From Fervidobacterium thailandense (GTDB taxonomy: Bacteria > Thermotogota > Thermotogae > Thermotogales > Fervidobacteriaceae): a DNA stretch of 64,000 nt. The translations under genes were made by a program, and so were the position numbers. Every line of letters starts with the position of its first letter. Position 1 is the first letter of the stretch. Below the pieces are notes generated by a model. It worked only from the letters and a program-made list of their open reading frames with translations, was not told where the DNA came from and ran no database searches. The stretch spans positions 186,001 to 250,000 of the forward strand of contig NZ_LWAF01000001.1 of NCBI RefSeq assembly GCF_001719065.1. The letters are read 5' to 3'. This document shows positions 1 through 64,000 of this stretch, piece by piece.

Positions 1-50
1 AGAAAAACCACGGTAATTAATACCAGTGTAAGTATTAGCTTTTTTCTCAC
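1..50 (-). CDS. Secreted or membrane protein, N-terminus only (partial)
   Basis: A minus-strand reading frame opens with GTG at 48-50 and runs off the left edge. A strong GGGAGGAG ribosome site lies just upstream. The 16 visible residues begin MRKKLILTLVLITVV, a positively charged start followed by a hydrophobic run, which is the pattern of a signal peptide or first membrane segment. It lies 58 bp downstream of rlmH and could be co-transcribed with it. Function cannot be assigned from this fragment. Confidence 0.55.
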   Translation of the reverse strand, partial: MRKKLILTLVLITVVF

Positions 51-108
51 GATTTCACTCCTCCCGCAATTTCGGTGGCTTTAACTTGTCTACCAGGTTT
101 TTGAATAC

Positions 109-591
109 TCAATAGTGATATCGCTCGTTCTTAATTATTTTGAAAGCCCTAAACAGTTGTTCGAGAAGTATGACGACGCAAAATTCGTGTGTGAACGTCA
201 TCTTCGAAAGTTCGATGATAGACCGAGCTTCTCGTTTCAACGTTTCGTCCACTCCAACCGGCCCACCGATGACGAACACAAGCTCCTTTTTTCCGGGGAT
301 GTGTTGACTTATAAGCTCGGCAAATTCCTCACTTGTTAGTTGCCTGCCACCCAGATCAATGAGGATGTAACTTCGCCCGCGAAGTCTTTTTTGAATATGT
401 TCAGCCTCACGTTTTTTGATAACCGAAGGATTTTCCACATTCACATCTCCGCCAAGGTTGACAAATGAAACGTTGACGTTGACGTACCTGTCGAGCCTGT
501 CCAGGTAATACTCGTACGCTGGCAACAGGTGTGCTGAGATCTTGCCGGGGACGATGATTTCGACGTTCAGCTCGTACACCTCCATTTTCAT
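109..591 (-). CDS. rlmH: 23S rRNA pseudouridine-1915 N3-methyltransferase RlmH
   Basis: RlmH is a small SPOUT-class enzyme that uses SAM to methylate pseudouridine 1915 in helix 69 of 23S rRNA on assembled 70S ribosomes. The frame shows the SAM-pocket stretch FVIGGPVG, the LSKMTFTHE segment and the typical C-terminus RAFKIIKNERYHY. From ATG 591 it is 160 residues, close to the family's ~155. No ribosome site precedes ATG 591 or the in-frame ATG at 585. Instead GGAGG lies inside the frame, 8 nt before a CTG at 568-570, and starting there (LNVEIIVPGK) aligns with the usual RlmH N-terminus. The true start may therefore be 570. It follows the NYN-domain gene by 10 bp in the same operon. Confidence 0.9.
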   Translation of the reverse strand: MKMEVYELNVEIIVPGKISAHLLPAYEYYLDRLDRYVNVNVSFVNLGGDVNVENPSVIKKREAEHIQKRLRGRSYILIDLGGRQLTSEEFAELISQHIPGKKELVFVIGGPVGVDETLKREARSIIELSKMTFTHEFCVVILLEQLFRAFKIIKNERYHY

Positions 592-601
592 CACTTTTTC
601 A

Positions 602-1876
602 TTACTTGGGAGTGTAAAAGTAAACGTTGCCGAGCTCCGTGATCTCTTCGCTTTTGATGAGATGCTCAATGCAAGCATCGAAGAGTGCTTGATCGTTTGA
701 AAAAACAAGTTCTTTTATATAGTCCAGTTCGTCCCTGAAAATGAAAGTGTGCGACAACACACGCTTCACAAAGTATGAGAAGGTGCAAACTTTTAAATCT
801 TCAAGTTCGCAAACAATCTTTGCCGGTGTGGAATAGGAAATGTAGTCGCTGTCATCGATTCCTTTCAGGCATCCACTTCGTTTAATCGCTTCCAGATAAC
901 TTTTGAACTCCGCTGACGATAGCTTAAATTCATTTTGTTGAACTTGGTTCAGTGACTTAACTCTTCCGTTAACAAAAGCTCTGTACACTTTTTCGATAAA
1001 GCTGAGTAAGCTGGTGTACTCGACGGGATACTTTTCAAGGATGGTCGAGAAGAATGCCTTGTTTCTCACGACGTTGTACGTGTTGTCCTGTTTTTCCAAG
1101 ATCCCATCGTGAACGAGAATCTCCAGTGCCGTTTTTAAATCCGAGAGGCTCACGTGGTGCGCTTTGGATAGGACGGGCAAATTTTCCTCCGAAAGCATGC
1201 CGAAAATAGCCTCTTTAATGAGGAGTAGTTTAAGATCCTTGATTTTCTCGGGACGTTCGACTTTGCGTTCGTATATCGTGTCCACAAGTTCGTTCATCGT
1301 CTCGCAACCATACTTGTTCGGGTTGACATTGAACGCGTGAAGAAACCGCGAGATGTTTTCAACGGTGAACTCTTTTCCAGAACGCTTCAGGAAGATTTCC
1401 AGCTCCTCGGAGAGTCGGTCGATGGGGTCTGTGAGTTTCTCACTCTTGACGATATCCTCGTATGGAATGAAAAGATCCACAGCGGAGACAAGTTCGTAAC
1501 TGGTTGATTTCATCCTAGCAAGCGCGATCACACGTTTGCCATAAGACTTGAGCTTGTACACCAGTGCTGTGAAATCCGCGTCCCCAGTCACAAGAAAGAA
1601 CGTATCTATGACCTTGTTGTGCAGCGCAATTTCAATACAATCAACTGCTAAGCGGATATCGTTACCTTTCTTGTTCGGAAGAAACTCCGCTTCTGGGATT
1701 TCAACCAGTTCAATTCCGTAATTATAGAGGATGAACGCCGCCATTCGGTTCTTCGACCAGGAACCGTAAGCCTTCCCACCGGCGATCCTACCGTGTTTCA
1801 GGGCTTCGCTGTAAACTAATTGCACATCGACGGGTTGATTCTGGAAGTCAAACATGATGTAAAGGTTTGAGTTCAC
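602..1876 (-). CDS. NYN/PIN-like (LabA/DUF88 type) protein with long helical C-terminal region
   Basis: The N-terminal ~150 residues look like an NYN domain, a PIN-fold putative ribonuclease module. Evidence is the opening strand NLYIMFDFQNQ, an acidic cluster at GNDIRLAVDC, and the signature VTGDADFTALVYKLKSYGKRV. The usual first motif DxEN reads DFQN here, so one metal ligand position differs. The remaining ~270 residues are mostly helical and charged; segments such as LSDLKTALEILVHDGILEK resemble winged-helix modules, as in NYN-LOTUS proteins. The start is GTG 1876 behind GGGGTGGGAA. It sits between a DUF501 gene and rlmH, next to ribosome-modifying genes, which suggests an RNA-related role, but the substrate is unknown. 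Confidence 0.75.
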   Translation of the reverse strand: MNSNLYIMFDFQNQPVDVQLVYSEALKHGRIAGGKAYGSWSKNRMAAFILYNYGIELVEIPEAEFLPNKKGNDIRLAVDCIEIALHNKVIDTFFLVTGDADFTALVYKLKSYGKRVIALARMKSTSYELVSAVDLFIPYEDIVKSEKLTDPIDRLSEELEIFLKRSGKEFTVENISRFLHAFNVNPNKYGCETMNELVDTIYERKVERPEKIKDLKLLLIKEAIFGMLSEENLPVLSKAHHVSLSDLKTALEILVHDGILEKQDNTYNVVRNKAFFSTILEKYPVEYTSLLSFIEKVYRAFVNGRVKSLNQVQQNEFKLSSAEFKSYLEAIKRSGCLKGIDDSDYISYSTPAKIVCELEDLKVCTFSYFVKRVLSHTFIFRDELDYIKELVFSNDQALFDACIEHLIKSEEITELGNVYFYTPK

Positions 1877-1889
1877 AACTTCCCACCCC

Positions 1890-2405
1890 TCATATTGTGA
1901 ATTTTGCGCAGTGGCCGTTGGAGCACTCCTTCTGTGATATCATCCCGTATACTATCTCCCCGATAGGATTATCAACACCGGCTAAGAAATCGGCCAGATG
2001 CAGGTGAAGACATTTCAGCTTGGTCAATTCCTTTATACCACCACTCCCCACCTGGTTCAAAACCACTTCCCAGTGCTTATCCTCCCCTTTCAGAAGCGCG
2101 GAACGTTTTTTTCGAACCTCGTCGTGAGCGTTCAACAATCTCCTTTGAATTTCAGCGTCTTGTTGTACTAAAACCTCCAACTTTGATATGTAGCCCTGTT
2201 CCTCGAGGTGTGATACTTCCCTCAGAAGGTGCGGACAGGTGAGGTAGTGGATGGTGGGAAAAGGCGTGTTCTCGCGGACTGGGTAACTCAATATAACGAC
2301 GGGGAAGTTGAAAGAACAGTACTTGATTACCTTCAAGAAGTTTGTGATTTTACGCTCGAGTTGACGTTCGACTATCTTTAAATCTCTATCACCAACGCAC
2401 TCCAT
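1890..2405 (-). CDS. DUF501 family protein
   Basis: This 171-residue protein matches the DUF501 family as I know it: an N-terminal helical part, then the core around NFPVVILSYPV, the motif PFPTIHYLTCPHLLREVSHLE, and a C-terminal half with GIKELTKLKCLHLHLADFLAG and a terminal CSNGHC. The conserved Cys and His residues suggest metal binding or a catalytic centre, but no activity is established to my knowledge. The start ATG 2405 overlaps the end of prmA by 28 bp, so translation is probably coupled. The NYN-domain gene follows after 13 bp. Confidence 0.75.
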   Translation of the reverse strand: MECVGDRDLKIVERQLERKITNFLKVIKYCSFNFPVVILSYPVRENTPFPTIHYLTCPHLLREVSHLEEQGYISKLEVLVQQDAEIQRRLLNAHDEVRKKRSALLKGEDKHWEVVLNQVGSGGIKELTKLKCLHLHLADFLAGVDNPIGEIVYGMISQKECSNGHCAKFTI

Positions 2406-3178
2406 TCGTCCATCACCATCTGATCCACGATTTTGTATCCTTCAAAGAGGTACAATTTTTGCGTTATAATTCCAGAAAGGATCACCAAACCATTCGGTTT
2501 TAAGAATCTTTTCGCCTCTTTGAGCGCCTCGACCAATACCTCGGCAACGATGTTCGAGACGATTATATCGAACTGTCCCTCCACGTTGGAGAACAGCTCG
2601 GACTGTCTAACATCTACATCAACGTTGTTTCGAAGCGCGTTTTCCTTGGCTACCTCGACGGCCAAGGGATCGTTGTCAACGGCTACGACTCGCCGCGCTC
2701 CGAGCTTTTTTGAGAGTATCGCGAGTATTCCACTTCCGCAACCCAAATCCAAGACGTCCATTCCTGGATACAGGTACTTTTTCAAAAATAAAGCGCACAT
2801 TTTTGTTGTTTGGTGTAATCCTGTCCCGAAGGCGAGCCCTTGCGGGATTTTCAACACGATCTTGCCACTGGGTACTCTTAATTCATGATCTCCAGGATCG
2901 ACGATTACGTCAGGAATCATTTCGAAGGGCTCAGTCACAATATTCCTCAACCAATCTTCGGGTCTACTCTCCCTTGTTCCAATGTACATAAGTCCGAGGT
3001 CCTCCAGCGTCGAAATTAACACTCCCTCTGACTCGTCTAATGGTAAAACAACAGCGAGGACCTTACCCTCGCTGCTATCGGAAATATAGTAATCGTACTC
3101 CCCGTAAAGTTCCTCATCTACCAATTCCGTCAGTTCATCCCTGAAAGCAAATAGAATCTCCTTGAACGTTTTACTCAG
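2378..3178 (-). CDS. prmA: Ribosomal protein L11 methyltransferase PrmA (probable CTG start)
   Basis: PrmA trimethylates ribosomal protein L11 using SAM. The SAM motif I, MDVLDLGCGSGILAILSKK, motif II around VVAVDNDPLAVEVAKEN and FDIIVSNIVAEVLVEAL are all present. The first ordinary start is TTG at 3124, but coding potential continues upstream as SKTFKEILFAFRDELTELVDEE, typical of the substrate-binding N-domain, and no ATG, GTG or TTG exists before the upstream in-frame stop. A GGAGGG ribosome site sits 6 nt before CTG 3176-3178, inside the last codons of the M23 peptidase gene, so I place the start there (266 residues). The gene overlaps that peptidase by 8 bp and DUF501 by 28 bp. Confidence 0.88.
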   Translation of the reverse strand: MSKTFKEILFAFRDELTELVDEELYGEYDYYISDSSEGKVLAVVLPLDESEGVLISTLEDLGLMYIGTRESRPEDWLRNIVTEPFEMIPDVIVDPGDHELRVPSGKIVLKIPQGLAFGTGLHQTTKMCALFLKKYLYPGMDVLDLGCGSGILAILSKKLGARRVVAVDNDPLAVEVAKENALRNNVDVDVRQSELFSNVEGQFDIIVSNIVAEVLVEALKEAKRFLKPNGLVILSGIITQKLYLFEGYKIVDQMVMDEWSALVIEI

Positions 3179-3968
3179 AAAAGACCCTCCTCATGACGTA
3201 CGTGTTCGTTCTCGGTAAGTACGCAATCGGATCGTTTGCCTCACCGTATTTACGTACCTCAAAATGCAGATGTGGACCTGTGGAAGTACCCGTATTTCCG
3301 GACCTGGCAATGAAATCACCTTTTTCCACTCTTAGCCCAACGTAAACGTTAATTTTTGAAAGATGGGCATAGTAGGTTTCGTAATCACCGTGGTCAATGA
3401 TGATCAAGTTACCGTATCCGCTCATCCAACCAGCGTATTTGACCGTCCCTGACCTTGCAGCAAAAACCGGTGTTCCTTCAGGTACCTTTATATCAATCCC
3501 CGTGTGAAAGAGTGTTCTACCGTAAATGGGATGTATTCTCCAACCGAACTCGGAGGTTATCCTACCATAAACGGGCCAAATAAAATCAGTGAGCTGAGTG
3601 AAAGAGGTGTTCACCTTACCTACTGGTACAAATACTTGCTTACCCGCTGTCAGCTGAGTTCCTATGGATGGATTAACAGCAACGATCTCATTTACATCAA
3701 GAAAAAAATACCTCGCCAAATCGGAGATTGTCATCTTTTCGGGCACTTTGTACATGATTCCCGGGACAAGAGGAATGTTTAACGTATTCCCAACCTTCAG
3801 TGTCGTTGGGGAAAGCCCCGGATTCCAGTCAATAAGTATAGGGATAGGAATTCCAAAATTTTTCGATAGTTCGTACAGTGTGTCCCCCTTCTGAACGGTG
3901 TATTTTATATAGAACGAGAACGCCATTGTAATCGCTAACAGAAAATATAGTACAATTATCTTCTTCAT
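3171..3968 (-). CDS. Secreted LysM-M23 peptidoglycan endopeptidase
   Basis: The first ~18 residues form a signal peptide. Two LysM peptidoglycan-binding modules follow: about 21-67 (YTVQKGDTLYELSKNFGIP) and 72-116, the second more diverged. Residues ~130-255 are an M23 (LytM) metallopeptidase domain with zinc ligands H155 and D159 in HTGID, H202 in YYAHLS and H233/H235 in GPHLHFEV. All the catalytic positions I know for the family are present, so it is probably an active cell-wall hydrolase for growth or division rather than a degenerate activator. The gene has its own TTGACA/TAAAAT promoter and leads the operon to prmA, DUF501, NYN and rlmH. The ATG start has a purine-rich GGGAGGGAGGGG ribosome site. 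Confidence 0.92.
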   Translation of the reverse strand: MKKIIVLYFLLAITMAFSFYIKYTVQKGDTLYELSKNFGIPIPILIDWNPGLSPTTLKVGNTLNIPLVPGIMYKVPEKMTISDLARYFFLDVNEIVAVNPSIGTQLTAGKQVFVPVGKVNTSFTQLTDFIWPVYGRITSEFGWRIHPIYGRTLFHTGIDIKVPEGTPVFAARSGTVKYAGWMSGYGNLIIIDHGDYETYYAHLSKINVYVGLRVEKGDFIARSGNTGTSTGPHLHFEVRKYGEANDPIAYLPRTNTYVMRRVFSE

Positions 3969-4065
3969 CTTAGCCCCTCCCTCCCATTGCTATTATTTGT
4001 ACCTTGGATATGGAAATCTGTTCTTAAAGTGTGTATCCAAAAACTTGTTACATAAACCGCTGAAT

Positions 4066-4093
4066 ATTTTACCACAAAATTTTCGTTTGTCAA
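4066..4093 (-). promoter_or_regulatory. Sigma-A-type promoter for the M23 peptidase operon
   Basis: On the minus strand, a perfect -35 TTGACA (4088-4093) is followed by a 16-bp spacer and -10 TAAAAT (4066-4071). It lies between the mnmG stop and the M23 gene, giving a leader of about 90 nt. The remaining bases between mnmG and the M23 gene show no other gene and no convincing terminator hairpin. Confidence 0.7.
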
Positions 4094-4135
4094 AACCTTT
4101 GCTTGAAACCGCGGGAAAATTTTTCTCAAAACGCA

Positions 4136-6016
4136 TTATTTCTTAACATAAGACAACAAAGCCAACACATCCGCCGGGGTTACCCCCGGAATTCGCATCG
4201 CTTGACCCACAGAGAAAGGTTTGATCTTCGACAACTTTTCCCTTGCTTCCGTCGAGAGGTTCGGTACTTTGCTGAAATCTACGTTTACGAGAGGAACATC
4301 CTCGTATTCCTTGAAAATCTTCACTTGCTCAAGCATTGCTTTGATATATCCTTCGTATTTTAGTTCGATTTCAACCTCTTGGATAACTTCCGGATCGGAA
4401 ATAGGTTCGGGATCGAGGAGCGATAGCGATTGGTAACTTACCTCCGGTCTTCTTAGTAATTTTGCGAGCCTTGTGCCTTCTGAAATCGGTGCCGTTCCCA
4501 AGCTCACGAGAATTTCGTTAACCTGCGGACTCGCGGGAACTTTCACGTTTTCAAGCCTTTCGAGATGGTATTTCACGTCATTTTCAAGCGCTACTACTTT
4601 ATCGTAAAACCACCTCGGGATCAAACCGATTTCGTAGCCGTATTTCGAAAGTCTTAGGTGTGCGTTGTCGTGCCTTAAAAGTAAACGGTATTCCGCCCTT
4701 GAAGAAAGTAATCTGTACGGTTCGTCGACACCTTTTGTAACAAGGTCATCGATTAGTACACCTATGTAACTTTCGTACCTTTTCGGTACAAAGGGAGCCT
4801 CTCCCCTCAACTTTAATGCGGCGTTGATACCGGCGATTAACCCTTGTGCCGCGGCTTCTTCGTAACCACTCGTACCGTTTATCTGACCGGCAAAGTAGAG
4901 TCCTTCTACGAGTTTTGACTCAAGCGATGGGTAAAGTTGCGTTGGATCTATATAGTCGTACTCCACTGCGTAGGCAGGCCTGACGATCACCACGTTCTCA
5001 AGACCAGGAATAGTTCTTAACATCTGAATTTGAGCAGCGTACGGAAGACTCGTCGATAAGCCGTTTAAGTAGTACTCCTCGGTATCCCTTCCCTCCGGTT
5101 CAACGAACACCTGATGGCTATCGCGTTCGAATTTGACGACTTTATCCTCAATTGAAGGACAGTACCTTGGACCCTTTCCTTCGATGAGTTTAACTTCTCC
5201 ATAGAGTGGTGAGTAGATGAGATAATCCCGAATAATCTTGTGCGTTTCCGGTGTGGTGTGAGTGAGCCAGCAAGGGTAATCTTTTGGTAGGATACGTGGC
5301 TCGTTGAAGTAGGAAAATGCCCAAGGTTTGTCGTCGGTGTCTTGCCTGGCCATCTTTGAGAAATCTATGCTCTTTTTGTAAACTCGAGCGGGGGTGCCTG
5401 TTTTAAAACGCCCCACCTTGAAGCCGAGTTCTATCAGCGATTCTGTCAAACCTTTTGCGGAGAAGTCACCCATACGCCCGGCTTCGAATGTTTCGCGTCC
5501 AACGAAGATCTTCCCGCGTAGGAACGTGCCAGTAGTGAGAATCACCGCGCGAGCCCTGTAATCGATTCCGAGAGCGTCAACAAGTCCAACGACTTTTCCA
5601 TTCTCAACCAAGATTCTCTTTGCAATTCCGTATCGGAGCACCAAATTGTCCTGGAGTTCAAGCTTGCGCTTCATGGTTCTTGAGTAAGAGTACTTGTCGA
5701 TCTGAGCACGCAAGGCTTGAACCGCAGGTCCTTTGCTCGTGTTGAGCATCCGGACATTTATCATTGTCTCGTCGGTTGTTTTTGCCATTTCACCACCGAG
5801 CGCATCAATTTCTCTAACAACTATACCCTTTGCTGAGCCACCAATTGCAGGATTACAAGAAGCCCAGGCAACGTTGTCGGGGTTCCCGGTTAGCAACAAC
5901 GTGCGAAACCCCAGTCTTGCGGTGGCAAGTGCGGCCTCCACACCCGCGTGGCCAGCACCCACAACGATTACGTCAAACGAGTAATCGTCATCAGGTCGAA
6001 CAAAAAACGTCGCCAT
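4136..6016 (-). CDS. mnmG: tRNA uridine-34 carboxymethylaminomethyl-modification enzyme MnmG (GidA)
   Basis: With MnmE, MnmG builds the cmnm5 group on wobble U34 of several tRNAs, using FAD and methylene-THF. The N-terminus holds the Rossmann FAD motif [18 protein letters not shown], followed by the family signature [12 protein letters not shown] with its conserved Cys. GTPARV, the [16 protein letters not shown] segment and the C-terminal helical domain ending in [17 protein letters not shown] are all typical. ATG 6016 is chosen because GGAAGGTG lies in front of it, giving 626 residues, the normal family length. The gene follows the amidohydrolase by 31 bp in the pfkA operon. mnmE is not in this window. 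Confidence 0.96.
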
Positions 6017-6047
6017 TACAAGACACCTTCCCAACTAAAGATTAAAC

Positions 6048-7364
6048 TTAAGAGAGAGGCAGATTGCCGTAAGCCACTTCACCGTTAACGAAAACCGCAA
6101 CAGGATTACTCTTAAACGGATCTTCTTCGTAAACGCAAAAGTCGGCCAAATAACCGGCTTCCAACCTACCAGCCTTAAAGCCGGCCATTCGTGATCCCGC
6201 TTCAGTGTACAACTTCACGGCATCCGATAAGCTGAATCCAAGCTTCAGTGCGTGTTCGATCACGTAACGTGGATCAGCCGGTGAGACTGGGGAGTCCGTT
6301 GAGAACGCAATTGAAAATCCTGATTGAAACATCTGTAAAAATGGATAAGCTAACTCGTAATGTGCGTACTTGATCAGACTGATGTCTTCGAAATAAAAAT
6401 GAGGCTGCACGCTTAGATGGTACGACCTCAGCCTGCTGAAATCTTTCTCCCTGACGAACTGTACGTGAATTAGTCTGTGCTTATCTTTGACTTCTAATCC
6501 TTCGAACGTATCCAGTACCACGTGCAACGCCCTGTCACCTATAACGTGCACGCACACCTGCAAACAAGTTCTTTCCGCGAACCGGACTATTTCTTCAAAG
6601 TTCTCAGGTAATGTGCACATACCGTTCCCACCGCTGTCCAGATACGGTTCAAACATGTAAGCAGTTCGAGCCCCAAGTGAACCGTCTGCGAAAACCTTGA
6701 TACCACCGATTTTGCTGAAACCGAGCTCTCCAAATTCGTAATTCCACGGTTCGTTTGTACAAAGCTTTTCAAATATTCTAAGCTTGCTTTCGGCTAACAG
6801 TTTTTTCAACGTTTCAAACGAGATCCCATGGTAATCATCGGAGTGTACTTGCGTCACTCCCAGACTCAGAAACTTCCTAACACCCCTGTTGAAGGCCTCA
6901 ACGTAGAGTTCATCGCCAAAGTAGCTCCAAACCCTTTCGAGCTCACCTTCGAAGATCAGATTATCTTCAAACTTGAGGTCTCTTTTAACACGCTCGTTCA
7001 CCCAAGCTGCATGGCCACACTTTCGAACGAGGATAACCGGGATCGGTAGTTTGTTTGCCAGTGTGAGTATCTCGTTCCTTGGAAGCTCCTCCCATCCTCG
7101 TGCAAGAATGTACTTTTCAGCGCTCGCATTAAGCAAGACCGATTCAAGATTTTCAGAACTCAAGTCATGGAACATTTCAAGCATTCCGGTGCCTATAACG
7201 TGTGCATGAGAATCAACAAAACCGGGCATGACGAACAGGCCCGTAGCATCAACTACGGGCCCGTCGATTTGTTCGTCCTTAGTTGTAAACTTTGAACCTT
7301 TCACATAAACGTTGCCTTTCTGAAAGTTAGCGCCGTTCCAAACCAGACAGTTTTTCAGCACCAT
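6048..7364 (-). CDS. YtcJ-like metal-dependent amidohydrolase (amidohydrolase family 3)
   Basis: The protein has the layout of YtcJ/N-acyl hydrolase-like amidohydrolases: a small N-terminal beta-sandwich, then PGFVDSHAHVIGTG with the first two metal-ligand histidines, KVFADGSLGARTAYM, the CVHVIGDRA ligand segment, IHVQFV, and FSTDSPVSPADP with a catalytic-type Asp. The C-terminus returns to the sandwich domain (AGYLADFCVYEEDP). The natural substrate cannot be told from sequence; homologues are annotated as hydrolases of amides or acylated amino compounds. The start ATG 7364 lies 1 bp beyond the pfkA stop codon, implying translational coupling. mnmG follows in the same transcript. Confidence 0.85.
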   Translation of the reverse strand: MVLKNCLVWNGANFQKGNVYVKGSKFTTKDEQIDGPVVDATGLFVMPGFVDSHAHVIGTGMLEMFHDLSSENLESVLLNASAEKYILARGWEELPRNEILTLANKLPIPVILVRKCGHAAWVNERVKRDLKFEDNLIFEGELERVWSYFGDELYVEAFNRGVRKFLSLGVTQVHSDDYHGISFETLKKLLAESKLRIFEKLCTNEPWNYEFGELGFSKIGGIKVFADGSLGARTAYMFEPYLDSGGNGMCTLPENFEEIVRFAERTCLQVCVHVIGDRALHVVLDTFEGLEVKDKHRLIHVQFVREKDFSRLRSYHLSVQPHFYFEDISLIKYAHYELAYPFLQMFQSGFSIAFSTDSPVSPADPRYVIEHALKLGFSLSDAVKLYTEAGSRMAGFKAGRLEAGYLADFCVYEEDPFKSNPVAVFVNGEVAYGNLPLS

Positions 7365-7365
7365 A

Positions 7366-8325
7366 TTACGATAGCAATCCCGCAAGCTCAAGCAAGTGTA
7401 GGTCAAGCTTCTTTTTCTCTTTCAAAACTTCCGCAAGTGGCACAGTTACGATTTTACCACCTTGGAGTGCGGTCATGACTGATGTCTCACCGTTCAGTAA
7501 AGCATCAACTGCAGCAACACCCATTCGGGATGCCAGTAGCCTGTCAAAGGCTGTTGGTGAACCTCCACGCTGGATGTGACCGAGGATCGTTATCCTTGTT
7601 TCGTATCCGATCCTGTGCTCCAGGTGACGTGCAACTGTGTAAGCGCTAGCCGCACCTTCCGCAACGACAACGATACAGTTGATCTTGCCCCTTTCGCGTT
7701 CTTGGAGCAATCTGTTGCTGAGCTCTTCGTAGTTTACAGGAACCTCCGGGACGATTATCGCTTCCGCTCCAGTCACCAGTCCACTGACGGTTGCAATGTA
7801 ACCTGAAGATCTTCCCATAACCTCGATTATGAAAGCTCGTTCGTGCGAGCTGGCGGTATCTTTCAATTTTTGTATCGCATCGACCACCGTGTTCAAACAG
7901 GTGTCAACTCCGATGCTCATGTCAGTCATTGCGATGTCGTTATCGATCGTTCCAGGCACACCGATCACCGGAATCTTCTGCTCTTCGGCCAAGAACATTG
8001 CACCGTGCAGACTTCCCTCGCCACCGATGACCACAAGACCGTCGATTCCGTGCCTTTTGAGGATTTTAGCAGCTTCCGCCCGAGTCTCTTTCATGACGAA
8101 CTCTGGGCACCTACTCGTTCTAAGGATAGTACCACCTTTTTCCATGATACCACCAACGGAGGCAAAGCTCAGCGGTTCGATTTCTTCATCAAGTAAACCC
8201 GCGTAACCTCTTTTGATACCGTACACTTCGAGTCCTTTCTTTATACCGTACCTAACGACAGCGCGAATCGCCGCGTTCATACCTGGTGCGTCGCCACCGC
8301 TGGTCATAACCGCTATCCTCTTCAA
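7366..8325 (-). CDS. pfkA: ATP-dependent 6-phosphofructokinase
   Basis: PfkA phosphorylates fructose 6-phosphate to fructose 1,6-bisphosphate, the committed glycolytic step. The ATP-site motif [18 protein letters not shown], the catalytic PGTIDNDI with Asp, [11 protein letters not shown] and [14 protein letters not shown] are intact. The nucleotide-selecting motif reads GGEGS: the Gly typical of ATP rather than PPi enzymes is kept, but the usual Asp before it is Glu. Start TTG 8325 is preceded by GGAGGTG at ideal spacing and gives 319 residues, the exact usual bacterial length. It is the first gene of a promoter-led operon with the amidohydrolase and mnmG. Confidence 0.96.
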
Positions 8326-8392
8326 GGTGAACACCTCCACTTTACGTTGAAATTTCTTGATATTTCTGAAAGACTCCAATTTTTGCGAAGTA

Positions 8393-8421
8393 ATTATACC
8401 ACACTTCCTTTAGCTGGTCTA
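8393..8421 (-). promoter_or_regulatory. Promoter of the pfkA operon
   Basis: Minus strand: -35 TAGACC (8416-8421), a 17-bp spacer, then a perfect -10 TATAAT (8393-8398). It sits between the end of the Lon-like protease gene and pfkA, leaving a leader of roughly 60 nt before the TTG start. Confidence 0.65.
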
Positions 8422-8427
8422 CACTTT

Positions 8428-10800
8428 CTATTTCTCTTTCTTAGGCTTTCTACCACGCTTCTTTTCTTCCGCCATCTCGTGTGCCCTTTTCAGCGCTTCG
8501 ACCACGTAGTAATTTACTGAGCCTTTTGGATAATTACCGTTCTTATCCATCTTTCCGGCCTTCTTGTCAGTCATCAGTTCAAGGGCTTCGTCTACCTCAT
8601 CCACCGTCCAGATGTGGAACTTTCCTTCTTGAATCGCTTCCAAAATTTCGTCCTTCAAAACGAGATTTTTCACGTTTGCACGGGGGATTATCACTCCTTG
8701 GTCACCGGTCAGTCCTTTTAACTTGCATATCCTGAAAAATCCCTCCACTTTTTCGTTGACACCACCGACAGGTTGAACATGGCCGTGCTGGTTAATCGAT
8801 CCGGTAACTGCGATACTTTGCTTTAACGGAATCTTGGATATCGCCGAGATGATGGCCAGTACTTCGGCAAGTGATGCGCTGTCCCCCTCGACGTAACCGT
8901 AAACCTGCTCGAAAGAGATCGAAACTCCAATGGAAAACGGTACCTTTCGTGCGTACTTGCTTCCCAAATAACCTGTAAGGATCATGACCGCTTTGCTGTG
9001 AATTTGCCCACTCAGGTCCGCCTCACGCTGGATGTCGAGAATACCCGAGGTTCCAAGGTAAGTCTTTGCCGTGATTTTCACCGGTAATCCGAACTCGAAA
9101 TCCCCGAAGTTGACCACAGTCAACCCGTTGACCTGTCCGACTACCTTTCCTGAGACGTCGATCATCAGTTCGCCGGTTTTGAACATTTCGTCGTATTTTT
9201 CAACGACCAACTGGAGCCTGTTCTCACGTTCGTAGAGCGCCTTTATAACGTCCGCCTTTTCGATGTATTTGGCATCACGTTTTCCGGCGTAAAAGTTGGC
9301 TTCCTCTAAAAGATCTATTATCGAACCAAGTTTCATCGACAATTTTCTTCTATCACCGGATAATCGGAACGAGTACCAGAGTATCTTCTCAAGTGCACTT
9401 CTTTTGATCGGTAGAAGCTCAGCCTCTTTTACGTAATCGGCAATGAAGGAAACAAGATCGTTCACAGTGTTAACATCCGCGTCCAGTTCCCAATCCATTT
9501 CGACCTTAACCTTGAAAAGTTTCTCAAAATCTGGATCATAATCGTACAGTAGCTCGTAGACATCTGGCGTACCTATGAGTATCACTTTCAGTTTCAAAGG
9601 TATCGGATCCGTCTTCAAAGTTGCGATCGTCGAATAACCGTATGCAGTGTCAAGATTTTCAATTTCCACCGACTTTGCCATCAGAACTTTCTTTAATCTA
9701 TCCCACACAAAGGGATGCACGAGAAGTTCGTAGGCGTCTATTATCAAATACCCTCCGTTCGCTTTGTGTATGCTTCCGGGTCTTATCATAGCGTAGTCGG
9801 TGTAGAGCATCCCTTCACGCTCTATGTATTCGATCTTTCCGAAGAGATTGTGATAAGTCGGAGTATCCTCGAATACGACAGGAGCCGCGTTCGTTCCTGA
9901 GTTGTCGACTATTATATTTACGTTATACGCGCGGCGAAAGTAAAACTCCAGGTCAGAAATCTTTTTCGCGGAACTTACCTTATCCACGAGGTCCTCCTTA
10001 ATTCTATGGATAAACTCGCGCACATCGCTGTACGGGTACTTCTTCTCCAAACTGGAGAAAAGTTCCTCGGTTGCGAAAAGGAGAGCGTAGCGATTTAGAT
10101 CTCGCACTTGCTCCTTGTAGTGTGCTTCAAGTTTTCTGACGTTCTCTATCGCCGCCTCGATCAAGAGCTCAACCTTTTTAGAAGATTCCTGGTATACACG
10201 TTTTTCCTCATCGCTCAAGGCTTCGAATTCCTGTTCCGAAAGGATCTTTCCATCTTTTAACGGATAGTAGTTCACACCTGTTGAGGAAATCTTTATGGCA
10301 AAGCCAAGAGCCTTAGCCTTTTCGATGAGTTCGTTTGTGTAGCGTTCCTGGGCTGCCTGAAATTCCTCATCGAGTTGCCTTCGACGTGCCTTGTAATCCT
10401 CTCCTTCGAAAACCTTCGACAGACGATCCGTCAAACTCTCGACAACTTTTTCCAGGTCCTTTTTAAAATCTACACCTTTACCCGCCGGGAAGAAAATGAC
10501 CTTTGCGTGTTGCGGATCCTCAAAATCGGCGACGTACCCTACGTCTGGAGGAACGGGTTTTTTCTGAGAATACTCCTGAACAAAGTGCTTTGTAAAGGTC
10601 TTACGTCCAGTCCTGGAGTGTCCCACGACGAAAATGTTGTATCCGTCGCGTTCCATCTCGAGTCCGAAAAGCAAGGCCTTGACGGCCCGGTCTCTACCTA
10701 TGAAGGATTGCGTTCTCAGAACATCCGCCGTGGATTCTATCTTCGGTAGTAATTCCGTATCTATCGACAGATCCTGTACTTTGAGCTTCTGAACGGGCAA
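8428..10800 (-). CDS. Lon-like (LonC/TTC1975 type) AAA-family serine protease
   Basis: The C-terminal third is a Lon protease domain with the Ser-Lys dyad: Ser641 in VEGDSASLAE and Lys684 in GGVNEKVEGF. The N-terminal part is an AAA-like module. Its P-loop GHSRTGRKT carries Arg where the Walker A Lys normally sits; FEDTPTYHNLFG and GGYLIIDAYELL match Lon-related ATPase segments. A long, charged, coiled-coil-like insertion lies at ~115-250. This layout fits the YcbZ/LonC branch, some members of which are reported to act without ATP. The C-terminus is Lys/Arg rich. Start TTG 10800 has AAAAGGAGGG upstream. It is the third gene after the MFS and SIMPL genes; pfkA downstream has its own promoter. 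Confidence 0.9.
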   Translation of the reverse strand: MPVQKLKVQDLSIDTELLPKIESTADVLRTQSFIGRDRAVKALLFGLEMERDGYNIFVVGHSRTGRKTFTKHFVQEYSQKKPVPPDVGYVADFEDPQHAKVIFFPAGKGVDFKKDLEKVVESLTDRLSKVFEGEDYKARRRQLDEEFQAAQERYTNELIEKAKALGFAIKISSTGVNYYPLKDGKILSEQEFEALSDEEKRVYQESSKKVELLIEAAIENVRKLEAHYKEQVRDLNRYALLFATEELFSSLEKKYPYSDVREFIHRIKEDLVDKVSSAKKISDLEFYFRRAYNVNIIVDNSGTNAAPVVFEDTPTYHNLFGKIEYIEREGMLYTDYAMIRPGSIHKANGGYLIIDAYELLVHPFVWDRLKKVLMAKSVEIENLDTAYGYSTIATLKTDPIPLKLKVILIGTPDVYELLYDYDPDFEKLFKVKVEMDWELDADVNTVNDLVSFIADYVKEAELLPIKRSALEKILWYSFRLSGDRRKLSMKLGSIIDLLEEANFYAGKRDAKYIEKADVIKALYERENRLQLVVEKYDEMFKTGELMIDVSGKVVGQVNGLTVVNFGDFEFGLPVKITAKTYLGTSGILDIQREADLSGQIHSKAVMILTGYLGSKYARKVPFSIGVSISFEQVYGYVEGDSASLAEVLAIISAISKIPLKQSIAVTGSINQHGHVQPVGGVNEKVEGFFRICKLKGLTGDQGVIIPRANVKNLVLKDEILEAIQEGKFHIWTVDEVDEALELMTDKKAGKMDKNGNYPKGSVNYYVVEALKRAHEMAEEKKRGRKPKKEK

Positions 10801-10827
10801 AGCTCATCCCTCCTTTTGGGTGCTTGA

Positions 10828-11565
10828 TTACTTAACTTCAAAAACCACGTTGACGGTTACCATTACATCTTTTTCGATCGTTGATGTGTCGTACGTGCCG
10901 TAATCACTCACTTCGGTGCTGTTGGGTGCCAGTACCTGGACTACTCCACTTTTTGCGGACACAACACGCAAGAGCTTAAGACCACTTGTGCTGGCTATTT
11001 CCATGGCCCTCCTTTTAGCATCCTTCACCGCTTCCGACAGTAACTTCACACGAAGTTCGGGAAGTTTCGAGTAATAGTACTGAACCGGATTTGATTGAAA
11101 AACGATCCCCTTGTCAAGAAGCTCCTGGGTTATTAGTTTTGACCTTTCCGCAATCTCTTGTATGTCCCTCGTCTCAACAAAGAGATACTCAACCAACGTG
11201 TAACTTCTCTCCGTGGCTAGTTGTTCAGGAACGTAATTTTCCATAACCGTGATTGAAGAGGCTTTTACCGATTTCCGGTCTATTCCATGCTGTTCAAAAA
11301 CGGAAAGAACTTCAGCTTCGTAGCGTTTCATGAGCTTAAATGCTTCGGAAAGCGCACTTTCAGACGTCTTTACGGAGAAGCTCGAGGACCAAGTGGCAAT
11401 GTCAGAAACTACTCGCTCTTTTGCCGAACCAATGACGGTCACAGTTTTCTGCGGTTGCTTTGAGAGCAAGAAGCAATACCCAAATATCGTCATTCCAGTG
11501 ACAAAACAAATTCCAAGAAACACAGCACTGAAAACTTTATACTTTGAGTCAACTTCCGGTTTCAC
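10828..11565 (-). CDS. SIMPL-domain (DUF541) membrane-anchored protein
   Basis: The protein has one N-terminal membrane segment (VFSAVFLGICFVTGMTIFGY) followed by a SIMPL domain of ~200 residues: KTVTVIGSAKERVVSDIATW, alternating strands and helices, then the conserved region with LLSEAVKDAKRRAMEIAS and LKLLRVVSAK, ending in VMVTVNVVFEV. The domain is widespread and periplasmic or surface-exposed; function is poorly known, with links to oxidative stress and secretion in some species. I chose GTG 11565 because GAGGTG precedes it by 5 nt; an ATG at 11595 has no ribosome site. It lies between MFS and Lon-like genes in one operon. Confidence 0.82.
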   Translation of the reverse strand: MKPEVDSKYKVFSAVFLGICFVTGMTIFGYCFLLSKQPQKTVTVIGSAKERVVSDIATWSSSFSVKTSESALSEAFKLMKRYEAEVLSVFEQHGIDRKSVKASSITVMENYVPEQLATERSYTLVEYLFVETRDIQEIAERSKLITQELLDKGIVFQSNPVQYYYSKLPELRVKLLSEAVKDAKRRAMEIASTSGLKLLRVVSAKSGVVQVLAPNSTEVSDYGTYDTSTIEKDVMVTVNVVFEVK

Positions 11566-11613
11566 GTTCTCACCTCGCGATACTTCAACATTCATAATAC
11601 TTCAGCCAACCAT

Positions 11614-12930
11614 TCACTTTCTGTGGTGAATGTGGACTCCCGCGTACTTTTTGGACTTACCTTTTCGCGATGAGCTCAGTACGAAAAAATTTCCTGAGAT
11701 TCGGTTTACCGGTTTCAAGGAATTTCGGTTCTTAGGTTTAGTTTTTCTCTCCAACTTGACGACAACGAGACCATCAAGTTGTTTGGACGACAAATAAGTG
11801 AGCACCGAAAAGGTCAGCAATGTTGCAATGGTGTTCAGAAGATAGTAATGTCCTGTTACTAAAAAGAGTTTTGTATAATTTGTCTCACCAGCTAATGATA
11901 ACTTTGAAAACGTGTAAGCTGAAAAAGCCCGCATCGCGTTGTTCAAGAAGTAACTCAAACCAGAAAACGTTGCCATGTAGTTCCTTGGGAGGTACGTTAA
12001 ACAAAACACCATGTACATGGGTGTGGAAATGTTAAGCAGAACAAATCTCAAGACATACCCCACGGAAAAAGCGACGGGATTTGCCATCAAGGCCGGGAGT
12101 GTGTATATGAGCAGCGTAACTGCGCCGTACAGAGCAAAGAGTGATAGTCTGTATCCAAACTTTTCCGTTACCTTGTGCGAGAAAAGCGAGGTTCCGGCTG
12201 TAGTGAGCTGTGAAATTGCAAGAATCGCTGAGATCGTGGCTGTCGAAAGGGAAAAGATATCGAAAAAGATCACGTTACCAAAGTTGATGAATATTCCTGC
12301 CGCAAAACTAACGAGGGCTCCAGAGATAATGTAATAAGTAAGCATTATGGTCTGTCCCAAGTTTAGCTCGAATATTCTTTCAACTTTTGAGGTTCTCTTG
12401 ACGTTCGGGAACCGTATTACGGGAACTACCGACATGAGTGCAAGGATCATCGACAAACTCAGTGCTTTGAAGTACCCGATCCATTCAGCCAAGACACCCG
12501 CACCGAAGTATCCCAGAACCCCCGTAAGCATCACTATCGCGAAATTGATATTCGAATTACGCAAACGCTTCCTATCATCAGAACTTTCGATGATGGAGAT
12601 CGTCGGTAACAAGATAGAAGTATCAAAGAGTCCAAACAGGAAAGATGAAGTGACGATTGCCTGAGGAGTTTGAGCAACGATACGTAAAAAACCCATCAGA
12701 CTGAACAAAGGAGTCGTGAGAATGATCGTGTTCTTCCTACCTATCCTGTCAGAGAGCGATGAAAAAATCAGCCCACCTACAGCGAGTCCCCAAGAATAGT
12801 AAAACGTTGCCTTACCGACGAGAACGTTGTCGAATCCCTGCGAACGTAAGAACAAATTGTAAAGTACCGAATAAGCAGACCTTGCTACCCCAATCAAAAA
12901 TGTGTAAATATTTATCCAAAGTACACTCAG
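11614..12930 (-). CDS. Major facilitator superfamily transporter (possible CTG start)
   Basis: About 12 hydrophobic segments span the first ~390 residues, with the MFS loop-2/3 signature SDRIGRKNTIIL, including the conserved D-R-x-G-R-[KR]. The substrate is not deducible. The last ~45 residues form a hydrophilic basic tail (KLERKTKPKNRNS... ending HIHHRK), probably cytoplasmic. The reading frame opens with GTG at 12939, but the GAGGTG ribosome site overlaps that codon and is best spaced (6 nt) for CTG at 12928-12930, giving a start of LSVLWINIYTF. It is the first gene of the MFS-SIMPL-Lon operon and is divergent from ffh. Confidence 0.85.
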   Translation of the reverse strand: MSVLWINIYTFLIGVARSAYSVLYNLFLRSQGFDNVLVGKATFYYSWGLAVGGLIFSSLSDRIGRKNTIILTTPLFSLMGFLRIVAQTPQAIVTSSFLFGLFDTSILLPTISIIESSDDRKRLRNSNINFAIVMLTGVLGYFGAGVLAEWIGYFKALSLSMILALMSVVPVIRFPNVKRTSKVERIFELNLGQTIMLTYYIISGALVSFAAGIFINFGNVIFFDIFSLSTATISAILAISQLTTAGTSLFSHKVTEKFGYRLSLFALYGAVTLLIYTLPALMANPVAFSVGYVLRFVLLNISTPMYMVFCLTYLPRNYMATFSGLSYFLNNAMRAFSAYTFSKLSLAGETNYTKLFLVTGHYYLLNTIATLLTFSVLTYLSSKQLDGLVVVKLERKTKPKNRNSLKPVNRISGNFFVLSSSRKGKSKKYAGVHIHHRK

Positions 12931-12939
12931 TTCCAACAC

Positions 12940-13283
12940 CTCGCAAATATTTGGCCCCTAGGCTCGTACTCGAAGTTTGTACCGTATGATTCGCCGAAGC
13001 ACTCACGTACTATTATACCGCAACAAACAAAATTATACCTTAAACTTTCCGAACTGGGACTTGAGGTCTGACGAAAAGACTCCCACTCGATGTTAAAATT
13101 AGGTAACAAAAATTGTGTAGATTAACTTACAACACATATGTATCGCAACCATTTATTAACTGTAATGTTTAGTAATTGTTTCATCGGTTTCTTTGATTTA
13201 ATTGATTTTTCCACTCCCTACGGCTAATATATAATAGTGCTGTTAGGAACAGCGGTTGAAAAAACGTTCGTCGAGGTGTTTCG
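12940..13283. other. Divergent intergenic region between MFS gene and ffh
   Basis: About 340 bp, AT-rich. It holds start signals for both directions and no convincing gene. Minus-strand -10 candidates TATAAT occur twice, 24 bp apart (13030-13035 and 13012-13017), with no good -35. On the plus strand TTGATT (13202-13207), a 17-bp spacer and TAATAT (13225-13230), overlapping TATAAT at 13230-13235, likely drive ffh. A small hairpin GCTGTT/AACAGC (13239-13253) lies in the ffh leader. Confidence 0.5.
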
Positions 13284-14588
13284 ATGTTCGAAGGGCTTAG
13301 GGAAAAGTTATCCAACGCGTTCAGGATGCTATCTGGAAAAGGCAAAATTACGGAGAAAAACATCGAGGAAGCCGTGCAGATCGTAAAGACTTCCCTTTTA
13401 GCCGCCGATGTTTCGTACAAGGTTGTCAGGGAGTTTGTCGAAAACGTCAAGAAGCGTGCTTTGGGAGAAGAAGTTCTCAAGTCCCTGACTCCGGACCAGA
13501 TGTTTATCAAGATTGTGAGGGACGAACTCATCAAGTTACTTGGAGAAAGGGAACCGTTGAAGCTCATTCACAATCCATCGTACGTGATGATGGTTGGTTT
13601 GCAGGGAACTGGAAAGACAACAAGCGCAGCTAAGATTGCCAACTATTTGAAAAAACAGGGCAAACGTCCCATACTGGTAGCTGCCGATACCTACAGGCCC
13701 GCAGCAATCGACCAGCTGGAAGTATTAGGGAAAAAGATCGGTGTACCCGTCATAACGGGGGATAGGAAGAATGCGATAAGAATAGTTCAAGAGGCGATGA
13801 AGCAGGTCAAAGACAGCGGTTACGATGTTGTTATTCTTGATACTGCGGGACGTCTCCACATAGACGAGGAGATGATGCAGGAACTCGAAGAGATAAAGAG
13901 GATGGTTCAACCCGATGAAATACTACTCACCGTTGATGCAATGGCTGGTCAGGACGCCGTTAACTCAGCCAAGACGTTTAACGAGAGGCTTGAAGTTACT
14001 GGTTTCGTTATCACCAAACTCGACGGTGACTCGCGCGGTGGAGTTATTTTAACGATAAGATACATAACCGGAAAGCCCGTGAAATTCGTTGGTGTGGGTG
14101 AGAAAGTTGACGATTTTGACGAGTTTTATCCTGACAGAATCGCCAACAGGATTCTGGGACTCGGAGATGTCCTCTCGCTAATCGAACGCGTTGAGCGTGA
14201 GTTGGATCAAGAAAAACTCGAGAAGATGGGGCAAAAATTTGTCAGAGCGGAATTTACGCTCGAAGATTTCAGGGAACAAATCAAGGAAATTAAAAAGCTT
14301 GGAATCGACAAAATACTCGAAGCGCTTCCCGGTGCCCCACAGGTAGATCTCGACACGAGCGAGAAAGAGCTTAGAAAAATCGAGGCAATCATTAACTCCA
14401 TGACACCTCAGGAACGCAACAATCCGGAGATCATCAACGCTTCAAGGAAGAGGAGAATTGCCGCAGGTAGTGGTACAACTGTGCAAGATGTCAATAAACT
14501 CCTAAAATCCTACGAGGAAATGAAAAAATTGATGAAAATGTTCAAAAAAGGAAGGTTACCGTTCAGTTTGAAGGGATTCAGGTTTTAA
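13284..14588 (+). CDS. ffh: Signal recognition particle protein Ffh (SRP54)
   Basis: Ffh binds signal sequences and the SRP RNA and, with FtsY, targets ribosomes to the membrane. The N domain (~1-90) is followed by the G domain with P-loop GLQGTGKTTSAAKIA, DTYRPAAIDQL, DTAGRLHIDEEMM, TKLDGDSRGG and the G5-like FVGVGEKVDDF. The methionine-rich M domain with the RNA-binding SRKRRIAAGSGTTVQDVNKLL ends at residue 434. Length and order are normal. GAGGTG precedes the ATG. It is the first gene of an eight-gene operon ending at lepB that couples protein targeting, ribosomal proteins, rRNA/tRNA maturation factors and signal peptidase. Confidence 0.98.
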   Translation: MFEGLREKLSNAFRMLSGKGKITEKNIEEAVQIVKTSLLAADVSYKVVREFVENVKKRALGEEVLKSLTPDQMFIKIVRDELIKLLGEREPLKLIHNPSYVMMVGLQGTGKTTSAAKIANYLKKQGKRPILVAADTYRPAAIDQLEVLGKKIGVPVITGDRKNAIRIVQEAMKQVKDSGYDVVILDTAGRLHIDEEMMQELEEIKRMVQPDEILLTVDAMAGQDAVNSAKTFNERLEVTGFVITKLDGDSRGGVILTIRYITGKPVKFVGVGEKVDDFDEFYPDRIANRILGLGDVLSLIERVERELDQEKLEKMGQKFVRAEFTLEDFREQIKEIKKLGIDKILEALPGAPQVDLDTSEKELRKIEAIINSMTPQERNNPEIINASRKRRIAAGSGTTVQDVNKLLKSYEEMKKLMKMFKKGRLPFSLKGFRF

Positions 14589-14642
14589 TCAGGTTTTGTT
14601 TTAATGAATTCCACACAATACATTCGGATGGAGGTGTTTTTG

Positions 14643-14927
14643 GTGGTTAGGATCAGGTTAACGCGCATGGGAAAGAAGAAACAACCTTTCTACAGGATCG
14701 TTGTTGTTGACCAGAAGAAGAAGCGAGATGGAGCTTACATTGAAAGCCTCGGTTATTACAACCCTTTGAAGGAACCTTACGAAGTTAAAGTCGATATCGA
14801 CAGGGCCGTCGAGTGGATGCTCAAGGGTGCTCAACCGAGTGAAACAGTGGCAAAGCTACTTGGAAAACTTGGCCTCTTTGAAAAGCTTGCTGCCGCAAAA
14901 GCATCGAAGGCAAAGAAGGAGGCTTAA
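14643..14927 (+). CDS. rpsP: 30S ribosomal protein S16
   Basis: A small basic protein beginning VRIRLTRMGKKKQPFYRIVV, the S16 signature, with the conserved GAYIESLGYYNPL segment. S16 is an early 30S assembly protein. GGAGG lies 8 nt before GTG 14643, giving the usual start 'MVRIRL' and 94 residues; an in-frame TTG immediately before is less likely. The C-terminal tail is Ala/Lys rich. It is followed after 2 bp by khpA. Confidence 0.97.
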   Translation: MVRIRLTRMGKKKQPFYRIVVVDQKKKRDGAYIESLGYYNPLKEPYEVKVDIDRAVEWMLKGAQPSETVAKLLGKLGLFEKLAAAKASKAKKEA

Positions 14928-14929
14928 CT

Positions 14930-15154
14930 GTGAAGGATTTTGTTGAATACGTCCTCAAGGCGATTGTGAAACATCCCGAGCACGTGGTCGTAGTAGAATA
15001 CGAAGAGGACGGGAAAAAGGTTTACGACATCTCCGTGCACCCGGACGATGTGGGACAGGTCATCGGGAAGGACGGAAGGACGATAAAGTCCATCAAGATA
15101 CTTATGTCCAGTATGTCCGATGATTCGGACTTCATCTTACGGGTGCTAAGGTGA
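14930..15154 (+). CDS. khpA: KH-domain RNA-binding protein KhpA (YlqC)
   Basis: A 74-residue single KH-domain protein with the RNA-binding loop VIGKDGRTIKSIKIL (GxxG = GKDG). It is found between rpsP and rimM across Gram-positive bacteria and Thermotogae, where it forms an RNA chaperone, often with KhpB/Jag. It starts at GTG 14930, two bases after the rpsP stop; the AAGGAGG ribosome site lies inside the rpsP 3' end. Confidence 0.95.
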   Translation: MKDFVEYVLKAIVKHPEHVVVVEYEEDGKKVYDISVHPDDVGQVIGKDGRTIKSIKILMSSMSDDSDFILRVLR

Positions 15155-15161
15155 TGGTATC

Positions 15162-15692
15162 ATGAGGCGCGTTGAGGAACTCTTGAAGGAAAAGGTACCC
15201 ATAGGTGTGTTGAGCAACACACACGGTCTTGAAGGTGATATGAAGTTTTACTTTTTCTCAAACGTTCCAAGTTTAGCCACTAAGTTGACAGAGGCAATCG
15301 CTTACAACGAGCAGCTAAAAAAGTTTGTGATGGTGAGATTTGAAAAAGTCAGAAAGGCCCACGAGTACTACATCGTTCACTTGGTTGGTGTCAACACAGT
15401 TGCCGAAGCCGAGAAACTCAAGGGCTTTGTTGTGTACGTTGACAAGTCGTTCTTTCCGAAATCCAAGGATGGAGAGTATTACTTCTTCGAGCTCTTCGGT
15501 GCGGAAGTTTACGACGAATCGAATGTCAACCTTGGAATCGTGGACGACATAATTGAAACAGGAAGCAACGACGTTTTGGTGGTGAAAAAAGGCAAAGAAG
15601 AGATGCTCGTCCCCGTTATCGAACGGTACATCGTGAGTATAGACAAGGAAAACAAGAAGATCGTCATAAGGGTCCCGGAATGGATGGAGTGA
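15162..15692 (+). CDS. rimM: Ribosome maturation factor RimM
   Basis: RimM binds S19 and assists 30S head assembly and 16S processing. The N-terminal RimM domain begins IGVLSNTHGLEGDMKFYFFSN. The linker YYFFELFGAEVYDE leads into the PRC-barrel domain with IVDDIIETGSNDVLVVKKGKEE and VPVIERYIVSIDKENKKI. The length of 176 residues is standard. ATG 15162 lies 7 bp after khpA, and trmD begins 6 bp downstream, the classic rimM-trmD pairing. Confidence 0.96.
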   Translation: MRRVEELLKEKVPIGVLSNTHGLEGDMKFYFFSNVPSLATKLTEAIAYNEQLKKFVMVRFEKVRKAHEYYIVHLVGVNTVAEAEKLKGFVVYVDKSFFPKSKDGEYYFFELFGAEVYDESNVNLGIVDDIIETGSNDVLVVKKGKEEMLVPVIERYIVSIDKENKKIVIRVPEWME

Positions 15693-15698
15693 GTTCCG

Positions 15699-17013
<1,315 letters not shown>

Positions 17014-17052
17014 ACTCGTCGAAAATGATAATACCGAAAGGGAGGTATACGT

Positions 17053-17403
17053 ATGAGCATGGACAACCTTGTTAGGATCATCGAAAAGAGCCAGATGAAA
17101 GAAGTGCCGGAATTCAGACCGGGTGACACCGTTAGGGTGCACGTAAAAGTTAAGGAAGGTGACAAGGAAAGGATTCAGGCTTACGAAGGTATTGTTATAT
17201 CCATAAGGGGTTCTGGCATCAGCAAAACGTTTACAGTTAGGAGGATCGCAGCCGGCGGCATCGGTGTTGAAAGGATCTTCCCACTTTATGCTCCAACGAT
17301 CGACAAGATCGAAGTGGTGCGACGCGGTAAAGTGCGCAGGGCAAAACTTTATTACCTCAGGGATGTAAAAGGTAAGGTGAAGATAAAGGAAAGAAAACAG
17401 TGA
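17053..17403 (+). CDS. rplS: 50S ribosomal protein L19
   Basis: L19 lies at the 30S-50S interface. The typical [44 protein letters not shown] and [33 protein letters not shown] are present, and the length of 116 is standard. GGGAGGTATACGT precedes ATG 17053. lepB follows 18 bp later. Confidence 0.98.
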
Positions 17404-17421
17404 TACCGGCAGGCGAGATTA

Positions 17422-18330
17422 ATGTCAAAGGATACAAAGAAAAATGTTAAGAGTTCTGGAAAGGGTGTAAAGCACTACCTCAAAGAAACGCTAATCACGT
17501 TCCTGTACGCAATCGTAGCGGCAACGATAATTAGGTTGTTCGTTTTTGAAACAATGCTCGTTCCCACACCATCGATGGTCCCCACGATTAACGTGGGGGA
17601 TCGTCTTTTTGTTGAGAAGATTACTTACTCCGCAAGGGAGCCGGAAATCGGGGAAATTGTGGTTTTTTACACCCCATTTCCTGATGAACGAGCGCAAGCG
17701 ATGCTCCGTGCATTCGATAAATTCATGGACATGTTTTCTCCTCGCGAGTTCAAGGGTTCGGTCAAGTACGTAAAAAGGCTCGTTGCGAAAGAGGGAGATG
17801 TAATCACACTAAAGCAGGTCGATGGAAACTGGAAGCTCTTTGTCAATGGAGAAATTCCTGAACATTTGAGAAACGTAAATTACGAACCAGATGGTATATT
17901 CAAGTATCCAAAGCTTTGGGAATACATGGCTAAGGCTTCGGAACTCAAAAAGAAAAATTTGTCTGAATACCGTCAGTTTCTTTTTGAGATAGCGCAACAA
18001 GAGGGCACTGGGTTAGCGAACATTATTTTCAGCGTGCTTGGTGGATTTGATCCCGTACCGTTAGGAATAGACTATTCCGTTTTCATTGAAAGGTACCTAA
18101 AGCCCGCGGGCATAAAGTTCTCGGATTACGTATGGGAAGAAAACGGGCAAGTGTACGTGAAAATTCCGAAAGGTTTCTACTTCTTCATGGGTGACAATTC
18201 CCCGCAAAGTCTCGATAGTAGGTTCTTCGGGTTTGTACCGAAAAAGGCAGTCATCGGCCGTCCCATCCTACGTATCTGGCCGTTCCGAAGTTTCGGGCCG
18301 ATACAACCAATTCCGAACGATTCGAAATAA
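17422..18330 (+). CDS. lepB: Signal peptidase I
   Basis: LepB cleaves signal peptides at the outer face of the inner membrane. A cytoplasmic basic N-terminus leads into one membrane segment (~24-42), then the catalytic Ser51 in VPTPSMVPTI and general base Lys118 in KYVKRLVAKEGD. Box E reads GDNSPQSLDSRFFG, with Pro-Gln where GDNRxxS is common. A long insertion at about 125-240, between the catalytic Lys and box E, makes the protein 302 residues and is probably an extracytoplasmic cap. It is the last gene of the ffh operon, followed by a strong terminator. Confidence 0.95.
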   Translation: MSKDTKKNVKSSGKGVKHYLKETLITFLYAIVAATIIRLFVFETMLVPTPSMVPTINVGDRLFVEKITYSAREPEIGEIVVFYTPFPDERAQAMLRAFDKFMDMFSPREFKGSVKYVKRLVAKEGDVITLKQVDGNWKLFVNGEIPEHLRNVNYEPDGIFKYPKLWEYMAKASELKKKNLSEYRQFLFEIAQQEGTGLANIIFSVLGGFDPVPLGIDYSVFIERYLKPAGIKFSDYVWEENGQVYVKIPKGFYFFMGDNSPQSLDSRFFGFVPKKAVIGRPILRIWPFRSFGPIQPIPNDSK

Positions 18331-18340
18331 GTAAAAGAAA

Positions 18341-18371
18341 AAACCGGCAGGCAACTGCCGGTTTGATTTTT
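18341..18371. terminator. Bidirectional rho-independent terminator
   Basis: A perfect 10-bp stem AAACCGGCAG (18341-18350) / CTGCCGGTTT (18355-18364) with GCAA tetraloop, followed on the plus strand by GATTTTTT. A-rich sequence on the left supplies a T-run on the minus strand, so it can end both the ffh-lepB operon and the convergent envelope operon. Confidence 0.9.
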
Positions 18372-18387
18372 TCAAAGTATTAAAAAA

Positions 18388-19041
18388 CTACTTTTTAGCT
18401 TCGGAAATTACTTCGTTCAGCATCTTGAAAAAATCAACACCGTTCTTTCCGAGTTCCTCTATTGCTTTCGAAATCTCTTGGTCCGCCATCACAGTCTGTT
18501 TGGCAGCCTCCACTGCACCAACGGGATCGAATACCAGTAGAACCGTCGTGTAAACTAAACTTCCAACCATTTCCTCCCAAACTGCGTACACGTAGGCTCC
18601 GGAAACTTTTGCTTCGGAGAATAACTCCGTTACACGCTTGTACGCGTTAACTGCCACGGAGGTTACTCTGTCTTTGTCCTTAATCGCTTGAATCTGACCT
18701 TCCACGAGTTGAGCAAACGTCTGGAGCCTTGTTTCGAAATACTCCGCCAATTCTTTGTACGCATTGATTTTTGCCTTTTCCCGGGCCCTTACCTTATCTA
18801 TCCCTCCACTGATGGCTTGGCCTGTAAATACAATTAACCTACCACTCTCGTAGAGCTCCCTCACTCTTTTTTCAAATGCTGCATTCCTTTCAACCAAGAC
18901 CGCTTCCTTTGGCAACGGCCAAATCTTTACACCATCGGCTGTCACCCAATTTCCTTTGGGCGGTTGGTTTACGAGCATAAACACGGCCCAAGCCAAGGCA
19001 ATTACGGCTACGATCAGTAGTGTATCTTTCAAAGAAGGCAC
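18388..19041 (-). CDS. Membrane-anchored LPP20-like paralog A of the envelope operon
   Basis: 217 residues: one N-terminal membrane segment (~6-24), then VTADGVKIWPLP, a helical region containing INAYKELAEYFETRLQTFAQ and VAVNAYKRVTELFSEAKVSG, a strand pair AYVYAVWEE...VLLVFDP, and a C-terminal helix GKNGVDFFKMLNEVIS. All of these recur in the proteins encoded at 20302-23004 (N-terminal part) and 23082-23774, so the three are paralogs. The Ala/Lys-rich helix plus strand pattern resembles the LPP20 domain; the assignment is by eye. Start GTG 19041 follows AGGGGGG by 8 nt. It is the last gene of the operon, directly before the terminator. Function unknown; an envelope or toga-associated role is inference. 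Confidence 0.72.
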   Translation of the reverse strand: MPSLKDTLLIVAVIALAWAVFMLVNQPPKGNWVTADGVKIWPLPKEAVLVERNAAFEKRVRELYESGRLIVFTGQAISGGIDKVRAREKAKINAYKELAEYFETRLQTFAQLVEGQIQAIKDKDRVTSVAVNAYKRVTELFSEAKVSGAYVYAVWEEMVGSLVYTTVLLVFDPVGAVEAAKQTVMADQEISKAIEELGKNGVDFFKMLNEVISEAKK

Positions 19042-19083
19042 ATTGCTCACCCCCCTGAACTTAGTCACCTTCTTACATTTGTA

Positions 19084-20265
19084 TCAGAAATACACGCCAA
19101 GTTGTACGTACATACCACTTTCGCTTTCAAGGTACAGTGTGTATCCTCCACCGAGGAAGATACCAAACTGAGGATTAAATTCGTACGTGAGGATACCGCC
19201 TCCGAACAAACCAAAGATGTACTTTTTGAACCTTCCACTTTCAAGATCAGCCAGTCCTAAAATACTAAGACCGGCATTCACAGAAGCTCCTATCCTTCCA
19301 AGTTCAAGGAACTTGAAGTTAGCACCGATGTTGAAATAAACAGGGGTCTCGCTACCAAACGTTCCCAAAAACGTTCCCAATCCAAGATAGAATCCAACCG
19401 GTGTTCCTTCCATAGCGTCTGACCAAACACTTAAGCCTAATCCCGGCATGCCGTAGAACAGTGAGAGTGCTAAACCGCCGTGTCCGGGGAGGGTAGGATA
19501 CTCCTGAGCCACATCGTACACGTTTGGACGTTCGCCGTACATGAACTTCGTCACAAGCGTTCCTTCGGCCTTGTTATAGCTGACAACTTTCACGTAGCCA
19601 ACACCAGTGTCTGTCTCGATTTGAAAAATATAACCAATCCTCGCCAGTTTTGGATCCACACCTGCAAGCATCACCGTGTCTCCCGTGACCGATTTTACGT
19701 ACGCTTCGAGTTTGAAAGTTTCCCGTAAAAATGACAGAATGCTCCCTGCCGTTGCTTTCAGTGCGTCCGAGATAGCCTTTTGCGCACTCTCCTTTGCACT
19801 ACCGGAAGATTGCAAGAACTTTGAAGCCAACAGTTCTCCGTTTTCAACGTTGTACAGCCTTATTGTGTAACGCGAGATTGCGTTGTATCTACTGTTCTTG
19901 CTGTCCCAGGATGCCGAAAGTTCTTCAAGTGACAATAGGAGTGCGTACTTTGAACCACCAAGTTTTCCGATTTCTATTGCTTCCGAAACGCCGAACTCGG
20001 ACAAGTTTCTTTCTTTCATTATCGCTTGAATGTCCGACCTTGAAAAGAGTTGGAACCTTCCAAGTTCGAGCGCTTGTTCCTCGAGTATCGCCATTAGCGA
20101 ATCGATGGCATCCATGTTCCAACCAGTTCCAACTTTTCCAGGTAAGATAACGAGCTTGATTTTCTCGGTGACCGTTATCCCTCCAGCACCGTACACGGCA
20201 ACGTTTGCGAGTATGAAGGTCATTAACAGCAAAACAACCGTTTTCTTAAAAGGAAGAGCCCTCAT
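19084..20265 (-). CDS. CsgG-like exported protein with C-terminal beta-barrel-like domain
   Basis: Residues 1-27 are a signal peptide without a lipobox Cys, unlike curli CsgG. Residues ~30-220 match a CsgG/HfaB-type domain: KIKLVILPGKVGTGWNMDAIDSLM, LSRSDI-like FSRSDIQAIMKERNLSEFGVSEA, KLGGSKYALLLSLEEL, TIRLYNVENGELLASK, and SAKESAQKAISDAL. Residues ~250-393 are Gly- and aromatic-rich alternating segments (GGLALSLFYGMPGLGLSVW, FYLGLGTFLGTFG, YIFGLFGGGILTYEF) ending in Phe, the look of an eight-stranded outer-membrane barrel. ATG 20265 has TTGGGGGTG before it. It lies between two paralogs of an anchored LPP20-like family. It may be an outer-envelope pore or anchor; that is inference. Confidence 0.78.
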   Translation of the reverse strand: MRALPFKKTVVLLLMTFILANVAVYGAGGITVTEKIKLVILPGKVGTGWNMDAIDSLMAILEEQALELGRFQLFSRSDIQAIMKERNLSEFGVSEAIEIGKLGGSKYALLLSLEELSASWDSKNSRYNAISRYTIRLYNVENGELLASKFLQSSGSAKESAQKAISDALKATAGSILSFLRETFKLEAYVKSVTGDTVMLAGVDPKLARIGYIFQIETDTGVGYVKVVSYNKAEGTLVTKFMYGERPNVYDVAQEYPTLPGHGGLALSLFYGMPGLGLSVWSDAMEGTPVGFYLGLGTFLGTFGSETPVYFNIGANFKFLELGRIGASVNAGLSILGLADLESGRFKKYIFGLFGGGILTYEFNPQFGIFLGGGYTLYLESESGMYVQLGVYF

Positions 20266-20301
20266 GAATTTCACCCCCAAAGTTTTTGATTGGCCCCATG
20301 A

Positions 20302-23004
20302 CTAACGTGAAACCTGATAACTAAAATCTGCGATCTTCCTTATTTTCAGAGTATCCAAACTCTTCAAAATTCTATCAAGTTCTTCGGGTGGAGCTGCGGT
20401 CTCAACTACTAACTTTGTGTCAACCTTTTCAACTTCTTTCAAGTCAGGTAGGCGTAACCTCAAGTTGTCCAGTAGTATCGAACCGTACGTCGCTCGTTCG
20501 AGATTAAAAGTGTACCTGTAAACCTTCTTAATGTCGACATTTTCAAACATCAGAGAATTAATAATCGACTGCACGTACTCTGCAAACTTTTGACTGCCCA
20601 CTGTTTTTGAGAGTGCCACTTCTGGTGTGGCACCTGAGTTCACATCTTCGAAACGATGCGCAGCCACTATGTTCCCTGTGACAGAATCGATCACCTGGGT
20701 TGTTGCAAGCAACCTAACAGAATAAGTCTTGTAATCGGAGACGTACGTCGATGGAGCATTGACGGTCGTGTAAAGTACGTAACGCGCCACCGATAGTGCC
20801 GCTAATCGGCCCAAGGTGGAAAGGCTGTAGCCGGTTCTTTTTTGTTCTTCAAGAAGTTTTCTTGAAAAGTCTTTGGAGACGAGTTTTATACCAGCCCCAA
20901 CAAGCTTTTCAACCATCTTCGACTCGACATACCCGGAAGAATCTCCCTCGACTATCAACAAGGCAAATCCTGTCGGTGCTCTCCTTAAAGCATCAACCAG
21001 CGCGTTTTCAAAATTTTGCCTGTCTATCTTGGCATCGACAACCACGAAGTAGAGACCTTGATATTCACCCGAGGCGTTTATTTCGTAGTCCATTGCGCCA
21101 ATAACTTTGCTAACGATGTATTCGTCAATGGGAACGTCCAAAAGCTCCCTATCTTTTCCGATGAGTATCTCAGCAGCCGCTTTCTTGACTATTTTCATCA
21201 AAGCTTCCTTGGTTGCCCGCTCTCGTAAAACCTTGGTATCACCTGGAAGTTTGGTAGTACCGCCGGCAAGAATTCCAAGCATCCTCTCGTCCCTGAATGT
21301 TACTCTCAAAACATCAGGGTTTACCGATACTCTCTTCGGTGTCCAAGTAGCGGTAACTACACCACCTAAGGAAACTGTGGTTCTGGAATCAATAGCCTTA
21401 ACCACGCACGAAAATTCCGAAGTCCCGTCCTTGAGGTTAACAATACCTGGTACCTCGACTTTCTCGCCGTACACGCGTAGTGAGGAAACTGCCGGATCGC
21501 TTACCTTAGCGGTTAACCTAACTTGTTCACCGAGGAACACCTCGTCGCCACCACGTACTTCTATGCGTATATCCTGCGAGTACTCTCTCAGTCTCTCCCT
21601 ATCAATCATTCCATCTGGTAAGTCCGCAACGTACGTCTCAAGTTCGTTTATCATGCCGGCAACTTTTAGCGCACTCTTTTTGTCGTTTACATTTTGAGAA
21701 TTTATGTTCTTTATCATCTTTTCAACATCCGCGTAAGCTGACTTTATCCTAGAGATGGCCAGGCCGACTTCCTGTGATATCCTCGGTGGGAATTTGTACT
21801 TTTGTAGCAACGGTTCGTATCTATCAACGATTTTCTTTGCGTTGAAAATCATCCTGGAATCAAGCAGAGATTCGGCAAGTTTAACGGAGACGTATGTTTC
21901 AAAGGTAGCTCTCGTATTCTCGGCATCGACCAGCGCTTCAACTTTTGCGTAGTACCTATTGCTGACCACCTTTTTCTCAACCGTTCTGAAAAACACGTCA
22001 ACGAATTCGAATTCTGACTTCGTTTCGACTATCTTTTCGTAAATCACCTGAGATCTTTCCTGGAAGTACTTTCCGGTGACTACCTGGTTAATGAGTTCCT
22101 GAAGCTTTGTCGTAGTTCTAACGTCTACATAAAGTTGCTCGGAAAGGTTGAGCAAAGCATTTTTCTTCGCCTTTTCTTCGGCTTCAAGTTCCGTCACACC
22201 AAAAGCTTCGCCTACTCCCCTCAAAGCGGTTGCGAAAGTGGGCTGTGAAATAACAGGCTCTTGGACAGGAGGTTTTGGTTGTCCAGTTGCCGGTGGCGTA
22301 CCGGGAGATGGTTGTTGAACCTTGCCATCGGATAGTGTTGGTTGTGTTGCCGGAGCCATAGGGGTTCCCTTCAGCGCTTCATCGATAACCGCATCCAATG
22401 CTTTAAAGAAATCGACGTCCCACTTCCCAAGTTCTGCTAAGGCCTCGTTTACTTCACTTTGCTGGGCAGCGAACTTTCTCGTTTCCTCGGGGTCGTAAAC
22501 GAGTAAAACGTAGAAGCGGTAATTGTTGTCAACTTTGACTCTCCAGGAAGCGTAAACGTAGGCGCCTTGTAATTTTGCATTTGCGAACAGTTCGGTTATA
22601 CGCTTGTACGCTGAAAGCGAAACACTTTTTAACTCGTTCTGTTTTTGACCTGAAATCTGAACGGAAGAAAGTTGACCTTCAACAAGCTGCGCAAAAGTTG
22701 ACACCTTAGCTTCGAGGAATTCTGCAAGTTGTTGATAGGCGCGCAACTTTGCAACCTCACGATCTTGCGGAGTGCCTGACCAAACAGTTTCCCCAACGAA
22801 AAGTAGTAAACGGTTAGATTGTGCAAGTCTCTTAACCGATGCAGTTTTCGAACCATCAATCTGAATATTGTCCGCGCTATCGGGTAATTTCCAAATCTTC
22901 ACACCGTCCGCTTCGATCCACTTCTCACTTGGCTTTGGCATTAAAAAGAAAACCGCAAGTCCAACGACCGCGACTGCAGCTAAGATTAGGAGCAATTTTT
23001 CCAT
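20302..23004 (-). CDS. Large membrane-anchored multidomain paralog B (LPP20/FlgT-like)
   Basis: 900 residues. A membrane anchor (3-21) precedes a ~190-residue domain paralogous to A and C (EADGVKIWKLP, RAYQQLAEFLEAKVSTFAQL, YKRITELFANAKLQGAYVYASW, ELGKWDVDFFKALD). A Pro/Thr/Gln-rich linker occupies 214-250. Residues ~258-362 look like an LPP20 domain (GVGEAF, AEEKAKKNALLNLSEQLYVDV, NRYYAKVEALVD). Then come a helical stretch, an Ig-like strand region (~470-560), a second ATKEALMKIVKKAAAEIL module, and a C-terminal CsgG/FlgT-like part (GFALLIVEGDSSGYVESKMVE...QVIDSVTGNIVAAHRFED). ATG 23004 follows GAGGAGGTG. It is the central scaffold-like protein of the operon. Function unknown. Confidence 0.75.
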   Translation of the reverse strand: MEKLLLILAAVAVVGLAVFFLMPKPSEKWIEADGVKIWKLPDSADNIQIDGSKTASVKRLAQSNRLLLFVGETVWSGTPQDREVAKLRAYQQLAEFLEAKVSTFAQLVEGQLSSVQISGQKQNELKSVSLSAYKRITELFANAKLQGAYVYASWRVKVDNNYRFYVLLVYDPEETRKFAAQQSEVNEALAELGKWDVDFFKALDAVIDEALKGTPMAPATQPTLSDGKVQQPSPGTPPATGQPKPPVQEPVISQPTFATALRGVGEAFGVTELEAEEKAKKNALLNLSEQLYVDVRTTTKLQELINQVVTGKYFQERSQVIYEKIVETKSEFEFVDVFFRTVEKKVVSNRYYAKVEALVDAENTRATFETYVSVKLAESLLDSRMIFNAKKIVDRYEPLLQKYKFPPRISQEVGLAISRIKSAYADVEKMIKNINSQNVNDKKSALKVAGMINELETYVADLPDGMIDRERLREYSQDIRIEVRGGDEVFLGEQVRLTAKVSDPAVSSLRVYGEKVEVPGIVNLKDGTSEFSCVVKAIDSRTTVSLGGVVTATWTPKRVSVNPDVLRVTFRDERMLGILAGGTTKLPGDTKVLRERATKEALMKIVKKAAAEILIGKDRELLDVPIDEYIVSKVIGAMDYEINASGEYQGLYFVVVDAKIDRQNFENALVDALRRAPTGFALLIVEGDSSGYVESKMVEKLVGAGIKLVSKDFSRKLLEEQKRTGYSLSTLGRLAALSVARYVLYTTVNAPSTYVSDYKTYSVRLLATTQVIDSVTGNIVAAHRFEDVNSGATPEVALSKTVGSQKFAEYVQSIINSLMFENVDIKKVYRYTFNLERATYGSILLDNLRLRLPDLKEVEKVDTKLVVETAAPPEELDRILKSLDTLKIRKIADFSYQVSR

Positions 23005-23043
23005 TTTAACACCTCCTCGGGGTGCTGAAAAACGACAAACAAT

Positions 23044-23070
23044 GAGCCCTCTGCACATTGCAGAGGGCTC
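23044..23070 (-). terminator. Intra-operon hairpin (attenuator or RNA-processing site)
   Basis: A perfect 12-bp stem GAGCCCTCTGCA (23044-23055) / TGCAGAGGGCTC (23059-23070) with a 3-nt loop lies in the 77-bp gap between paralogs C and B. On the transcribed strand it is followed by ATTGTTTGTCGTTTTT, a loosely T-rich tail. It could act as a partial terminator or as a stem that protects the 3' end of the C message, giving more C than B, CsgG and A. Confidence 0.65.
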
Positions 23071-23081
23071 TGCTGGTTTAA

Positions 23082-23774
23082 TTATTTCCTCTCCATCGGC
23101 GTTCCCTTAGTTGCTTCTTTTAGTACAGCGTTCAGGTTCTCAAAGAAATTGATACCCTGCTTCCCAAGTTCGTCGATGGTCTGCTTGACCTGCGCGTCCA
23201 TCTCGATGATCTTCAAAATCATACCGGGATCGTAGACCAGAAGGACATAGGTTTCAACGACGTTTCCTTTCCTCACTTTCCAACTCGCGAATACGTAAGC
23301 ACCCGAAATCCTCGCATCCGCCAGCAGTTCAGTCACACGTTTGTAAGCGTTAACGGAGGCACTGACAATGTTTTGCTTGTTTCCGGAGATCTGAACGTTT
23401 TGTAGCTGTCCCTCAACAAGCTGGGCAAAAGTCTGCACCCTTGTGTTAAGGAATTCAGCAACGTTTTGGTAAGCACGGATCTTTGCGATTTCCTTATCTT
23501 GGGGTGTACCTGCTCCAATAGCGTACCCCTCGAACGCGATGAAGTTTCCCTTTTGAACCATAGATTTGACTGACGCAGCTTTCGATATGTCGTAGTTTAC
23601 ATCCTCAGCGTTGTCCGGAAGTTTCCAGATCCTTACTCCATCGATCTCCAGATACCTCTCCTTAGGTCCGCTGAAGAACATGAAGAACAAAACCGCGCCG
23701 AGAGCAACTACACCAACACCAACAAGAACCCAAATCAGAATGTCTTGATCCGCTGAACCTTTCCTGAACCTCAT
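23082..23774 (-). CDS. Membrane-anchored LPP20-like paralog C, first gene of the envelope operon
   Basis: 230 residues with one strong membrane segment (~14-37) after a basic start, then LEIDGVRIWKLP, the helix KIRAYQNVAEFLNTRVQTFAQLVEGQ, VNAYKRVTELLADARISGAYVFASW, YVLLVYDP, and the terminal ELGKQGINFFENLNAVLKEATKGTPM. The same elements in the same order occur in A and in the first 215 residues of B, including the KGTPM end shared with B. GGAGGTG lies 6 nt before ATG 23774. A weak promoter, TTACAA-16-TGTAAT, can be read around 23819-23846. Function unknown; a periplasmic-facing anchored domain is predicted. Confidence 0.73.
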   Translation of the reverse strand: MRFRKGSADQDILIWVLVGVGVVALGAVLFFMFFSGPKERYLEIDGVRIWKLPDNAEDVNYDISKAASVKSMVQKGNFIAFEGYAIGAGTPQDKEIAKIRAYQNVAEFLNTRVQTFAQLVEGQLQNVQISGNKQNIVSASVNAYKRVTELLADARISGAYVFASWKVRKGNVVETYVLLVYDPGMILKIIEMDAQVKQTIDELGKQGINFFENLNAVLKEATKGTPMERK

Positions 23775-24480
23775 ACCACACACCTCCTGTACAGAGTGGT
23801 AGACTATTCTGTGGATTACAAAAACCAGCCTAACTCTTGTAATTGTTCAAACATGACTAAAAGCTGTACTTTGTTCACCTTACTTTCTTTCCGTTGATTT
23901 CAACGATTACTGGATTACATACCTCATTGATTTCATACTTCATTAAAGCTGAGAGAAAGCAACTGAAAGATCTTTGGACTGAATGAGTGATTAATGTGAG
24001 GGAGTACTATAGGTCATCTTACGAGAAAACCTGCAATTGCATACTTTAAAAGACCACATTATGAATTCGCAAACCGGACTCGGAAAAATCTGCGGAGTTT
24101 TCGACTAACCGTTTGCGGTCGGTTGAGCACATTCTTCTACTCTATCGAACAAGCTCACAACACCGAGTTTCGTGATTAGAACAACTGCATGTTCAATTTT
24201 TCATCAGTAATTTAGACTGCGGTTGTACCTTTTTCGTTCAAGTGAGGCTCGAAGTGCTTAGATTTTCATGATGGTAAAACCATCCAGCCATCTGTGTTTA
24301 TAATAAGAAGAAAGCATGTCCAGGGGAAGCAGTTCTAAGCAGCGCAATACCTAAAGTAATAATTTGTTACTCTACAGTAATGTATTCTTTATTTAAACAC
24401 ACCTGACTTGTGATATTATAGGAAAGAACCGTGCTAAAACATGCGGTTCCGAAATGTTTTTTGGAAAGGAGAGGTTTAAC
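23775..24480. other. Long intergenic region with no convincing gene
   Basis: About 700 bp separates the divergent envelope operon and the DUF1292 gene. I see no intact gene. Short open stretches exist, for example plus strand about 23998-24178 (58 codons, no start or ribosome site) and minus strand about 24106-24204 (ending ITKLGVVSLFDRVEECAQP before a stop), both bounded by stops, as in decayed coding sequence. A stem GATGGT/ACCATC lies at 24270-24284. The right end holds a TATTAT -10 candidate (24414-24419) and a hairpin GAACCG/CGGTTC (24426-24449) followed by a T-run just before the ribosome site of the next gene. Confidence 0.5.
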
Positions 24481-24819
24481 ATGTTTGAACACGAACATGA
24501 GCACGAGCATGAGCACATTGACGCATTCACACTCACGGACGAACAAGGGAACGAGCACCATTTTGTCAGGCTTGGTGAGATTGAAAACAAAGGAAAGCTC
24601 TACTGGGTTTGTGAGGAAATCTTCGTTGACGGTGAGGAGATTGTGGATTTCGGAGATACGTACCTCTTTGTGAAAACTGAAGACGAAGAAGGTAATGTCT
24701 ACCTTGATTCCGTTGACAATGAGGAAGAGTTCAACGAAGTGGTGAGGATCTGGGAAGACATGATGGGTGATGAGGACTTTTTCATCGATATCGATGAGGA
24801 GGATACCGAAGAGAACTGA
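24481..24819 (+). CDS. Acidic DUF1292 family protein with His-Glu repeat N-terminus
   Basis: 112 residues. The body, AFTLTDEQGNEHHFVRLGEIENKGKLYWVCEE and FVKTEDEEGNVYLDSVDNEEEFNEVV, matches the small acidic DUF1292 (YrzB-like) family of unknown function. The start is unusual: MFEHEHEHEHEHID, an alternating His-Glu tract encoded by a near-repeat of GAGCAC/GAGCAT units, which could bind metal. The C-terminus is very acidic (DIDEEDTEEN). AAAGGAGAGG precedes the ATG. A small leader hairpin lies upstream. It stands alone before a tRNA gene with its own promoter. Confidence 0.78.
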   Translation: MFEHEHEHEHEHIDAFTLTDEQGNEHHFVRLGEIENKGKLYWVCEEIFVDGEEIVDFGDTYLFVKTEDEEGNVYLDSVDNEEEFNEVVRIWEDMMGDEDFFIDIDEEDTEEN

Positions 24820-24830
24820 GCATCGACCAC

Positions 24831-24860
24831 TTGACAAACTTCTGCAGGTTGTTGTAAAAT
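24831..24860 (+). promoter_or_regulatory. Promoter of tRNA-Thr
   Basis: -35 TTGACA (24831-24836), an 18-bp spacer and -10 TAAAAT (24855-24860), 25 bp before the mature tRNA start. It lies just after the stop of the DUF1292 gene. Confidence 0.7.
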
Positions 24861-24885
24861 AATCATCGCAGTTCGAAATCCACTA

Positions 24886-24962
24886 GCAGGCGTAGCTTCA
24901 AGCGGTGGAGCGCCTCCTTGGTAAGGAGGAGGGTGTGGGTTCGAGTCCCACCGCCTGCTCCA
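24886..24962 (+). tRNA. tRNA-Thr(GGT)
   Basis: A full cloverleaf can be folded: acceptor GCAGGCG/CGCCTGC, a D arm containing AGCTTCAAGCGGTGGAGC, an anticodon stem CCTCC/GGAGG around loop TTGGTAA with anticodon GGT, and a T arm GTGGG-TTCGAGT-CCCAC. Discriminator T is followed by an encoded CCA end at 24960-24962. Anticodon GGT reads threonine codons ACC and ACU. Confidence 0.95.
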
Positions 24963-24977
24963 AAAAGTTAAAATTTT

Positions 24978-25013
24978 GAGGGTACTCGGGTACCCTCTTT
25001 TATTTTCTTTTTT
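24978..25013 (+). terminator. Rho-independent terminator after tRNA-Thr
   Basis: An 8-bp stem GAGGGTAC (24978-24985) / GTACCCTC (24990-24997) with a TCGG loop is followed by TTTTATTTTCTTTTTT. It ends the tRNA transcript just before the phosphate permease gene. Confidence 0.88.
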
Positions 25014-25025
25014 AGGGGGGATCGT

Positions 25026-25958
25026 TTGGACCTCATTCTTCTATCGCTCTCTGTTGCACTCGGAATTGTAATGGGCGCTAATAACATTGGTAACGTGGTA
25101 GGACCTATAGTTGCAAGTGGCGTCTTTAAGGTTCGGCGCTTACTCTTTTTTTCATCTATAGCTGCGTTTATTGGTGCGATTATCGGGGGACGTAATGGAA
25201 TATTTTTGAACGCGTCTCTTGGAAAGTACGATGACTTAGAGATTACCGTTATTTACGTCGCTTCCGTGATAGTTACATCTTTTTTTCTTCGTCAAAAGTT
25301 ACCGATTGCACTCACACAAGTTATCGTTGGGGCCTCCGTCGGTGTCGGTGTTCTAAACGGTACCGTTGATCCAAGGTCGCTCCTTTTTGTTGTCGTTGGA
25401 TGGTTTTTGACACCAGTCGTGGCCTTCGGTTTCGGATACCTTACGTACGCGGTTTTGGCACCACTCCTCAGGGGAGTTAAGAATCTCTTCGTTAGGGGCA
25501 TCATCTTGAAGATTGCACTATGGTTTTTCGCACTTTACGGTTCCTTTTCTTTGGGTGCAAATGACGTTGGAAAGTTTGCAGGGTTCCTGTACCGGCGTGG
25601 TTATTCGCTTTGGGAGATCCTTGTCCTTGGAGGTTTGGCCATCTCCTTTGGGATATTATCCTTTGGAAATAGGACTGTGTACACCGTTGCGAGGGAACTT
25701 ATGGCCCTTGACGACTTTTCTTCTCTCGTGTGTGTGCTATCGGTTTCCATGACCGTCTCATTTTTCTCCACATTCGGCCTACCTATATCCTCTTCCCACG
25801 CTGTCTTTGGATCAATGATGGGAGTAGGTATTTCAAGAGGTGTGCGTGTACGAAACGATAAGGTAGCCAGGAAGATTTTGTTTTCCTGGTTGGAAGCGCC
25901 TTTACTTGGTGGGTTGATTTCAAGTTCGCTATTCTCAATCTTCAGGTTTTTGTGGTAA
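25026..25958 (+). CDS. PiT-family inorganic phosphate transporter
   Basis: 310 residues with about nine or ten hydrophobic segments. The two inverted PHO4/PiT signature motifs are visible: GANNIGNVVGP near residue 18 and GANDVGKFAG near 178, plus GLPISSSHAVFGSMMGVG in the second half. PiT permeases bring in phosphate (usually as a metal-phosphate complex) with H+ or Na+. It is shorter than the E. coli proteins, lacking the long central cytoplasmic loop, as in many thermophiles. Start TTG 25026 follows AGGGGGGATCG. No PhoU-like partner lies next to it. Confidence 0.9.
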   Translation: MDLILLSLSVALGIVMGANNIGNVVGPIVASGVFKVRRLLFFSSIAAFIGAIIGGRNGIFLNASLGKYDDLEITVIYVASVIVTSFFLRQKLPIALTQVIVGASVGVGVLNGTVDPRSLLFVVVGWFLTPVVAFGFGYLTYAVLAPLLRGVKNLFVRGIILKIALWFFALYGSFSLGANDVGKFAGFLYRRGYSLWEILVLGGLAISFGILSFGNRTVYTVARELMALDDFSSLVCVLSVSMTVSFFSTFGLPISSSHAVFGSMMGVGISRGVRVRNDKVARKILFSWLEAPLLGGLISSSLFSIFRFLW

Positions 25959-26003
25959 AATACATTCTGTAGAAATTCAGACCAGCTGGAGGTGTGCAAA
26001 GAA

Positions 26004-26516
26004 ATGGATTTGAAAGCCTACATTCGAAACATTCCTGATTTTCCACAAAAGGGTGTTATTTTCCGGGATATAACTCCGTTAATCAAGAACCCTGAAGCCT
26101 TTAAGTTTGCAATCGATTTAATCGTTGAAGAGTTAAGAGCGTACGATTTCGATTTGATAGTTTGTCCCGAAGCGCGCGGTTTTATCGTTGGCGCACCGAT
26201 CGCCTACCTTTTGGGCAAAGGGTTCGTACCGGTAAGGAAACCTGGTAAGTTACCCTACCAGACGGTCAGTGATTTTTACGAGCTCGAGTACGGTCGCGCT
26301 GAGCTCCACATGCATGTAGATGCCGTTGAACCGGGGCAGAGGGTGGTCATTGTTGACGACGTTTTGGCAACGGGTGGTACCGCATTGGCGATAAAGAAGC
26401 TCGTTGAAAAAGTGGGTGGCGTGGTCGTTGCGTCGGCCTTCTTGATTGAACTTACGTATTTGAATCCGAGGGAGCTGTTCAAAGACGTTCCAATTATAGC
26501 ACCGATAAAGTTCTAA
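26004..26516 (+). CDS. apt: Adenine phosphoribosyltransferase
   Basis: Apt makes AMP from adenine and PRPP. The protein begins [26 protein letters not shown], the family N-terminus, and has the PRPP-binding motif [14 protein letters not shown] plus [30 protein letters not shown]. 170 residues from ATG 26004 is the normal length. GGAGG is 11 nt from this ATG; the in-frame GTG at 25992 overlaps it and is unlikely. pgi follows after 40 bp. Confidence 0.96.
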
Positions 26517-26556
26517 CAGTTGTGATGGGAGATGCATCACGAGGAGGTGCTCTCAA

Positions 26557-27918
26557 ATGTTAAAATTTGACTTCACTTACATGTTGGAGGAAAACGTCAC
26601 TGGTGGTCTGAAAGAAGAGGAAATATCGGCTCATGCGGAAACTGTCACGGAGTTTCTGAAGAGGCTCGACGGAAATAGGCCGGGGTTTGTTAACGCCGTC
26701 ATGACCCGCAAGTGGGTGGATTCTGTCAACGAACTGAGCGATTTCATATTTACTTTCGATAACCTTTTCGTGCTCGGTATAGGCGGGTCGGCACTTGGAA
26801 ACATCGCACTCCAATACGCACTTCGGCCGTTCAATTGGAACTCTATGACTGCCGATGAAAGAAATGGCTACTTGAGGATTTTCATCGTGGATAACGTCGA
26901 TCCAGATTATCTGGCTGCGATGCTGGATTGCGTTGATCCTAAGAAAACGCTCTTTAACATCATATCCAAATCCGGGACAACCGCTGAGCCTATGGCGAAC
27001 TACTTGATCATACGCGGAATCCTTGAAAGCTACGGTCTTGATGTGAAAAATCACTTGATATTCACCACGGATCCCGAAAAAGGCGTTTTGAGGCGCATCG
27101 GACGGGCTGAGGGTATAAGGATGCTCGAGATTCCTCCTGATGTGGGTGGTAGGTTCAGCGTTCTGACACCTGTGGGACTTCTGTCGGCGAAGGCCGCGGG
27201 GTTGGATATAGAGGAACTCATAATTGGCGCCCGCGAAGCGTACGAGAAGACAGCTAACGCACCGTTCTGGGAAAATCCCGCCGCTTTAATTGCGACGATG
27301 CACTATCTCCATTACAAAAAGGGACGCACAATATCCGTGATGATGGCGTATTCCAACCGTCTGTACTACCTTGCCGATTGGTACAGGCAGCTCTGGGCCG
27401 AGAGCCTTGGGAAGATGTACGACAACGATGGAAATAAGGTTTACGTGGGTCAGACACCAGTTAAAGCACTGGGAGCTGTTGACCAACATTCGCAGGTGCA
27501 ACTTTACAACGAAGGTCCCGACGATAAAGTTATAACCTTCCTGAGAACCGAACGCTTCGACAGGGAAATCACGATACCGAGGTTGCACGACAACGAGCCC
27601 GAGCTTGCTTACCTTGGTGGTAAGAAACTTTCGCAACTCCTAAACAGCGAACAAGTTGGCACGCAACTTGCACTCGCAAAACACGGCCGTCCATCGATGA
27701 CCATCAGTTTCCCGCAGATCGACGAGTACCACATCGGTCAGTTCTTCATGTATTACGAGCTTGCTACTGCGGTTGCTGGATACCTCTTTAACGTCAACCC
27801 GTACGACCAGCCCGGTGTGGAACTTGGTAAAAAGATCACCTACGCGTTGATGGGAAGGGAAGGATTTGAGGAGTATAATTTCACAAAGGAAGCGGTTAGA
27901 AGGGTTGAGATAGAATGA
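26557..27918 (+). CDS. pgi: Glucose-6-phosphate isomerase
   Basis: Pgi interconverts glucose 6-phosphate and fructose 6-phosphate. Motifs: [18 protein letters not shown] (phosphate loop), [32 protein letters not shown], a [10 protein letters not shown] segment with the catalytic Glu, [16 protein letters not shown] with the catalytic His, and [13 protein letters not shown] with the catalytic Lys. 453 residues is in the range of the shorter bacterial form. GAGGAGGTG stands before the ATG. Its stop overlaps the start of the 73-residue gene by 4 bp (ATGA). Confidence 0.97.
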
Positions 27919-28136
27919 TAAATAAGTACGTGGAAACGTTGAGAGATATTTTCGATCCAATAGCGATATTTCTCAAGGATGAAGAGTTCATTGTGGTTGT
28001 GAAAGATGAGCATGGCCTTGAAGAGCGTATTAAAGATTTGCACACAAAGATTGACGATGAACTTAGCCTTGTGATACTTACAAACGAAGAGTTTTCACGC
28101 ATGAACGAAAAGGATTTGGGCGAGCGTGTCCTGTGA
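27915..28136 (+). CDS. Small hypothetical protein between pgi and coaE
   Basis: A 73-residue protein starting [20 protein letters not shown], with a central strand [21 protein letters not shown] and a second [17 protein letters not shown]. The alternation of hydrophobic strands and charged helices looks like a small alpha/beta domain; it recalls reduced nucleotidyltransferase-like proteins but lacks the GS...D-x-D motif. I do not recognise a family. ATGA overlap with pgi and immediate continuation into coaE argue that it is translated. Confidence 0.6.
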
Positions 28137-28140
28137 TAAT

Positions 28141-28683
28141 ATGGTAGTGTGCGTCACGGGAAAGGTAGGTACTGGAAAGACTACTGTTGCGGAATTTTTT
28201 AAGGAGCGCGGTTTTTATTATATAAACATGGACCAAATCGGCCATCGGACCTTGGAGATTGTGCGTGATGAGGTTGAACGTGTTTTCGGAACGAGTGATA
28301 GAAAAAAACTTAGGGAGTTAGTGTTCTCTTCTGAAGAGAATTTAAAGCGATTGGAAGCGATTGTCCATCCGGTGATGCTCCAGTTGTTTTACGAAGAGCT
28401 AGAAAAAGCTCTCAAGATAACGGATAACGTGGTCGTGGAAGCAGCTATTCTGAAACGATTGGGATTGAAGTGTTGCGATGTCCTGATCACCGTAAAGAGT
28501 CGAGAAGAGGTTATTAAGGAACGTTTGCGGGGGAAGTACACACCGGAAATGGTTGATAAAGTTCTTTCAATGCAAAAAGATATCGAAGATGTGGGGTACG
28601 TGATCGAGAACAACGGTACCCTCGAGGAGCTGCATTCGCAGTTGATTGAAATCTGCGCATCGCTGGGACTACGTTTGTCGTAG
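28141..28683 (+). CDS. coaE: Dephospho-CoA kinase
   Basis: CoaE performs the last step of coenzyme A synthesis. The P-loop CVTGKVGTGKTTVAEFFKERG is at the N-terminus, followed by MDQIGH, AIVHPVMLQLFYEEL, VVEAAILKRLGLKCCDVLITVKS and a C-terminal DVGYVIENNGTLEELHSQL, all in normal order. I chose ATG 28141 because CoaE normally begins right at the first strand; a GTG at 28126, overlapping the preceding gene, is an alternative. The protein is short (181 residues) because the lid region is compact. Confidence 0.9.
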   Translation: MVVCVTGKVGTGKTTVAEFFKERGFYYINMDQIGHRTLEIVRDEVERVFGTSDRKKLRELVFSSEENLKRLEAIVHPVMLQLFYEELEKALKITDNVVVEAAILKRLGLKCCDVLITVKSREEVIKERLRGKYTPEMVDKVLSMQKDIEDVGYVIENNGTLEELHSQLIEICASLGLRLS

Positions 28684-28716
28684 TCTCGCAAAACGGGTGA
28701 GTGGAGGGGGTTGGCC

Positions 28717-29370
28717 ATGCTCATTTTTCTGGACACCGCGAACCTTGATGAAATAAAACAAGGTATTGAGTGGGGGATTGTGGACGGTGTTACTACGAAC
28801 CCCACACTGATTGCCAAAGAGGGGGCGGATTTTGAAACGAGAATTAAGGAGATATGCGAGATAGTCCAGGGCCCAGTTTCAGCTGAGGTCATTTCTCTGA
28901 AGTTCGACGAAATGGTCGAAGAGGCCAGAAGACTGGCGGCTATTGACGAGCACGTTGTCGTTAAAATTCCCATGACCCCGGATGGAATTAAAGCTGTGAA
29001 GGTTCTCTCCGCGGAAGGCATTAAAACGAACGTTACGCTTGTCTTCAGCCCGAACCAAGCTTTAATCGCGGCGAAGGCCGGAGCCACGTACGTCAGCCCG
29101 TTCATCGGTAGGATCGACGATAACGGCAACGATGGGGTCAGGCTTCTTGAGGAAATAATGCAAATCTACGCTAACTACGGTTTCGACACACAAGTGATTG
29201 CTGCAAGTGTACGTCATCCAATGCACGTAGTACAGGCTGCCATGATAGGTGTGGATATAGCTACCGTACCATTCGATGTGCTCAAGAAAATGTTCAATCA
29301 TCCATTAACAGATGTTGGGATCAAGAGATTTCTGGAGGATTGGGAGAAGTACAAACAGTTGAGAAAATGA
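28717..29370 (+). CDS. tal: Transaldolase (TalC/MipB small type)
   Basis: This small (~217 residues) class I aldolase has [47 protein letters not shown] with the Schiff-base Lys, [32 protein letters not shown], and [12 protein letters not shown]. Family members act as transaldolase or as fructose-6-phosphate aldolase; the pentose phosphate role is the more likely one here. ATG 28717 lies behind GTGGAGGGGG; an in-frame TTG at 28711 is an alternative. Confidence 0.94.
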
Positions 29371-29408
29371 AGGAACGGTAAACTGGAAAGTCCTGGGGAG
29401 GTTTACGG

Positions 29409-31142
29409 ATGTACAGAACGCACACGTGTGGAGAACTAAGGGTCAGCGACGACGGGAAAAGGGTGACGTTGGCCGGTTGGATTGATCGCATCAGGGACCT
29501 TGGCGGAGTGAAGTTTTTGGTTCTGCGCGACAGGTACGGTAAAACGCAACTGGTGGTTAATCCGGCGGTTTTTCCTCAAGAGGTAATTTCCGAACTTTCG
29601 AGGGAGGATGTTGTCCAGGTAACTGGTACCGTTCGCAAACGCCCACCTGAAGCGGTAACGAGCGAACCAACCGGAGAGATAGAAGTCTTCGTTGAGGAGC
29701 TGAAAATCCTTTCCAAATCTGCACTCCCACCTTTCTATCCAGGGGACGATGTCTCGGAGGAGCTCAGGTTGAGGTACAGGTACATCGACTTAAGAAGTCC
29801 CCGGATGCTCAACAATCTTTTAGTACGTCACAAGATGGCACTTGCGGCAAGAGAGTATTTAAACAGCAAAAATTTTGTTGAGATAGAAACACCATACTTA
29901 ACCAAAAGTACGCCGGAAGGTGCGAGAGATTTTCTCGTACCTTCGAGGTTAAAGAAGGGGAATTTTTACGCGCTTCCTCAAAGTCCACAGTTACTCAAGC
30001 AAATACTTATGATATCCGGCCTGGATAGGTACTTCCAGATTGTGAGATGTTTCAGAGACGAAGACCTTCGCGCAGACAGACAACCGGAATTCACGCAAAT
30101 AGACATTGAGATGTCGTTCGTTCACATGGAGGACGTGATGGAACTTTCCGAGGGATTGATTAGGCACATCTTTAAGTCGGTGGGTATCGAGCTACCTGAA
30201 AAGTTCGACAGGATCACCTACGAAGAAGCAATGGAGAAGTACGGATCGGATAAGCCCGATAGACGTTATGGGATGGAACTTGTGGATCTCGCAAAGTACT
30301 TTGAAAACACGGATTTCAAGGTTGTTAGAAGTGTGCTCGATGCTGGTGGTTCGGTCAAAGGTTTCAAGGCCGGTAAGATTCAAATGAGTAGAAAGATTGC
30401 TGACGAGTACGGTGAATTCCTCAAGAATTTCGGCCTTGGTGGCGTCCTGTGGTTCAAAGTGGAAGGTGGAAGTGTAGTCTCCACAACTTCCAAATTTTTA
30501 GAGAGAGAGTACCAGGCTATTTGGAAAGATTTCGGGCTGGAAGAAGGAGATGTCTTCATTCTCGCGGCACACGACGATCGGGAACGACTCAACGAAGCGT
30601 TGGGTGCGCTGAGGTTGAAGATCGGTAAGGAGTACGTGAAGGTTTCCGGTTTCGATGCCCTGTGGGTTATCGATTTCCCGTTCCTGGAATACAATCAGGA
30701 GGAGCAAAGGTATGTTGCTCGCCACCATCCTTTCACCATGCCGCACCTGGAAGACCTTGAGCGTGGTGTTGAATGGCCGAAGGTGCGTGCTTATGCGTAC
30801 GACATGGTGATCAACGGATTTGAGGTCGGTGGTGGCAGTATCAGGATACACGACAGGGAGATCCAAGAAAAGGTCTTCGAGGTTATAGGACTCTCTAAAG
30901 ATGAGGCCAGGGAAAAATTTGGTTTCTTCTTGGAGGCACTACAGTACGGTGTTCCACCACACGGTGGAATCGCGTTCGGTCTGGATAGGCTCGTATCGAT
31001 TGCAGTTGGTGTTGACAACATACGAGAAGTGATAGCGTTCCCGAAGACTTCGAGTGGAACGTGTCTACTCACGGGTGCTCCATCTACAGTTTCACCTAAG
31101 CAACTTGAAGAGGTTGGAATAGAACTCAGAAGTGAATCCTGA
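29409..31142 (+). CDS. aspS: Aspartyl-tRNA synthetase
   Basis: A bacterial-type class IIb synthetase of 577 residues: an N-terminal OB fold ([24 protein letters not shown]), motif 2 region [23 protein letters not shown], the GAD insertion domain in the middle (about 300-400), and motif 3 [19 protein letters not shown]. Because gatA and gatB are also in this window, the enzyme may be non-discriminating and feed Asn-tRNA formation, but that cannot be decided by eye. GGGGAGG precedes the ATG. Confidence 0.97.
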
Positions 31143-31163
31143 AATTTGGGGGAGGTGCTGGGT

Positions 31164-31493
31164 ATGGCTGTGAAGTTCGATAAGAAGGAGTTGGGTGATA
31201 AGCTCGTTGTAACGATCCACGGTGAGATTGATGCTTATCACTCGGCAGAAGTGAAAAAGTTTATAAAGGATAGTATAAACGAGACAAAGCTTTCGAAAAT
31301 CGTGCTCGACATGTCTGAGGTGAACTACATAGATAGTGCAGGACTTGGTAGCTTGGTGGCTCTCTACAAGGACGCTCGTATGGCTGAAAAAGAGTTTGTA
31401 CTTGCAGGATTGAAACAAACGGTGATGAGAATATTCGAAATGACCAGACTCGATAGAGTTTTCAAAATAGTTCAGACGGTTGAGGAGGCATAA
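31164..31493 (+). CDS. STAS-domain anti-sigma-factor antagonist (SpoIIAA-like)
   Basis: A single STAS domain of 109 residues: LVVTIHGEIDAYHSAEVKKF, IVLDMSEVNYIDSAGLGSLVAL with the phosphorylatable Ser58, and VLAGLKQTVMRIFEMTRLDRVFKI. Such proteins switch partner sigma-factor regulators according to Ser phosphorylation. No anti-sigma kinase is adjacent. The same STAS-cmk-ispH-rpsA-der neighbourhood exists in other Thermotogales to my knowledge. GGGGGAGGTG precedes ATG 31164. Confidence 0.92.
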   Translation: MAVKFDKKELGDKLVVTIHGEIDAYHSAEVKKFIKDSINETKLSKIVLDMSEVNYIDSAGLGSLVALYKDARMAEKEFVLAGLKQTVMRIFEMTRLDRVFKIVQTVEEA

Positions 31494-31496
31494 AAA

Positions 31497-32159
31497 TTGG
31501 CTTGCAGAATAGCTATCGACGGACCAGCTGGTTCCGGAAAAACTACGGTTGCCAGACTCGTCGCTCAGAAGCTTGGCATACACTACCTCGATACCGGTGC
31601 AATGTACAGGATTGTTGGGTTACACTTGTATCGGAAAGGAGCGGATGTCAAAAGCGAATCACTGAGAGATTACCTAACGGATTTGAAAATTGAATACGTC
31701 GATGGCACTTTTATGGTGAACGGATCACCTGTAGGTGACGAAATCAGAACGCCTGAAGCGGGCATGTATGCTTCGATATATGCGACACATCCAGACGTCA
31801 GGGCATTTCTTACGAATATGCAAAAAGAAATTTGCAAGAACAGGGACATTGTTGCAGAGGGAAGGGACATTGGAACGGTCGTCATTCCCGACGCCGAAGT
31901 AAAAATCTTCCTCGTCGCCTCGCCCGAGGTTCGTGCAAAACGACGATATTTGGAACTCATCGCAAAAGGTTACGACGTCCAGTACGAGGGAATCTTACGG
32001 GAAATAATTGAAAGGGACGAAAATGACAGTAGTCGTGGAATCGCACCACTCACCAAAGCCCCTGACGCTGTCGAAATCGATACCTCCGATCTAAGTGTTG
32101 AAGAAGTTGTGGATAGGATTTTAGAACTTGTTCACTTAAGATGCAAGAAAAAGATTTGA
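31497..32159 (+). CDS. cmk: Cytidylate kinase
   Basis: Cmk phosphorylates CMP and dCMP. P-loop IAIDGPAGSGKTTVARLVAQK, LDTGAMYRI, the NMP-binding region with TPEAGMYASIYA, VAEGRDIGTVVIPDAEVKIFLVASPEVRAKRR and DENDSSRGIAPLTKAPDAVEIDTS are all canonical. 220 residues is standard. TTG 31497 is preceded by GAGGAGG with 8-nt spacing inside the STAS gene end. It is followed by the ispH-rpsA fusion. Confidence 0.96.
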   Translation: MACRIAIDGPAGSGKTTVARLVAQKLGIHYLDTGAMYRIVGLHLYRKGADVKSESLRDYLTDLKIEYVDGTFMVNGSPVGDEIRTPEAGMYASIYATHPDVRAFLTNMQKEICKNRDIVAEGRDIGTVVIPDAEVKIFLVASPEVRAKRRYLELIAKGYDVQYEGILREIIERDENDSSRGIAPLTKAPDAVEIDTSDLSVEEVVDRILELVHLRCKKKI

Positions 32160-32190
32160 ACTTTGCTTTATCGGGTGGGAAAGTTGGACG

Positions 32191-34731
32191 ATGGATATCG
32201 TTGTTGGACCTTACGGATTTTGTTTTGGTGTAGGTAACGCGGTCGAGAGTATAGAGGAACTTCTAAAACGTACGAAAGAGGTTTACACTGACGGAGAAAT
32301 TGTACACAACCGAAATGTGGTTGAGCATCTAAAAGAACTCGGACTTAAGTTAGTCGACCTTGAGGAGATTACAAAGCTTACAAATGGCGATGCCATCTTT
32401 GTTGTTCGGGCACACGGTTTACCTCCGGAGAAGTTGGAAGTAGTTCGAAAGTTCGCGCGGATATTGGATTTAACATGTCCAATCGTGCGGAAAAATATCG
32501 AGCATGCGAGGAAGATGAGTTTAGCAGGTTACAAGGTTGTTGTCTTCGGTGATGAGCACCACGCTGAAATGGTTGCACTCAAAGGATACGTTCCAGACGC
32601 CATCATTACGAAAGAACCGCAGTGCGTAAGGAGCAAGAAGATCCTTCTGATGAGCCAGACAACGAGTTCGAGCGAAGACTTCAAGAACTTTGTGGAAGAG
32701 ATGAAAGAGGTAAACATCGAGGCAGAGATTGTTGTTTTCGATTCCGTGTGTAAGGTAACCGTTGAACGTGAAAGGGCTGCAAAAATACTTGCGCGGATCT
32801 GTGACACAGTGCTTGTAGTTGGCGGTAAACATAGTGCAAACACACGTAAGCTGTACGAAATTGTGTTAAAAAGTTCGAGAGCGAAAGCTTTTTATATAGA
32901 AGATAGTAGCGATTTGGAGGAAATAGATTTATCTTTTGCCAAGAGTGTTGGAATAATAAGTGGCACCTCGACATCAACACAAGATGTCGAAAGAATATTG
33001 AGGTACCTATCTGAAAAATACGGCGGGAGGGAACTTTGCATGGCGGAGTACAACAAGGAAGTCTCTATTCCAACTGAGGAGGAACTTTCTTTTGAGGAAC
33101 TCCTCAACCAAGCCGAACTTTCGGAGACTCGAGTTCGAAGAGGTGCGGTGGTTGAAGGAACGATCATCGACGTATCTCCAACGGGAATTACGCTTGATCT
33201 TGGGTCAAAACTGACAGGAATCTTGCCGCCTGAAGAAGCATTCAGGGAGCTTTCTGAGTATAAAGTTGGTGAGCGTATAAAGGTACGAGTCGAGAGGATA
33301 AGTGAAGAGGATGGTACCGCGCAAGTATCAGAAAAGAGACCGATGGAACGTATCGTACGCGAGCAATTGGAACAAGCGTACAAAAACGGTACGGTCGTGG
33401 TGGGAAAGATTGTCGAACGGACCAAAGGGGGTTACAGGGTATTATTAAATAAATTGTTTGACGCTTTCTTGCCGGGCAGCGAATCTGCGCTCCGCCCCGA
33501 TGAGCAGATTCCGGTAGGAAATCTGGAGTTTATCATAACCTCCATGGAGCAACGTGGTAGAAAGTTGAACATTGTTGTTTCACGTAAAAAGATCTTCGAA
33601 CGTATGCTGAACGAATTCTTCAGTACCAGGAAGCAGGGTGACGTCGTTGAAGGAATCGTTGAAAGCATTGACAACCGTGGTGCTTTTGTCAAAATCGCTG
33701 GAATTCTGAACGCGTTCGTACCGAATTCCGAGGTTTCTTACAACACAGCTCTAACCGCTAAAGATGTACTTGCTGTCGGTAAGGCTTTCAAGTTTGTAAT
33801 CAAGGAAATTGACGCCGAGCGTAGAAGAGTAACTCTCAGTTTGAAGGCGCTGCTTCCGGATCCTTGGGAGTCCGTTCCAAAGAAATTCTCCATCGGTCAA
33901 ACGGTTAGTGGCATTGTCACGTCGATCAAGCCGTTTGGTTTCTTTGTTAAACTTGAAGACGGTGTTGAAGGCCTGGTTCCTATTTCCGAAATTTTCTGGG
34001 GCAAACCGGGCAGGATCGAGGATCTTGTGGCAGTTGGTGATGCTGTCAAGCTGCAAATAATAGATATCAGACCGGAAAAAAGGCAGATAACGCTGAGCTA
34101 CAGGAACGCACTTGGCGATCCGTGGGAGAATGTCGAAGAAAAGTACCCGCAGGGCAACCTGGTTAGTGCAAAAGTAGTCAAAGTATTACCCAACGGTGCG
34201 ATCTTGGAGCTCGAACCGAATATCACCGCTTTCTGTAACATCTCTGAGTTGTCGTGGAACTTCGTCGATAACCCAGAAGAGATACTTCAAGAAGGTCAGA
34301 AGGTGAACGCAAGAATACTGGAAGTGGATAAAGAAAATAAAAAGATTAGAGTCAGTATTAAGCGAGCGTCGGAAAACCCGTGGGAGAAATTCGCTCAAAA
34401 TCACAAGGAAGGCGACGTTGTGACTGCCAAGGTTATAAAGGCTGTCGATAAAGGTTACATCGGACTTTGTGAAGGAATAGAGGTTTACATACCAAAGACG
34501 CAAGTTTACGAAGAACCGGAAATAGGTGCGGAGATTTCCGGAAAGATAATAAAACTCGAGCAGCAGAAGGATATATACAAAATCGTGGTAAGTCCAAAGG
34601 TACTTGAAAATGAAAAAGCGATCCGCGAAGCGCAGAAAGAAAACGTAACTCCAACTGTGAAGATCGAGATCAAGGAATCAACGGAGGTCAGAACCGAAGA
34701 TGATGCAAACTCCGAATCTGAAAAAGAATAG
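32191..34731 (+). CDS. ispH-rpsA: Fusion of HMBPP reductase (IspH) and ribosomal protein S1
   Basis: Residues 1-~278 are IspH, the [4Fe-4S] enzyme that makes IPP and DMAPP in the last MEP-pathway step. Cluster cysteines C11 (YGFCFGV), C96 (LTCPIV) and C187 (DSVCKVT) are present, as are H39, H75 in RAHG, H124 in DEHHAE and KHSANT. Residues ~316-803 contain six S1 RNA-binding domains (about 316-383, 398-466, 481-553, 567-638, 653-726, 739-803), followed by an acidic tail. IspH-S1 fusions are known in Clostridia. An internal GGGAGG and in-frame ATG at 33040 (Met284) could also release a free 563-residue S1, about the normal S1 length. Downstream der overlaps by 32 bp. Confidence 0.95.
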   Translation: MDIVVGPYGFCFGVGNAVESIEELLKRTKEVYTDGEIVHNRNVVEHLKELGLKLVDLEEITKLTNGDAIFVVRAHGLPPEKLEVVRKFARILDLTCPIVRKNIEHARKMSLAGYKVVVFGDEHHAEMVALKGYVPDAIITKEPQCVRSKKILLMSQTTSSSEDFKNFVEEMKEVNIEAEIVVFDSVCKVTVERERAAKILARICDTVLVVGGKHSANTRKLYEIVLKSSRAKAFYIEDSSDLEEIDLSFAKSVGIISGTSTSTQDVERILRYLSEKYGGRELCMAEYNKEVSIPTEEELSFEELLNQAELSETRVRRGAVVEGTIIDVSPTGITLDLGSKLTGILPPEEAFRELSEYKVGERIKVRVERISEEDGTAQVSEKRPMERIVREQLEQAYKNGTVVVGKIVERTKGGYRVLLNKLFDAFLPGSESALRPDEQIPVGNLEFIITSMEQRGRKLNIVVSRKKIFERMLNEFFSTRKQGDVVEGIVESIDNRGAFVKIAGILNAFVPNSEVSYNTALTAKDVLAVGKAFKFVIKEIDAERRRVTLSLKALLPDPWESVPKKFSIGQTVSGIVTSIKPFGFFVKLEDGVEGLVPISEIFWGKPGRIEDLVAVGDAVKLQIIDIRPEKRQITLSYRNALGDPWENVEEKYPQGNLVSAKVVKVLPNGAILELEPNITAFCNISELSWNFVDNPEEILQEGQKVNARILEVDKENKKIRVSIKRASENPWEKFAQNHKEGDVVTAKVIKAVDKGYIGLCEGIEVYIPKTQVYEEPEIGAEISGKIIKLEQQKDIYKIVVSPKVLENEKAIREAQKENVTPTVKIEIKESTEVRTEDDANSESEKE
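33025..33042 (+). promoter_or_regulatory. Internal ribosome-binding site and ATG for free S1
   Basis: GGGAGG (33025-33030), 9 nt of spacer, then ATG 33040-33042, in frame at Met284, exactly at the IspH/S1 junction. The first residues MAEYNKEVSIPTEEELSFEE resemble an S1 N-terminus more than a linker. It may allow S1 to be made in excess of the fusion. Confidence 0.55.
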
Positions 34732-36040
34732 GATTCCAACCGTTTTGATTGTGGGTAGAAGTAACGTTGGAAAATCGACACTTTTCAACAAGCTTATAGG
34801 GAAGAGAAAATCGATAGTTGCCGATGAATCTGGAACTACACGCGACGCGGTCGTTGACCGCGTCGTTTGGTATGATAAAGAGTTCTTACTGGTCGATACC
34901 TGCGGTATTTTCGAGGGCAGGGAAGATGAGATATACGAAAAAAGCAAAGAAATGACCATTAACGCCTTAACTGAAGCGGATCTTGTACTCTTCGTTGTGG
35001 ATGGTAGACGTGGGCTTTCATCGGAAGACTTTACGGTTGCCGACCTTCTGAGAAAGAGTGAGGTTGACGTAATATTGGTTGCGAATAAAGTTGAAAACGA
35101 AAGAATTTACAGGGATGTTCTCCCTGATTTGTACGCACTGGGATTCGGAGAACCGTTCCCTGTTTCCGCTGAGCAAAGCAAGAATTTGGATGAACTGATA
35201 GAACTTGTTGTGAAAAGGCTTGAAGAGAAGGGGTACGATCTCACAAAAACCGCTGAATTGAGTGAGAACATCGTAAGAGTTGCGATCGTTGGGCGGCCGA
35301 ACGCTGGAAAATCTTCGCTCTTCAACATGATAGTCAAAGAGGAGCGTGCTGTCGTTACTCCGATAGCTGGCACCACACGTGACACGATCGACGAATTGGT
35401 TACTATAGACGGAAAAAATTACCTCTTTGTTGATACCGCTGGTCTTAGAAGGAAAAGCAGAATCGAGGATTTTCTGGAACGTGTGAGCACGTTGAGAACC
35501 ATCGAAGCGATAGAGCGTTCCGACGTTGTACTGTTGGTAATCGATTCAACCGAAGGTATCACCAGACAAGACCAGAAGATAGCCGGACTTGCGGAAAAGA
35601 GGGGAAAGGGAACCGTTGTTGTTCTAAACAAATGGGACCTTATCAAACACGCCGAAAGAAGGGCGCAAGAGTTTATAGATTACGTGCATGAAAAGCTTTA
35701 CTTCATCGATTACAGCCCTATCGTATTTACAAGTGCCGTAAATAAGGTCGGTTACAAAGAACTAATGAGAGCTGTAAATACCGCCTACGAGTCCCTTAAC
35801 CGAAGGGTACCGACGAGTGCTGTGAATTCGGCTCTACAGCGAATGATCGCAAAACCACCGCATGGAATTAAGATTTACTACGGCTTGCAGGTGGACATTC
35901 GGCCACCAACGTTTCTCTTTTTTGCGAACAAAACAGAAATTCCCGAGAGTTTTCAAAACGCTATCAGAAGGACCATTCGTGAGCAAGTTGATCCGTTCAC
36001 CGGTGCACCAATATTCCTTAAATTTAAGCCAAGATCGTGA
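34700..36040 (+). CDS. der: Ribosome-assembly GTPase Der (EngA)
   Basis: Der has two tandem GTPase domains plus a KH-like C-terminus and acts in 50S assembly. Domain 1: VGRSNVGKSTLFNKL, DTCGIF (usually DTAG/DTPG), VANKVEN (usually NK-D). Domain 2: VGRPNAGKSSLFNMI, DTAGLRRKSR, LNKWDL. The C-terminal VDIRPPTFLFFANKTEIP, then IRRTIRE, is typical of the KH-like region. 446 residues is standard. The start ATG 34700 (or the adjacent ATG 34703) overlaps the ispH-rpsA end by 32 bp, with GGAGG 12-15 nt upstream. Confidence 0.96.
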   Translation: MMQTPNLKKNRIPTVLIVGRSNVGKSTLFNKLIGKRKSIVADESGTTRDAVVDRVVWYDKEFLLVDTCGIFEGREDEIYEKSKEMTINALTEADLVLFVVDGRRGLSSEDFTVADLLRKSEVDVILVANKVENERIYRDVLPDLYALGFGEPFPVSAEQSKNLDELIELVVKRLEEKGYDLTKTAELSENIVRVAIVGRPNAGKSSLFNMIVKEERAVVTPIAGTTRDTIDELVTIDGKNYLFVDTAGLRRKSRIEDFLERVSTLRTIEAIERSDVVLLVIDSTEGITRQDQKIAGLAEKRGKGTVVVLNKWDLIKHAERRAQEFIDYVHEKLYFIDYSPIVFTSAVNKVGYKELMRAVNTAYESLNRRVPTSAVNSALQRMIAKPPHGIKIYYGLQVDIRPPTFLFFANKTEIPESFQNAIRRTIREQVDPFTGAPIFLKFKPRS

Positions 36041-36101
36041 ATTTTTCCTAATTTCGCGTGGATGCTCATATATTCGGCCCCTTTCACTGGAGGGATTCAA
36101 A

Positions 36102-36434
36102 TTGGATGAAGAGTGGTCGGATTTGATGGAGCATCTGGACGAAGAATTGAAAGAAGTATCGTGTCCCGAGTGCATCAGATGTGGATGGTGTTGTAAACAA
36201 ACCGTGTGTTATTACGGAGAATGGGATTATCAAAAGTGGCAGTGTAAGTTCCTTACGGATGACAATCTGTGCTCCAAGTATGATGAAATCGTGAGGTACG
36301 AATCACAACTCGGTTTGGATCCAGGACTTTTTGGAAGTGGTTGTTGTCTGAATTTTATGAACCCTTACCGAGTAAAAATAATGCTGGAGTCCCAACAAGG
36401 AGGCCGTTGTGAGGAAAATGAAGCTAACGGTTGA
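36102..36434 (+). CDS. YkgJ-like cysteine-cluster protein
   Basis: A 110-residue protein with a metal-chelating Cys pattern near the N-terminus, CPECIRCGWCCKQTVC (CxxCxxCC), followed by CKFLTDDNLCSKYDEI and a later GCC. This is the arrangement of the YkgJ/zinc-iron chelating family. Function is unknown; roles in metal binding are assumed for the family. I start it at TTG 36102 because GGAGG lies 8 nt upstream, inside the interval after der. It overlaps the HD-GYP gene by 26 bp, so the two are probably coupled. Confidence 0.75.
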   Translation: MDEEWSDLMEHLDEELKEVSCPECIRCGWCCKQTVCYYGEWDYQKWQCKFLTDDNLCSKYDEIVRYESQLGLDPGLFGSGCCLNFMNPYRVKIMLESQQGGRCEENEANG

Positions 36435-38121
36435 TGCGCTTAGAAGGAACGTTTTGAACCGAAACCTCAAGCTCGCACTTGTTGTCGTACTTTTTGTTGC
36501 AGTCATTTTTGCAATATTTATGCAGTACTACATCTCCGAAAGTCTCAGAAAAGATATCAGGATGCTCGATGAATCATTTAAAAGTCTGCTCGAATATTTT
36601 TGCAAGGCTCTGGAAGCCCAAAGTGTTGAGTATATAAAATTCGTAGAATCTGAGATAGAGTTCGTCGCAACCCTTGTGAAAAACGTTCCTGAGTTGGAAA
36701 CATTGCGGGAAATCAAGAACTTTTACATCTCGAACTTGCCACCAGCGCTAAACAACGTAGACGTGATCTTGTTGGATCGAAATGGTAAAGCAGTCATGGC
36801 CACGGGATTAGTTGGTGAACTTGATCTTACCAAGATGAAATTCAACTTGGAACAGAAAAGTGGTTTTTTCTTCGTGCCCAGCACGCGTTACCTTACATTT
36901 TTTTACACGCACCAGCTGAATGGGAATTACATAACGTTGATTCTCTACCTACGGCCGGAACTTTATGAGGCATTGTTTAGATCATTCACTATGAGAACTT
37001 CAAATTACTTAAGAAACATTACAGTTTACGTGGATTCTGAGAATAAGCTTGGATTTTCCAGCCGTTCGCCTGATAATATTTTGGCGAGTTCAAAAAAATT
37101 CCCTGTGATTTCAAGAAGTATCGTTGGGGCAACGTACTATAACAGGTATCGCCTTATGTCACCTTTTCTGGACGACAGCTACATTTATTTGAAAGTGAAT
37201 TTAAATTACGCTTCCTTCTTCAACTTCTTATTCGTGGGAATCATTGTTTTCGTGATAACTGTCATTGTTTCAACGGTGTTCTCCGTTAACTCGACTGTAG
37301 AACCTTTCGTTAAAGATATCACGAGGATTGAAACGGCTGTGAAAGAGATGGGAAACACTGGAATATTGCCTCCACAGGCTGATTTCGAAATAACCGAAAT
37401 AAATGACATATACACGGCTCTTGCTTCACTTGTTCAAGAGCTTAGCGCTTCTATGGAGGAACTTGAAGCAACAAACCAAGAATTGGAGAAGGCTTACTCT
37501 GAAATCTCAAAAAAGACCGAAGAATTTAAAATGCTACTGCTCCATATGTCGGAGAGACTCGCAGCTGTTGCCGAAGGTTACGACGAAAACACCGGACAAC
37601 ATATTTACCGCGTTAAGAAGCTCAGTGGTTTGATAGCAGAAAACCTGAATCTCGAACCCGATGTGGTAGAGGCGATAAAAATGTTTGCCAGTCTGCACGA
37701 CATAGGTAAGATTTTCATACCGAAGGAAATCCTCTTGAAGCCCGGAAAATTGACACCGGAAGAGTGGGAGATCATGAAGAAACATACCGAATTCGCAAAA
37801 CGAATACTGGATGTACCCGGATTTGAGCGTGCCCTGAGCATAGCATTGTATCACCACGAAAATTACGATGGTAGCGGTTATCCATTTGGTTTAAAAGGGG
37901 CCGAAATCCCCATAGAAGCTCAGATTGTTAAGATAGTCGATGTCTACGATGCGTTGAGATCCGACAGACCGTACAAGCGCGGTTACACTCATGAAGAAGC
38001 TATGAAGATCATCTTGGAAGGTGATGGTAGAACGTTGCCACAACACTTTGCACCGGAGGTATTACAGGTTTTCAGGGAGCTTTCCGAAGTGATTAACGAA
38101 GCGTGGGAAAGCGTTAGATAG
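36409..38121 (+). CDS. Membrane HD-GYP domain protein (probable cyclic-di-GMP phosphodiesterase)
   Basis: 570 residues: TM1 (~21-41), an extracytoplasmic sensor-like region (~45-268), TM2 (~271-292), a HAMP-like and coiled-coil linker (~300-385), and a C-terminal HD-GYP domain (~390-565). Catalytic elements are H430-D431 (SLHDIGK), H482-H483-E484 and the DGSGYP loop (487-492; GYP as in active enzymes), with DVYDALRSDRPYK after it. Such proteins hydrolyse c-di-GMP to pGpG or GMP in response to an external signal. GTG 36409 follows GGAGG by 5 nt. No diguanylate cyclase lies nearby. Confidence 0.9.
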   Translation: MRKMKLTVDALRRNVLNRNLKLALVVVLFVAVIFAIFMQYYISESLRKDIRMLDESFKSLLEYFCKALEAQSVEYIKFVESEIEFVATLVKNVPELETLREIKNFYISNLPPALNNVDVILLDRNGKAVMATGLVGELDLTKMKFNLEQKSGFFFVPSTRYLTFFYTHQLNGNYITLILYLRPELYEALFRSFTMRTSNYLRNITVYVDSENKLGFSSRSPDNILASSKKFPVISRSIVGATYYNRYRLMSPFLDDSYIYLKVNLNYASFFNFLFVGIIVFVITVIVSTVFSVNSTVEPFVKDITRIETAVKEMGNTGILPPQADFEITEINDIYTALASLVQELSASMEELEATNQELEKAYSEISKKTEEFKMLLLHMSERLAAVAEGYDENTGQHIYRVKKLSGLIAENLNLEPDVVEAIKMFASLHDIGKIFIPKEILLKPGKLTPEEWEIMKKHTEFAKRILDVPGFERALSIALYHHENYDGSGYPFGLKGAEIPIEAQIVKIVDVYDALRSDRPYKRGYTHEEAMKIILEGDGRTLPQHFAPEVLQVFRELSEVINEAWESVR

Positions 38122-38124
38122 TAC

Positions 38125-38152
38125 TTGACATATAACTTTGGTATGGTACAAT
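38125..38152 (+). promoter_or_regulatory. Promoter of rpsB
   Basis: Perfect -35 TTGACA (38125-38130), a 16-bp spacer and -10 TACAAT (38147-38152), immediately downstream of the HD-GYP stop codon. The leader to the rpsB ATG is about 115 nt. Confidence 0.75.
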
Positions 38153-38188
38153 TCATTTCCGATGCCCATTACGCACGCCAGGCCGTTT

Positions 38189-38226
38189 CCCACCTCGGTG
38201 CTTTGGGTTAAACCAAAGTCGGTGGG
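38189..38226 (+). promoter_or_regulatory. Structured rpsB mRNA leader (candidate autoregulatory element)
   Basis: In the untranslated leader an outer stem CCCACC (38189-38194)/GGTGGG (38221-38226) encloses an asymmetric internal loop (TCGGTG opposite TC) and an inner stem CTTTGG (38201-38206)/CCAAAG (38213-38218) with a GTTAAA loop. There is no T-run, so it is not a terminator. A protein-binding leader for S2 autoregulation is plausible, by analogy with other ribosomal-protein leaders. Confidence 0.5.
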
Positions 38227-38273
38227 TGAGAGGATGGCGGAGGCGTAAAACCAAATCTTGTGGAGGTGTAGGT

Positions 38274-39050
38274 ATGCCGGTAGTGACGATGAAACAGCTT
38301 CTTGAAGCGGGAGTCCACTTTGGGCACAGAACCCAGAGATGGAACCCGAAGATGAAACCGTACATCTACGGTGCCAGGAAAGGTATCTACATCATCGATC
38401 TGCAGAAAACTGTTAAGCTTCTGGATGAGGCTTATGATTTCGTAAGGGATGTTGCGAGTCGTGGAGGAACGATCCTGTTCGTTGGCACCAAGAAGCAGGC
38501 GCAGATGGTCGTAAAGAAAGAAGCGGAAAGGTGCGGAGGCTTCTACGTAAACAACAGGTGGCTTGGCGGTCTTTTGACCAACTTCCAAACCATCCAGACC
38601 AGGATCCAAAGGTTGAAGGAACTCGAAGAGATGGAAGCCAACGGTGAACTTGACAAGCTTCCAAAGAAAGAGCAGAGTAAGCTAAGAAAAACTCTTGAAA
38701 AGCTCAGAAAGAACCTCGGCGGCGTCAAAAACATGAAGGGACTTCCCGATGTTGTTTTCATCGTGGATCCTCGGAAGGAAAAGATTGCCGTTCAGGAAGC
38801 TAATTACCTCAAGATCCCAATCGTTGCAATGGTCGATACTAACTGCGATCCTGATCCGATCGATTATGTGATACCGTCAAACGACGATGCAATAAGGGCC
38901 ATCGCCCTGATAACGAGTAAGATCGCCGATGCGTATCTTGAGGGCCGCGAAGGTGTGCCTTACAGCCCAGAGGCGGCAACCGAGAGTGCAGAAGTGCCTG
39001 AAGAAATTGAAATTAGCGTTCCGGAAGACTTGGATGAGGAAGAAATCTGA
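38274..39050 (+). CDS. rpsB: 30S ribosomal protein S2
   Basis: Typical S2: [30 protein letters not shown] near the start, [81 protein letters not shown], and an acidic tail (PEDLDEEEI) seen in many S2 proteins. 258 residues from ATG 38274 behind GGAGGTG. Unlike most bacteria, tsf (EF-Ts) does not follow; a terminator ends the gene and hrcA comes next. Confidence 0.98.
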
Positions 39051-39098
39051 AGCTCGAAAACTGTTAACAATCGTAAGTTTTTCAATAACGTTATGGTG

Positions 39099-39133
39099 GC
39101 GGGTAGACTGTTCGGGTCTACCCGCTTTTGTTT
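39099..39133 (+). terminator. Rho-independent terminator of rpsB
   Basis: A 10-bp stem GCGGGTAGAC (39099-39108)/GTCTACCCGC (39116-39125) with a TGTTCGG loop, followed by TTTTGTTT. It isolates rpsB from the heat-shock operon. Confidence 0.88.
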
Positions 39134-39148
39134 CGGTAACCCCCACCC

Positions 39149-39176
39149 TTGACAAAATAAGCTTTAATGTTATAAT
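39149..39176 (+). promoter_or_regulatory. Promoter of the hrcA-grpE-dnaJ operon
   Basis: Consensus -35 TTGACA (39149-39154), a 16-bp spacer and consensus -10 TATAAT (39171-39176). The CIRCE-like repeat begins 4 bp after the -10, so a bound repressor would cover the transcription start. Confidence 0.85.
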
Positions 39177-39180
39177 CTTG

Positions 39181-39207
39181 TTAGCAAACAATGAATTGGA
39201 TTGCTAA
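39181..39207. promoter_or_regulatory. CIRCE-like HrcA operator (diverged)
   Basis: Inverted repeat TTAGCAAAC-N9-GATTGCTAA. The classical CIRCE is TTAGCACTC-N9-GAGTGCTAA. The 9-9-9 geometry and the outer TTAGCA/TGCTAA are kept while the inner three bases differ, and the arms match each other at 8 of 9 positions. Its placement over the start site directly before hrcA supports autoregulation by HrcA. Confidence 0.75.
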
Positions 39208-39255
39208 CTCGTGTGATAATTCCCTCGAAAACGGGTGTACCTGGAGGGAAACGAT

Positions 39256-40281
39256 ATGGATTTGACGGAACGCCAGAAGAAGGTGTTGTACTGTATCGTC
39301 AAAGAGTACATCAGCAGCAAAACTCCGGTGAGTTCGAAACGTGTGCTAGAGACAGCTACCATTGAGCGTTCCGGGGCCACAATTCGTAACGACATGAATC
39401 GCTTGATGAAACTGGGTTATATATACCAACCACACACGTCGGCTGGGCGCGTGCCAACCGACAAAGGTCTCAGATTTTACGTCAACGAATTGCTGAAGAT
39501 CAGGGAGGAAATCCGTCAAAGAGGTACACAAGTTGAAACCGTTGCAAGATTCCCGATAGGTGACATGGAAAAGGTGCTCACCGGGGCAGCGAAGCTGCTG
39601 AGCTCTTCAACGAAGGGGTTTGTCGTTATTGAAAAACCAAGTCCGCTGAATTTGAGAATAAAGAGGATAGTGATAACACCTGTCAGCAAGACGTTCTCGA
39701 TCGCCAACGTGGTAACCACACTCGGCCTGAGTTCTTCCATACCTTTATCCCATGCAGAAATTGATGATCTAACGGAAATTGAACGTGTTTTAAATAAGAT
39801 GATGAGCGGGATTACACTGAGTGAGTTCAAAGCCAAGTTAAAGACGGTGCTTTCGAAGGTGTCGGAGCTCACTGACTTCATCAGCGAAAATACGACCAAG
39901 GGATTCATTGATATTGTTGAAAGATTATCTTTCGAATCTTATGAAGACTACATACACGTTGGCCTTGCCAATTTAGTTGCCAACGAGAGGGTACGCGAGG
40001 ATAAGATTCATCACCTTATCGCTTATGTTTCAAGCGATACGTTTTTCAAAGAACTCTTTGAGTTGAAGGACGGTATTTACATAGGTAAAGAACACGGTCT
40101 GAAGTTCCTCGAAGATTTTTCCATCATCATTGATAGATTCAAACTCGAAGAACGACCTCTTGGCAGGGTTGCTACCATCTTTGATAAGTATGGTGACTAC
40201 GATAGCGTGATCGAAAGTTTCGAATACATGTTGAACAGGTTATCCGAGTATTTTACCGTTGTCTCAAGAAATGTAGAGTAG
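39256..40281 (+). CDS. hrcA: Heat-inducible transcription repressor HrcA
   Basis: HrcA represses chaperone genes through CIRCE. The N-terminal winged-helix is clear: LTERQKKVLYCIVKEYISSKTPVSSKRV, SGATIRNDMNRLMKLGYIYQPHTSAGRVPTDKGLRFYV. The GAF-like and dimerisation parts follow, with the C-terminal FEYMLNRLSEYFTVVSR. 341 residues from ATG 39256 (GGAGGGAAACGAT upstream). It is the first gene of hrcA-grpE-dnaJ; dnaK is not in the operon. Confidence 0.96.
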   Translation: MDLTERQKKVLYCIVKEYISSKTPVSSKRVLETATIERSGATIRNDMNRLMKLGYIYQPHTSAGRVPTDKGLRFYVNELLKIREEIRQRGTQVETVARFPIGDMEKVLTGAAKLLSSSTKGFVVIEKPSPLNLRIKRIVITPVSKTFSIANVVTTLGLSSSIPLSHAEIDDLTEIERVLNKMMSGITLSEFKAKLKTVLSKVSELTDFISENTTKGFIDIVERLSFESYEDYIHVGLANLVANERVREDKIHHLIAYVSSDTFFKELFELKDGIYIGKEHGLKFLEDFSIIIDRFKLEERPLGRVATIFDKYGDYDSVIESFEYMLNRLSEYFTVVSRNVE

Positions 40282-40321
40282 TGTAAACAGTCCTGGAAAG
40301 CCATCGAAGGAGGTGTTAACG

Positions 40322-40927
40322 ATGTGGGAAACGGAAAAGAAAATAAATGGTGAACCTATGGAAAGCGTAGATCAAGGTACGGAACATGTTCAGGAAAAAC
40401 CAGCGGAGGGAGCCGGAGAAACTCAAGAAGTTCCGAATCTGGAAGAGGAGAACAAGTTACTCAAAGAGAAAGTAACCGAGCTTGAATCGCAACTAAAAGA
40501 GATACAGAACGCGGCGAGGATAATAAAGGCGAATTTCGAGAACTACAAGCTTGACGTGGAAAGACAGATCCGCGAGGTCTCGAAAAGCTCCGTTTTGAGA
40601 TTTGTAAAGATCCTTCTCCCGGTTGTCGACGATTTCAAACGCGCCTTTGCATACTATGAGCAGACCAAAGACCTGGAGGAGTTTTACAAGGGAATCACGA
40701 AGATTTACGAGAAGTTTTTGAAGATCCTCGAAAACGAAGGCCTCAAGGTTATTGACACCTCTGGAAAATTCGATCCGTTCCTCCACGAAGCTTTCGAAAA
40801 GGAAGAGCGCGATGACGTGGAGGAATACACAATTTTAAGTGTTATTGAAGATGGTTACATCTTCAACGGTCAGGTGGTGAAACCGGCCAAGGTCAAGGTC
40901 TCGGTGAGACCGAGAGAACAAAAGTGA
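40322..40927 (+). CDS. grpE: Nucleotide exchange factor GrpE
   Basis: GrpE releases ADP from DnaK. An acidic, disordered N-terminus (~1-40) leads into a long coiled coil ([21 protein letters not shown]) and the conserved C-terminal beta domain: [55 protein letters not shown] and [15 protein letters not shown]. 201 residues from ATG 40322, preceded by AAGGAGGTG. Confidence 0.95.
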
Positions 40928-40937
40928 GGTGTCCGCG

Positions 40938-42059
40938 ATGCCTAAAAAGGACTACTACGAAATACTGGGCGTTCCGAGAAACGCCTCAGATGAGGAAATA
41001 AAGGCTGCTTACAAGAGACTTGTGAAGGAATGGCACCCTGACAAACAACCCGAGGAACGCAAAAAGTACGCAGAGCAAAAATTCAAAGAAATACAAGAAG
41101 CCTATGAGGTGCTTTCGGATCCTCAGAAGAGAGCTATGTACGATAAGTTTGGCTACGTGGGCGAAGGTATCCCATACGAGTACCAATACACGAGTAGTGG
41201 TGGAGGTTTTGGATTCGAAGACATTTTCCGTGACTTTTTCAACGACGATATTTTCAACATATTCTTCGGAGATCAGAGAACGCAATCGCGCACACGTACG
41301 ACCTCAAGACGCACTCCTCGCAGGGGAGAGGATATCCAACTGGACGTGACTGTCACCGAGCGTGAGGTTTTTACAGGAAAGAGTGTTACCATTGAATACG
41401 AGAGGTACGAAGCTTGCGACCATTGTCGAGGCGAAGGTGTTGAACCTGGGAGTAGGAGTGTCACGTGCTCAAAGTGCCACGGAACGGGGGTTGTCAGGGA
41501 AGAAAGGCGCACACCGTTTGGTGTATTTATCAACCAGTATACTTGTGATGTTTGTGGCGGTACGGGAACAGTTCCGGGAGAGGTGTGCCACGTTTGTCAT
41601 GGGACTGGGCGCGTGAGAAGGCGAAGTTCTCTGATCCTCGATATTCCCGCCGGAGTTGAGGATGGTCAAGTGTTCAAACTCCCGCGTCGTGGTAACGCTG
41701 GACTGTACGGTGGTGAGTACGGAGATCTATACGTACGGGTCCACGTGCAAAGAACATCTGGACTGAGACGCGAGGGTGATGATATAATCGTTGATGCGAC
41801 CGTTGACTACGTTACGGCTATACTTGGTGGAAAAATAAAGGTTACGCTACCAAACGGGGAACTGGTCGATGTCGAGATTCCAGCTGGCACACAGCCAAAC
41901 GAGCGTATAACGGTGCGTGGCAAAGGATTCCCAAATCAACGAACAGGGCGCAGGGGAAATTTGATTGTGAACGTGAATGTGGAAATACCAAGGAGAGTTT
42001 CCAAAAAGGAAAGAGAACTGCTCGAAGAAATCGCGCGGCTCAGGGGTGTTGAAATTTGA
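40938..42059 (+). CDS. dnaJ: Chaperone protein DnaJ
   Basis: A full-length type I DnaJ (373 residues): J domain with HPD at 33-35 (KEWHPDKQ), a Gly/Phe-rich region ([16 protein letters not shown]), a zinc-finger domain with four CxxCxGxG-type repeats ([32 protein letters not shown]), and the substrate-binding C-terminus ([22 protein letters not shown]). ATG 40938 lies behind GAGGTG. The downstream gene starts inside its stop codon region, showing tight coupling. Confidence 0.97.
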
Positions 42060-43396
42060 AGCTTGAACGTTCAAAGTTGAAAGCACGTAATCGATACAAA
42101 GCATCAGTCTCACAAGTTAGGAAGCTGATAATACTCCCAGTCATTATTGTGCTGGGGGCTCTTTTTTTCCTTTATTCGATCTCGTACGCGGATAGAACCG
42201 CCAGTTTGAAAGGTAGTTCCGAGAACGAAGCACCGAAGAACGATGTGCTTGACGTATCCTACACCGACTCGGGCGCAAAGGAGGTAAGGTTTCACAAGAC
42301 CTTACCAACGGCAAAAGGTTTCATTTCAGTCGGAACATGTTACACTAGTGACGAGTTGAAATACCAGCTTTTGGTGGTCTTTTTTGATTCTAACTTCGTG
42401 GAGCAGTGGAGATTTGAATTCGGAGACACGGGTGATGAATGGGCTTTCGATGTTGTCGAGGATGAGGGGTACATCATCGTTGGGGTCACAGGCTCAAAAA
42501 AGTACGGTGTGCGCGGACGATACGACGTAGTAGTTCTGAAGTTGGACTATGCTGGAAAATTACAATGGTACCGACTTTACAGCGGGCCGGACTGGGATAG
42601 GGCTTATAAAATCGTGAAGATGCCAACTGGCTACGCGCTCGCCGGTGATAATTATTTGAAAGGTTTCGATGTGAGTACGAACTTTGGAGAACACGACTTC
42701 TGGCTTGTTGCAATAGACAAAAACGGAAACAAGCTCTGGGATCGTAGCTTTGGAGGACTTAAATGGGATAGGGCGTATGCGCTAACTTTTGTTGACGATA
42801 GGAACTTACTTGTAGTCGGGGGTTCGAGTAACTCATTCAGCGACGGTAAGCGATACGACAGTTACATTGTTGCGTACGACCTGAGTGGAAACTTGGTTTG
42901 GAGATTACCCTTGGTCATCAAAAACGGAAGTGTGTGGGTTACCGATTTAAGGACGGCCAGCGGTTCTATTTACGCCGCCGGGTACGTTGTCGAATTCGTT
43001 GCTGACGGTGGAAGAACCAATGGTGTAAGACCTGTTGAAAGAGGCTTCTTGGCAAAGATCACCTCAGCCGGTAAGTTGGAATACTTTAGGGTCTTTGGCC
43101 AGGATATAAGGTTGCATGCGTTTGATTTACTGGAAAAATCCGAAACTCACGAAACTTTTGCTGTGGCTGGATACAAGGATGTGTCCGGTTCGAAAAGGCC
43201 TTGGCTTGCGAGTGTGACCATCGACGTACAAGGAGAAATATCCCAAAATACTGTCCCGACTGAGATGAACTATGAGAACAACTACGGTATGTTTTTCGAT
43301 GTACAAGTTGTACGTAACCCCAAAAGTTTGATTTTGAGTGGAAAAAAACTCGTGAACGGCAAATTCGTAGGTATATTACGTCGGATAACCTTCTGA
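42056..43396 (+). CDS. Membrane-anchored beta-propeller-like protein
   Basis: 446 residues: a basic N-terminus, one membrane segment ([20 protein letters not shown], about 24-43), then an extracytoplasmic region of at least five repeating ~50-60 residue units, each with a pattern like [10 protein letters not shown]...[16 protein letters not shown] or [24 protein letters not shown]. This is typical of delta-60/WD-like propeller repeats. Function is unknown; such proteins often mediate binding at the cell surface. TTG 42056 overlaps the dnaJ stop by 4 bp, with GGGGTG at good spacing, so it is probably heat-shock co-expressed. Confidence 0.75.
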
Positions 43397-43403
43397 AAGT
43401 GTT

Positions 43404-43766
43404 TCAAACGCCGTCTTCTTTGTGGAAAAACAGGTGCGAGATTGAACCGATTACCACGCCCAAGATCATGTGAGCAAAGCCAAAAGAGGCTCCCCCCTTT
43501 GCCAATGCCGAAAGTAGAACGTGGACCGATTCAACATCCTTAAAGAGCAAGTATCCGATCAGCTGGGTTAGGAAAAATGCTCCTATCGGGGCGGCGATGT
43601 TACACATCAACGTGGACACAAACTTTAATTCCTTACCGCACACGAAAGCCAAGATCAGAATAAAGAATTCTGGAAAAAAGCCGATTGCAAAGTTTTCAAA
43701 AACTCTGTACACAATTGCGTAAGTCTCGGCTAAAATCAGCGTTCCAACTATCAGTGCTGTCATCAT
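43404..43766 (-). CDS. Small four-helix membrane protein, unknown function
   Basis: A 120-residue protein with four hydrophobic segments (about 4-22, 28-44, 51-73, 85-112) ending in the hydrophilic HKEDGV. It has Gly/Ala-rich helices (IAAPIGAFFLTQLIGYLL, GGASFGFAHMILGVVIGS). I do not recognise the family. It overlaps the end of the flavin reductase gene by 4 bp on the same strand, so both are made from one transcript; a membrane partner or an unrelated passenger are both possible. Confidence 0.65.
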   Translation of the reverse strand: MMTALIVGTLILAETYAIVYRVFENFAIGFFPEFFILILAFVCGKELKFVSTLMCNIAAPIGAFFLTQLIGYLLFKDVESVHVLLSALAKGGASFGFAHMILGVVIGSISHLFFHKEDGV

Positions 43767-44356
43767 TGCTCGTCACGCCCCAAGGTAGACTCGTTTAAAA
43801 ATCTTAAGGCATCTTCCTTCGTAAAGGATACGGAATTAACTGAATGTGCGCACGAGTAAAGATCGTTTCCCATGTACAGCAGAGTGCTCCTCCCTACTCC
43901 TGTGTTAAAGTAGTCCTCATCATAGTGGACACCGAGGATCTGTCCTACGTACAGAACATGGTCTCCAAGGGGTTCGAACTTTACCAACTTGCATTCGTAA
44001 ACGGCAACGGCCCTTTCGAGAATTGGAACGTTGAGAACATTTCCAATTGTCCACTCACCACCAGGTATCCTCGATTTATCGACCTCCCGCCCGGACAACC
44101 TGCCGAACGTGCCGGCTAACCTGTAGTCTTTAAAGTCAAGAAAGTTCAGCGAGAATTCGTGGGCTTTTTCAAGTAGTGACGAAGTAAAACGTTTTGGTGA
44201 TATGGCCACACCGTACAAAGGTGGATCGAAGGATAACTGCGTGTGCCACGCGGCGGACATAAAATTCACCACATCCCCCACCTTCACACCGACCACCGCA
44301 ACAGGGAAAGGGTAATGAAAGTAGAACTTCGAAGGATTCTTGGAAAACTTTTTCAT
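43763..44356 (-). CDS. Flavin reductase-like FMN-binding protein
   Basis: 197 residues with the split-barrel flavin reductase fold: FHYPFPVAVVGVKVGDVVNFMSAAWHTQLSFDPPLYGVAISPKRFTS, then EFSLNFLDFKDYRLAGTFGRLSGREVDKSR, VLYVGQILGVH. Family members bind FMN and act as NAD(P)H:flavin oxidoreductases or rubredoxin-type partners. ATG 44356 is favoured because GGGGGG is 6 nt upstream; ATG 44362 touches it. A perfect TATAAT -10 stands upstream on the minus strand. Confidence 0.85.
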   Translation of the reverse strand: MKKFSKNPSKFYFHYPFPVAVVGVKVGDVVNFMSAAWHTQLSFDPPLYGVAISPKRFTSSLLEKAHEFSLNFLDFKDYRLAGTFGRLSGREVDKSRIPGGEWTIGNVLNVPILERAVAVYECKLVKFEPLGDHVLYVGQILGVHYDEDYFNTGVGRSTLLYMGNDLYSCAHSVNSVSFTKEDALRFLNESTLGRDEQ

Positions 44357-44415
44357 TTTCATCCCCCCGATGGCAACTTTTACTTGCGTGAATCACGTTG
44401 AACACGCCTACCAAA

Positions 44416-44473
44416 ATTATACCATTGTGCGCGAAAATTGTTCTATTCATTTTCCTTGCCCGTGTGATATAAT
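44416..44473. promoter_or_regulatory. Divergent promoter pair, flavin reductase and gatA
   Basis: Minus strand: perfect TATAAT at 44417-44422 with a weak -35 about 17 bp upstream. Plus strand: TGATATAAT, an extended -10 with TATAAT at 44468-44473 and no good -35, about 84 bp before the gatA start. The rest of the 200-bp gap holds no gene. Confidence 0.5.
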
Positions 44474-44556
44474 AGCTTGTGAAATTCGTGTTCCTAGAGT
44501 TATAGAGTGGCCGATAAGAACACCGCCGGACAACACTTTCCTGGGAGGTGTGTTTT

Positions 44557-45930
44557 TTGATTTTGACAAAAGAAGATTTTAAAAAAATGACCCTTAAAGA
44601 GGCTCTCGCGTATCCTTCCAAAGAGGAGCTCGTCCAGCTTTCACTCGGAGTCATCGACGAAGAAGACAAGCGTCTCAACGCGTTCATAACGGTCAACAGA
44701 GCGCCTGGCAAGGGAATACCGATGGGAATAAAGGATAACATCAACATTCAAGGTCTTCCCACGACCTGTGCCTCGAAGATCCTGGCCAACTACGTTGCCA
44801 CGTTCGACGCAACCGTCATTAGAAAGCTGAGGAAAGCTGGTTTTGCGTTCATGGGAAAGACAAACCTCGACGAATTTGCAATGGGGGCGAGTACGGAATA
44901 TTCTGCCTTTGGACCTTCGCGAAATCCACACGACCTGGAGAGAGTTGCGGGTGGTAGTAGCGGTGGTTCGGCAGCTGCGGTTGCCTCCGGTGAAGTAATC
45001 GCCGCACTGGGTAGTGACACCGGTGGTTCTATAAGACAACCGGCGGCGTTCTGCGGAGTTGTGGGATTCAAACCTACTTACGGTTTGGTTTCGCGCTACG
45101 GTCTTGTAGCATTTGCCTCATCGCTTGATCAGATCGGGCCGATTACGAAAACGGTAGAGGATGCTGCTTTGGTTATGAACATTATTGCCGGGAAAGACGA
45201 GCACGATGCGACCACCGTTGATCGGGAAATCAACTTCACGGAATTCATAGGTAAGACGCTCGACGGTATGAAAATTGCGGTTGCAAAGCAATCGTTCAGT
45301 GAGGGTGTTGAGGACGGAATCAAAGAGAGAACCAACGAATTTATCAAGTTCATTGAGCGTTTGGGTAACAAGGTGGATGTCGTTGATATTCCGGAACTCA
45401 GGTACGTTGTTGCAACGTATTACATAATCGCTCCCGCTGAGGTTAGCTCTAACTTGGCCAGGTTCGATGGGGTGAAGTACGGCCTGAGGTTATCCGGTAA
45501 GTCACTCCGAGAACTTTACGAGAAAACCAGGGGAAACGGTTTTGGTGAAGAAGTGAGGAGGCGCATACTAATAGGCACCTTCACTTTGAGTGCGGCGTAT
45601 TATGACGCTTATTTCGAAAAGGCTCAGAAGGTCAGAAGGTTGATTTCAAAAAAATTTGCCGAGCTCTTTGAGAGTTACGATTTCGTCGTTACACCAACAG
45701 CTCCAGTTACTGCTTTTAAAGTGGGGTCGGTCTCCGACCCTATGGTTTATTATCTTATGGACATCTTCACCATACCAGCCAACTTGGCTGGACTACCGGC
45801 GATCAGCATTCCTTTTGGAAAAGTCGATCACTTACCCGTTGGTATGCAGATTATGGGGCCGAGATTTTCGGATGCCAAGTTACTCGGATTTGCTGATCAC
45901 GTGTTCAGGATGACGCACCACAAGGGGTGA
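44557..45930 (+). CDS. gatA: Glutamyl/aspartyl-tRNA amidotransferase subunit A
   Basis: GatA generates ammonia from glutamine for GatB. It has the amidase signature: the first catalytic Lys in [28 protein letters not shown], and [45 protein letters not shown], which holds the cis-Ser/Ser pair. The C-terminal [12 protein letters not shown] and [13 protein letters not shown] are normal. TTG 44557 is chosen because GGGAGG ends 8 nt before it; 457 residues. gatC is not adjacent. Confidence 0.96.
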
Positions 45931-45934
45931 GACG

Positions 45935-47368
45935 ATGGGAAGGTACAAACCAATAATCGGACTTGAGATACACGTCCAACTCAGCACAAGAACGAAAGCT
46001 TTCTGCAACTGTCCTGCGGACGTCTTTGAACTGGAACCGAACACCGCAATATGTCCCGTTTGTACTGGCCAGCCTGGCGCGCTTCCGGTACCTTCGTTGG
46101 AAATGTTTGAACTTGGTGTCAAACTTGCAACAGCCCTGAACTGTAAGATAAACGAATACTCGAGGTTCGATAGGAAGAATTACTTTTACCCGGATTTGCC
46201 AAAGGGTTACCAGATCACACAGTTCTTCTACCCGTTGGCTGAGTACGGTTGGCTGATGGTGAACGGTAAAAAGATCAGGATAAGGCGTATTCACCTTGAG
46301 GAGGACGCAGGAAAGCTCCTCCACGCCGGTGACAGTATTACCGAAGCGGAGTACTCACTTGTTGATATGAACCGCTGCGGCATTCCACTTGCGGAAATCG
46401 TCACCGAGCCAGATATTGAATCACCTGAAGAAGCACGTATTTTTATGGAGAAGTTGCGCACTATACTTCGCTACATAGGTGTGAGTTCCGGAGATATGGA
46501 AAAGGGAGCTCTCCGGTGTGATGCGAATATCTCAGTTGTGGACACCGAAACCGGACGACAGAGCAACAAGGTCGAGGTCAAAAATATGAATTCCTTCAAG
46601 TTCGTTGAAAAAGCGTTGGAGTACGAATTCGAGAGGATAGTTAATTTAATGGAAAAAGGCGAGCCGGTGGAACGGGAAACGAGGGGCTGGAACCTGTCGA
46701 CGAAAACGACCGTCAGCATGAGGAGCAAAGAAGAAGCGCACGATTACAGGTACTTTCCGGAGCCGGATATCCCACCTGTTATCCTGAGCCGAGAATTCAT
46801 AGAGAACGTTCAAAAAAGTATCGGTGAATTACCGGATCAAAGGGTTGAAAGATTTGTTCGCGAGTACGCGTTGAGCGAGAAGGAAGCAAATATCCTCGTT
46901 GAAGACAAGGCTATTGCCGACTTTTTTGAGGACGTGGTGAAGCGCACCAACGATCCGAAGGAAACAGCCAACTGGTTTCTGACCGAATACTTCAGACTAA
47001 TTGGCGAGCACGGAACTGAAAAATTGAAAGTTACGGCCGAGACGTTCGTCGAATTGTTCGAGCTGATCAAAAAAGGTACGATCTCCAGGAACATGGCGAA
47101 AGAAATCTTCCAAGAAAGTTCGTTATCCGGTAAATCCCCGAAACTCATCGTTGAGGAGAAAGGGTTGAAGCAGATAGACGATGTTGGAGAGCTGGAGAAA
47201 ATCGTGGTGCGTGTCCTCGAAGCGAACCCGCAACAGGTTGAGGCATTCAAGAAAGGAAAGGAAGGCTTGTTTAGCTTTTTCGTCGGTCAGGTCATGAAAG
47301 AAACTAAAGGGAAGGCGAACCCGAAGACCGTAACGGAAATTCTCAACAAACACTTGCGCGGTTCTTGA
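45935..47368 (+). CDS. gatB: Glutamyl/aspartyl-tRNA amidotransferase subunit B
   Basis: GatB carries the kinase/amidation site that converts Glu-tRNA(Gln) or Asp-tRNA(Asn). [18 protein letters not shown] with [12 protein letters not shown] zinc-binding Cys, [60 protein letters not shown] and the C-terminal YqeY-like domain ([17 protein letters not shown]) are visible. 477 residues, 4 bp after gatA, so the two subunits are co-translated. Confidence 0.97.
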
Positions 47369-47399
47369 ATTCTTTAAACATGACATGGGGTGATCTCCG

Positions 47400-48251
47400 G
47401 TGAGAAAACTCAAATCGTCTTTACTTTCCGTGGCCCTCATACTCTTGGGTGTAACACTTGGCTTCGCGTTCAGCGTCTCGGCATCTGGAATTTACAACGC
47501 GTTCACGGTGAGCAGCTTCAATCTTGCCTTGGTTTACGAGTATCCGAATCTGGCCTTTGGGATTAACCTCTCGGATGTGAACGAGCGGACCGAGAGTTAC
47601 AAGCTTGGTTTTGTCAACGTAAAGCGCAAAATCGACAAGAGCTATTTTGAGTTGCTATCCTTTGTAGGTGCAACGAACGGTCTTGTTCTTACACTGGGTT
47701 ATGAGAATTACTCGATACCAACGACCGGTTTCGAGAGAACGTACTACATTTCCTCTTATCAAACTTTGGTCTCGGAGTACACCAAAACGTGGATTTCTTT
47801 GCCGAGTATACCGTTCGGTGAGGGTAGCATAGGTCCCTTCGCGTTGAACTACGAAGGTTTTAGACTGTCCAAACTTGGTGACCATAACGTCTCGCTAAAT
47901 TTGAAAAGAGGTTTTGCTTTATTCGACACAGTTCAGTTGAGCTATCTTGAACTTGGAAGCATTTACTCGCTGGGATTTTTTGTTTTTTCCGACAAATCCC
48001 TCGAGCAAGGTATCACCGTTAACCTTGGCTGGGATTTTGCGGAAAATCGCATAGTTGGGTTGTTAGGTGGTAGGTTCTTCATCGAGTTTGATGAACTGAG
48101 ATTTTTCTTTGGCGCTTACGGGACTTACCTTCCCAGTGCTTCGAAGGTTAAATACGGTATTTGGGTACGCTTCCTCTCACCTTTGGCTGGAGATTTAATC
48201 GTTCAAAATAACGTGGCCTACTTCAAGGTGAGAGTGACCTTCGGTGAGTGA
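47400..48251 (+). CDS. Predicted outer-envelope beta-barrel protein
   Basis: 283 residues. A signal peptide (~1-28, AFSVSASG) is followed by alternating amphipathic strands with many Tyr/Phe and Gly (YELLSFVGAT... LVLTLGYENY, FELDELRFFFGAYG), ending VAYFKVRVTFGE. There is no recognisable domain or enzymatic motif. The look is that of a small outer-membrane or toga barrel. GTG 47400 behind GGGGTGATCTCCG. It overlaps the HemW-like gene by 8 bp. Confidence 0.65.
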   Translation: MRKLKSSLLSVALILLGVTLGFAFSVSASGIYNAFTVSSFNLALVYEYPNLAFGINLSDVNERTESYKLGFVNVKRKIDKSYFELLSFVGATNGLVLTLGYENYSIPTTGFERTYYISSYQTLVSEYTKTWISLPSIPFGEGSIGPFALNYEGFRLSKLGDHNVSLNLKRGFALFDTVQLSYLELGSIYSLGFFVFSDKSLEQGITVNLGWDFAENRIVGLLGGRFFIEFDELRFFFGAYGTYLPSASKVKYGIWVRFLSPLAGDLIVQNNVAYFKVRVTFGE

Positions 48252-49365
48252 CGCCGGTTTGGGACTGTACATCCATCTACCGTTTTGCAAATCGAAATGT
48301 GTTTACTGTGATTTTGTGAGCTTTGTAAAGCGTTCTGAGTCGGAGGTTGAAGAGTACGTCGAATACCTTTTAAATGAGATAAAGCTCTACGAAAGTGTGC
48401 TTTCGCGGGGGATTTCAACCCTTTACATCGGTGGTGGAACACCAAGTACCGTTTCTTCAAAACTTTTGAGCCGGATTTTCAAAACACTGGAACCGTACCT
48501 GAAAAACGCAAGTGAACTGACAATAGAAGTCAACCCCGATTCGTTCGATCAGGAAAAGGCCACCCACTACAAAGAACTCGGTATCAACCGCCTCAGTATG
48601 GGACTCCAGAGCGCGGATGATAACGTATTGAGAAAATCTGGCAGACTCTACGATTTTGAGACGTTCCTGAGGAAGTACGATCTGGCAAGGCGGTTCTTCG
48701 ATAACGTTAACGTTGATTTCATAATCGGCCTGCCAGGTGAGTCATGGTACACCATCGAGGCGAACATTGTCTTCGTTAGCGATTTCAAACCCGACCACGT
48801 TTCGGTGTACTTACTGGAAACCCACGAAGAAACCTTACACCATCAAGTACTCAAAAAGCCTGACGATCAAACTTTTATGCGCTACGATGAGTTTATCAAG
48901 TTTCTGAAGAGTGCCGGGTACGAGCGTTACGAGATATCGAATTTTGCGCTGGACGGAAAGTACTGTCGGCATAACCTAAAGTACTGGTTCAACGAAGATT
49001 ACGTAGGTATTGGAGTATCGGCCGGTGGACACATCGGACGAACGCGGTACAATAACTATGAAGAACTTAACGATTACTACATCGCGCTCTCCGAGGGAAG
49101 ATTTCCCCGTAGCTACGAATCAGAAAACAGTCCACAACGTGAAGCCCTCGAAACACTTTTCATGGCGCTGAGGACGAAATGGGGTATGAGCGTGGAAAGT
49201 GTTTTTAAACGAACCGGTGTCGATGTTTCAGAGGTTTACACTAAATTGCGGGCACGTTTTGATTTCTTCGACGGGGAAAAGTTGTCCGAGGTAGGTATGG
49301 ATTTCAGTAACCTGTTTTTCGTGAAACTGCTCGAGGTTTGGGAATCGGTATTTGGGTACGTGTGA
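48244..49365 (+). CDS. hemW: HemW-like radical SAM protein (coproporphyrinogen III oxidase family)
   Basis: The radical-SAM motif lies at the N-terminus: LYIHLPFCKSKCVYCDF (CxxxCxxC). It is followed by STLYIGGGTPS, TIEVNPDSF, INRLSMGLQSADDNVLRKSGR, VNVDFIIGLPGE, KPDHVSVYLLE and a C-terminal HemW domain with HNLKYWFNEDYVGIGVSAGG. HemW members handle or insert haem; true HemN-type activity is doubtful. 373 residues from GTG 48244, inside the end of the previous gene. Confidence 0.88.
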   Translation: MSDAGLGLYIHLPFCKSKCVYCDFVSFVKRSESEVEEYVEYLLNEIKLYESVLSRGISTLYIGGGTPSTVSSKLLSRIFKTLEPYLKNASELTIEVNPDSFDQEKATHYKELGINRLSMGLQSADDNVLRKSGRLYDFETFLRKYDLARRFFDNVNVDFIIGLPGESWYTIEANIVFVSDFKPDHVSVYLLETHEETLHHQVLKKPDDQTFMRYDEFIKFLKSAGYERYEISNFALDGKYCRHNLKYWFNEDYVGIGVSAGGHIGRTRYNNYEELNDYYIALSEGRFPRSYESENSPQREALETLFMALRTKWGMSVESVFKRTGVDVSEVYTKLRARFDFFDGEKLSEVGMDFSNLFFVKLLEVWESVFGYV

Positions 49366-49393
49366 ATTTTTTAACCGCAAATGGGGGATTCTC

Positions 49394-50503
49394 ATGAGGC
49401 AGGAGCTTATCGTTACGCTCGTTTGCTATTTCATACTCTTCATCATCGGTGCGATAGCAATGTACAGCCTCGATATCGCTAAGGAAATGGTGCTTGGTGT
49501 GCAAAGCAACTTTTTTCAAAAGCACATCTTTACAACGATAATAGGATTCTTAACGTTTCTGATAGCTGTGAACATTCCATACCAGGTATTTTACAGATAT
49601 TACAAACTTTTCTACCTTCTTGGGATAGGTTTACTCGGTATGGTTTTCGCGTTCCCAAAGATAAACGGTGTGCACAGGTGGATCCGGATAGGTTCGTTCA
49701 CGATCCAACCGTCGGAATTTGCAAAGATATTACTCGTGCTCTTCCTTTCCATGTACGTTGAACAAAACAAGGATCGTATGGAGAGCTTTTGGAATGGTTT
49801 TCTTTTGCCGATGCTGTTCTCTGGGGTTTACGCTGCCTTGATAATGTTACAACCGAATTTAAGTACGGCCATACTTGTCCTTTTCGTTTCCATGCTTGCA
49901 CTGTACTACGGCGGAACGAAGCTTTTGTACGTCCTTTCAACGTTAGTTGCCGGAGTTGTGGCCTTAATGATCGCTTCGGCTTTTGGGTATCTTCATAGTT
50001 ACCAGATAATGAGGTTATCTCACTTTTTCAGCGGTAACCTTGCACCGCAAGTTGACATAGCCTTGAAAGCGGTTAAGAACTCAGGTCTTACGGGGGCCGG
50101 CTTGCTTGGAGGGTATATGAAGGTCTACGTGCCGGAGGCCGAGAGTGATTTCGTACTTGCGGTTATCGGTGAAGATTTTGGTTTTTTTGGCATTCTAATC
50201 ATATTGATAACCTACTTGTTTCTTGCGTATGCATTGATGAGAATTTCCAGCTTTATTGAACGTCTTTCACTGAGAGTTTTCACGTGGTCTTACGTGACTT
50301 TGATACTGCTCCATTTAACGATAAACCTGGGCGTGTTCGCCGGTATGCTACCGGTTACCGGAGTTCCACTACCGTTCATCAGCACGGGTGGAAGTTCGAT
50401 GATCGCATTACTCGCCGGATTCGGAGTGATCATATCCGGTGTCTTCTACAAAGAGGGACGACCATCTTACGGACCAGCAGAGGGTGATGATCTTGGGAAG
50501 TAA
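49394..50503 (+). CDS. ftsW: FtsW/RodA-family peptidoglycan glycosyltransferase
   Basis: A SEDS protein with about ten membrane segments. It has INGVHRWIRIGSFTIQPSEFAKILLVLFLSMY, LIMLQPNLSTAILV, SGNLAPQVDIALKAVKNSGLTGAGLLGG, VPEAESDFVLAVIGEDFGFFG and VTGVPLPFISTGGSSMIALLAGFG, all canonical. Its position directly before murG and murC favours FtsW (division) over RodA. ATG 49394 follows GGGGG at good spacing; 369 residues. Confidence 0.93.
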   Translation: MRQELIVTLVCYFILFIIGAIAMYSLDIAKEMVLGVQSNFFQKHIFTTIIGFLTFLIAVNIPYQVFYRYYKLFYLLGIGLLGMVFAFPKINGVHRWIRIGSFTIQPSEFAKILLVLFLSMYVEQNKDRMESFWNGFLLPMLFSGVYAALIMLQPNLSTAILVLFVSMLALYYGGTKLLYVLSTLVAGVVALMIASAFGYLHSYQIMRLSHFFSGNLAPQVDIALKAVKNSGLTGAGLLGGYMKVYVPEAESDFVLAVIGEDFGFFGILIILITYLFLAYALMRISSFIERLSLRVFTWSYVTLILLHLTINLGVFAGMLPVTGVPLPFISTGGSSMIALLAGFGVIISGVFYKEGRPSYGPAEGDDLGK

Positions 50504-51545
50504 CGCCAGTGATGCGACGAGCTTGCGGATTTCAGCGGCCGGAGGAGTCACGGGTGGACATTTGTATCCGAACCTGGCCGTTCTCGAAGAGTTTGCCGGG
50601 AGGCTAAATACTGAAGTTTTGTACTTTTGTGTAGAGGGGAAGCTGGAGGAGAAATTACTGCCGGTGTTCCATCCAGAGTACAAGCGAGTTTCGTTGAGAG
50701 TTCAGGGGTTGTTACGTCCAATATACCATCCAGCCAATGTGATCAGGATTTTGCGCATAATTTCCAACGAAGGAAAAATTAAGGCGAATCTGAAATCTTT
50801 CAGACCGGACTTCAGTTACGTGTCTGGTGGCTACGTGAGTTATCCAGTTGCTCTGGCTTCAAAACGATTAGGTGTACCTGTCTTCGTTCAAGAACAGAAC
50901 ACAATTCCCGGGAAGTCAAATGTTGCAATTTCACGTTTTGCCGAGCGGATTTTCGTGGCCTTCGAGGAGAGTATTACTCACTTTCCACCCGAGGTTAGGA
51001 ACCGGATCGTCATCACGGGTAACCCGATTTGGGTGAGGGAAGGCAAGGTGGAGCTTGCACACCCAACGGTTCTTATTGTAGGGGGTAGTGGCGGTAGCGA
51101 GTTTCTCAACGCACTTGCATTGGAACTAGCCAAACGTATGCCCGATGTGAACTTCGTACTTTCAACGGGTGGAAAATCGTTAGATACAGCTGATTTGCCA
51201 AAAAATTTGGAAGTAAAGAACTACATCGACAACATGTTCGCTTACTGGCGCGCGGTCGACTGTGCGATAACGCGCGCCGGGGCAACAACCATCTCTGAAC
51301 TGATTCACTTCAACGTTCCGGCGATCGTTATTCCTTGGGAAGGTGCCACCGAGGGGCATCAAGTTATCAACGCGAAGATTTTCGAGAAAACGGGGCTTGG
51401 GAAGATGATACGGGAATCAGATGCTTCGGTCGATAAGGTTGAATGGGAACTCAGGCACCTTCTCTTACATGGTCGAGTTTTCAGTGAAAGGGAGAACCCT
51501 GCGAAAAAGATTGTCGATGAGATCCTGCGTGTAATTTCCCGCTGA
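50487..51545 (+). CDS. murG: Lipid II synthase MurG
   Basis: MurG adds GlcNAc to lipid I. The N-terminal glycine motif reads SAAGGVTGGHLYPNLAV (usual GGGTGGHxxP, one residue longer). Then VSGGYVSYPVALASKRLGVPVFVQEQNTIPGKSN, VLIVGGSGGSEFLNAL, VDCAITRAGATTISELIHFNVPAIVIPW and EGHQVINAKIFEKTGLGKMI (the UDP-GlcNAc site) are normal. The start is uncertain: ATG 50487 overlaps ftsW by 17 bp and adds ~10 extra residues; TTG 50523 would give the classical short N-terminus but lacks a ribosome site. Confidence 0.93.
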   Translation: MILGSNASDATSLRISAAGGVTGGHLYPNLAVLEEFAGRLNTEVLYFCVEGKLEEKLLPVFHPEYKRVSLRVQGLLRPIYHPANVIRILRIISNEGKIKANLKSFRPDFSYVSGGYVSYPVALASKRLGVPVFVQEQNTIPGKSNVAISRFAERIFVAFEESITHFPPEVRNRIVITGNPIWVREGKVELAHPTVLIVGGSGGSEFLNALALELAKRMPDVNFVLSTGGKSLDTADLPKNLEVKNYIDNMFAYWRAVDCAITRAGATTISELIHFNVPAIVIPWEGATEGHQVINAKIFEKTGLGKMIRESDASVDKVEWELRHLLLHGRVFSERENPAKKIVDEILRVISR

Positions 51546-51589
51546 GCGATGAAATCGTGTAAAATTGGGTACCGAGGGAGGTTTTGAAG

Positions 51590-52948
51590 TTGGAAAGCGA
51601 GCAAGTCAAAAGAACGGCAAAAAGGATCCACTTCGTGGGTGTTGGTGGAATCGGAATGAGTGCACAAGCTATGCACGAACACTTCCAAGGAAACATTGTT
51701 TCCGGGAGTGATCCGTACAATTCTGAACGAACACGATACCTCGAAGCGCTGGGCATAAAAATTTACAACTCGCACCGTGAAGAAAACGTTGAGGATGCGG
51801 AAGAAGTGGTAATTACTCCGGCAATATCGAAAGATAATCCCGAGTACGTTTTTGCCCAGAAGAGAGGCATTCCCATTATCTATAGGATAGATCACTTTCG
51901 GCGTATTGTAGGGCAGTTCAGGGGATTTGCGGTCACCGGAACGGATGGAAAGTCGACGACCACTTCCATGTTGGCGAGTGTTCTTATCAACATGAACGAG
52001 GATCCTTACGTTTTCTTGGGAGCACTCCACAGTAAGTTGGAACACGGTAACTACAGGAAAGGTAGCGAGCTTGTGGTATACGAACTCGACGAAAGTCAAC
52101 CAGGTTTTGAACTCTTCCAGCCGGAGGGCTTGATAATCACCAACGTAAGGGAAGATCATCTTGAAAACTACGAAAGCGTTGATCATTACTACGCTTGTTT
52201 CCAAAGGTTGATTGAGAATTCGAAATTCGTCGTCACGTTTGCCGATGAGAAGAAATTCAAAGGTAACGTGATGTTTGGCGTGTATTCCGGTGACTTTCGT
52301 TTGATCAAACGCGTCCAGCACGGCTTTGCCCAAAAGGTGCAAATTTACACACCTTGGGGCGAACGTGAGTTCATGCTTCCTGTTCCGGGATACCATAACG
52401 CGCTGAACGCACTGGCGGTTATCGCATTGCTTTCATCGAAAGGTTACGACTTAGATAAGGTTCTCCACGCGTTTAAGGACTTCACCCTACCAGGTCGTAG
52501 ATTCAACGTCAGTTACGAGGACTTTGAAAAGAACATAACTATAGTTGATGATTACGCGCACACAGCGGATGAAATCGAAGTCCTGTTGAAAACGGCCAGG
52601 GAGGTTTACAACGATAGGAGGATCGTGATCGTTTTTCAGCCGCATAGGTACACCAGGTTCAAACGCGAGGCGGATCGTTTCAAACGAGTACTCCTAATGG
52701 CTGACGAGATATATATCACGGAGGTTTACGGTGCCTTCGAAACGAAAAATGGAGTTACGGCCAGAAAAATCGTTGATGAGATAACTGGAGCAATCTTCGT
52801 GCCGGATAAGACCATGTTGAAAATGTTGGACCTAAAAGAGAACAGTGTGTACCTCTTTGTTGGTGCAGGGGATATTTACGATGTTTCAAAGGAGTTGGTC
52901 CAAGCTTTAAAGCAAAAGCACGGAACTTACAACAGCGTGGGGAGTTGA
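51590..52948 (+). CDS. murC: UDP-N-acetylmuramate-L-alanine ligase MurC
   Basis: MurC adds the first amino acid to the muropeptide stem. IHFVGVGGIGMSAQAM (UDP-binding), FAVTGTDGKSTTTSMLASVL (P-loop, with TDGKS), YELDESQPGFELFQPEGLIITNVREDHLE, IVDDYAHTADEIEVLLK and VFQPHRYTRFKREADRF are present. The length of 452 is normal. TTG 51590 is chosen for its 8-nt spacing from GGGAGG; a TTG at 51584 is too close to it. Confidence 0.95.
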   Translation: MESEQVKRTAKRIHFVGVGGIGMSAQAMHEHFQGNIVSGSDPYNSERTRYLEALGIKIYNSHREENVEDAEEVVITPAISKDNPEYVFAQKRGIPIIYRIDHFRRIVGQFRGFAVTGTDGKSTTTSMLASVLINMNEDPYVFLGALHSKLEHGNYRKGSELVVYELDESQPGFELFQPEGLIITNVREDHLENYESVDHYYACFQRLIENSKFVVTFADEKKFKGNVMFGVYSGDFRLIKRVQHGFAQKVQIYTPWGEREFMLPVPGYHNALNALAVIALLSSKGYDLDKVLHAFKDFTLPGRRFNVSYEDFEKNITIVDDYAHTADEIEVLLKTAREVYNDRRIVIVFQPHRYTRFKREADRFKRVLLMADEIYITEVYGAFETKNGVTARKIVDEITGAIFVPDKTMLKMLDLKENSVYLFVGAGDIYDVSKELVQALKQKHGTYNSVGS

Positions 52949-52985
52949 CAAAAACTCTGAAATGTAGCTGGGGGGAATCCGGTAG

Positions 52986-55900
52986 GTGAAACTCAGGGAA
53001 ATCTTCATCAAGGGTTTTAAATCCTTTGCAGACCCCACCAGGTTGGAGATTTCTGAAAAGGTAACGGTTGTTGTGGGACCGAACGGTTCCGGAAAGTCCA
53101 ACGTTGTCGATGCGATCAGGTGGGTACTCGGTGAACAATCGATGAAGGAAATACGAGCGCAGGAGCGCGAAGATGTTGTGTTTTGGGGTAACGAAAAGAG
53201 GCCCCCAGCTCAAACAGCGTACGTTGAGCTTGTTTTTGAAGACGAGGGCAACCGAATAACGGTTGCGCGTGAACTTTCACGAGACGGTACAAGTCGCTAC
53301 ATATTAAACGGTGATGTTGTGCGTCTAAAGGATATCAAGGAATTACTCATGCAACGTGGGTTTGGGAAGAATCCGTACTCGATCATCGGTCAAGGACAGA
53401 TCGACAAGATAGTCTCCGCTTCACCGGAAAGTTTGAGAATGATGATAGAAGAGATTGCAGGGATCGGGATATACCGTGAAAAGAAAAAAGAAGCACTCCA
53501 AAAACTCGATGCAACGCAACTTAACCTCGCAAGGATTAGCGACATACTTTTTGAGGTTGATAAAAACCGTCGTTCACTGTACCTGAAAGCCAAGAGGGCG
53601 GAAAGGTACGTTGAATACAGCACCGAACTTGAGGAACTCAAAAAGCGCTACTACGGTGGGGTTTACAGGATTGAAAACAGGAGGCTTAACGATATTGAAC
53701 TCTACCGACAGCAGATCAACCAGGATATAAAAGATAAGTTAAAACAGCTTGCACAGCTGGAAATGAACTGGTCGGCCCTCAAGGAAGAGTTCAATCAAAT
53801 TGACGAGGAAATGGAAAGCTACACGAAGACGTTGGAGGAATTCAAACAGCGCGAAAATCAACTACTCGAAGTTCGAGAGACCTTCATCCGTCGTTTGAAC
53901 GATTTGGAGAACAGATACATCGAAAGTTCGACGAAGATCGACATGCTGAACGACGAAACCAACTCTTTGAAGAACCGATTCGAGGAGATAAAGATAATTC
54001 TTGAAAGGATATCCGAAGAACTTTCAACCAAAGAAAATACACTCCTGTCGCTGGAGGCGGAGAAGCAAGAAATCTACAAGCAGTATACCGAGCAGGAAAA
54101 GGAAATACTCAAACGGAAGCACGAATACGAGGAAATGGAGAAAACTATAGCGAAGATACACAACGAGATAGTCAGGTTAAACGAGAACAACCAGGATATC
54201 CGCCACCGAATCGAGATGATACAAAATCAGCGTCAGATAAAGGAGTTAAGAAAATCGGAACTCGAAGAGGAAATAGCGGACCTCGAGAAACACCTACTTG
54301 AGATCGCGGAAAAGGAGAATGAACTGGTCAGGGAGCTTGAGACGATCAAGCTGAGTCTTTCAGAGTACAGCACGGCAAAGGAAAAAAAGGTCGCGGAATT
54401 GGAAAATTTATCAAGAAATCAAAAAGAATTGTCGGCGGAGATTGAGGTCATAAAGAAACAGATCGCCGATTATCAAGGGTTCAGCAACTCGATAAGGAGG
54501 ATATTCGAAAATAAAGATCTCTTTAATGGTTTAGTTGATGTTGTGGCGAACCTTGTCGATTTCGATAACTCACTCGCTACTGCGTACGAGACCTTACTTG
54601 GTGGTGCCGCTCAACACGTGGTCGTGGAGAATGCAGACACGGCAAAGAGGATAATAGAATTTTTGAAGGCTGGTGAATACGGTCGTGCAACTTTCATCCC
54701 ACTGGATTTGATCGAGACGGGGTTTTCACCCTTGAACGGCCTTGAGAAGGAGAAGGGATTCGTTGGATACGCTGCTGAGCTTGTCAAGGTTCCCCGAGAG
54801 TATGACGGATTGAGGTACTATCTTTTTGGAAACGATATTATCGTTGATAACATAGACAACGCTGTTGAGATTAAGAGGAAGCACCAGATCCGGTCCAGGA
54901 TAGTGACGCTGGACGGTGAACTCATCTCCGGAAGAGGTGCGATCACTGGAGGTAGGTCCCGAGAAGATTACGCGGGCTCGGTATTGTCAAGACGTGTGAG
55001 GTTGAAAGTACTCGAAGAGGAATTCCAAAAGTTGGAGGAGAGAAGGAAAGACTTAGAGCTGGAAATTGACGTGATTTCCAAGGAAATAAAGAACTTGCAA
55101 GACTCCATGAACATAGTACGTGAGGAACTTGCCAACGTAACTGGTAAATCGCTTTCATCCAAAAGGGTACTTGAGGAGCTTCAAAAATCCCTTAGGGAGG
55201 TTACCACAGAACTCGGTGACCTTCTCAAACTTGAGGCTGAGTACAACGCAAAGCTGGAAGGGAACCTCGGAAGGATACACATTCTCGAAGAACAGTTGAA
55301 CGAGCTTGAGGATAAGAGAAAAAGCCTGCAAGTCGAAGTTTCAACGTTTTCCAGGGAATTGGACGAAAGAAGAAAAAAACTGGAGCAACTGAACGAAAGC
55401 ATCGCAACTTACAGAGCGGAAGTCAAAAGCCTTTCGGAAAGAAAGTTGCAGTACACGACAGAATCTGAGAGAATTAAGAACAGGCTCGTGGAAATTGCTG
55501 ATGAAATCACTTCTTCAAGGAACAACTTGAAAAGGTTGGAAGTAGAAATAGACCAGGTAAAGCAGATGCTTCTGGAGAACGAACGTGAGTTGGAGACGAT
55601 TAAGCGTATGTCCCAAGAGATATTCGCGGGCATGCGAGAGCGAAAGTCGGGTAAGGAAGAGAAGCTGCAACAACTTCAAGAACTCGAGGAGCGTATCAGA
55701 AAGACGAAAGAAGAATTGGAAATGTTGAAGGAGAGACTCCACGAAACGGATTTGAGAATCCAGGAGATAAACTTCAAACTCTCAAGTATCCCGGATGAGT
55801 ACAGGAACGAAATCGACGTGGACTACGACGAGCTCGACAGGTTACAGGAGCGTATAAAGGAGCTGGAGAATAAGATAAAGATGCTTGGACCTGTTGACCT

Positions 55901-56480
55901 GAACGCAATGGAAGAGTACAAAAAGGTGGAAGAAGAATACACGGAGCTGAGCAAACAAAAGATGGACCTTGAAGAAGCCAAGAAAAAACTCGAAAAACTC
56001 ATAGAGGAAACGGATAACGAAGCCCGCGAGCAGTTCATGAAAACGTTTAACAAGATAAACGAGGCCTTCAGAAGGTACGTGGAGAACCTGTTCTACGGCG
56101 GTACGGGAAGCATGCGTATCATGGAGGAAGGGGATGTACTTGAATCAGGTATCGAAATCGTTATTTCTAAAGCGGGAAAACGTGTGCAAAAATTGCAGCT
56201 ACTGTCTGGTGGCGAGAAGGCACTCGTCGGAATAGCGTTGATTATGTCGATGCTGGAGGCACACAGTGGAGTCTTTTATGTCTTAGATGAGGTTGATGCA
56301 CCGCTTGACGACTACAACTCCGAGAAGTTCAGAAGGCTTCTTGAACAGGAGAATTCACAATTCATCGTGATTACGCACAATAAACTCATCATGGAAGCTG
56401 GCGATGTTGTCCACGGTGTTACTATGGTCGACGGTGTATCAAAAGTTGTACAAGTCAAGATGGAGGAGGTTATAGCATGA
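52986..56480 (+). CDS. smc: Chromosome segregation protein SMC
   Basis: 1164 residues in the canonical plan: Walker A VVVGPNGSGKSNVVDAIRWVLGEQS, two long coiled coils (~170-480 and ~670-990), a hinge domain (~500-650, FNGLVDVVANLVDFDNSLATAYETLLGGAAQHVVVE), the signature QLLSGGEKALVGIALIMSMLE and Walker B VFYVLDEVDAPLDDYN. SMC condenses and segregates the chromosome with ScpA/B, which are not in this window. The start is GTG 52986. It is translationally coupled by ATGA to the PAS/GAF gene. Confidence 0.97.
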   Translation: MKLREIFIKGFKSFADPTRLEISEKVTVVVGPNGSGKSNVVDAIRWVLGEQSMKEIRAQEREDVVFWGNEKRPPAQTAYVELVFEDEGNRITVARELSRDGTSRYILNGDVVRLKDIKELLMQRGFGKNPYSIIGQGQIDKIVSASPESLRMMIEEIAGIGIYREKKKEALQKLDATQLNLARISDILFEVDKNRRSLYLKAKRAERYVEYSTELEELKKRYYGGVYRIENRRLNDIELYRQQINQDIKDKLKQLAQLEMNWSALKEEFNQIDEEMESYTKTLEEFKQRENQLLEVRETFIRRLNDLENRYIESSTKIDMLNDETNSLKNRFEEIKIILERISEELSTKENTLLSLEAEKQEIYKQYTEQEKEILKRKHEYEEMEKTIAKIHNEIVRLNENNQDIRHRIEMIQNQRQIKELRKSELEEEIADLEKHLLEIAEKENELVRELETIKLSLSEYSTAKEKKVAELENLSRNQKELSAEIEVIKKQIADYQGFSNSIRRIFENKDLFNGLVDVVANLVDFDNSLATAYETLLGGAAQHVVVENADTAKRIIEFLKAGEYGRATFIPLDLIETGFSPLNGLEKEKGFVGYAAELVKVPREYDGLRYYLFGNDIIVDNIDNAVEIKRKHQIRSRIVTLDGELISGRGAITGGRSREDYAGSVLSRRVRLKVLEEEFQKLEERRKDLELEIDVISKEIKNLQDSMNIVREELANVTGKSLSSKRVLEELQKSLREVTTELGDLLKLEAEYNAKLEGNLGRIHILEEQLNELEDKRKSLQVEVSTFSRELDERRKKLEQLNESIATYRAEVKSLSERKLQYTTESERIKNRLVEIADEITSSRNNLKRLEVEIDQVKQMLLENERELETIKRMSQEIFAGMRERKSGKEEKLQQLQELEERIRKTKEELEMLKERLHETDLRIQEINFKLSSIPDEYRNEIDVDYDELDRLQERIKELENKIKMLGPVDLNAMEEYKKVEEEYTELSKQKMDLEEAKKKLEKLIEETDNEAREQFMKTFNKINEAFRRYVENLFYGGTGSMRIMEEGDVLESGIEIVISKAGKRVQKLQLLSGGEKALVGIALIMSMLEAHSGVFYVLDEVDAPLDDYNSEKFRRLLEQENSQFIVITHNKLIMEAGDVVHGVTMVDGVSKVVQVKMEEVIA

Positions 56481-57700
56481 GATACTTCTACTTCCTGCAA
56501 CAATTCTTCGAACGGCTTCCGGCCCCAGCTTTTATTAAAGACACCAAGGGAAGACTCATATGGGTCAACGAGGAGTTCTTGAGGATACTCAACCTTACCG
56601 AGGATAAGGTTATTTCAAAGTTCGAATCCCAACTCTTGGGTGTCGAGAGCATCGAAGATATCGATCGCAAGGTTATGAGGACGCGTAGGAACCAAACACA
56701 CGACATAGTCTTTAACGGACGGTATTACACCGTTCACAGGATGCCCATCAGGCTCGGTACTGGTAGTTACGGTGTCGCCGGTATCATGTACGATGTTACA
56801 GAAAAGGTGCTTGAACAGCTACTTTACCGTATGCAGTCCTTTGTGGAGGAGAAAATTATCGAAGCCCTCGCAGAGTCAAACGGTGACGTTGACAATTTCG
56901 TCTCCTCTTTCTGCAAAAAGTTCCACGCTGAGTATCCTCACATAGCGGTCGCGTTGCTGAAGGACAACAAGTACCTGATGGGTGAAAGTAACCCGAAGGT
57001 TCTGGAAAAAGCGATGAACGCGAGTGAAATCAAAACATTTGTCGTTGAAAAGAAAACTTATCAGGTCATCCCCATCGAGAATCTCAAGTTCGTCGTCCAT
57101 GTACCGGACCAATACGTTGCCATAGCGAAGGCGTTGGCTAACTACCTCAAGTCCCACGTTGTAGCCGCACTTAAGATTTTGGAATCCCAACGCACGTACA
57201 ACGAGTTTTCCGCAAGATTAGATGCTATCTTAAAGCTCATAAACTTACTTGAGGAATGCGCAAACCTTGAAGAGTACCTAAAGCGTATTCTCCAAGAGTT
57301 GGTCAAGATTATTCCTGAGACTCAAAAGGCATCCATATGGCTTCTTGAGGGTGACGAATACAGGCTTGTCGCGGCCTACAATTATCCCGAACTTGATGGG
57401 TTCAAGATGAAGACCGAGGAAGATAACTACGGACCTGTGATCGGTGAGAACCGCGTGGTTGAGCTTGAAAACGCGTACCTAATAAACAGACAGAACAAGT
57501 ACAGGGAACTTTGGGAAAAGGTTGGCGTAACAGAGCCAAACTTCATCCCACTTGTTGGAAGTGTGAAGCTTGGTGAGAAGCGGCTGATCATCATCTCGCT
57601 GGACAATTTTGAGGGGAAACACTTCTCCGAGACCAGTAAGAAGTTACTTAAGATTCTCGTTGACCTCCTCTCCGCGTTCCTTAAGAAACAGGGATTGTGA
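56477..57700 (+). CDS. PAS and GAF domain sensor-like protein without an output domain
   Basis: 407 residues. A PAS domain (~8-115) begins ERLPAPAFIKDTKGRLIWVNEEFLRILNLTEDKV and ends GVAGIMYDVTEKV. A divergent helical or alpha/beta region follows (~115-245, NFVSSFCKKFHAEYPHIAVALLKDNKYLMG), then a GAF-like domain (~245-405, LLEECANLEEYLKRILQELVKIIPETQKASIWLLEGDEYRLVAAYNYPE). No kinase, cyclase, HTH or other effector module is seen, so it may signal through protein contacts. It starts inside the smc stop (ATGA). Confidence 0.82.
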   Translation: MRYFYFLQQFFERLPAPAFIKDTKGRLIWVNEEFLRILNLTEDKVISKFESQLLGVESIEDIDRKVMRTRRNQTHDIVFNGRYYTVHRMPIRLGTGSYGVAGIMYDVTEKVLEQLLYRMQSFVEEKIIEALAESNGDVDNFVSSFCKKFHAEYPHIAVALLKDNKYLMGESNPKVLEKAMNASEIKTFVVEKKTYQVIPIENLKFVVHVPDQYVAIAKALANYLKSHVVAALKILESQRTYNEFSARLDAILKLINLLEECANLEEYLKRILQELVKIIPETQKASIWLLEGDEYRLVAAYNYPELDGFKMKTEEDNYGPVIGENRVVELENAYLINRQNKYRELWEKVGVTEPNFIPLVGSVKLGEKRLIIISLDNFEGKHFSETSKKLLKILVDLLSAFLKKQGL

Positions 57701-57713
57701 AGGCGGGACACAA

Positions 57714-58151
57714 GTGGCGTTCAGGTTGGAGAAAATACTCTCCCTGAAGGTCAAGGAAGAAGAAGTTGTCAAACAGGCGTTATCTGCTGTAAGGGTGAGA
57801 ATCAATGAGCTGGAGGCCGAGATCGAAAAGGCTAAAGAGTACAGAAATTCTCTCGATACGGAGTTGCGCATTGGTTCTGTGCCCGGTGCGCAACTTAGTT
57901 TTTTACTGTATTTAAAAAATTTGCAGGACCGGTACATTGAGTTTCTCACAGAACAGCTTTCCAAGCTACGTGCTCAGGAAAGGGAGCTTCTTGCACAGTT
58001 CCTTGAAAAGCGTGCCGAGCGGCGGAGCTTGGAAAAGTTGAAAGAACGGTATCTTCAAAGGGAGTTATTTGAAATGGATCGCAAAGAAAGAATTTTGATC
58101 GACGAGATAGCTCTCCAGAAATTCGTTAGGAGAAGTTCAAGGATGGAGTAG
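57714..58151 (+). CDS. fliJ: FliJ-like coiled-coil protein
   Basis: 145 residues, almost entirely helical and charged, starting AFRLEKILSLKVKEEEVVKQALSAVRVRINELEAEI, with a middle LSFLLYLKNLQDRYIEFLTEQLSKL and the end RKERILIDEIALQKFVRRS. The first motif (FRLEKILxLK-E) and length match FliJ, the flagellar export chaperone that acts with FliI. Other flagellar genes are absent here, so FliJ is a probable rather than certain call. GTG 57714 follows GGCGGG. Confidence 0.7.
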   Translation: MAFRLEKILSLKVKEEEVVKQALSAVRVRINELEAEIEKAKEYRNSLDTELRIGSVPGAQLSFLLYLKNLQDRYIEFLTEQLSKLRAQERELLAQFLEKRAERRSLEKLKERYLQRELFEMDRKERILIDEIALQKFVRRSSRME

Positions 58152-58158
58152 AGAGGAT

Positions 58159-58902
58159 ATGTTTGCCGTTTACAAAATCGTCGGTAAGTTTGTAACCTAC
58201 CCGGGAGTGCTTGTCACACTATTTTGGTTACTGTCTTTATGGGCACTTGTGCGCAAAAGGCCCAAGCGGTTTGTTATCTTCACTTTTGTCGTGGGCTTGG
58301 TAATTTACGTTTCGTCGATGGGCATTACTTCTTACATACTTTCCAAGCTGATCGCCGTTGAAGATTCCGAGGATCGAGGAGAGTTCATCGTTGTTCTTGG
58401 TGGTGGGGTTGACGTTTTTGAGAACCGCGTGGAACTTGGCAAACACACAACCCGAAGAATCGTGAAGGCACTTGAACTTTACAAAAAACATCCCAGAAAG
58501 ATCGTTGTAACCGGCGGCGTTGTGACGAAGGGAATCCCCGAAGCGAACGTGATGGCGCAAGTTCTGGTCGAGCTCGGTGTGAACCCTTCGGATATCCTTG
58601 TCGAAAGGAACGCGAGAAATACGGCGGAGAACGCAAGATACACTTTCGAACTAATCGGTAACAGACCTATTACGCTTGTTACAAGTGTCACACACATGCG
58701 GCGTGCTTTGAAGTTATTCAAGGAAAAGTTCGACAGAGTCTACCATGTCAGTGCGGATCTTCCGGTTGATTTCAGAAACAGCTACCTTGATTACGTTCCG
58801 ACAGGTGAGGGATGCTACACCTTTGGTACACTGACACACGAGTTGATAGGACTGCTGAAAGAAGAACTTTCCACAAGATTACGACTGTCAAGAGGATTTT
58901 GA
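58159..58902 (+). CDS. ElyC/SanA/YdcF-family membrane protein (DUF218)
   Basis: 247 residues: two membrane segments (~16-32 and ~36-60), then a DUF218 domain with FIVVLGGGVDVFENRVELGKHTTRRIVKALELYKKHPRKIVVTGGVVTKGIPEANVMAQVLVELGV, ILVERNARNTAENARYT and LVTSVTHMRRALKLFKEKF. Family members such as ElyC are linked to envelope and lipid-carrier homeostasis. Located 7 bp after the FliJ-like gene. Confidence 0.88.
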   Translation: MFAVYKIVGKFVTYPGVLVTLFWLLSLWALVRKRPKRFVIFTFVVGLVIYVSSMGITSYILSKLIAVEDSEDRGEFIVVLGGGVDVFENRVELGKHTTRRIVKALELYKKHPRKIVVTGGVVTKGIPEANVMAQVLVELGVNPSDILVERNARNTAENARYTFELIGNRPITLVTSVTHMRRALKLFKEKFDRVYHVSADLPVDFRNSYLDYVPTGEGCYTFGTLTHELIGLLKEELSTRLRLSRGF

Positions 58903-58927
58903 ATCTCGCTTTAGGTGGTGAAGAACG

Positions 58928-59644
58928 ATGTTCCCACTTTATGATACCATTCCACACATCAGAAAACCGTACGTAAACTACATGATAATAGTGGCGAATG
59001 TTTTGGTCTTTGCGTACGAACTCTATCTATCGCTATTTTATTCTCAAAGTAGTCTGACGAACTTTTTTAACACCTTCGGATTCGTTCCAGCAAAGATATT
59101 CGGCCTTTTTTACGGTATCAATTGGCGTTTCGAAATGATTCCAACTCCACAAGTACCTCCGTTGGCAGAAATTGCCATCAGCTCTATCACACACATGTTC
59201 ATCCATGGCGGGTGGTTTCACATCATCGGTAACATGTGGTTTTTGAAGATATTCGGTGATAATGTTGAGGATGCGATGGGTCACTTTAAATTTTTTATTT
59301 TCTACATTACCGGTGGACTCTTCGCACTTGCGTTCCACGTCCTTTTTAATCCATTCTCCGATGTTCCACTCGTTGGTGCGTCCGGTGCTATATCGGCTGT
59401 GATGGGTGCTTACGCAGTTCTTTTCTGGTATTCGAGGATAGTGTCTCTTGTTTTCTTAATCTTCCCAATAGTCGTCGAGATCCCCGCGGTGATATATCTG
59501 TTCTATTGGTTTTTGATTCAAGTAATCAACGGCTTTTTCTCAACATTTGTTGAATCTCCGGTTGCTTACTGGGCACATGCTGGAGGCTTTATCTACGGTC
59601 TCCTTGTGGGTACAAGAGTAAGGAAAAAGCGATATTGGTTCTAA
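58928..59644 (+). CDS. Rhomboid-family intramembrane serine protease
   Basis: 238 residues with about six membrane segments. The catalytic Ser152 is in VGASGAISAVMG and His217 in YWAHAGGFIYG; the oxyanion-type HIIGNMWFLKIFGDNVED has H98 and N102. All the residues needed for activity in rhomboids are present. Substrates unknown. ATG 58928 has AGGTGGTGAAG upstream. Confidence 0.93.
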   Translation: MFPLYDTIPHIRKPYVNYMIIVANVLVFAYELYLSLFYSQSSLTNFFNTFGFVPAKIFGLFYGINWRFEMIPTPQVPPLAEIAISSITHMFIHGGWFHIIGNMWFLKIFGDNVEDAMGHFKFFIFYITGGLFALAFHVLFNPFSDVPLVGASGAISAVMGAYAVLFWYSRIVSLVFLIFPIVVEIPAVIYLFYWFLIQVINGFFSTFVESPVAYWAHAGGFIYGLLVGTRVRKKRYWF

Positions 59645-59656
59645 GGAGGAAATCGC

Positions 59657-60661
59657 ATGAAGAAAAGGATAGCGATAATCAGCACGGGTGGGACCATTGC
59701 GATGGTGAAAAAGGGTAGAACGGTCGTACCGTACGACAAGGGCAACGCACTTGTTACCGACATTCCCGAGCTCCACGAGATCGCCGATGTTACGCTGTTC
59801 GAATTTTCAAACGTGCCAAGCCCTTACATGACCCCCGCTCTTATGTGGCAGCTTGCGAAGGTCGTTGACAAAGTGTTGGAAGAAGAGGGATACGATGGGG
59901 TTGTAGTGACACACGGGACCGACACCTTAGAAGAAACTGCGTACTTCTTGGACCTGGTACTAAGAACGGAAAAACCAGTGGTTTTAACCGCATCGATGAG
60001 AAACATCAGCGAGCTCAGTACCGACGGGCCACGGAACGTTTTGTCGTCCGTGATGGTCGCCTGTGCGGACGAATCCCACGGCATGGGTGTGCTCGTGTGC
60101 CTAAACGATGAAATACACGCTGCAAGGGAGGTCACAAAAACGTACACCAGCAACGTGGCAACGTTCGACTCACCCGGCTACGGGCCTCTTGGGATCGTGG
60201 ACGAGAACAACGTTATATACTTTCGCAAGTCACTCACGCGCGAGAAGATCCTTACCGAAAGGATAGAGGAAAGAGTAGCGATTGTTAAGACGTTCACAGG
60301 AGACGATGGTTCAATTTTGAGAGCCGTTCACGGTATGGGTTATCGCGGTATCGTCGTTGAGGGCTTCGGTAGGGGAAACGTGCCACCGCAACTTGCAAGC
60401 ACGATAGAGGACATAGTGAGGTCGGGTGTTCCGATCGTCATCACCTCTCGATGCTTCAAAGGAAGGGTGTATCCCATTTACGGTTACGAAGGTGGCGGAG
60501 CTGACTTGCGAAGACGTGGTGCCATCCTCAGTGAACACCCGCTTGCTCAAAAGGCTCGCATAAAATTGATGGTTGTATTGGGGATAACTCAAGACATCGA
60601 GGAGATCAGAAAGTATTTCGAGAAACACATAGGAGGTAACGTAAGTGAGGTTGAGCGTTAG
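59657..60661 (+). CDS. ansA: L-asparaginase
   Basis: The two active-site threonine loops are clear: IISTGGTIAMV near residue 12 and VVVTHGTDTLEETAYFLDLVL near residue 86, with a Ser/Asp/Lys network (ELSTDGPRN; the later RNALHA-like stretch). The C-terminal IVVEGFGRGNVPP and PIVITSRCFKGRVYPIYGYEGGG are typical. 334 residues, and no signal peptide, so it is cytoplasmic (type I-like). Substrate range (Asn vs Gln) cannot be told by eye. Overlaps the next gene by 17 bp. Confidence 0.93.
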   Translation: MKKRIAIISTGGTIAMVKKGRTVVPYDKGNALVTDIPELHEIADVTLFEFSNVPSPYMTPALMWQLAKVVDKVLEEEGYDGVVVTHGTDTLEETAYFLDLVLRTEKPVVLTASMRNISELSTDGPRNVLSSVMVACADESHGMGVLVCLNDEIHAAREVTKTYTSNVATFDSPGYGPLGIVDENNVIYFRKSLTREKILTERIEERVAIVKTFTGDDGSILRAVHGMGYRGIVVEGFGRGNVPPQLASTIEDIVRSGVPIVITSRCFKGRVYPIYGYEGGGADLRRRGAILSEHPLAQKARIKLMVVLGITQDIEEIRKYFEKHIGGNVSEVER

Positions 60662-61658
60662 GCAACAGGCACTCATATGGGTGCTTGTTTACGCAACGTT
60701 GATTTTCATTGCGTTCGCGGTCTATAAGACCTTACTCTATGTTTTTGTTTTTTCGCTTGTTTCCATATTGGTTGTCAATTTCATCTTGAAGAACTTAATG
60801 AAGATCAAGATTCCGTACTGGTTGGCTGTTACGATTTCACTTGTGCTTTATTTCTCCGTCTTGATCTACGCGTTTGTGAACATCATCCCCGTGGTGGCAA
60901 AACAGGTGGGTTCGTTTTACGAGTTCATGCAGCGGATCCTTGACTCCAAGTACTGGGAGAATTATCTGAGTGATAATCCGGAATTCTCCGAAACGGTCGG
61001 AAAAATCGTGGAGTGGGCCAAGCCGAAGTTAACAGAGCTCTTCAGCTACATCGCACTGAACTTTGCCAAACAGCTACCTCAGGCACTCGTAGTGATATTC
61101 TACAGCGTACTATTCACGGTATACATCACCATTTACACGAGGTGGACTACGAACTCGATACCGGGTTTGTTCCCCATGAAAGTCCGCCCACTTATAGAGG
61201 ATTTTCTCCGCAAACTCGGATCAGCCCTTTCAAGCTACGTCGATGTGCTTTTGCTCGGTGCGATAATCGTTTCGGTTTCATTTTACGTTCTATTCAGCGT
61301 TTACCTTCCCGAATACACCGTCCTTCTCTCGTTTTGGGGGTTTGTAACGAATCTCATTCCAATTGTCGGGGTCGTTATTGAGTGGATTCCGATACTCATC
61401 GTCTCGTTGGGCCTTGGACTGAGGGGTTTTATCATAGTGAACGTCGTCGTTATGCTGATCCACCTCGGTGCGTTCCTGTTCTTCATATTCGTTATGAAAA
61501 AGCGGGCGGACATAAATCCCGTTTTGATACTCATATTCATCTTCCTTGTGGGTCTTGGCTATGGGATGGTGGGAACGTTCTTCGCTGTCCCCGTAGCGAT
61601 ATTCTTCGTTACGCTGTGGAACGAGTTTGTAAGGGGAGAACTTGAAAGTCTGAGTTGA
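60645..61658 (+). CDS. AI-2E family transporter (DUF20/UPF0118 permease)
   Basis: 337 residues with seven or eight membrane segments and a soluble middle part (~60-150). Conserved patterns include IPYWLAVTISLVLYFSVLIY, IVVSVSFYVLFSVYLPEYTVLLSFWGFVTNLIPIVGVVIEWIPI and the C-terminal GYGMVGTFFAVPVAIFFVTLW. The family covers AI-2 exporters, Na+/H+ antiporters and others, so the substrate is unknown. GTG 60645 follows GGAGG. Confidence 0.88.
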   Translation: MRLSVRQQALIWVLVYATLIFIAFAVYKTLLYVFVFSLVSILVVNFILKNLMKIKIPYWLAVTISLVLYFSVLIYAFVNIIPVVAKQVGSFYEFMQRILDSKYWENYLSDNPEFSETVGKIVEWAKPKLTELFSYIALNFAKQLPQALVVIFYSVLFTVYITIYTRWTTNSIPGLFPMKVRPLIEDFLRKLGSALSSYVDVLLLGAIIVSVSFYVLFSVYLPEYTVLLSFWGFVTNLIPIVGVVIEWIPILIVSLGLGLRGFIIVNVVVMLIHLGAFLFFIFVMKKRADINPVLILIFIFLVGLGYGMVGTFFAVPVAIFFVTLWNEFVRGELESLS

Positions 61659-61679
61659 CACTGCATGGAGGGGATTGCG

Positions 61680-63446
61680 TTGAAGTGGGATCTTAGCAAC
61701 ATTTACAGGTCTTTTGAAGATATGACATTTCAATCGGATCTATCGAAACTTGAAGTCGAGCTTGCGGAACTTGTAAGATGGACGGAAGAAAATTTCTCAA
61801 GTTACGAAAACTTCGAGAACAAGGTTGCCTACTGTTTGGAAAAACTCAACGAACTCTCGCTTCTGTCAGGCAAACTCCAAAGTTACGCAAGCTTGACACT
61901 AAGTGCCGATACAAACAACGCCACGGCGGCAAAATATCTCGATATCGTTCGCGAGAAAATGGTAAGTCTTTTCCTTGTCCGTGTCAAGCTTAGAAGATAC
62001 TTGAGTGCAATTGATTTTGACTGGGATCGCGCAATGATTCAGAATGTTCGGGAACATGCATTTTTTCTGAGAGAACAAAGAATGTTGTCGAAGTATTTGT
62101 TATCGGATGCGGAAGAGAAGATCTTGAACCTAATGCGGTTAACTGGCTCAAACGCGTGGAACAACCTTTACCACAAGGTAACTTCGAACTTGCTATGCGA
62201 ACTTGAAATCGATGGAGAAGTTAAGAAGCTCCCGCTCATGAAAGTTAGAAACATGGCGTACGAACCTTCCAAAGAGCTCAGGGAGAAGGCTTACTATGCC
62301 GAGCTTTCAGCGTGTGAGCAGATTGCCGATACGGTTGCCCAGTGCTTGAACAGCATCAAGGGAGAATTCCTGACGGAAGTTGGTTTAAGAGGCTACGAAA
62401 GTCCTCTCCAGCCAATGCTAATAGAAAATCGTATTAGTTACGAAACCTTCAGTGCGATGATGGAAGCGGTCAAAGAAAGTACTCCAACGCTACGGAAATA
62501 TCTCGTGCTGAAAGCTCGGATGTTAGGTCACGAGAGAGGACTACCCTGGTACGATTTGTTTGCTCCAATGGGATCGTACGAAAAGCGCTGGACTTTCGAT
62601 GAAGCTCGCAGTTTCATTGTTCAGCACCTGTCAACGTTCTCCAGTGAGTTGGGAAGTTTCGTCGATGGGGTTTTCGAAAAGAAGTGGATCGACGCGGAAA
62701 CGCGTCCAGGGAAACGTGGTGGAGCATTTTGCGCGTCGATAAAGGCACTCGGAGAATCTCGAATCTTGATGAGTTTTGATGGTACACTCGATAATGTGTT
62801 AACTTTAGCGCACGAGCTTGGGCACGCGTTTCATAATTATTGTTTGCGTAACGAAACTCCTCTAAACAGCGTAACACCGGCAACCTTGGCTGAAACGGCA
62901 TCGATATTCAACGAAACGTTATTGCTCGATAGGTTAAAAAAAGAAGCGGTGGAACCAACACAGAAAGTCTCGTTACTTGAAAAAGAACTGTCCGATGTCG
63001 TTCAAACGGTTGTGGATATCTACAGCCGGTACCTGTTCGAAAGCGAGGTCTTTGAACGCAGAAAGCACGGTACAATCGCAACTTCGGACCTTAAGGAGAT
63101 AATGATTCAGGCTCAGAGGGAAGCTTACGGTGAAGGTCTTGATGAAAGATTTTTACATCCTTACGCGTGGGTAGTCAAGCCACATTATTACTATCCAACC
63201 TTCCATTTTTACAATTTCCCCTACACCTTCGGGTTGCTCTTTGCACTGGGAGTCTACACTCAAAAGGATGAACCTGGATTTTTCGAAAAGTACAAACGAC
63301 TCCTTGCTTCAACTGGTAAGGGAACCGCCGAGGAAGTTGCGGCAAGCGTCGGACTGGATATCACAAGGAAAGAGTTTTGGAAATCCTCGTTGCATTTGAT
63401 TGAACAGGCGGTAGATGAGTTTGAAGCGCTCTCAAAGATGTTATAA
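61680..63446 (+). CDS. pepF: Oligoendopeptidase F (M3 family)
   Basis: 588 residues from TTG 61680, chosen because GGAGGGG lies 6 nt before it. The zinc motif is LAHELGHAFHNY (H378, E379, H382), with the downstream TLAETASIFNE holding the third ligand Glu. N-terminal KWDLSNIYRSFED, LQSYASLTLSADTNN, and C-terminal YYYPTFHFYNFPYTFGLLFALGVY match the PepF family. It cleaves cytosolic oligopeptides of about 7-17 residues. Confidence 0.95.
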   Translation: MKWDLSNIYRSFEDMTFQSDLSKLEVELAELVRWTEENFSSYENFENKVAYCLEKLNELSLLSGKLQSYASLTLSADTNNATAAKYLDIVREKMVSLFLVRVKLRRYLSAIDFDWDRAMIQNVREHAFFLREQRMLSKYLLSDAEEKILNLMRLTGSNAWNNLYHKVTSNLLCELEIDGEVKKLPLMKVRNMAYEPSKELREKAYYAELSACEQIADTVAQCLNSIKGEFLTEVGLRGYESPLQPMLIENRISYETFSAMMEAVKESTPTLRKYLVLKARMLGHERGLPWYDLFAPMGSYEKRWTFDEARSFIVQHLSTFSSELGSFVDGVFEKKWIDAETRPGKRGGAFCASIKALGESRILMSFDGTLDNVLTLAHELGHAFHNYCLRNETPLNSVTPATLAETASIFNETLLLDRLKKEAVEPTQKVSLLEKELSDVVQTVVDIYSRYLFESEVFERRKHGTIATSDLKEIMIQAQREAYGEGLDERFLHPYAWVVKPHYYYPTFHFYNFPYTFGLLFALGVYTQKDEPGFFEKYKRLLASTGKGTAEEVAASVGLDITRKEFWKSSLHLIEQAVDEFEALSKML

Positions 63447-63489
63447 AAGTCGTGTCAAAGCATGAAGTGAAAAAAGGAGAACGCTCACT

Positions 63490-64000
63490 GTGAGAGTTTA
63501 CAAAATCCAGGAGGACTTCTTCAGTTACACCGAGGATGGTAACGAAGTGTACGAATACACTTTAAAGAACGATAGCGGTTTTGCTGTTAAGATCCTGAAC
63601 TACGGTGGCATAATTCGCGAACTTTGGGTTCCGTCAAAGAGTGGGGAACCGATCGATGTGGTACTTGGTTACGACACATTCCCCGAGTACAGGCGAAATC
63701 CCGGCTATTTAGGAGCGATAATCGGAAGGTACGCGAACAGGATCGCCGGCGGGAAGTTCGTACTCGATGGGGTCGTTTATCAGCTTGCTTTGAATGACAA
63801 AAACCGTCCAAACGCGTTGCATGGAGGAATCAAGGGATTCGACAAGAAAGTCTGGAACGCGCGCGGTGAGATAGGTAACGAAGGGCCAAAGCTTGTCTTA
63901 ACATACACCAGTCCCGATGGTGAAGAAGGTTACCCGGGAAACTTGAATGTGACAGTCGTATACACATTGCTCGAGGATGGCCTGAAAATTGAATACTCTG
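63490..64000 (+). CDS. galM: Aldose 1-epimerase (galactose mutarotase), C-terminus missing
   Basis: The gene runs off the right edge. The visible 170 residues include AVKILNYGGIIRELWVP, DVVLGYDTFPEY, NPGYLGAIIGRYANRIAGGKF, NRPNALHGGIKGFDKKVW and YTSPDGEEGYPGNLNVTVVY, the GalM fold. It interconverts alpha and beta aldoses. GTG 63490 with GGAG 10 nt upstream. It follows pepF by 43 bp. Confidence 0.92.
   Translation, partial: MRVYKIQEDFFSYTEDGNEVYEYTLKNDSGFAVKILNYGGIIRELWVPSKSGEPIDVVLGYDTFPEYRRNPGYLGAIIGRYANRIAGGKFVLDGVVYQLALNDKNRPNALHGGIKGFDKKVWNARGEIGNEGPKLVLTYTSPDGEEGYPGNLNVTVVYTLLEDGLKIEYS

Follow-up and report, generated by a model that had tools for sequence, protein, structure and literature searches.

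A four-gene block of Fervidobacterium thailandense with LPP20-, FlgT- and CsgG-type domains as a candidate trans-envelope scaffold

How the detached outer membrane of Thermotogota is held and crossed is an open question, for which a block of four genes in Fervidobacterium thailandense offers a concrete candidate bridge from the inner to the outer membrane. Here we ask what this block, found in a window of 64,000 nucleotides (the whole stretch of DNA that was analysed), could build. An earlier note had described it as three paralogous anchored proteins, here called A, B and C, with an embedded CsgG-like protein. We read the gene set as encoding, in the Fervidobacterium family, a trans-envelope scaffold with FlgT/LPP20-type domains, a reading to which we give a probability of about 0.48. 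It would widen the reach of the FlgT/LPP20/CsgG domains to a deep-branching phylum, in a barrel-fused form of which we know no description.

The four genes run in the same direction on the minus strand in the order A-B-CsgG-C, the co-directional C-B-CsgG-A run reported before. Start codons were picked by ribosome-binding site, the best being ATG 23774 for A, ATG 23004 for B (whose frame in the list of open reading frames runs to 23058), ATG 20265 for the CsgG-like gene and GTG 19050 for C. The features of the locus are:

23082..23774, minus strand: gene A, 230 aa, N-terminal TM anchor (MRFRK...DILIWVLVGVGVVALGAVLFFMFF) and LPP20-like domain
23044..23070, minus strand: terminator-like hairpin between A and B, with compensatory changes, 9/9 syntenic loci
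20302..23004, minus strand: gene B, 900 aa, multi-domain
19084..20265, minus strand: CsgG-like protein gene, 393 aa, cleavable-type signal, no lipobox
18388..~19050, minus strand: gene C, ~220 aa, TM anchor and LPP20-like domain
18341..18364, no strand assigned: bidirectional terminator common to C and lepB

The block is flanked by a convergent lepB gene (17422-18330) and by a DUF1292 gene (24454-24819). The gaps A/B, B/CsgG-like and CsgG-like/C measure 77, 36 and 33 bp. No defence system was matched by PADLOC, and no homologues were found in scans of viral contigs. The earlier description of one unit has to be qualified in one respect, as the hairpin (23070-23044) splits A from B. This hairpin has a T-rich tail; in its alignment 89.9% of the cells pair, four pairs have both partners changed, and the pairing falls to 46-59% when the opposite strand is shifted. 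Since a partial terminator is conserved behind A, gene A is probably made in excess.

The kinship of the three anchored proteins is the firmest element. All five landmark motifs named earlier are present in A, in C and in the N-terminal part of B (B-N), and BLASTP over about 200 residues gives 53% identity for A against B-N (E 7e-70), 43% for A against C (E 1e-52) and 41% for B-N against C (E 4e-49). With identities of 41-53% and similarity far above chance, it is certain that A, the first ~211 residues of B, and C are true paralogues; the earlier claim of paralogy thus stands, and the absence of detectable similarity that could have spoken against it was not observed. In a tree, C forms one clade (support 100/100), the Fervidobacterium A groups with the A of the g4/g5 genomes, and B-N lies beside C; a single origin of B-N is compatible with this tree, which does not establish one. 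The A family is related by hhalign to the LPP20 domain of B (E 1.1e-5), the one route by which A and C connect to LPP20, and A, C and B-N carry what can be recognised as a divergent LPP20-like domain. Sequence searches of the PDB with single and profile queries returned only FTT_1539c (4qvr, E 0.017) for the A family, the remaining matches being at chance level. A further, distant A-type protein occurs in some g2 genomes (L143:6435-7091, L144:7098-7745), near a two-component system and a radical SAM-like gene.

The window's A, B and C each have a short N-terminal start followed by one hydrophobic helix, and a lipobox Cys is lacking in all three. The B protein of g4/g5 is devoid of B-N, and its N-terminus carries the lipobox FSC(D/N); in family f8, most A-type proteins are lipoproteins, encoded in tandem triples away from B and the CsgG-like gene (e.g. 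L072:5223-7430, L073:5919-8080). Thus anchoring has, to judge from these N-termini, changed between lipid and helix within these proteins.

Gene B comprises the following parts:

22372..23004, minus strand: B-N, TM anchor and LPP20-like domain, paralogue of A and C
22249..22371, minus strand: Pro-rich linker, from sequence and pLDDT 20-40
21880..22242, minus strand: second LPP20 domain, PF02169, orthologues exceeding the Pfam cut-off
21250..21567, minus strand: Ig-like beta-sandwich, from model strands and weak Ig/Fab-type Foldseek matches
21010..21280 (approximate limits), minus strand: FlgT_N-like domain, PF16548 in orthologues G004 (above cut-off) and G009 (weaker)
20500..20988, minus strand: CsgG-like domain, hhalign to the CsgG-like protein family, E 3.8e-5 over 117 columns

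The window's A, B, C and CsgG-like proteins all fall under the Pfam cut-offs for LPP20, FlgT_N and CsgG, and the domain calls were therefore made on orthologues. For LPP20 (PF02169, cut-off 25.9 bits), window B scores 17.6 bits, below the cut-off, while the B orthologues of G005, G008, G011, G014 and G019 reach 27.1-34.3 bits, above it; in all, 10 of 13 B orthologues match the family (best E 8.7e-7). FlgT_N is matched by 5/13, with 31.9 bits against a cut-off of 28.8 in G004, a score below cut-off in G009 and no match in window B; the G004 match sits at a different place, directly ahead of B's CsgG-like domain. Pfam FlgT_M and FlgT_C gave no match at E<=1 in any member of the B or CsgG-like families. 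When ten domain slices were compared by hhalign, two of the 45 pairs were related, namely A with B-LPP20 and the C-terminal part of B with the CsgG domain, so LPP20-like and CsgG-like domains are the two types that recur in the make-up of the operon. The earlier partition of B into a Pro-rich linker and LPP20-, FlgT- and CsgG-like parts is borne out by Pfam in orthologues (LPP20, FlgT_N) and by hhalign (CsgG-like). B-N itself is missing from 8/13 aligned orthologues.

AlphaFold2 (AF2) models were built from six sequences for B and two for the CsgG-like protein. The model of B has a pTM of 0.32, and its Foldseek matches, mainly of Ig type and swamped by antibody Ig domains, say nothing on the other domains of B. 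G019 encodes a lipoprotein of 1365 aa (L146:3287-7384) that starts with a B-like LPP20 part and has five fn3 domains, and G055 a 670-aa protein with a VWA domain and two LPP20 domains (L147:680-2692), adjoining a B-C-terminal-like gene.

The CsgG-like protein starts with a classical signal sequence that contains no lipobox Cys, followed by three regions:

19711..20160, minus strand: CsgG/FlgT_M-like domain, PF03783 in 14/14 homologues, AF2 pLDDT, Foldseek
19531..19710, minus strand: small beta domain in the FlgT_C position (inferred), AF2 model and Foldseek
19087..19500, minus strand: predicted C-terminal outer-membrane beta-barrel, from composition, alternation and terminal F

The CsgG family (PF03783) is matched by all 14 homologues (best E 5.6e-9), the window protein itself scoring 16.2 bits against a cut-off of 20.8, and a search of its own whole genome with the CsgG model found none at E<=0.001. 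With two sequences, AF2 predicts the alpha/beta CsgG domain with pLDDT mostly 55-89, peaking at residues 110-180, and the remainder weakly. The best PDB match by Foldseek is FlgT (3w1e, E 5.6e-9, 267 columns), followed by the LPHT ring (8z5n), CsgG (2.3e-6), GNA1162, PelC and LpoB; a rigid full-length superposition fits poorly (TM 0.29). In the final 138 residues, Gly makes up 20% and aromatic residues (FWY) 18%, the hydrophobicity alternates (compared with column shuffles, z 3.7 on the KD scale, with no significance on the interface scale), and 13/14 homologues end in Phe, as Thermotogales porins likewise do (PMC3387000). From these three features we infer that the C-terminal region is a small outer-membrane barrel; the structure model, with pLDDT below 50 there, neither supports nor denies it. 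The earlier picture of an inner-membrane-anchored and outer-membrane composition agrees with the TM anchors of A, B and C and with this predicted barrel.

CsgG-like domains were also seen in other settings. In G018 one is fused to fn3 and propeller-like repeats in place of the barrel (L080:67-2316), and a 446-aa protein of the window (42056-43396), with no Pfam match, shows 30% identity over 265 residues to this fusion. Another lies within an 815-aa open frame (G019:C11:1298-2044), and a g5 genome has two more paralogues of CsgG/FlgT_C/barrel-like make-up directly upstream of its CsgG-like gene (L083:3603-6559).

Among relatives, A-B-C lies beside lepB in all eight genomes of Fervidobacterium type whose contig is intact (G000, G002, G006, G009, G012, G015, G016 and G017). 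The CsgG-like gene is within the operon only in G000, G006, G009 and G015; it is far from it in G012 and G016, and is absent from the complete genomes G002 and G017, which retain A-B-C. Operons holding the CsgG-like gene have the long B with B-N, and the others a B of ~740 aa without it. In g4/g5 a short B directly follows the CsgG-like gene, and A is elsewhere. Adjacency of B and the CsgG-like gene thus occurs in two lineages in opposite order, B-CsgG-C (g1, part of g2) and CsgG-B (g4/g5). Because the CsgG-like gene changes place or is absent and A stands apart in g4/g5, the four-gene set is not obligatory. Scattering of the genes, which the earlier note had named as adverse to its proposal, is therefore seen in part, for the CsgG-like gene and for A and B in g4/g5, but A-B-C is constant by lepB in Fervidobacterium-type genomes. 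Neighbours of the loci read include rplS-lepB, radical SAM, glycosyltransferase and recN genes, among others. Two candidate flagellar locations were rejected: the g4/g5 loci L087-L091, where neighbour sizes had led us to guess that the A-type gene lies in a flagellar operon (Pfam on L089 gave wecB/glycosyltransferase/plsY), and an A-type match near flhA in G005 (L142), whose neighbours, named from sequence, are recN-like and ligA-like.

G001 belongs to the same genus, and its flanking proteins are for the most part 90-95% identical; all four genes are gone from it, and 362 bp separate lepB from the DUF1292 gene. Next to the shared terminator, the scar (L139:9855-10216) holds what is left of the 3' part of C, decayed and frameshifted, which indicates that the block was deleted in G001, not gained in the window. 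In G001, then, the block was lost as a unit, and this natural deletion provides a comparator for the candidate bridge.

The scaffold that we propose would be arranged as follows. A, B and C would be held in the inner membrane by their single N-terminal helix, exposing LPP20/SHS2-type domains in the periplasm. B would extend from there through its flexible linker, second LPP20 domain, helices and Ig-like stretch to an FlgT-like N-M pair. The CsgG-like protein would sit in the outer (toga) membrane via its predicted C-terminal barrel, with an FlgT/CsgG-type platform hanging into the periplasm. CsgG, PelC and FlgT domains self-assemble, and for this reason the CsgG-like end of B would most likely pack on this platform in a mixed ring or collar, so that B could bridge the membranes. 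A and C, with a single LPP20 domain each, may add or cap further units, A being in excess.

This arrangement is supported by the observed paralogy and the two hhalign pairs, by CsgG in 14/14 homologues and the FlgT/CsgG/GNA1162/PelC/LpoB Foldseek matches, by LPP20 and FlgT_N above cut-off in B orthologues, and by the barrel signature with its parallel in Phe-ending Thermotogales porins. Gene order and block loss add the adjacency of B and the CsgG-like gene in two arrangements, the joint deletion in G001 and the conserved A/B terminator. Against it count the CsgG-like gene's absence (G002, G017) or distance (G012, G016), the small alignments behind the models with their low barrel pLDDT and B pTM, the mainly Ig-type matches of B, and the unmatched FlgT_M and FlgT_C.

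The main rival, possible but doubtful in our judgement, is a flagellar accessory ring, in which the proteins would encircle the rod at its passage through the loose outer membrane as a counterpart of the H-ring or basal disk, comparable to FlgO/FlgP/FlgT in Vibrio or to FlgP in Campylobacter. The domain types are alike (LPP20/SHS2, FlgT_N, CsgG-like), and FlgP, Lpp20 and FlgT have a common fold (PMC12222027); in Campylobacter, however, the ring-forming version of this fold has a beta-hairpin insert (PMC12222027), at the place of which the B-N model has two helices (pLDDT 75-87). A-type proteins occur in 31 of 103 genomes of the class, all 31 with FlhA, and in 0 of the 23 FlhA-less genomes (hypergeometric p 7e-5 by genome), but by genus this association is not significant (p 0.11). 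Genus g3 of f1, the only informative FlhA-less clade, is without A, B and the CsgG-like gene; yet the genes are also missing from most FlhA-positive Thermotogota families, G001 dropped the block and retains FlhA and FlgH, and not one of the loci that were read is placed in a flagellar cluster or among flagellar genes with flgO/flgP. The flagellar-base structure suggested earlier therefore fits the domains and the FlhA co-occurrence, while gene location, the families without the genes and the G001 loss argue against a core role. More speculatively, and rather improbably, some Thermotogota could have evolved their own flagellar or envelope collar, with FlgT in effect split and rebuilt as a barrel protein plus an inner-membrane LPP20/FlgT bridge, coupling the inner membrane mechanically to the loose toga membrane; we know of no barrel-tipped FlgT-like protein.

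A secretion portal, in which the CsgG-like protein would serve as the export channel of the outer membrane and A, B and C as its partners in the inner membrane and the periplasm, seems quite unlikely. The structural similarity of this protein to CsgG and PelC (Foldseek) and its barrel signature would suit such a portal, but it has no lipobox, its barrel would form a separate C-terminal domain where CsgG has inserted hairpins, and the loci read show no candidate substrate and no curli gene neighbour (csgA/B/E/F); to our knowledge, LPP20/FlgT partners are not part of the curli or Pel systems. Very improbable is an LpoB-like activator of peptidoglycan synthases or an envelope-stress sensor, as LpoB similarity (Pfam in 3/14 homologues, E 9e-5, and Foldseek matches) is outweighed by stronger matches to CsgG and FlgT, no penicillin-binding protein gene was noticed in the neighbourhoods, and LpoB, a small lipoprotein, has no barrel.

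We return to the trans-envelope scaffold to compare it with known systems. Literature searches found no paper linking LPP20, CsgG and FlgT, and no relevant one linking Thermotoga and CsgG; of the earlier statement that no system of this composition is described, the unusual composition holds, but the parts belong to described domain families. FlgT of the Vibrio H/T-ring (3w1e; 8z5n LPHT ring) is the best structural match of the CsgG-like protein, and in B a FlgT_N-like domain precedes a CsgG-like (FlgT_M-type) one, the order seen in FlgT. Here, by contrast, two proteins are involved, one predicted to end in a barrel and the other anchored in the inner membrane and enlarged by LPP20 and Ig-like domains; Pfam FlgT_M and FlgT_C are unmatched, and the loci read lie outside flagellar clusters. 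With FlgP and Lpp20, lipoproteins of LPP20, SHS2-type fold, the set shares the LPP20 domain (in A, C, B-N and the second domain of B), and some relatives of A in the class are lipoproteins in tandem triples; the window proteins differ by TM anchors in place of lipoboxes, and the model by a helical insert in place of the FlgP beta-hairpin. The alpha/beta domain is that of the CsgG/PelC/GNA1162/LpoB superfamily, whereas the CsgG-like protein has a signal peptide, is not a lipoprotein, carries its own predicted C-terminal barrel, and has no curli, Pel or PBP neighbours at the loci read. Finally, although the genes are unrelated to those of the Thermotogales OmpA1/OmpB toga anchor and porin, with no SLH or coiled-coil part and a barrel of only ~138 aa, the proposed scaffold would share with that pair an inner-side anchor combined with a Phe-ending outer-membrane barrel.
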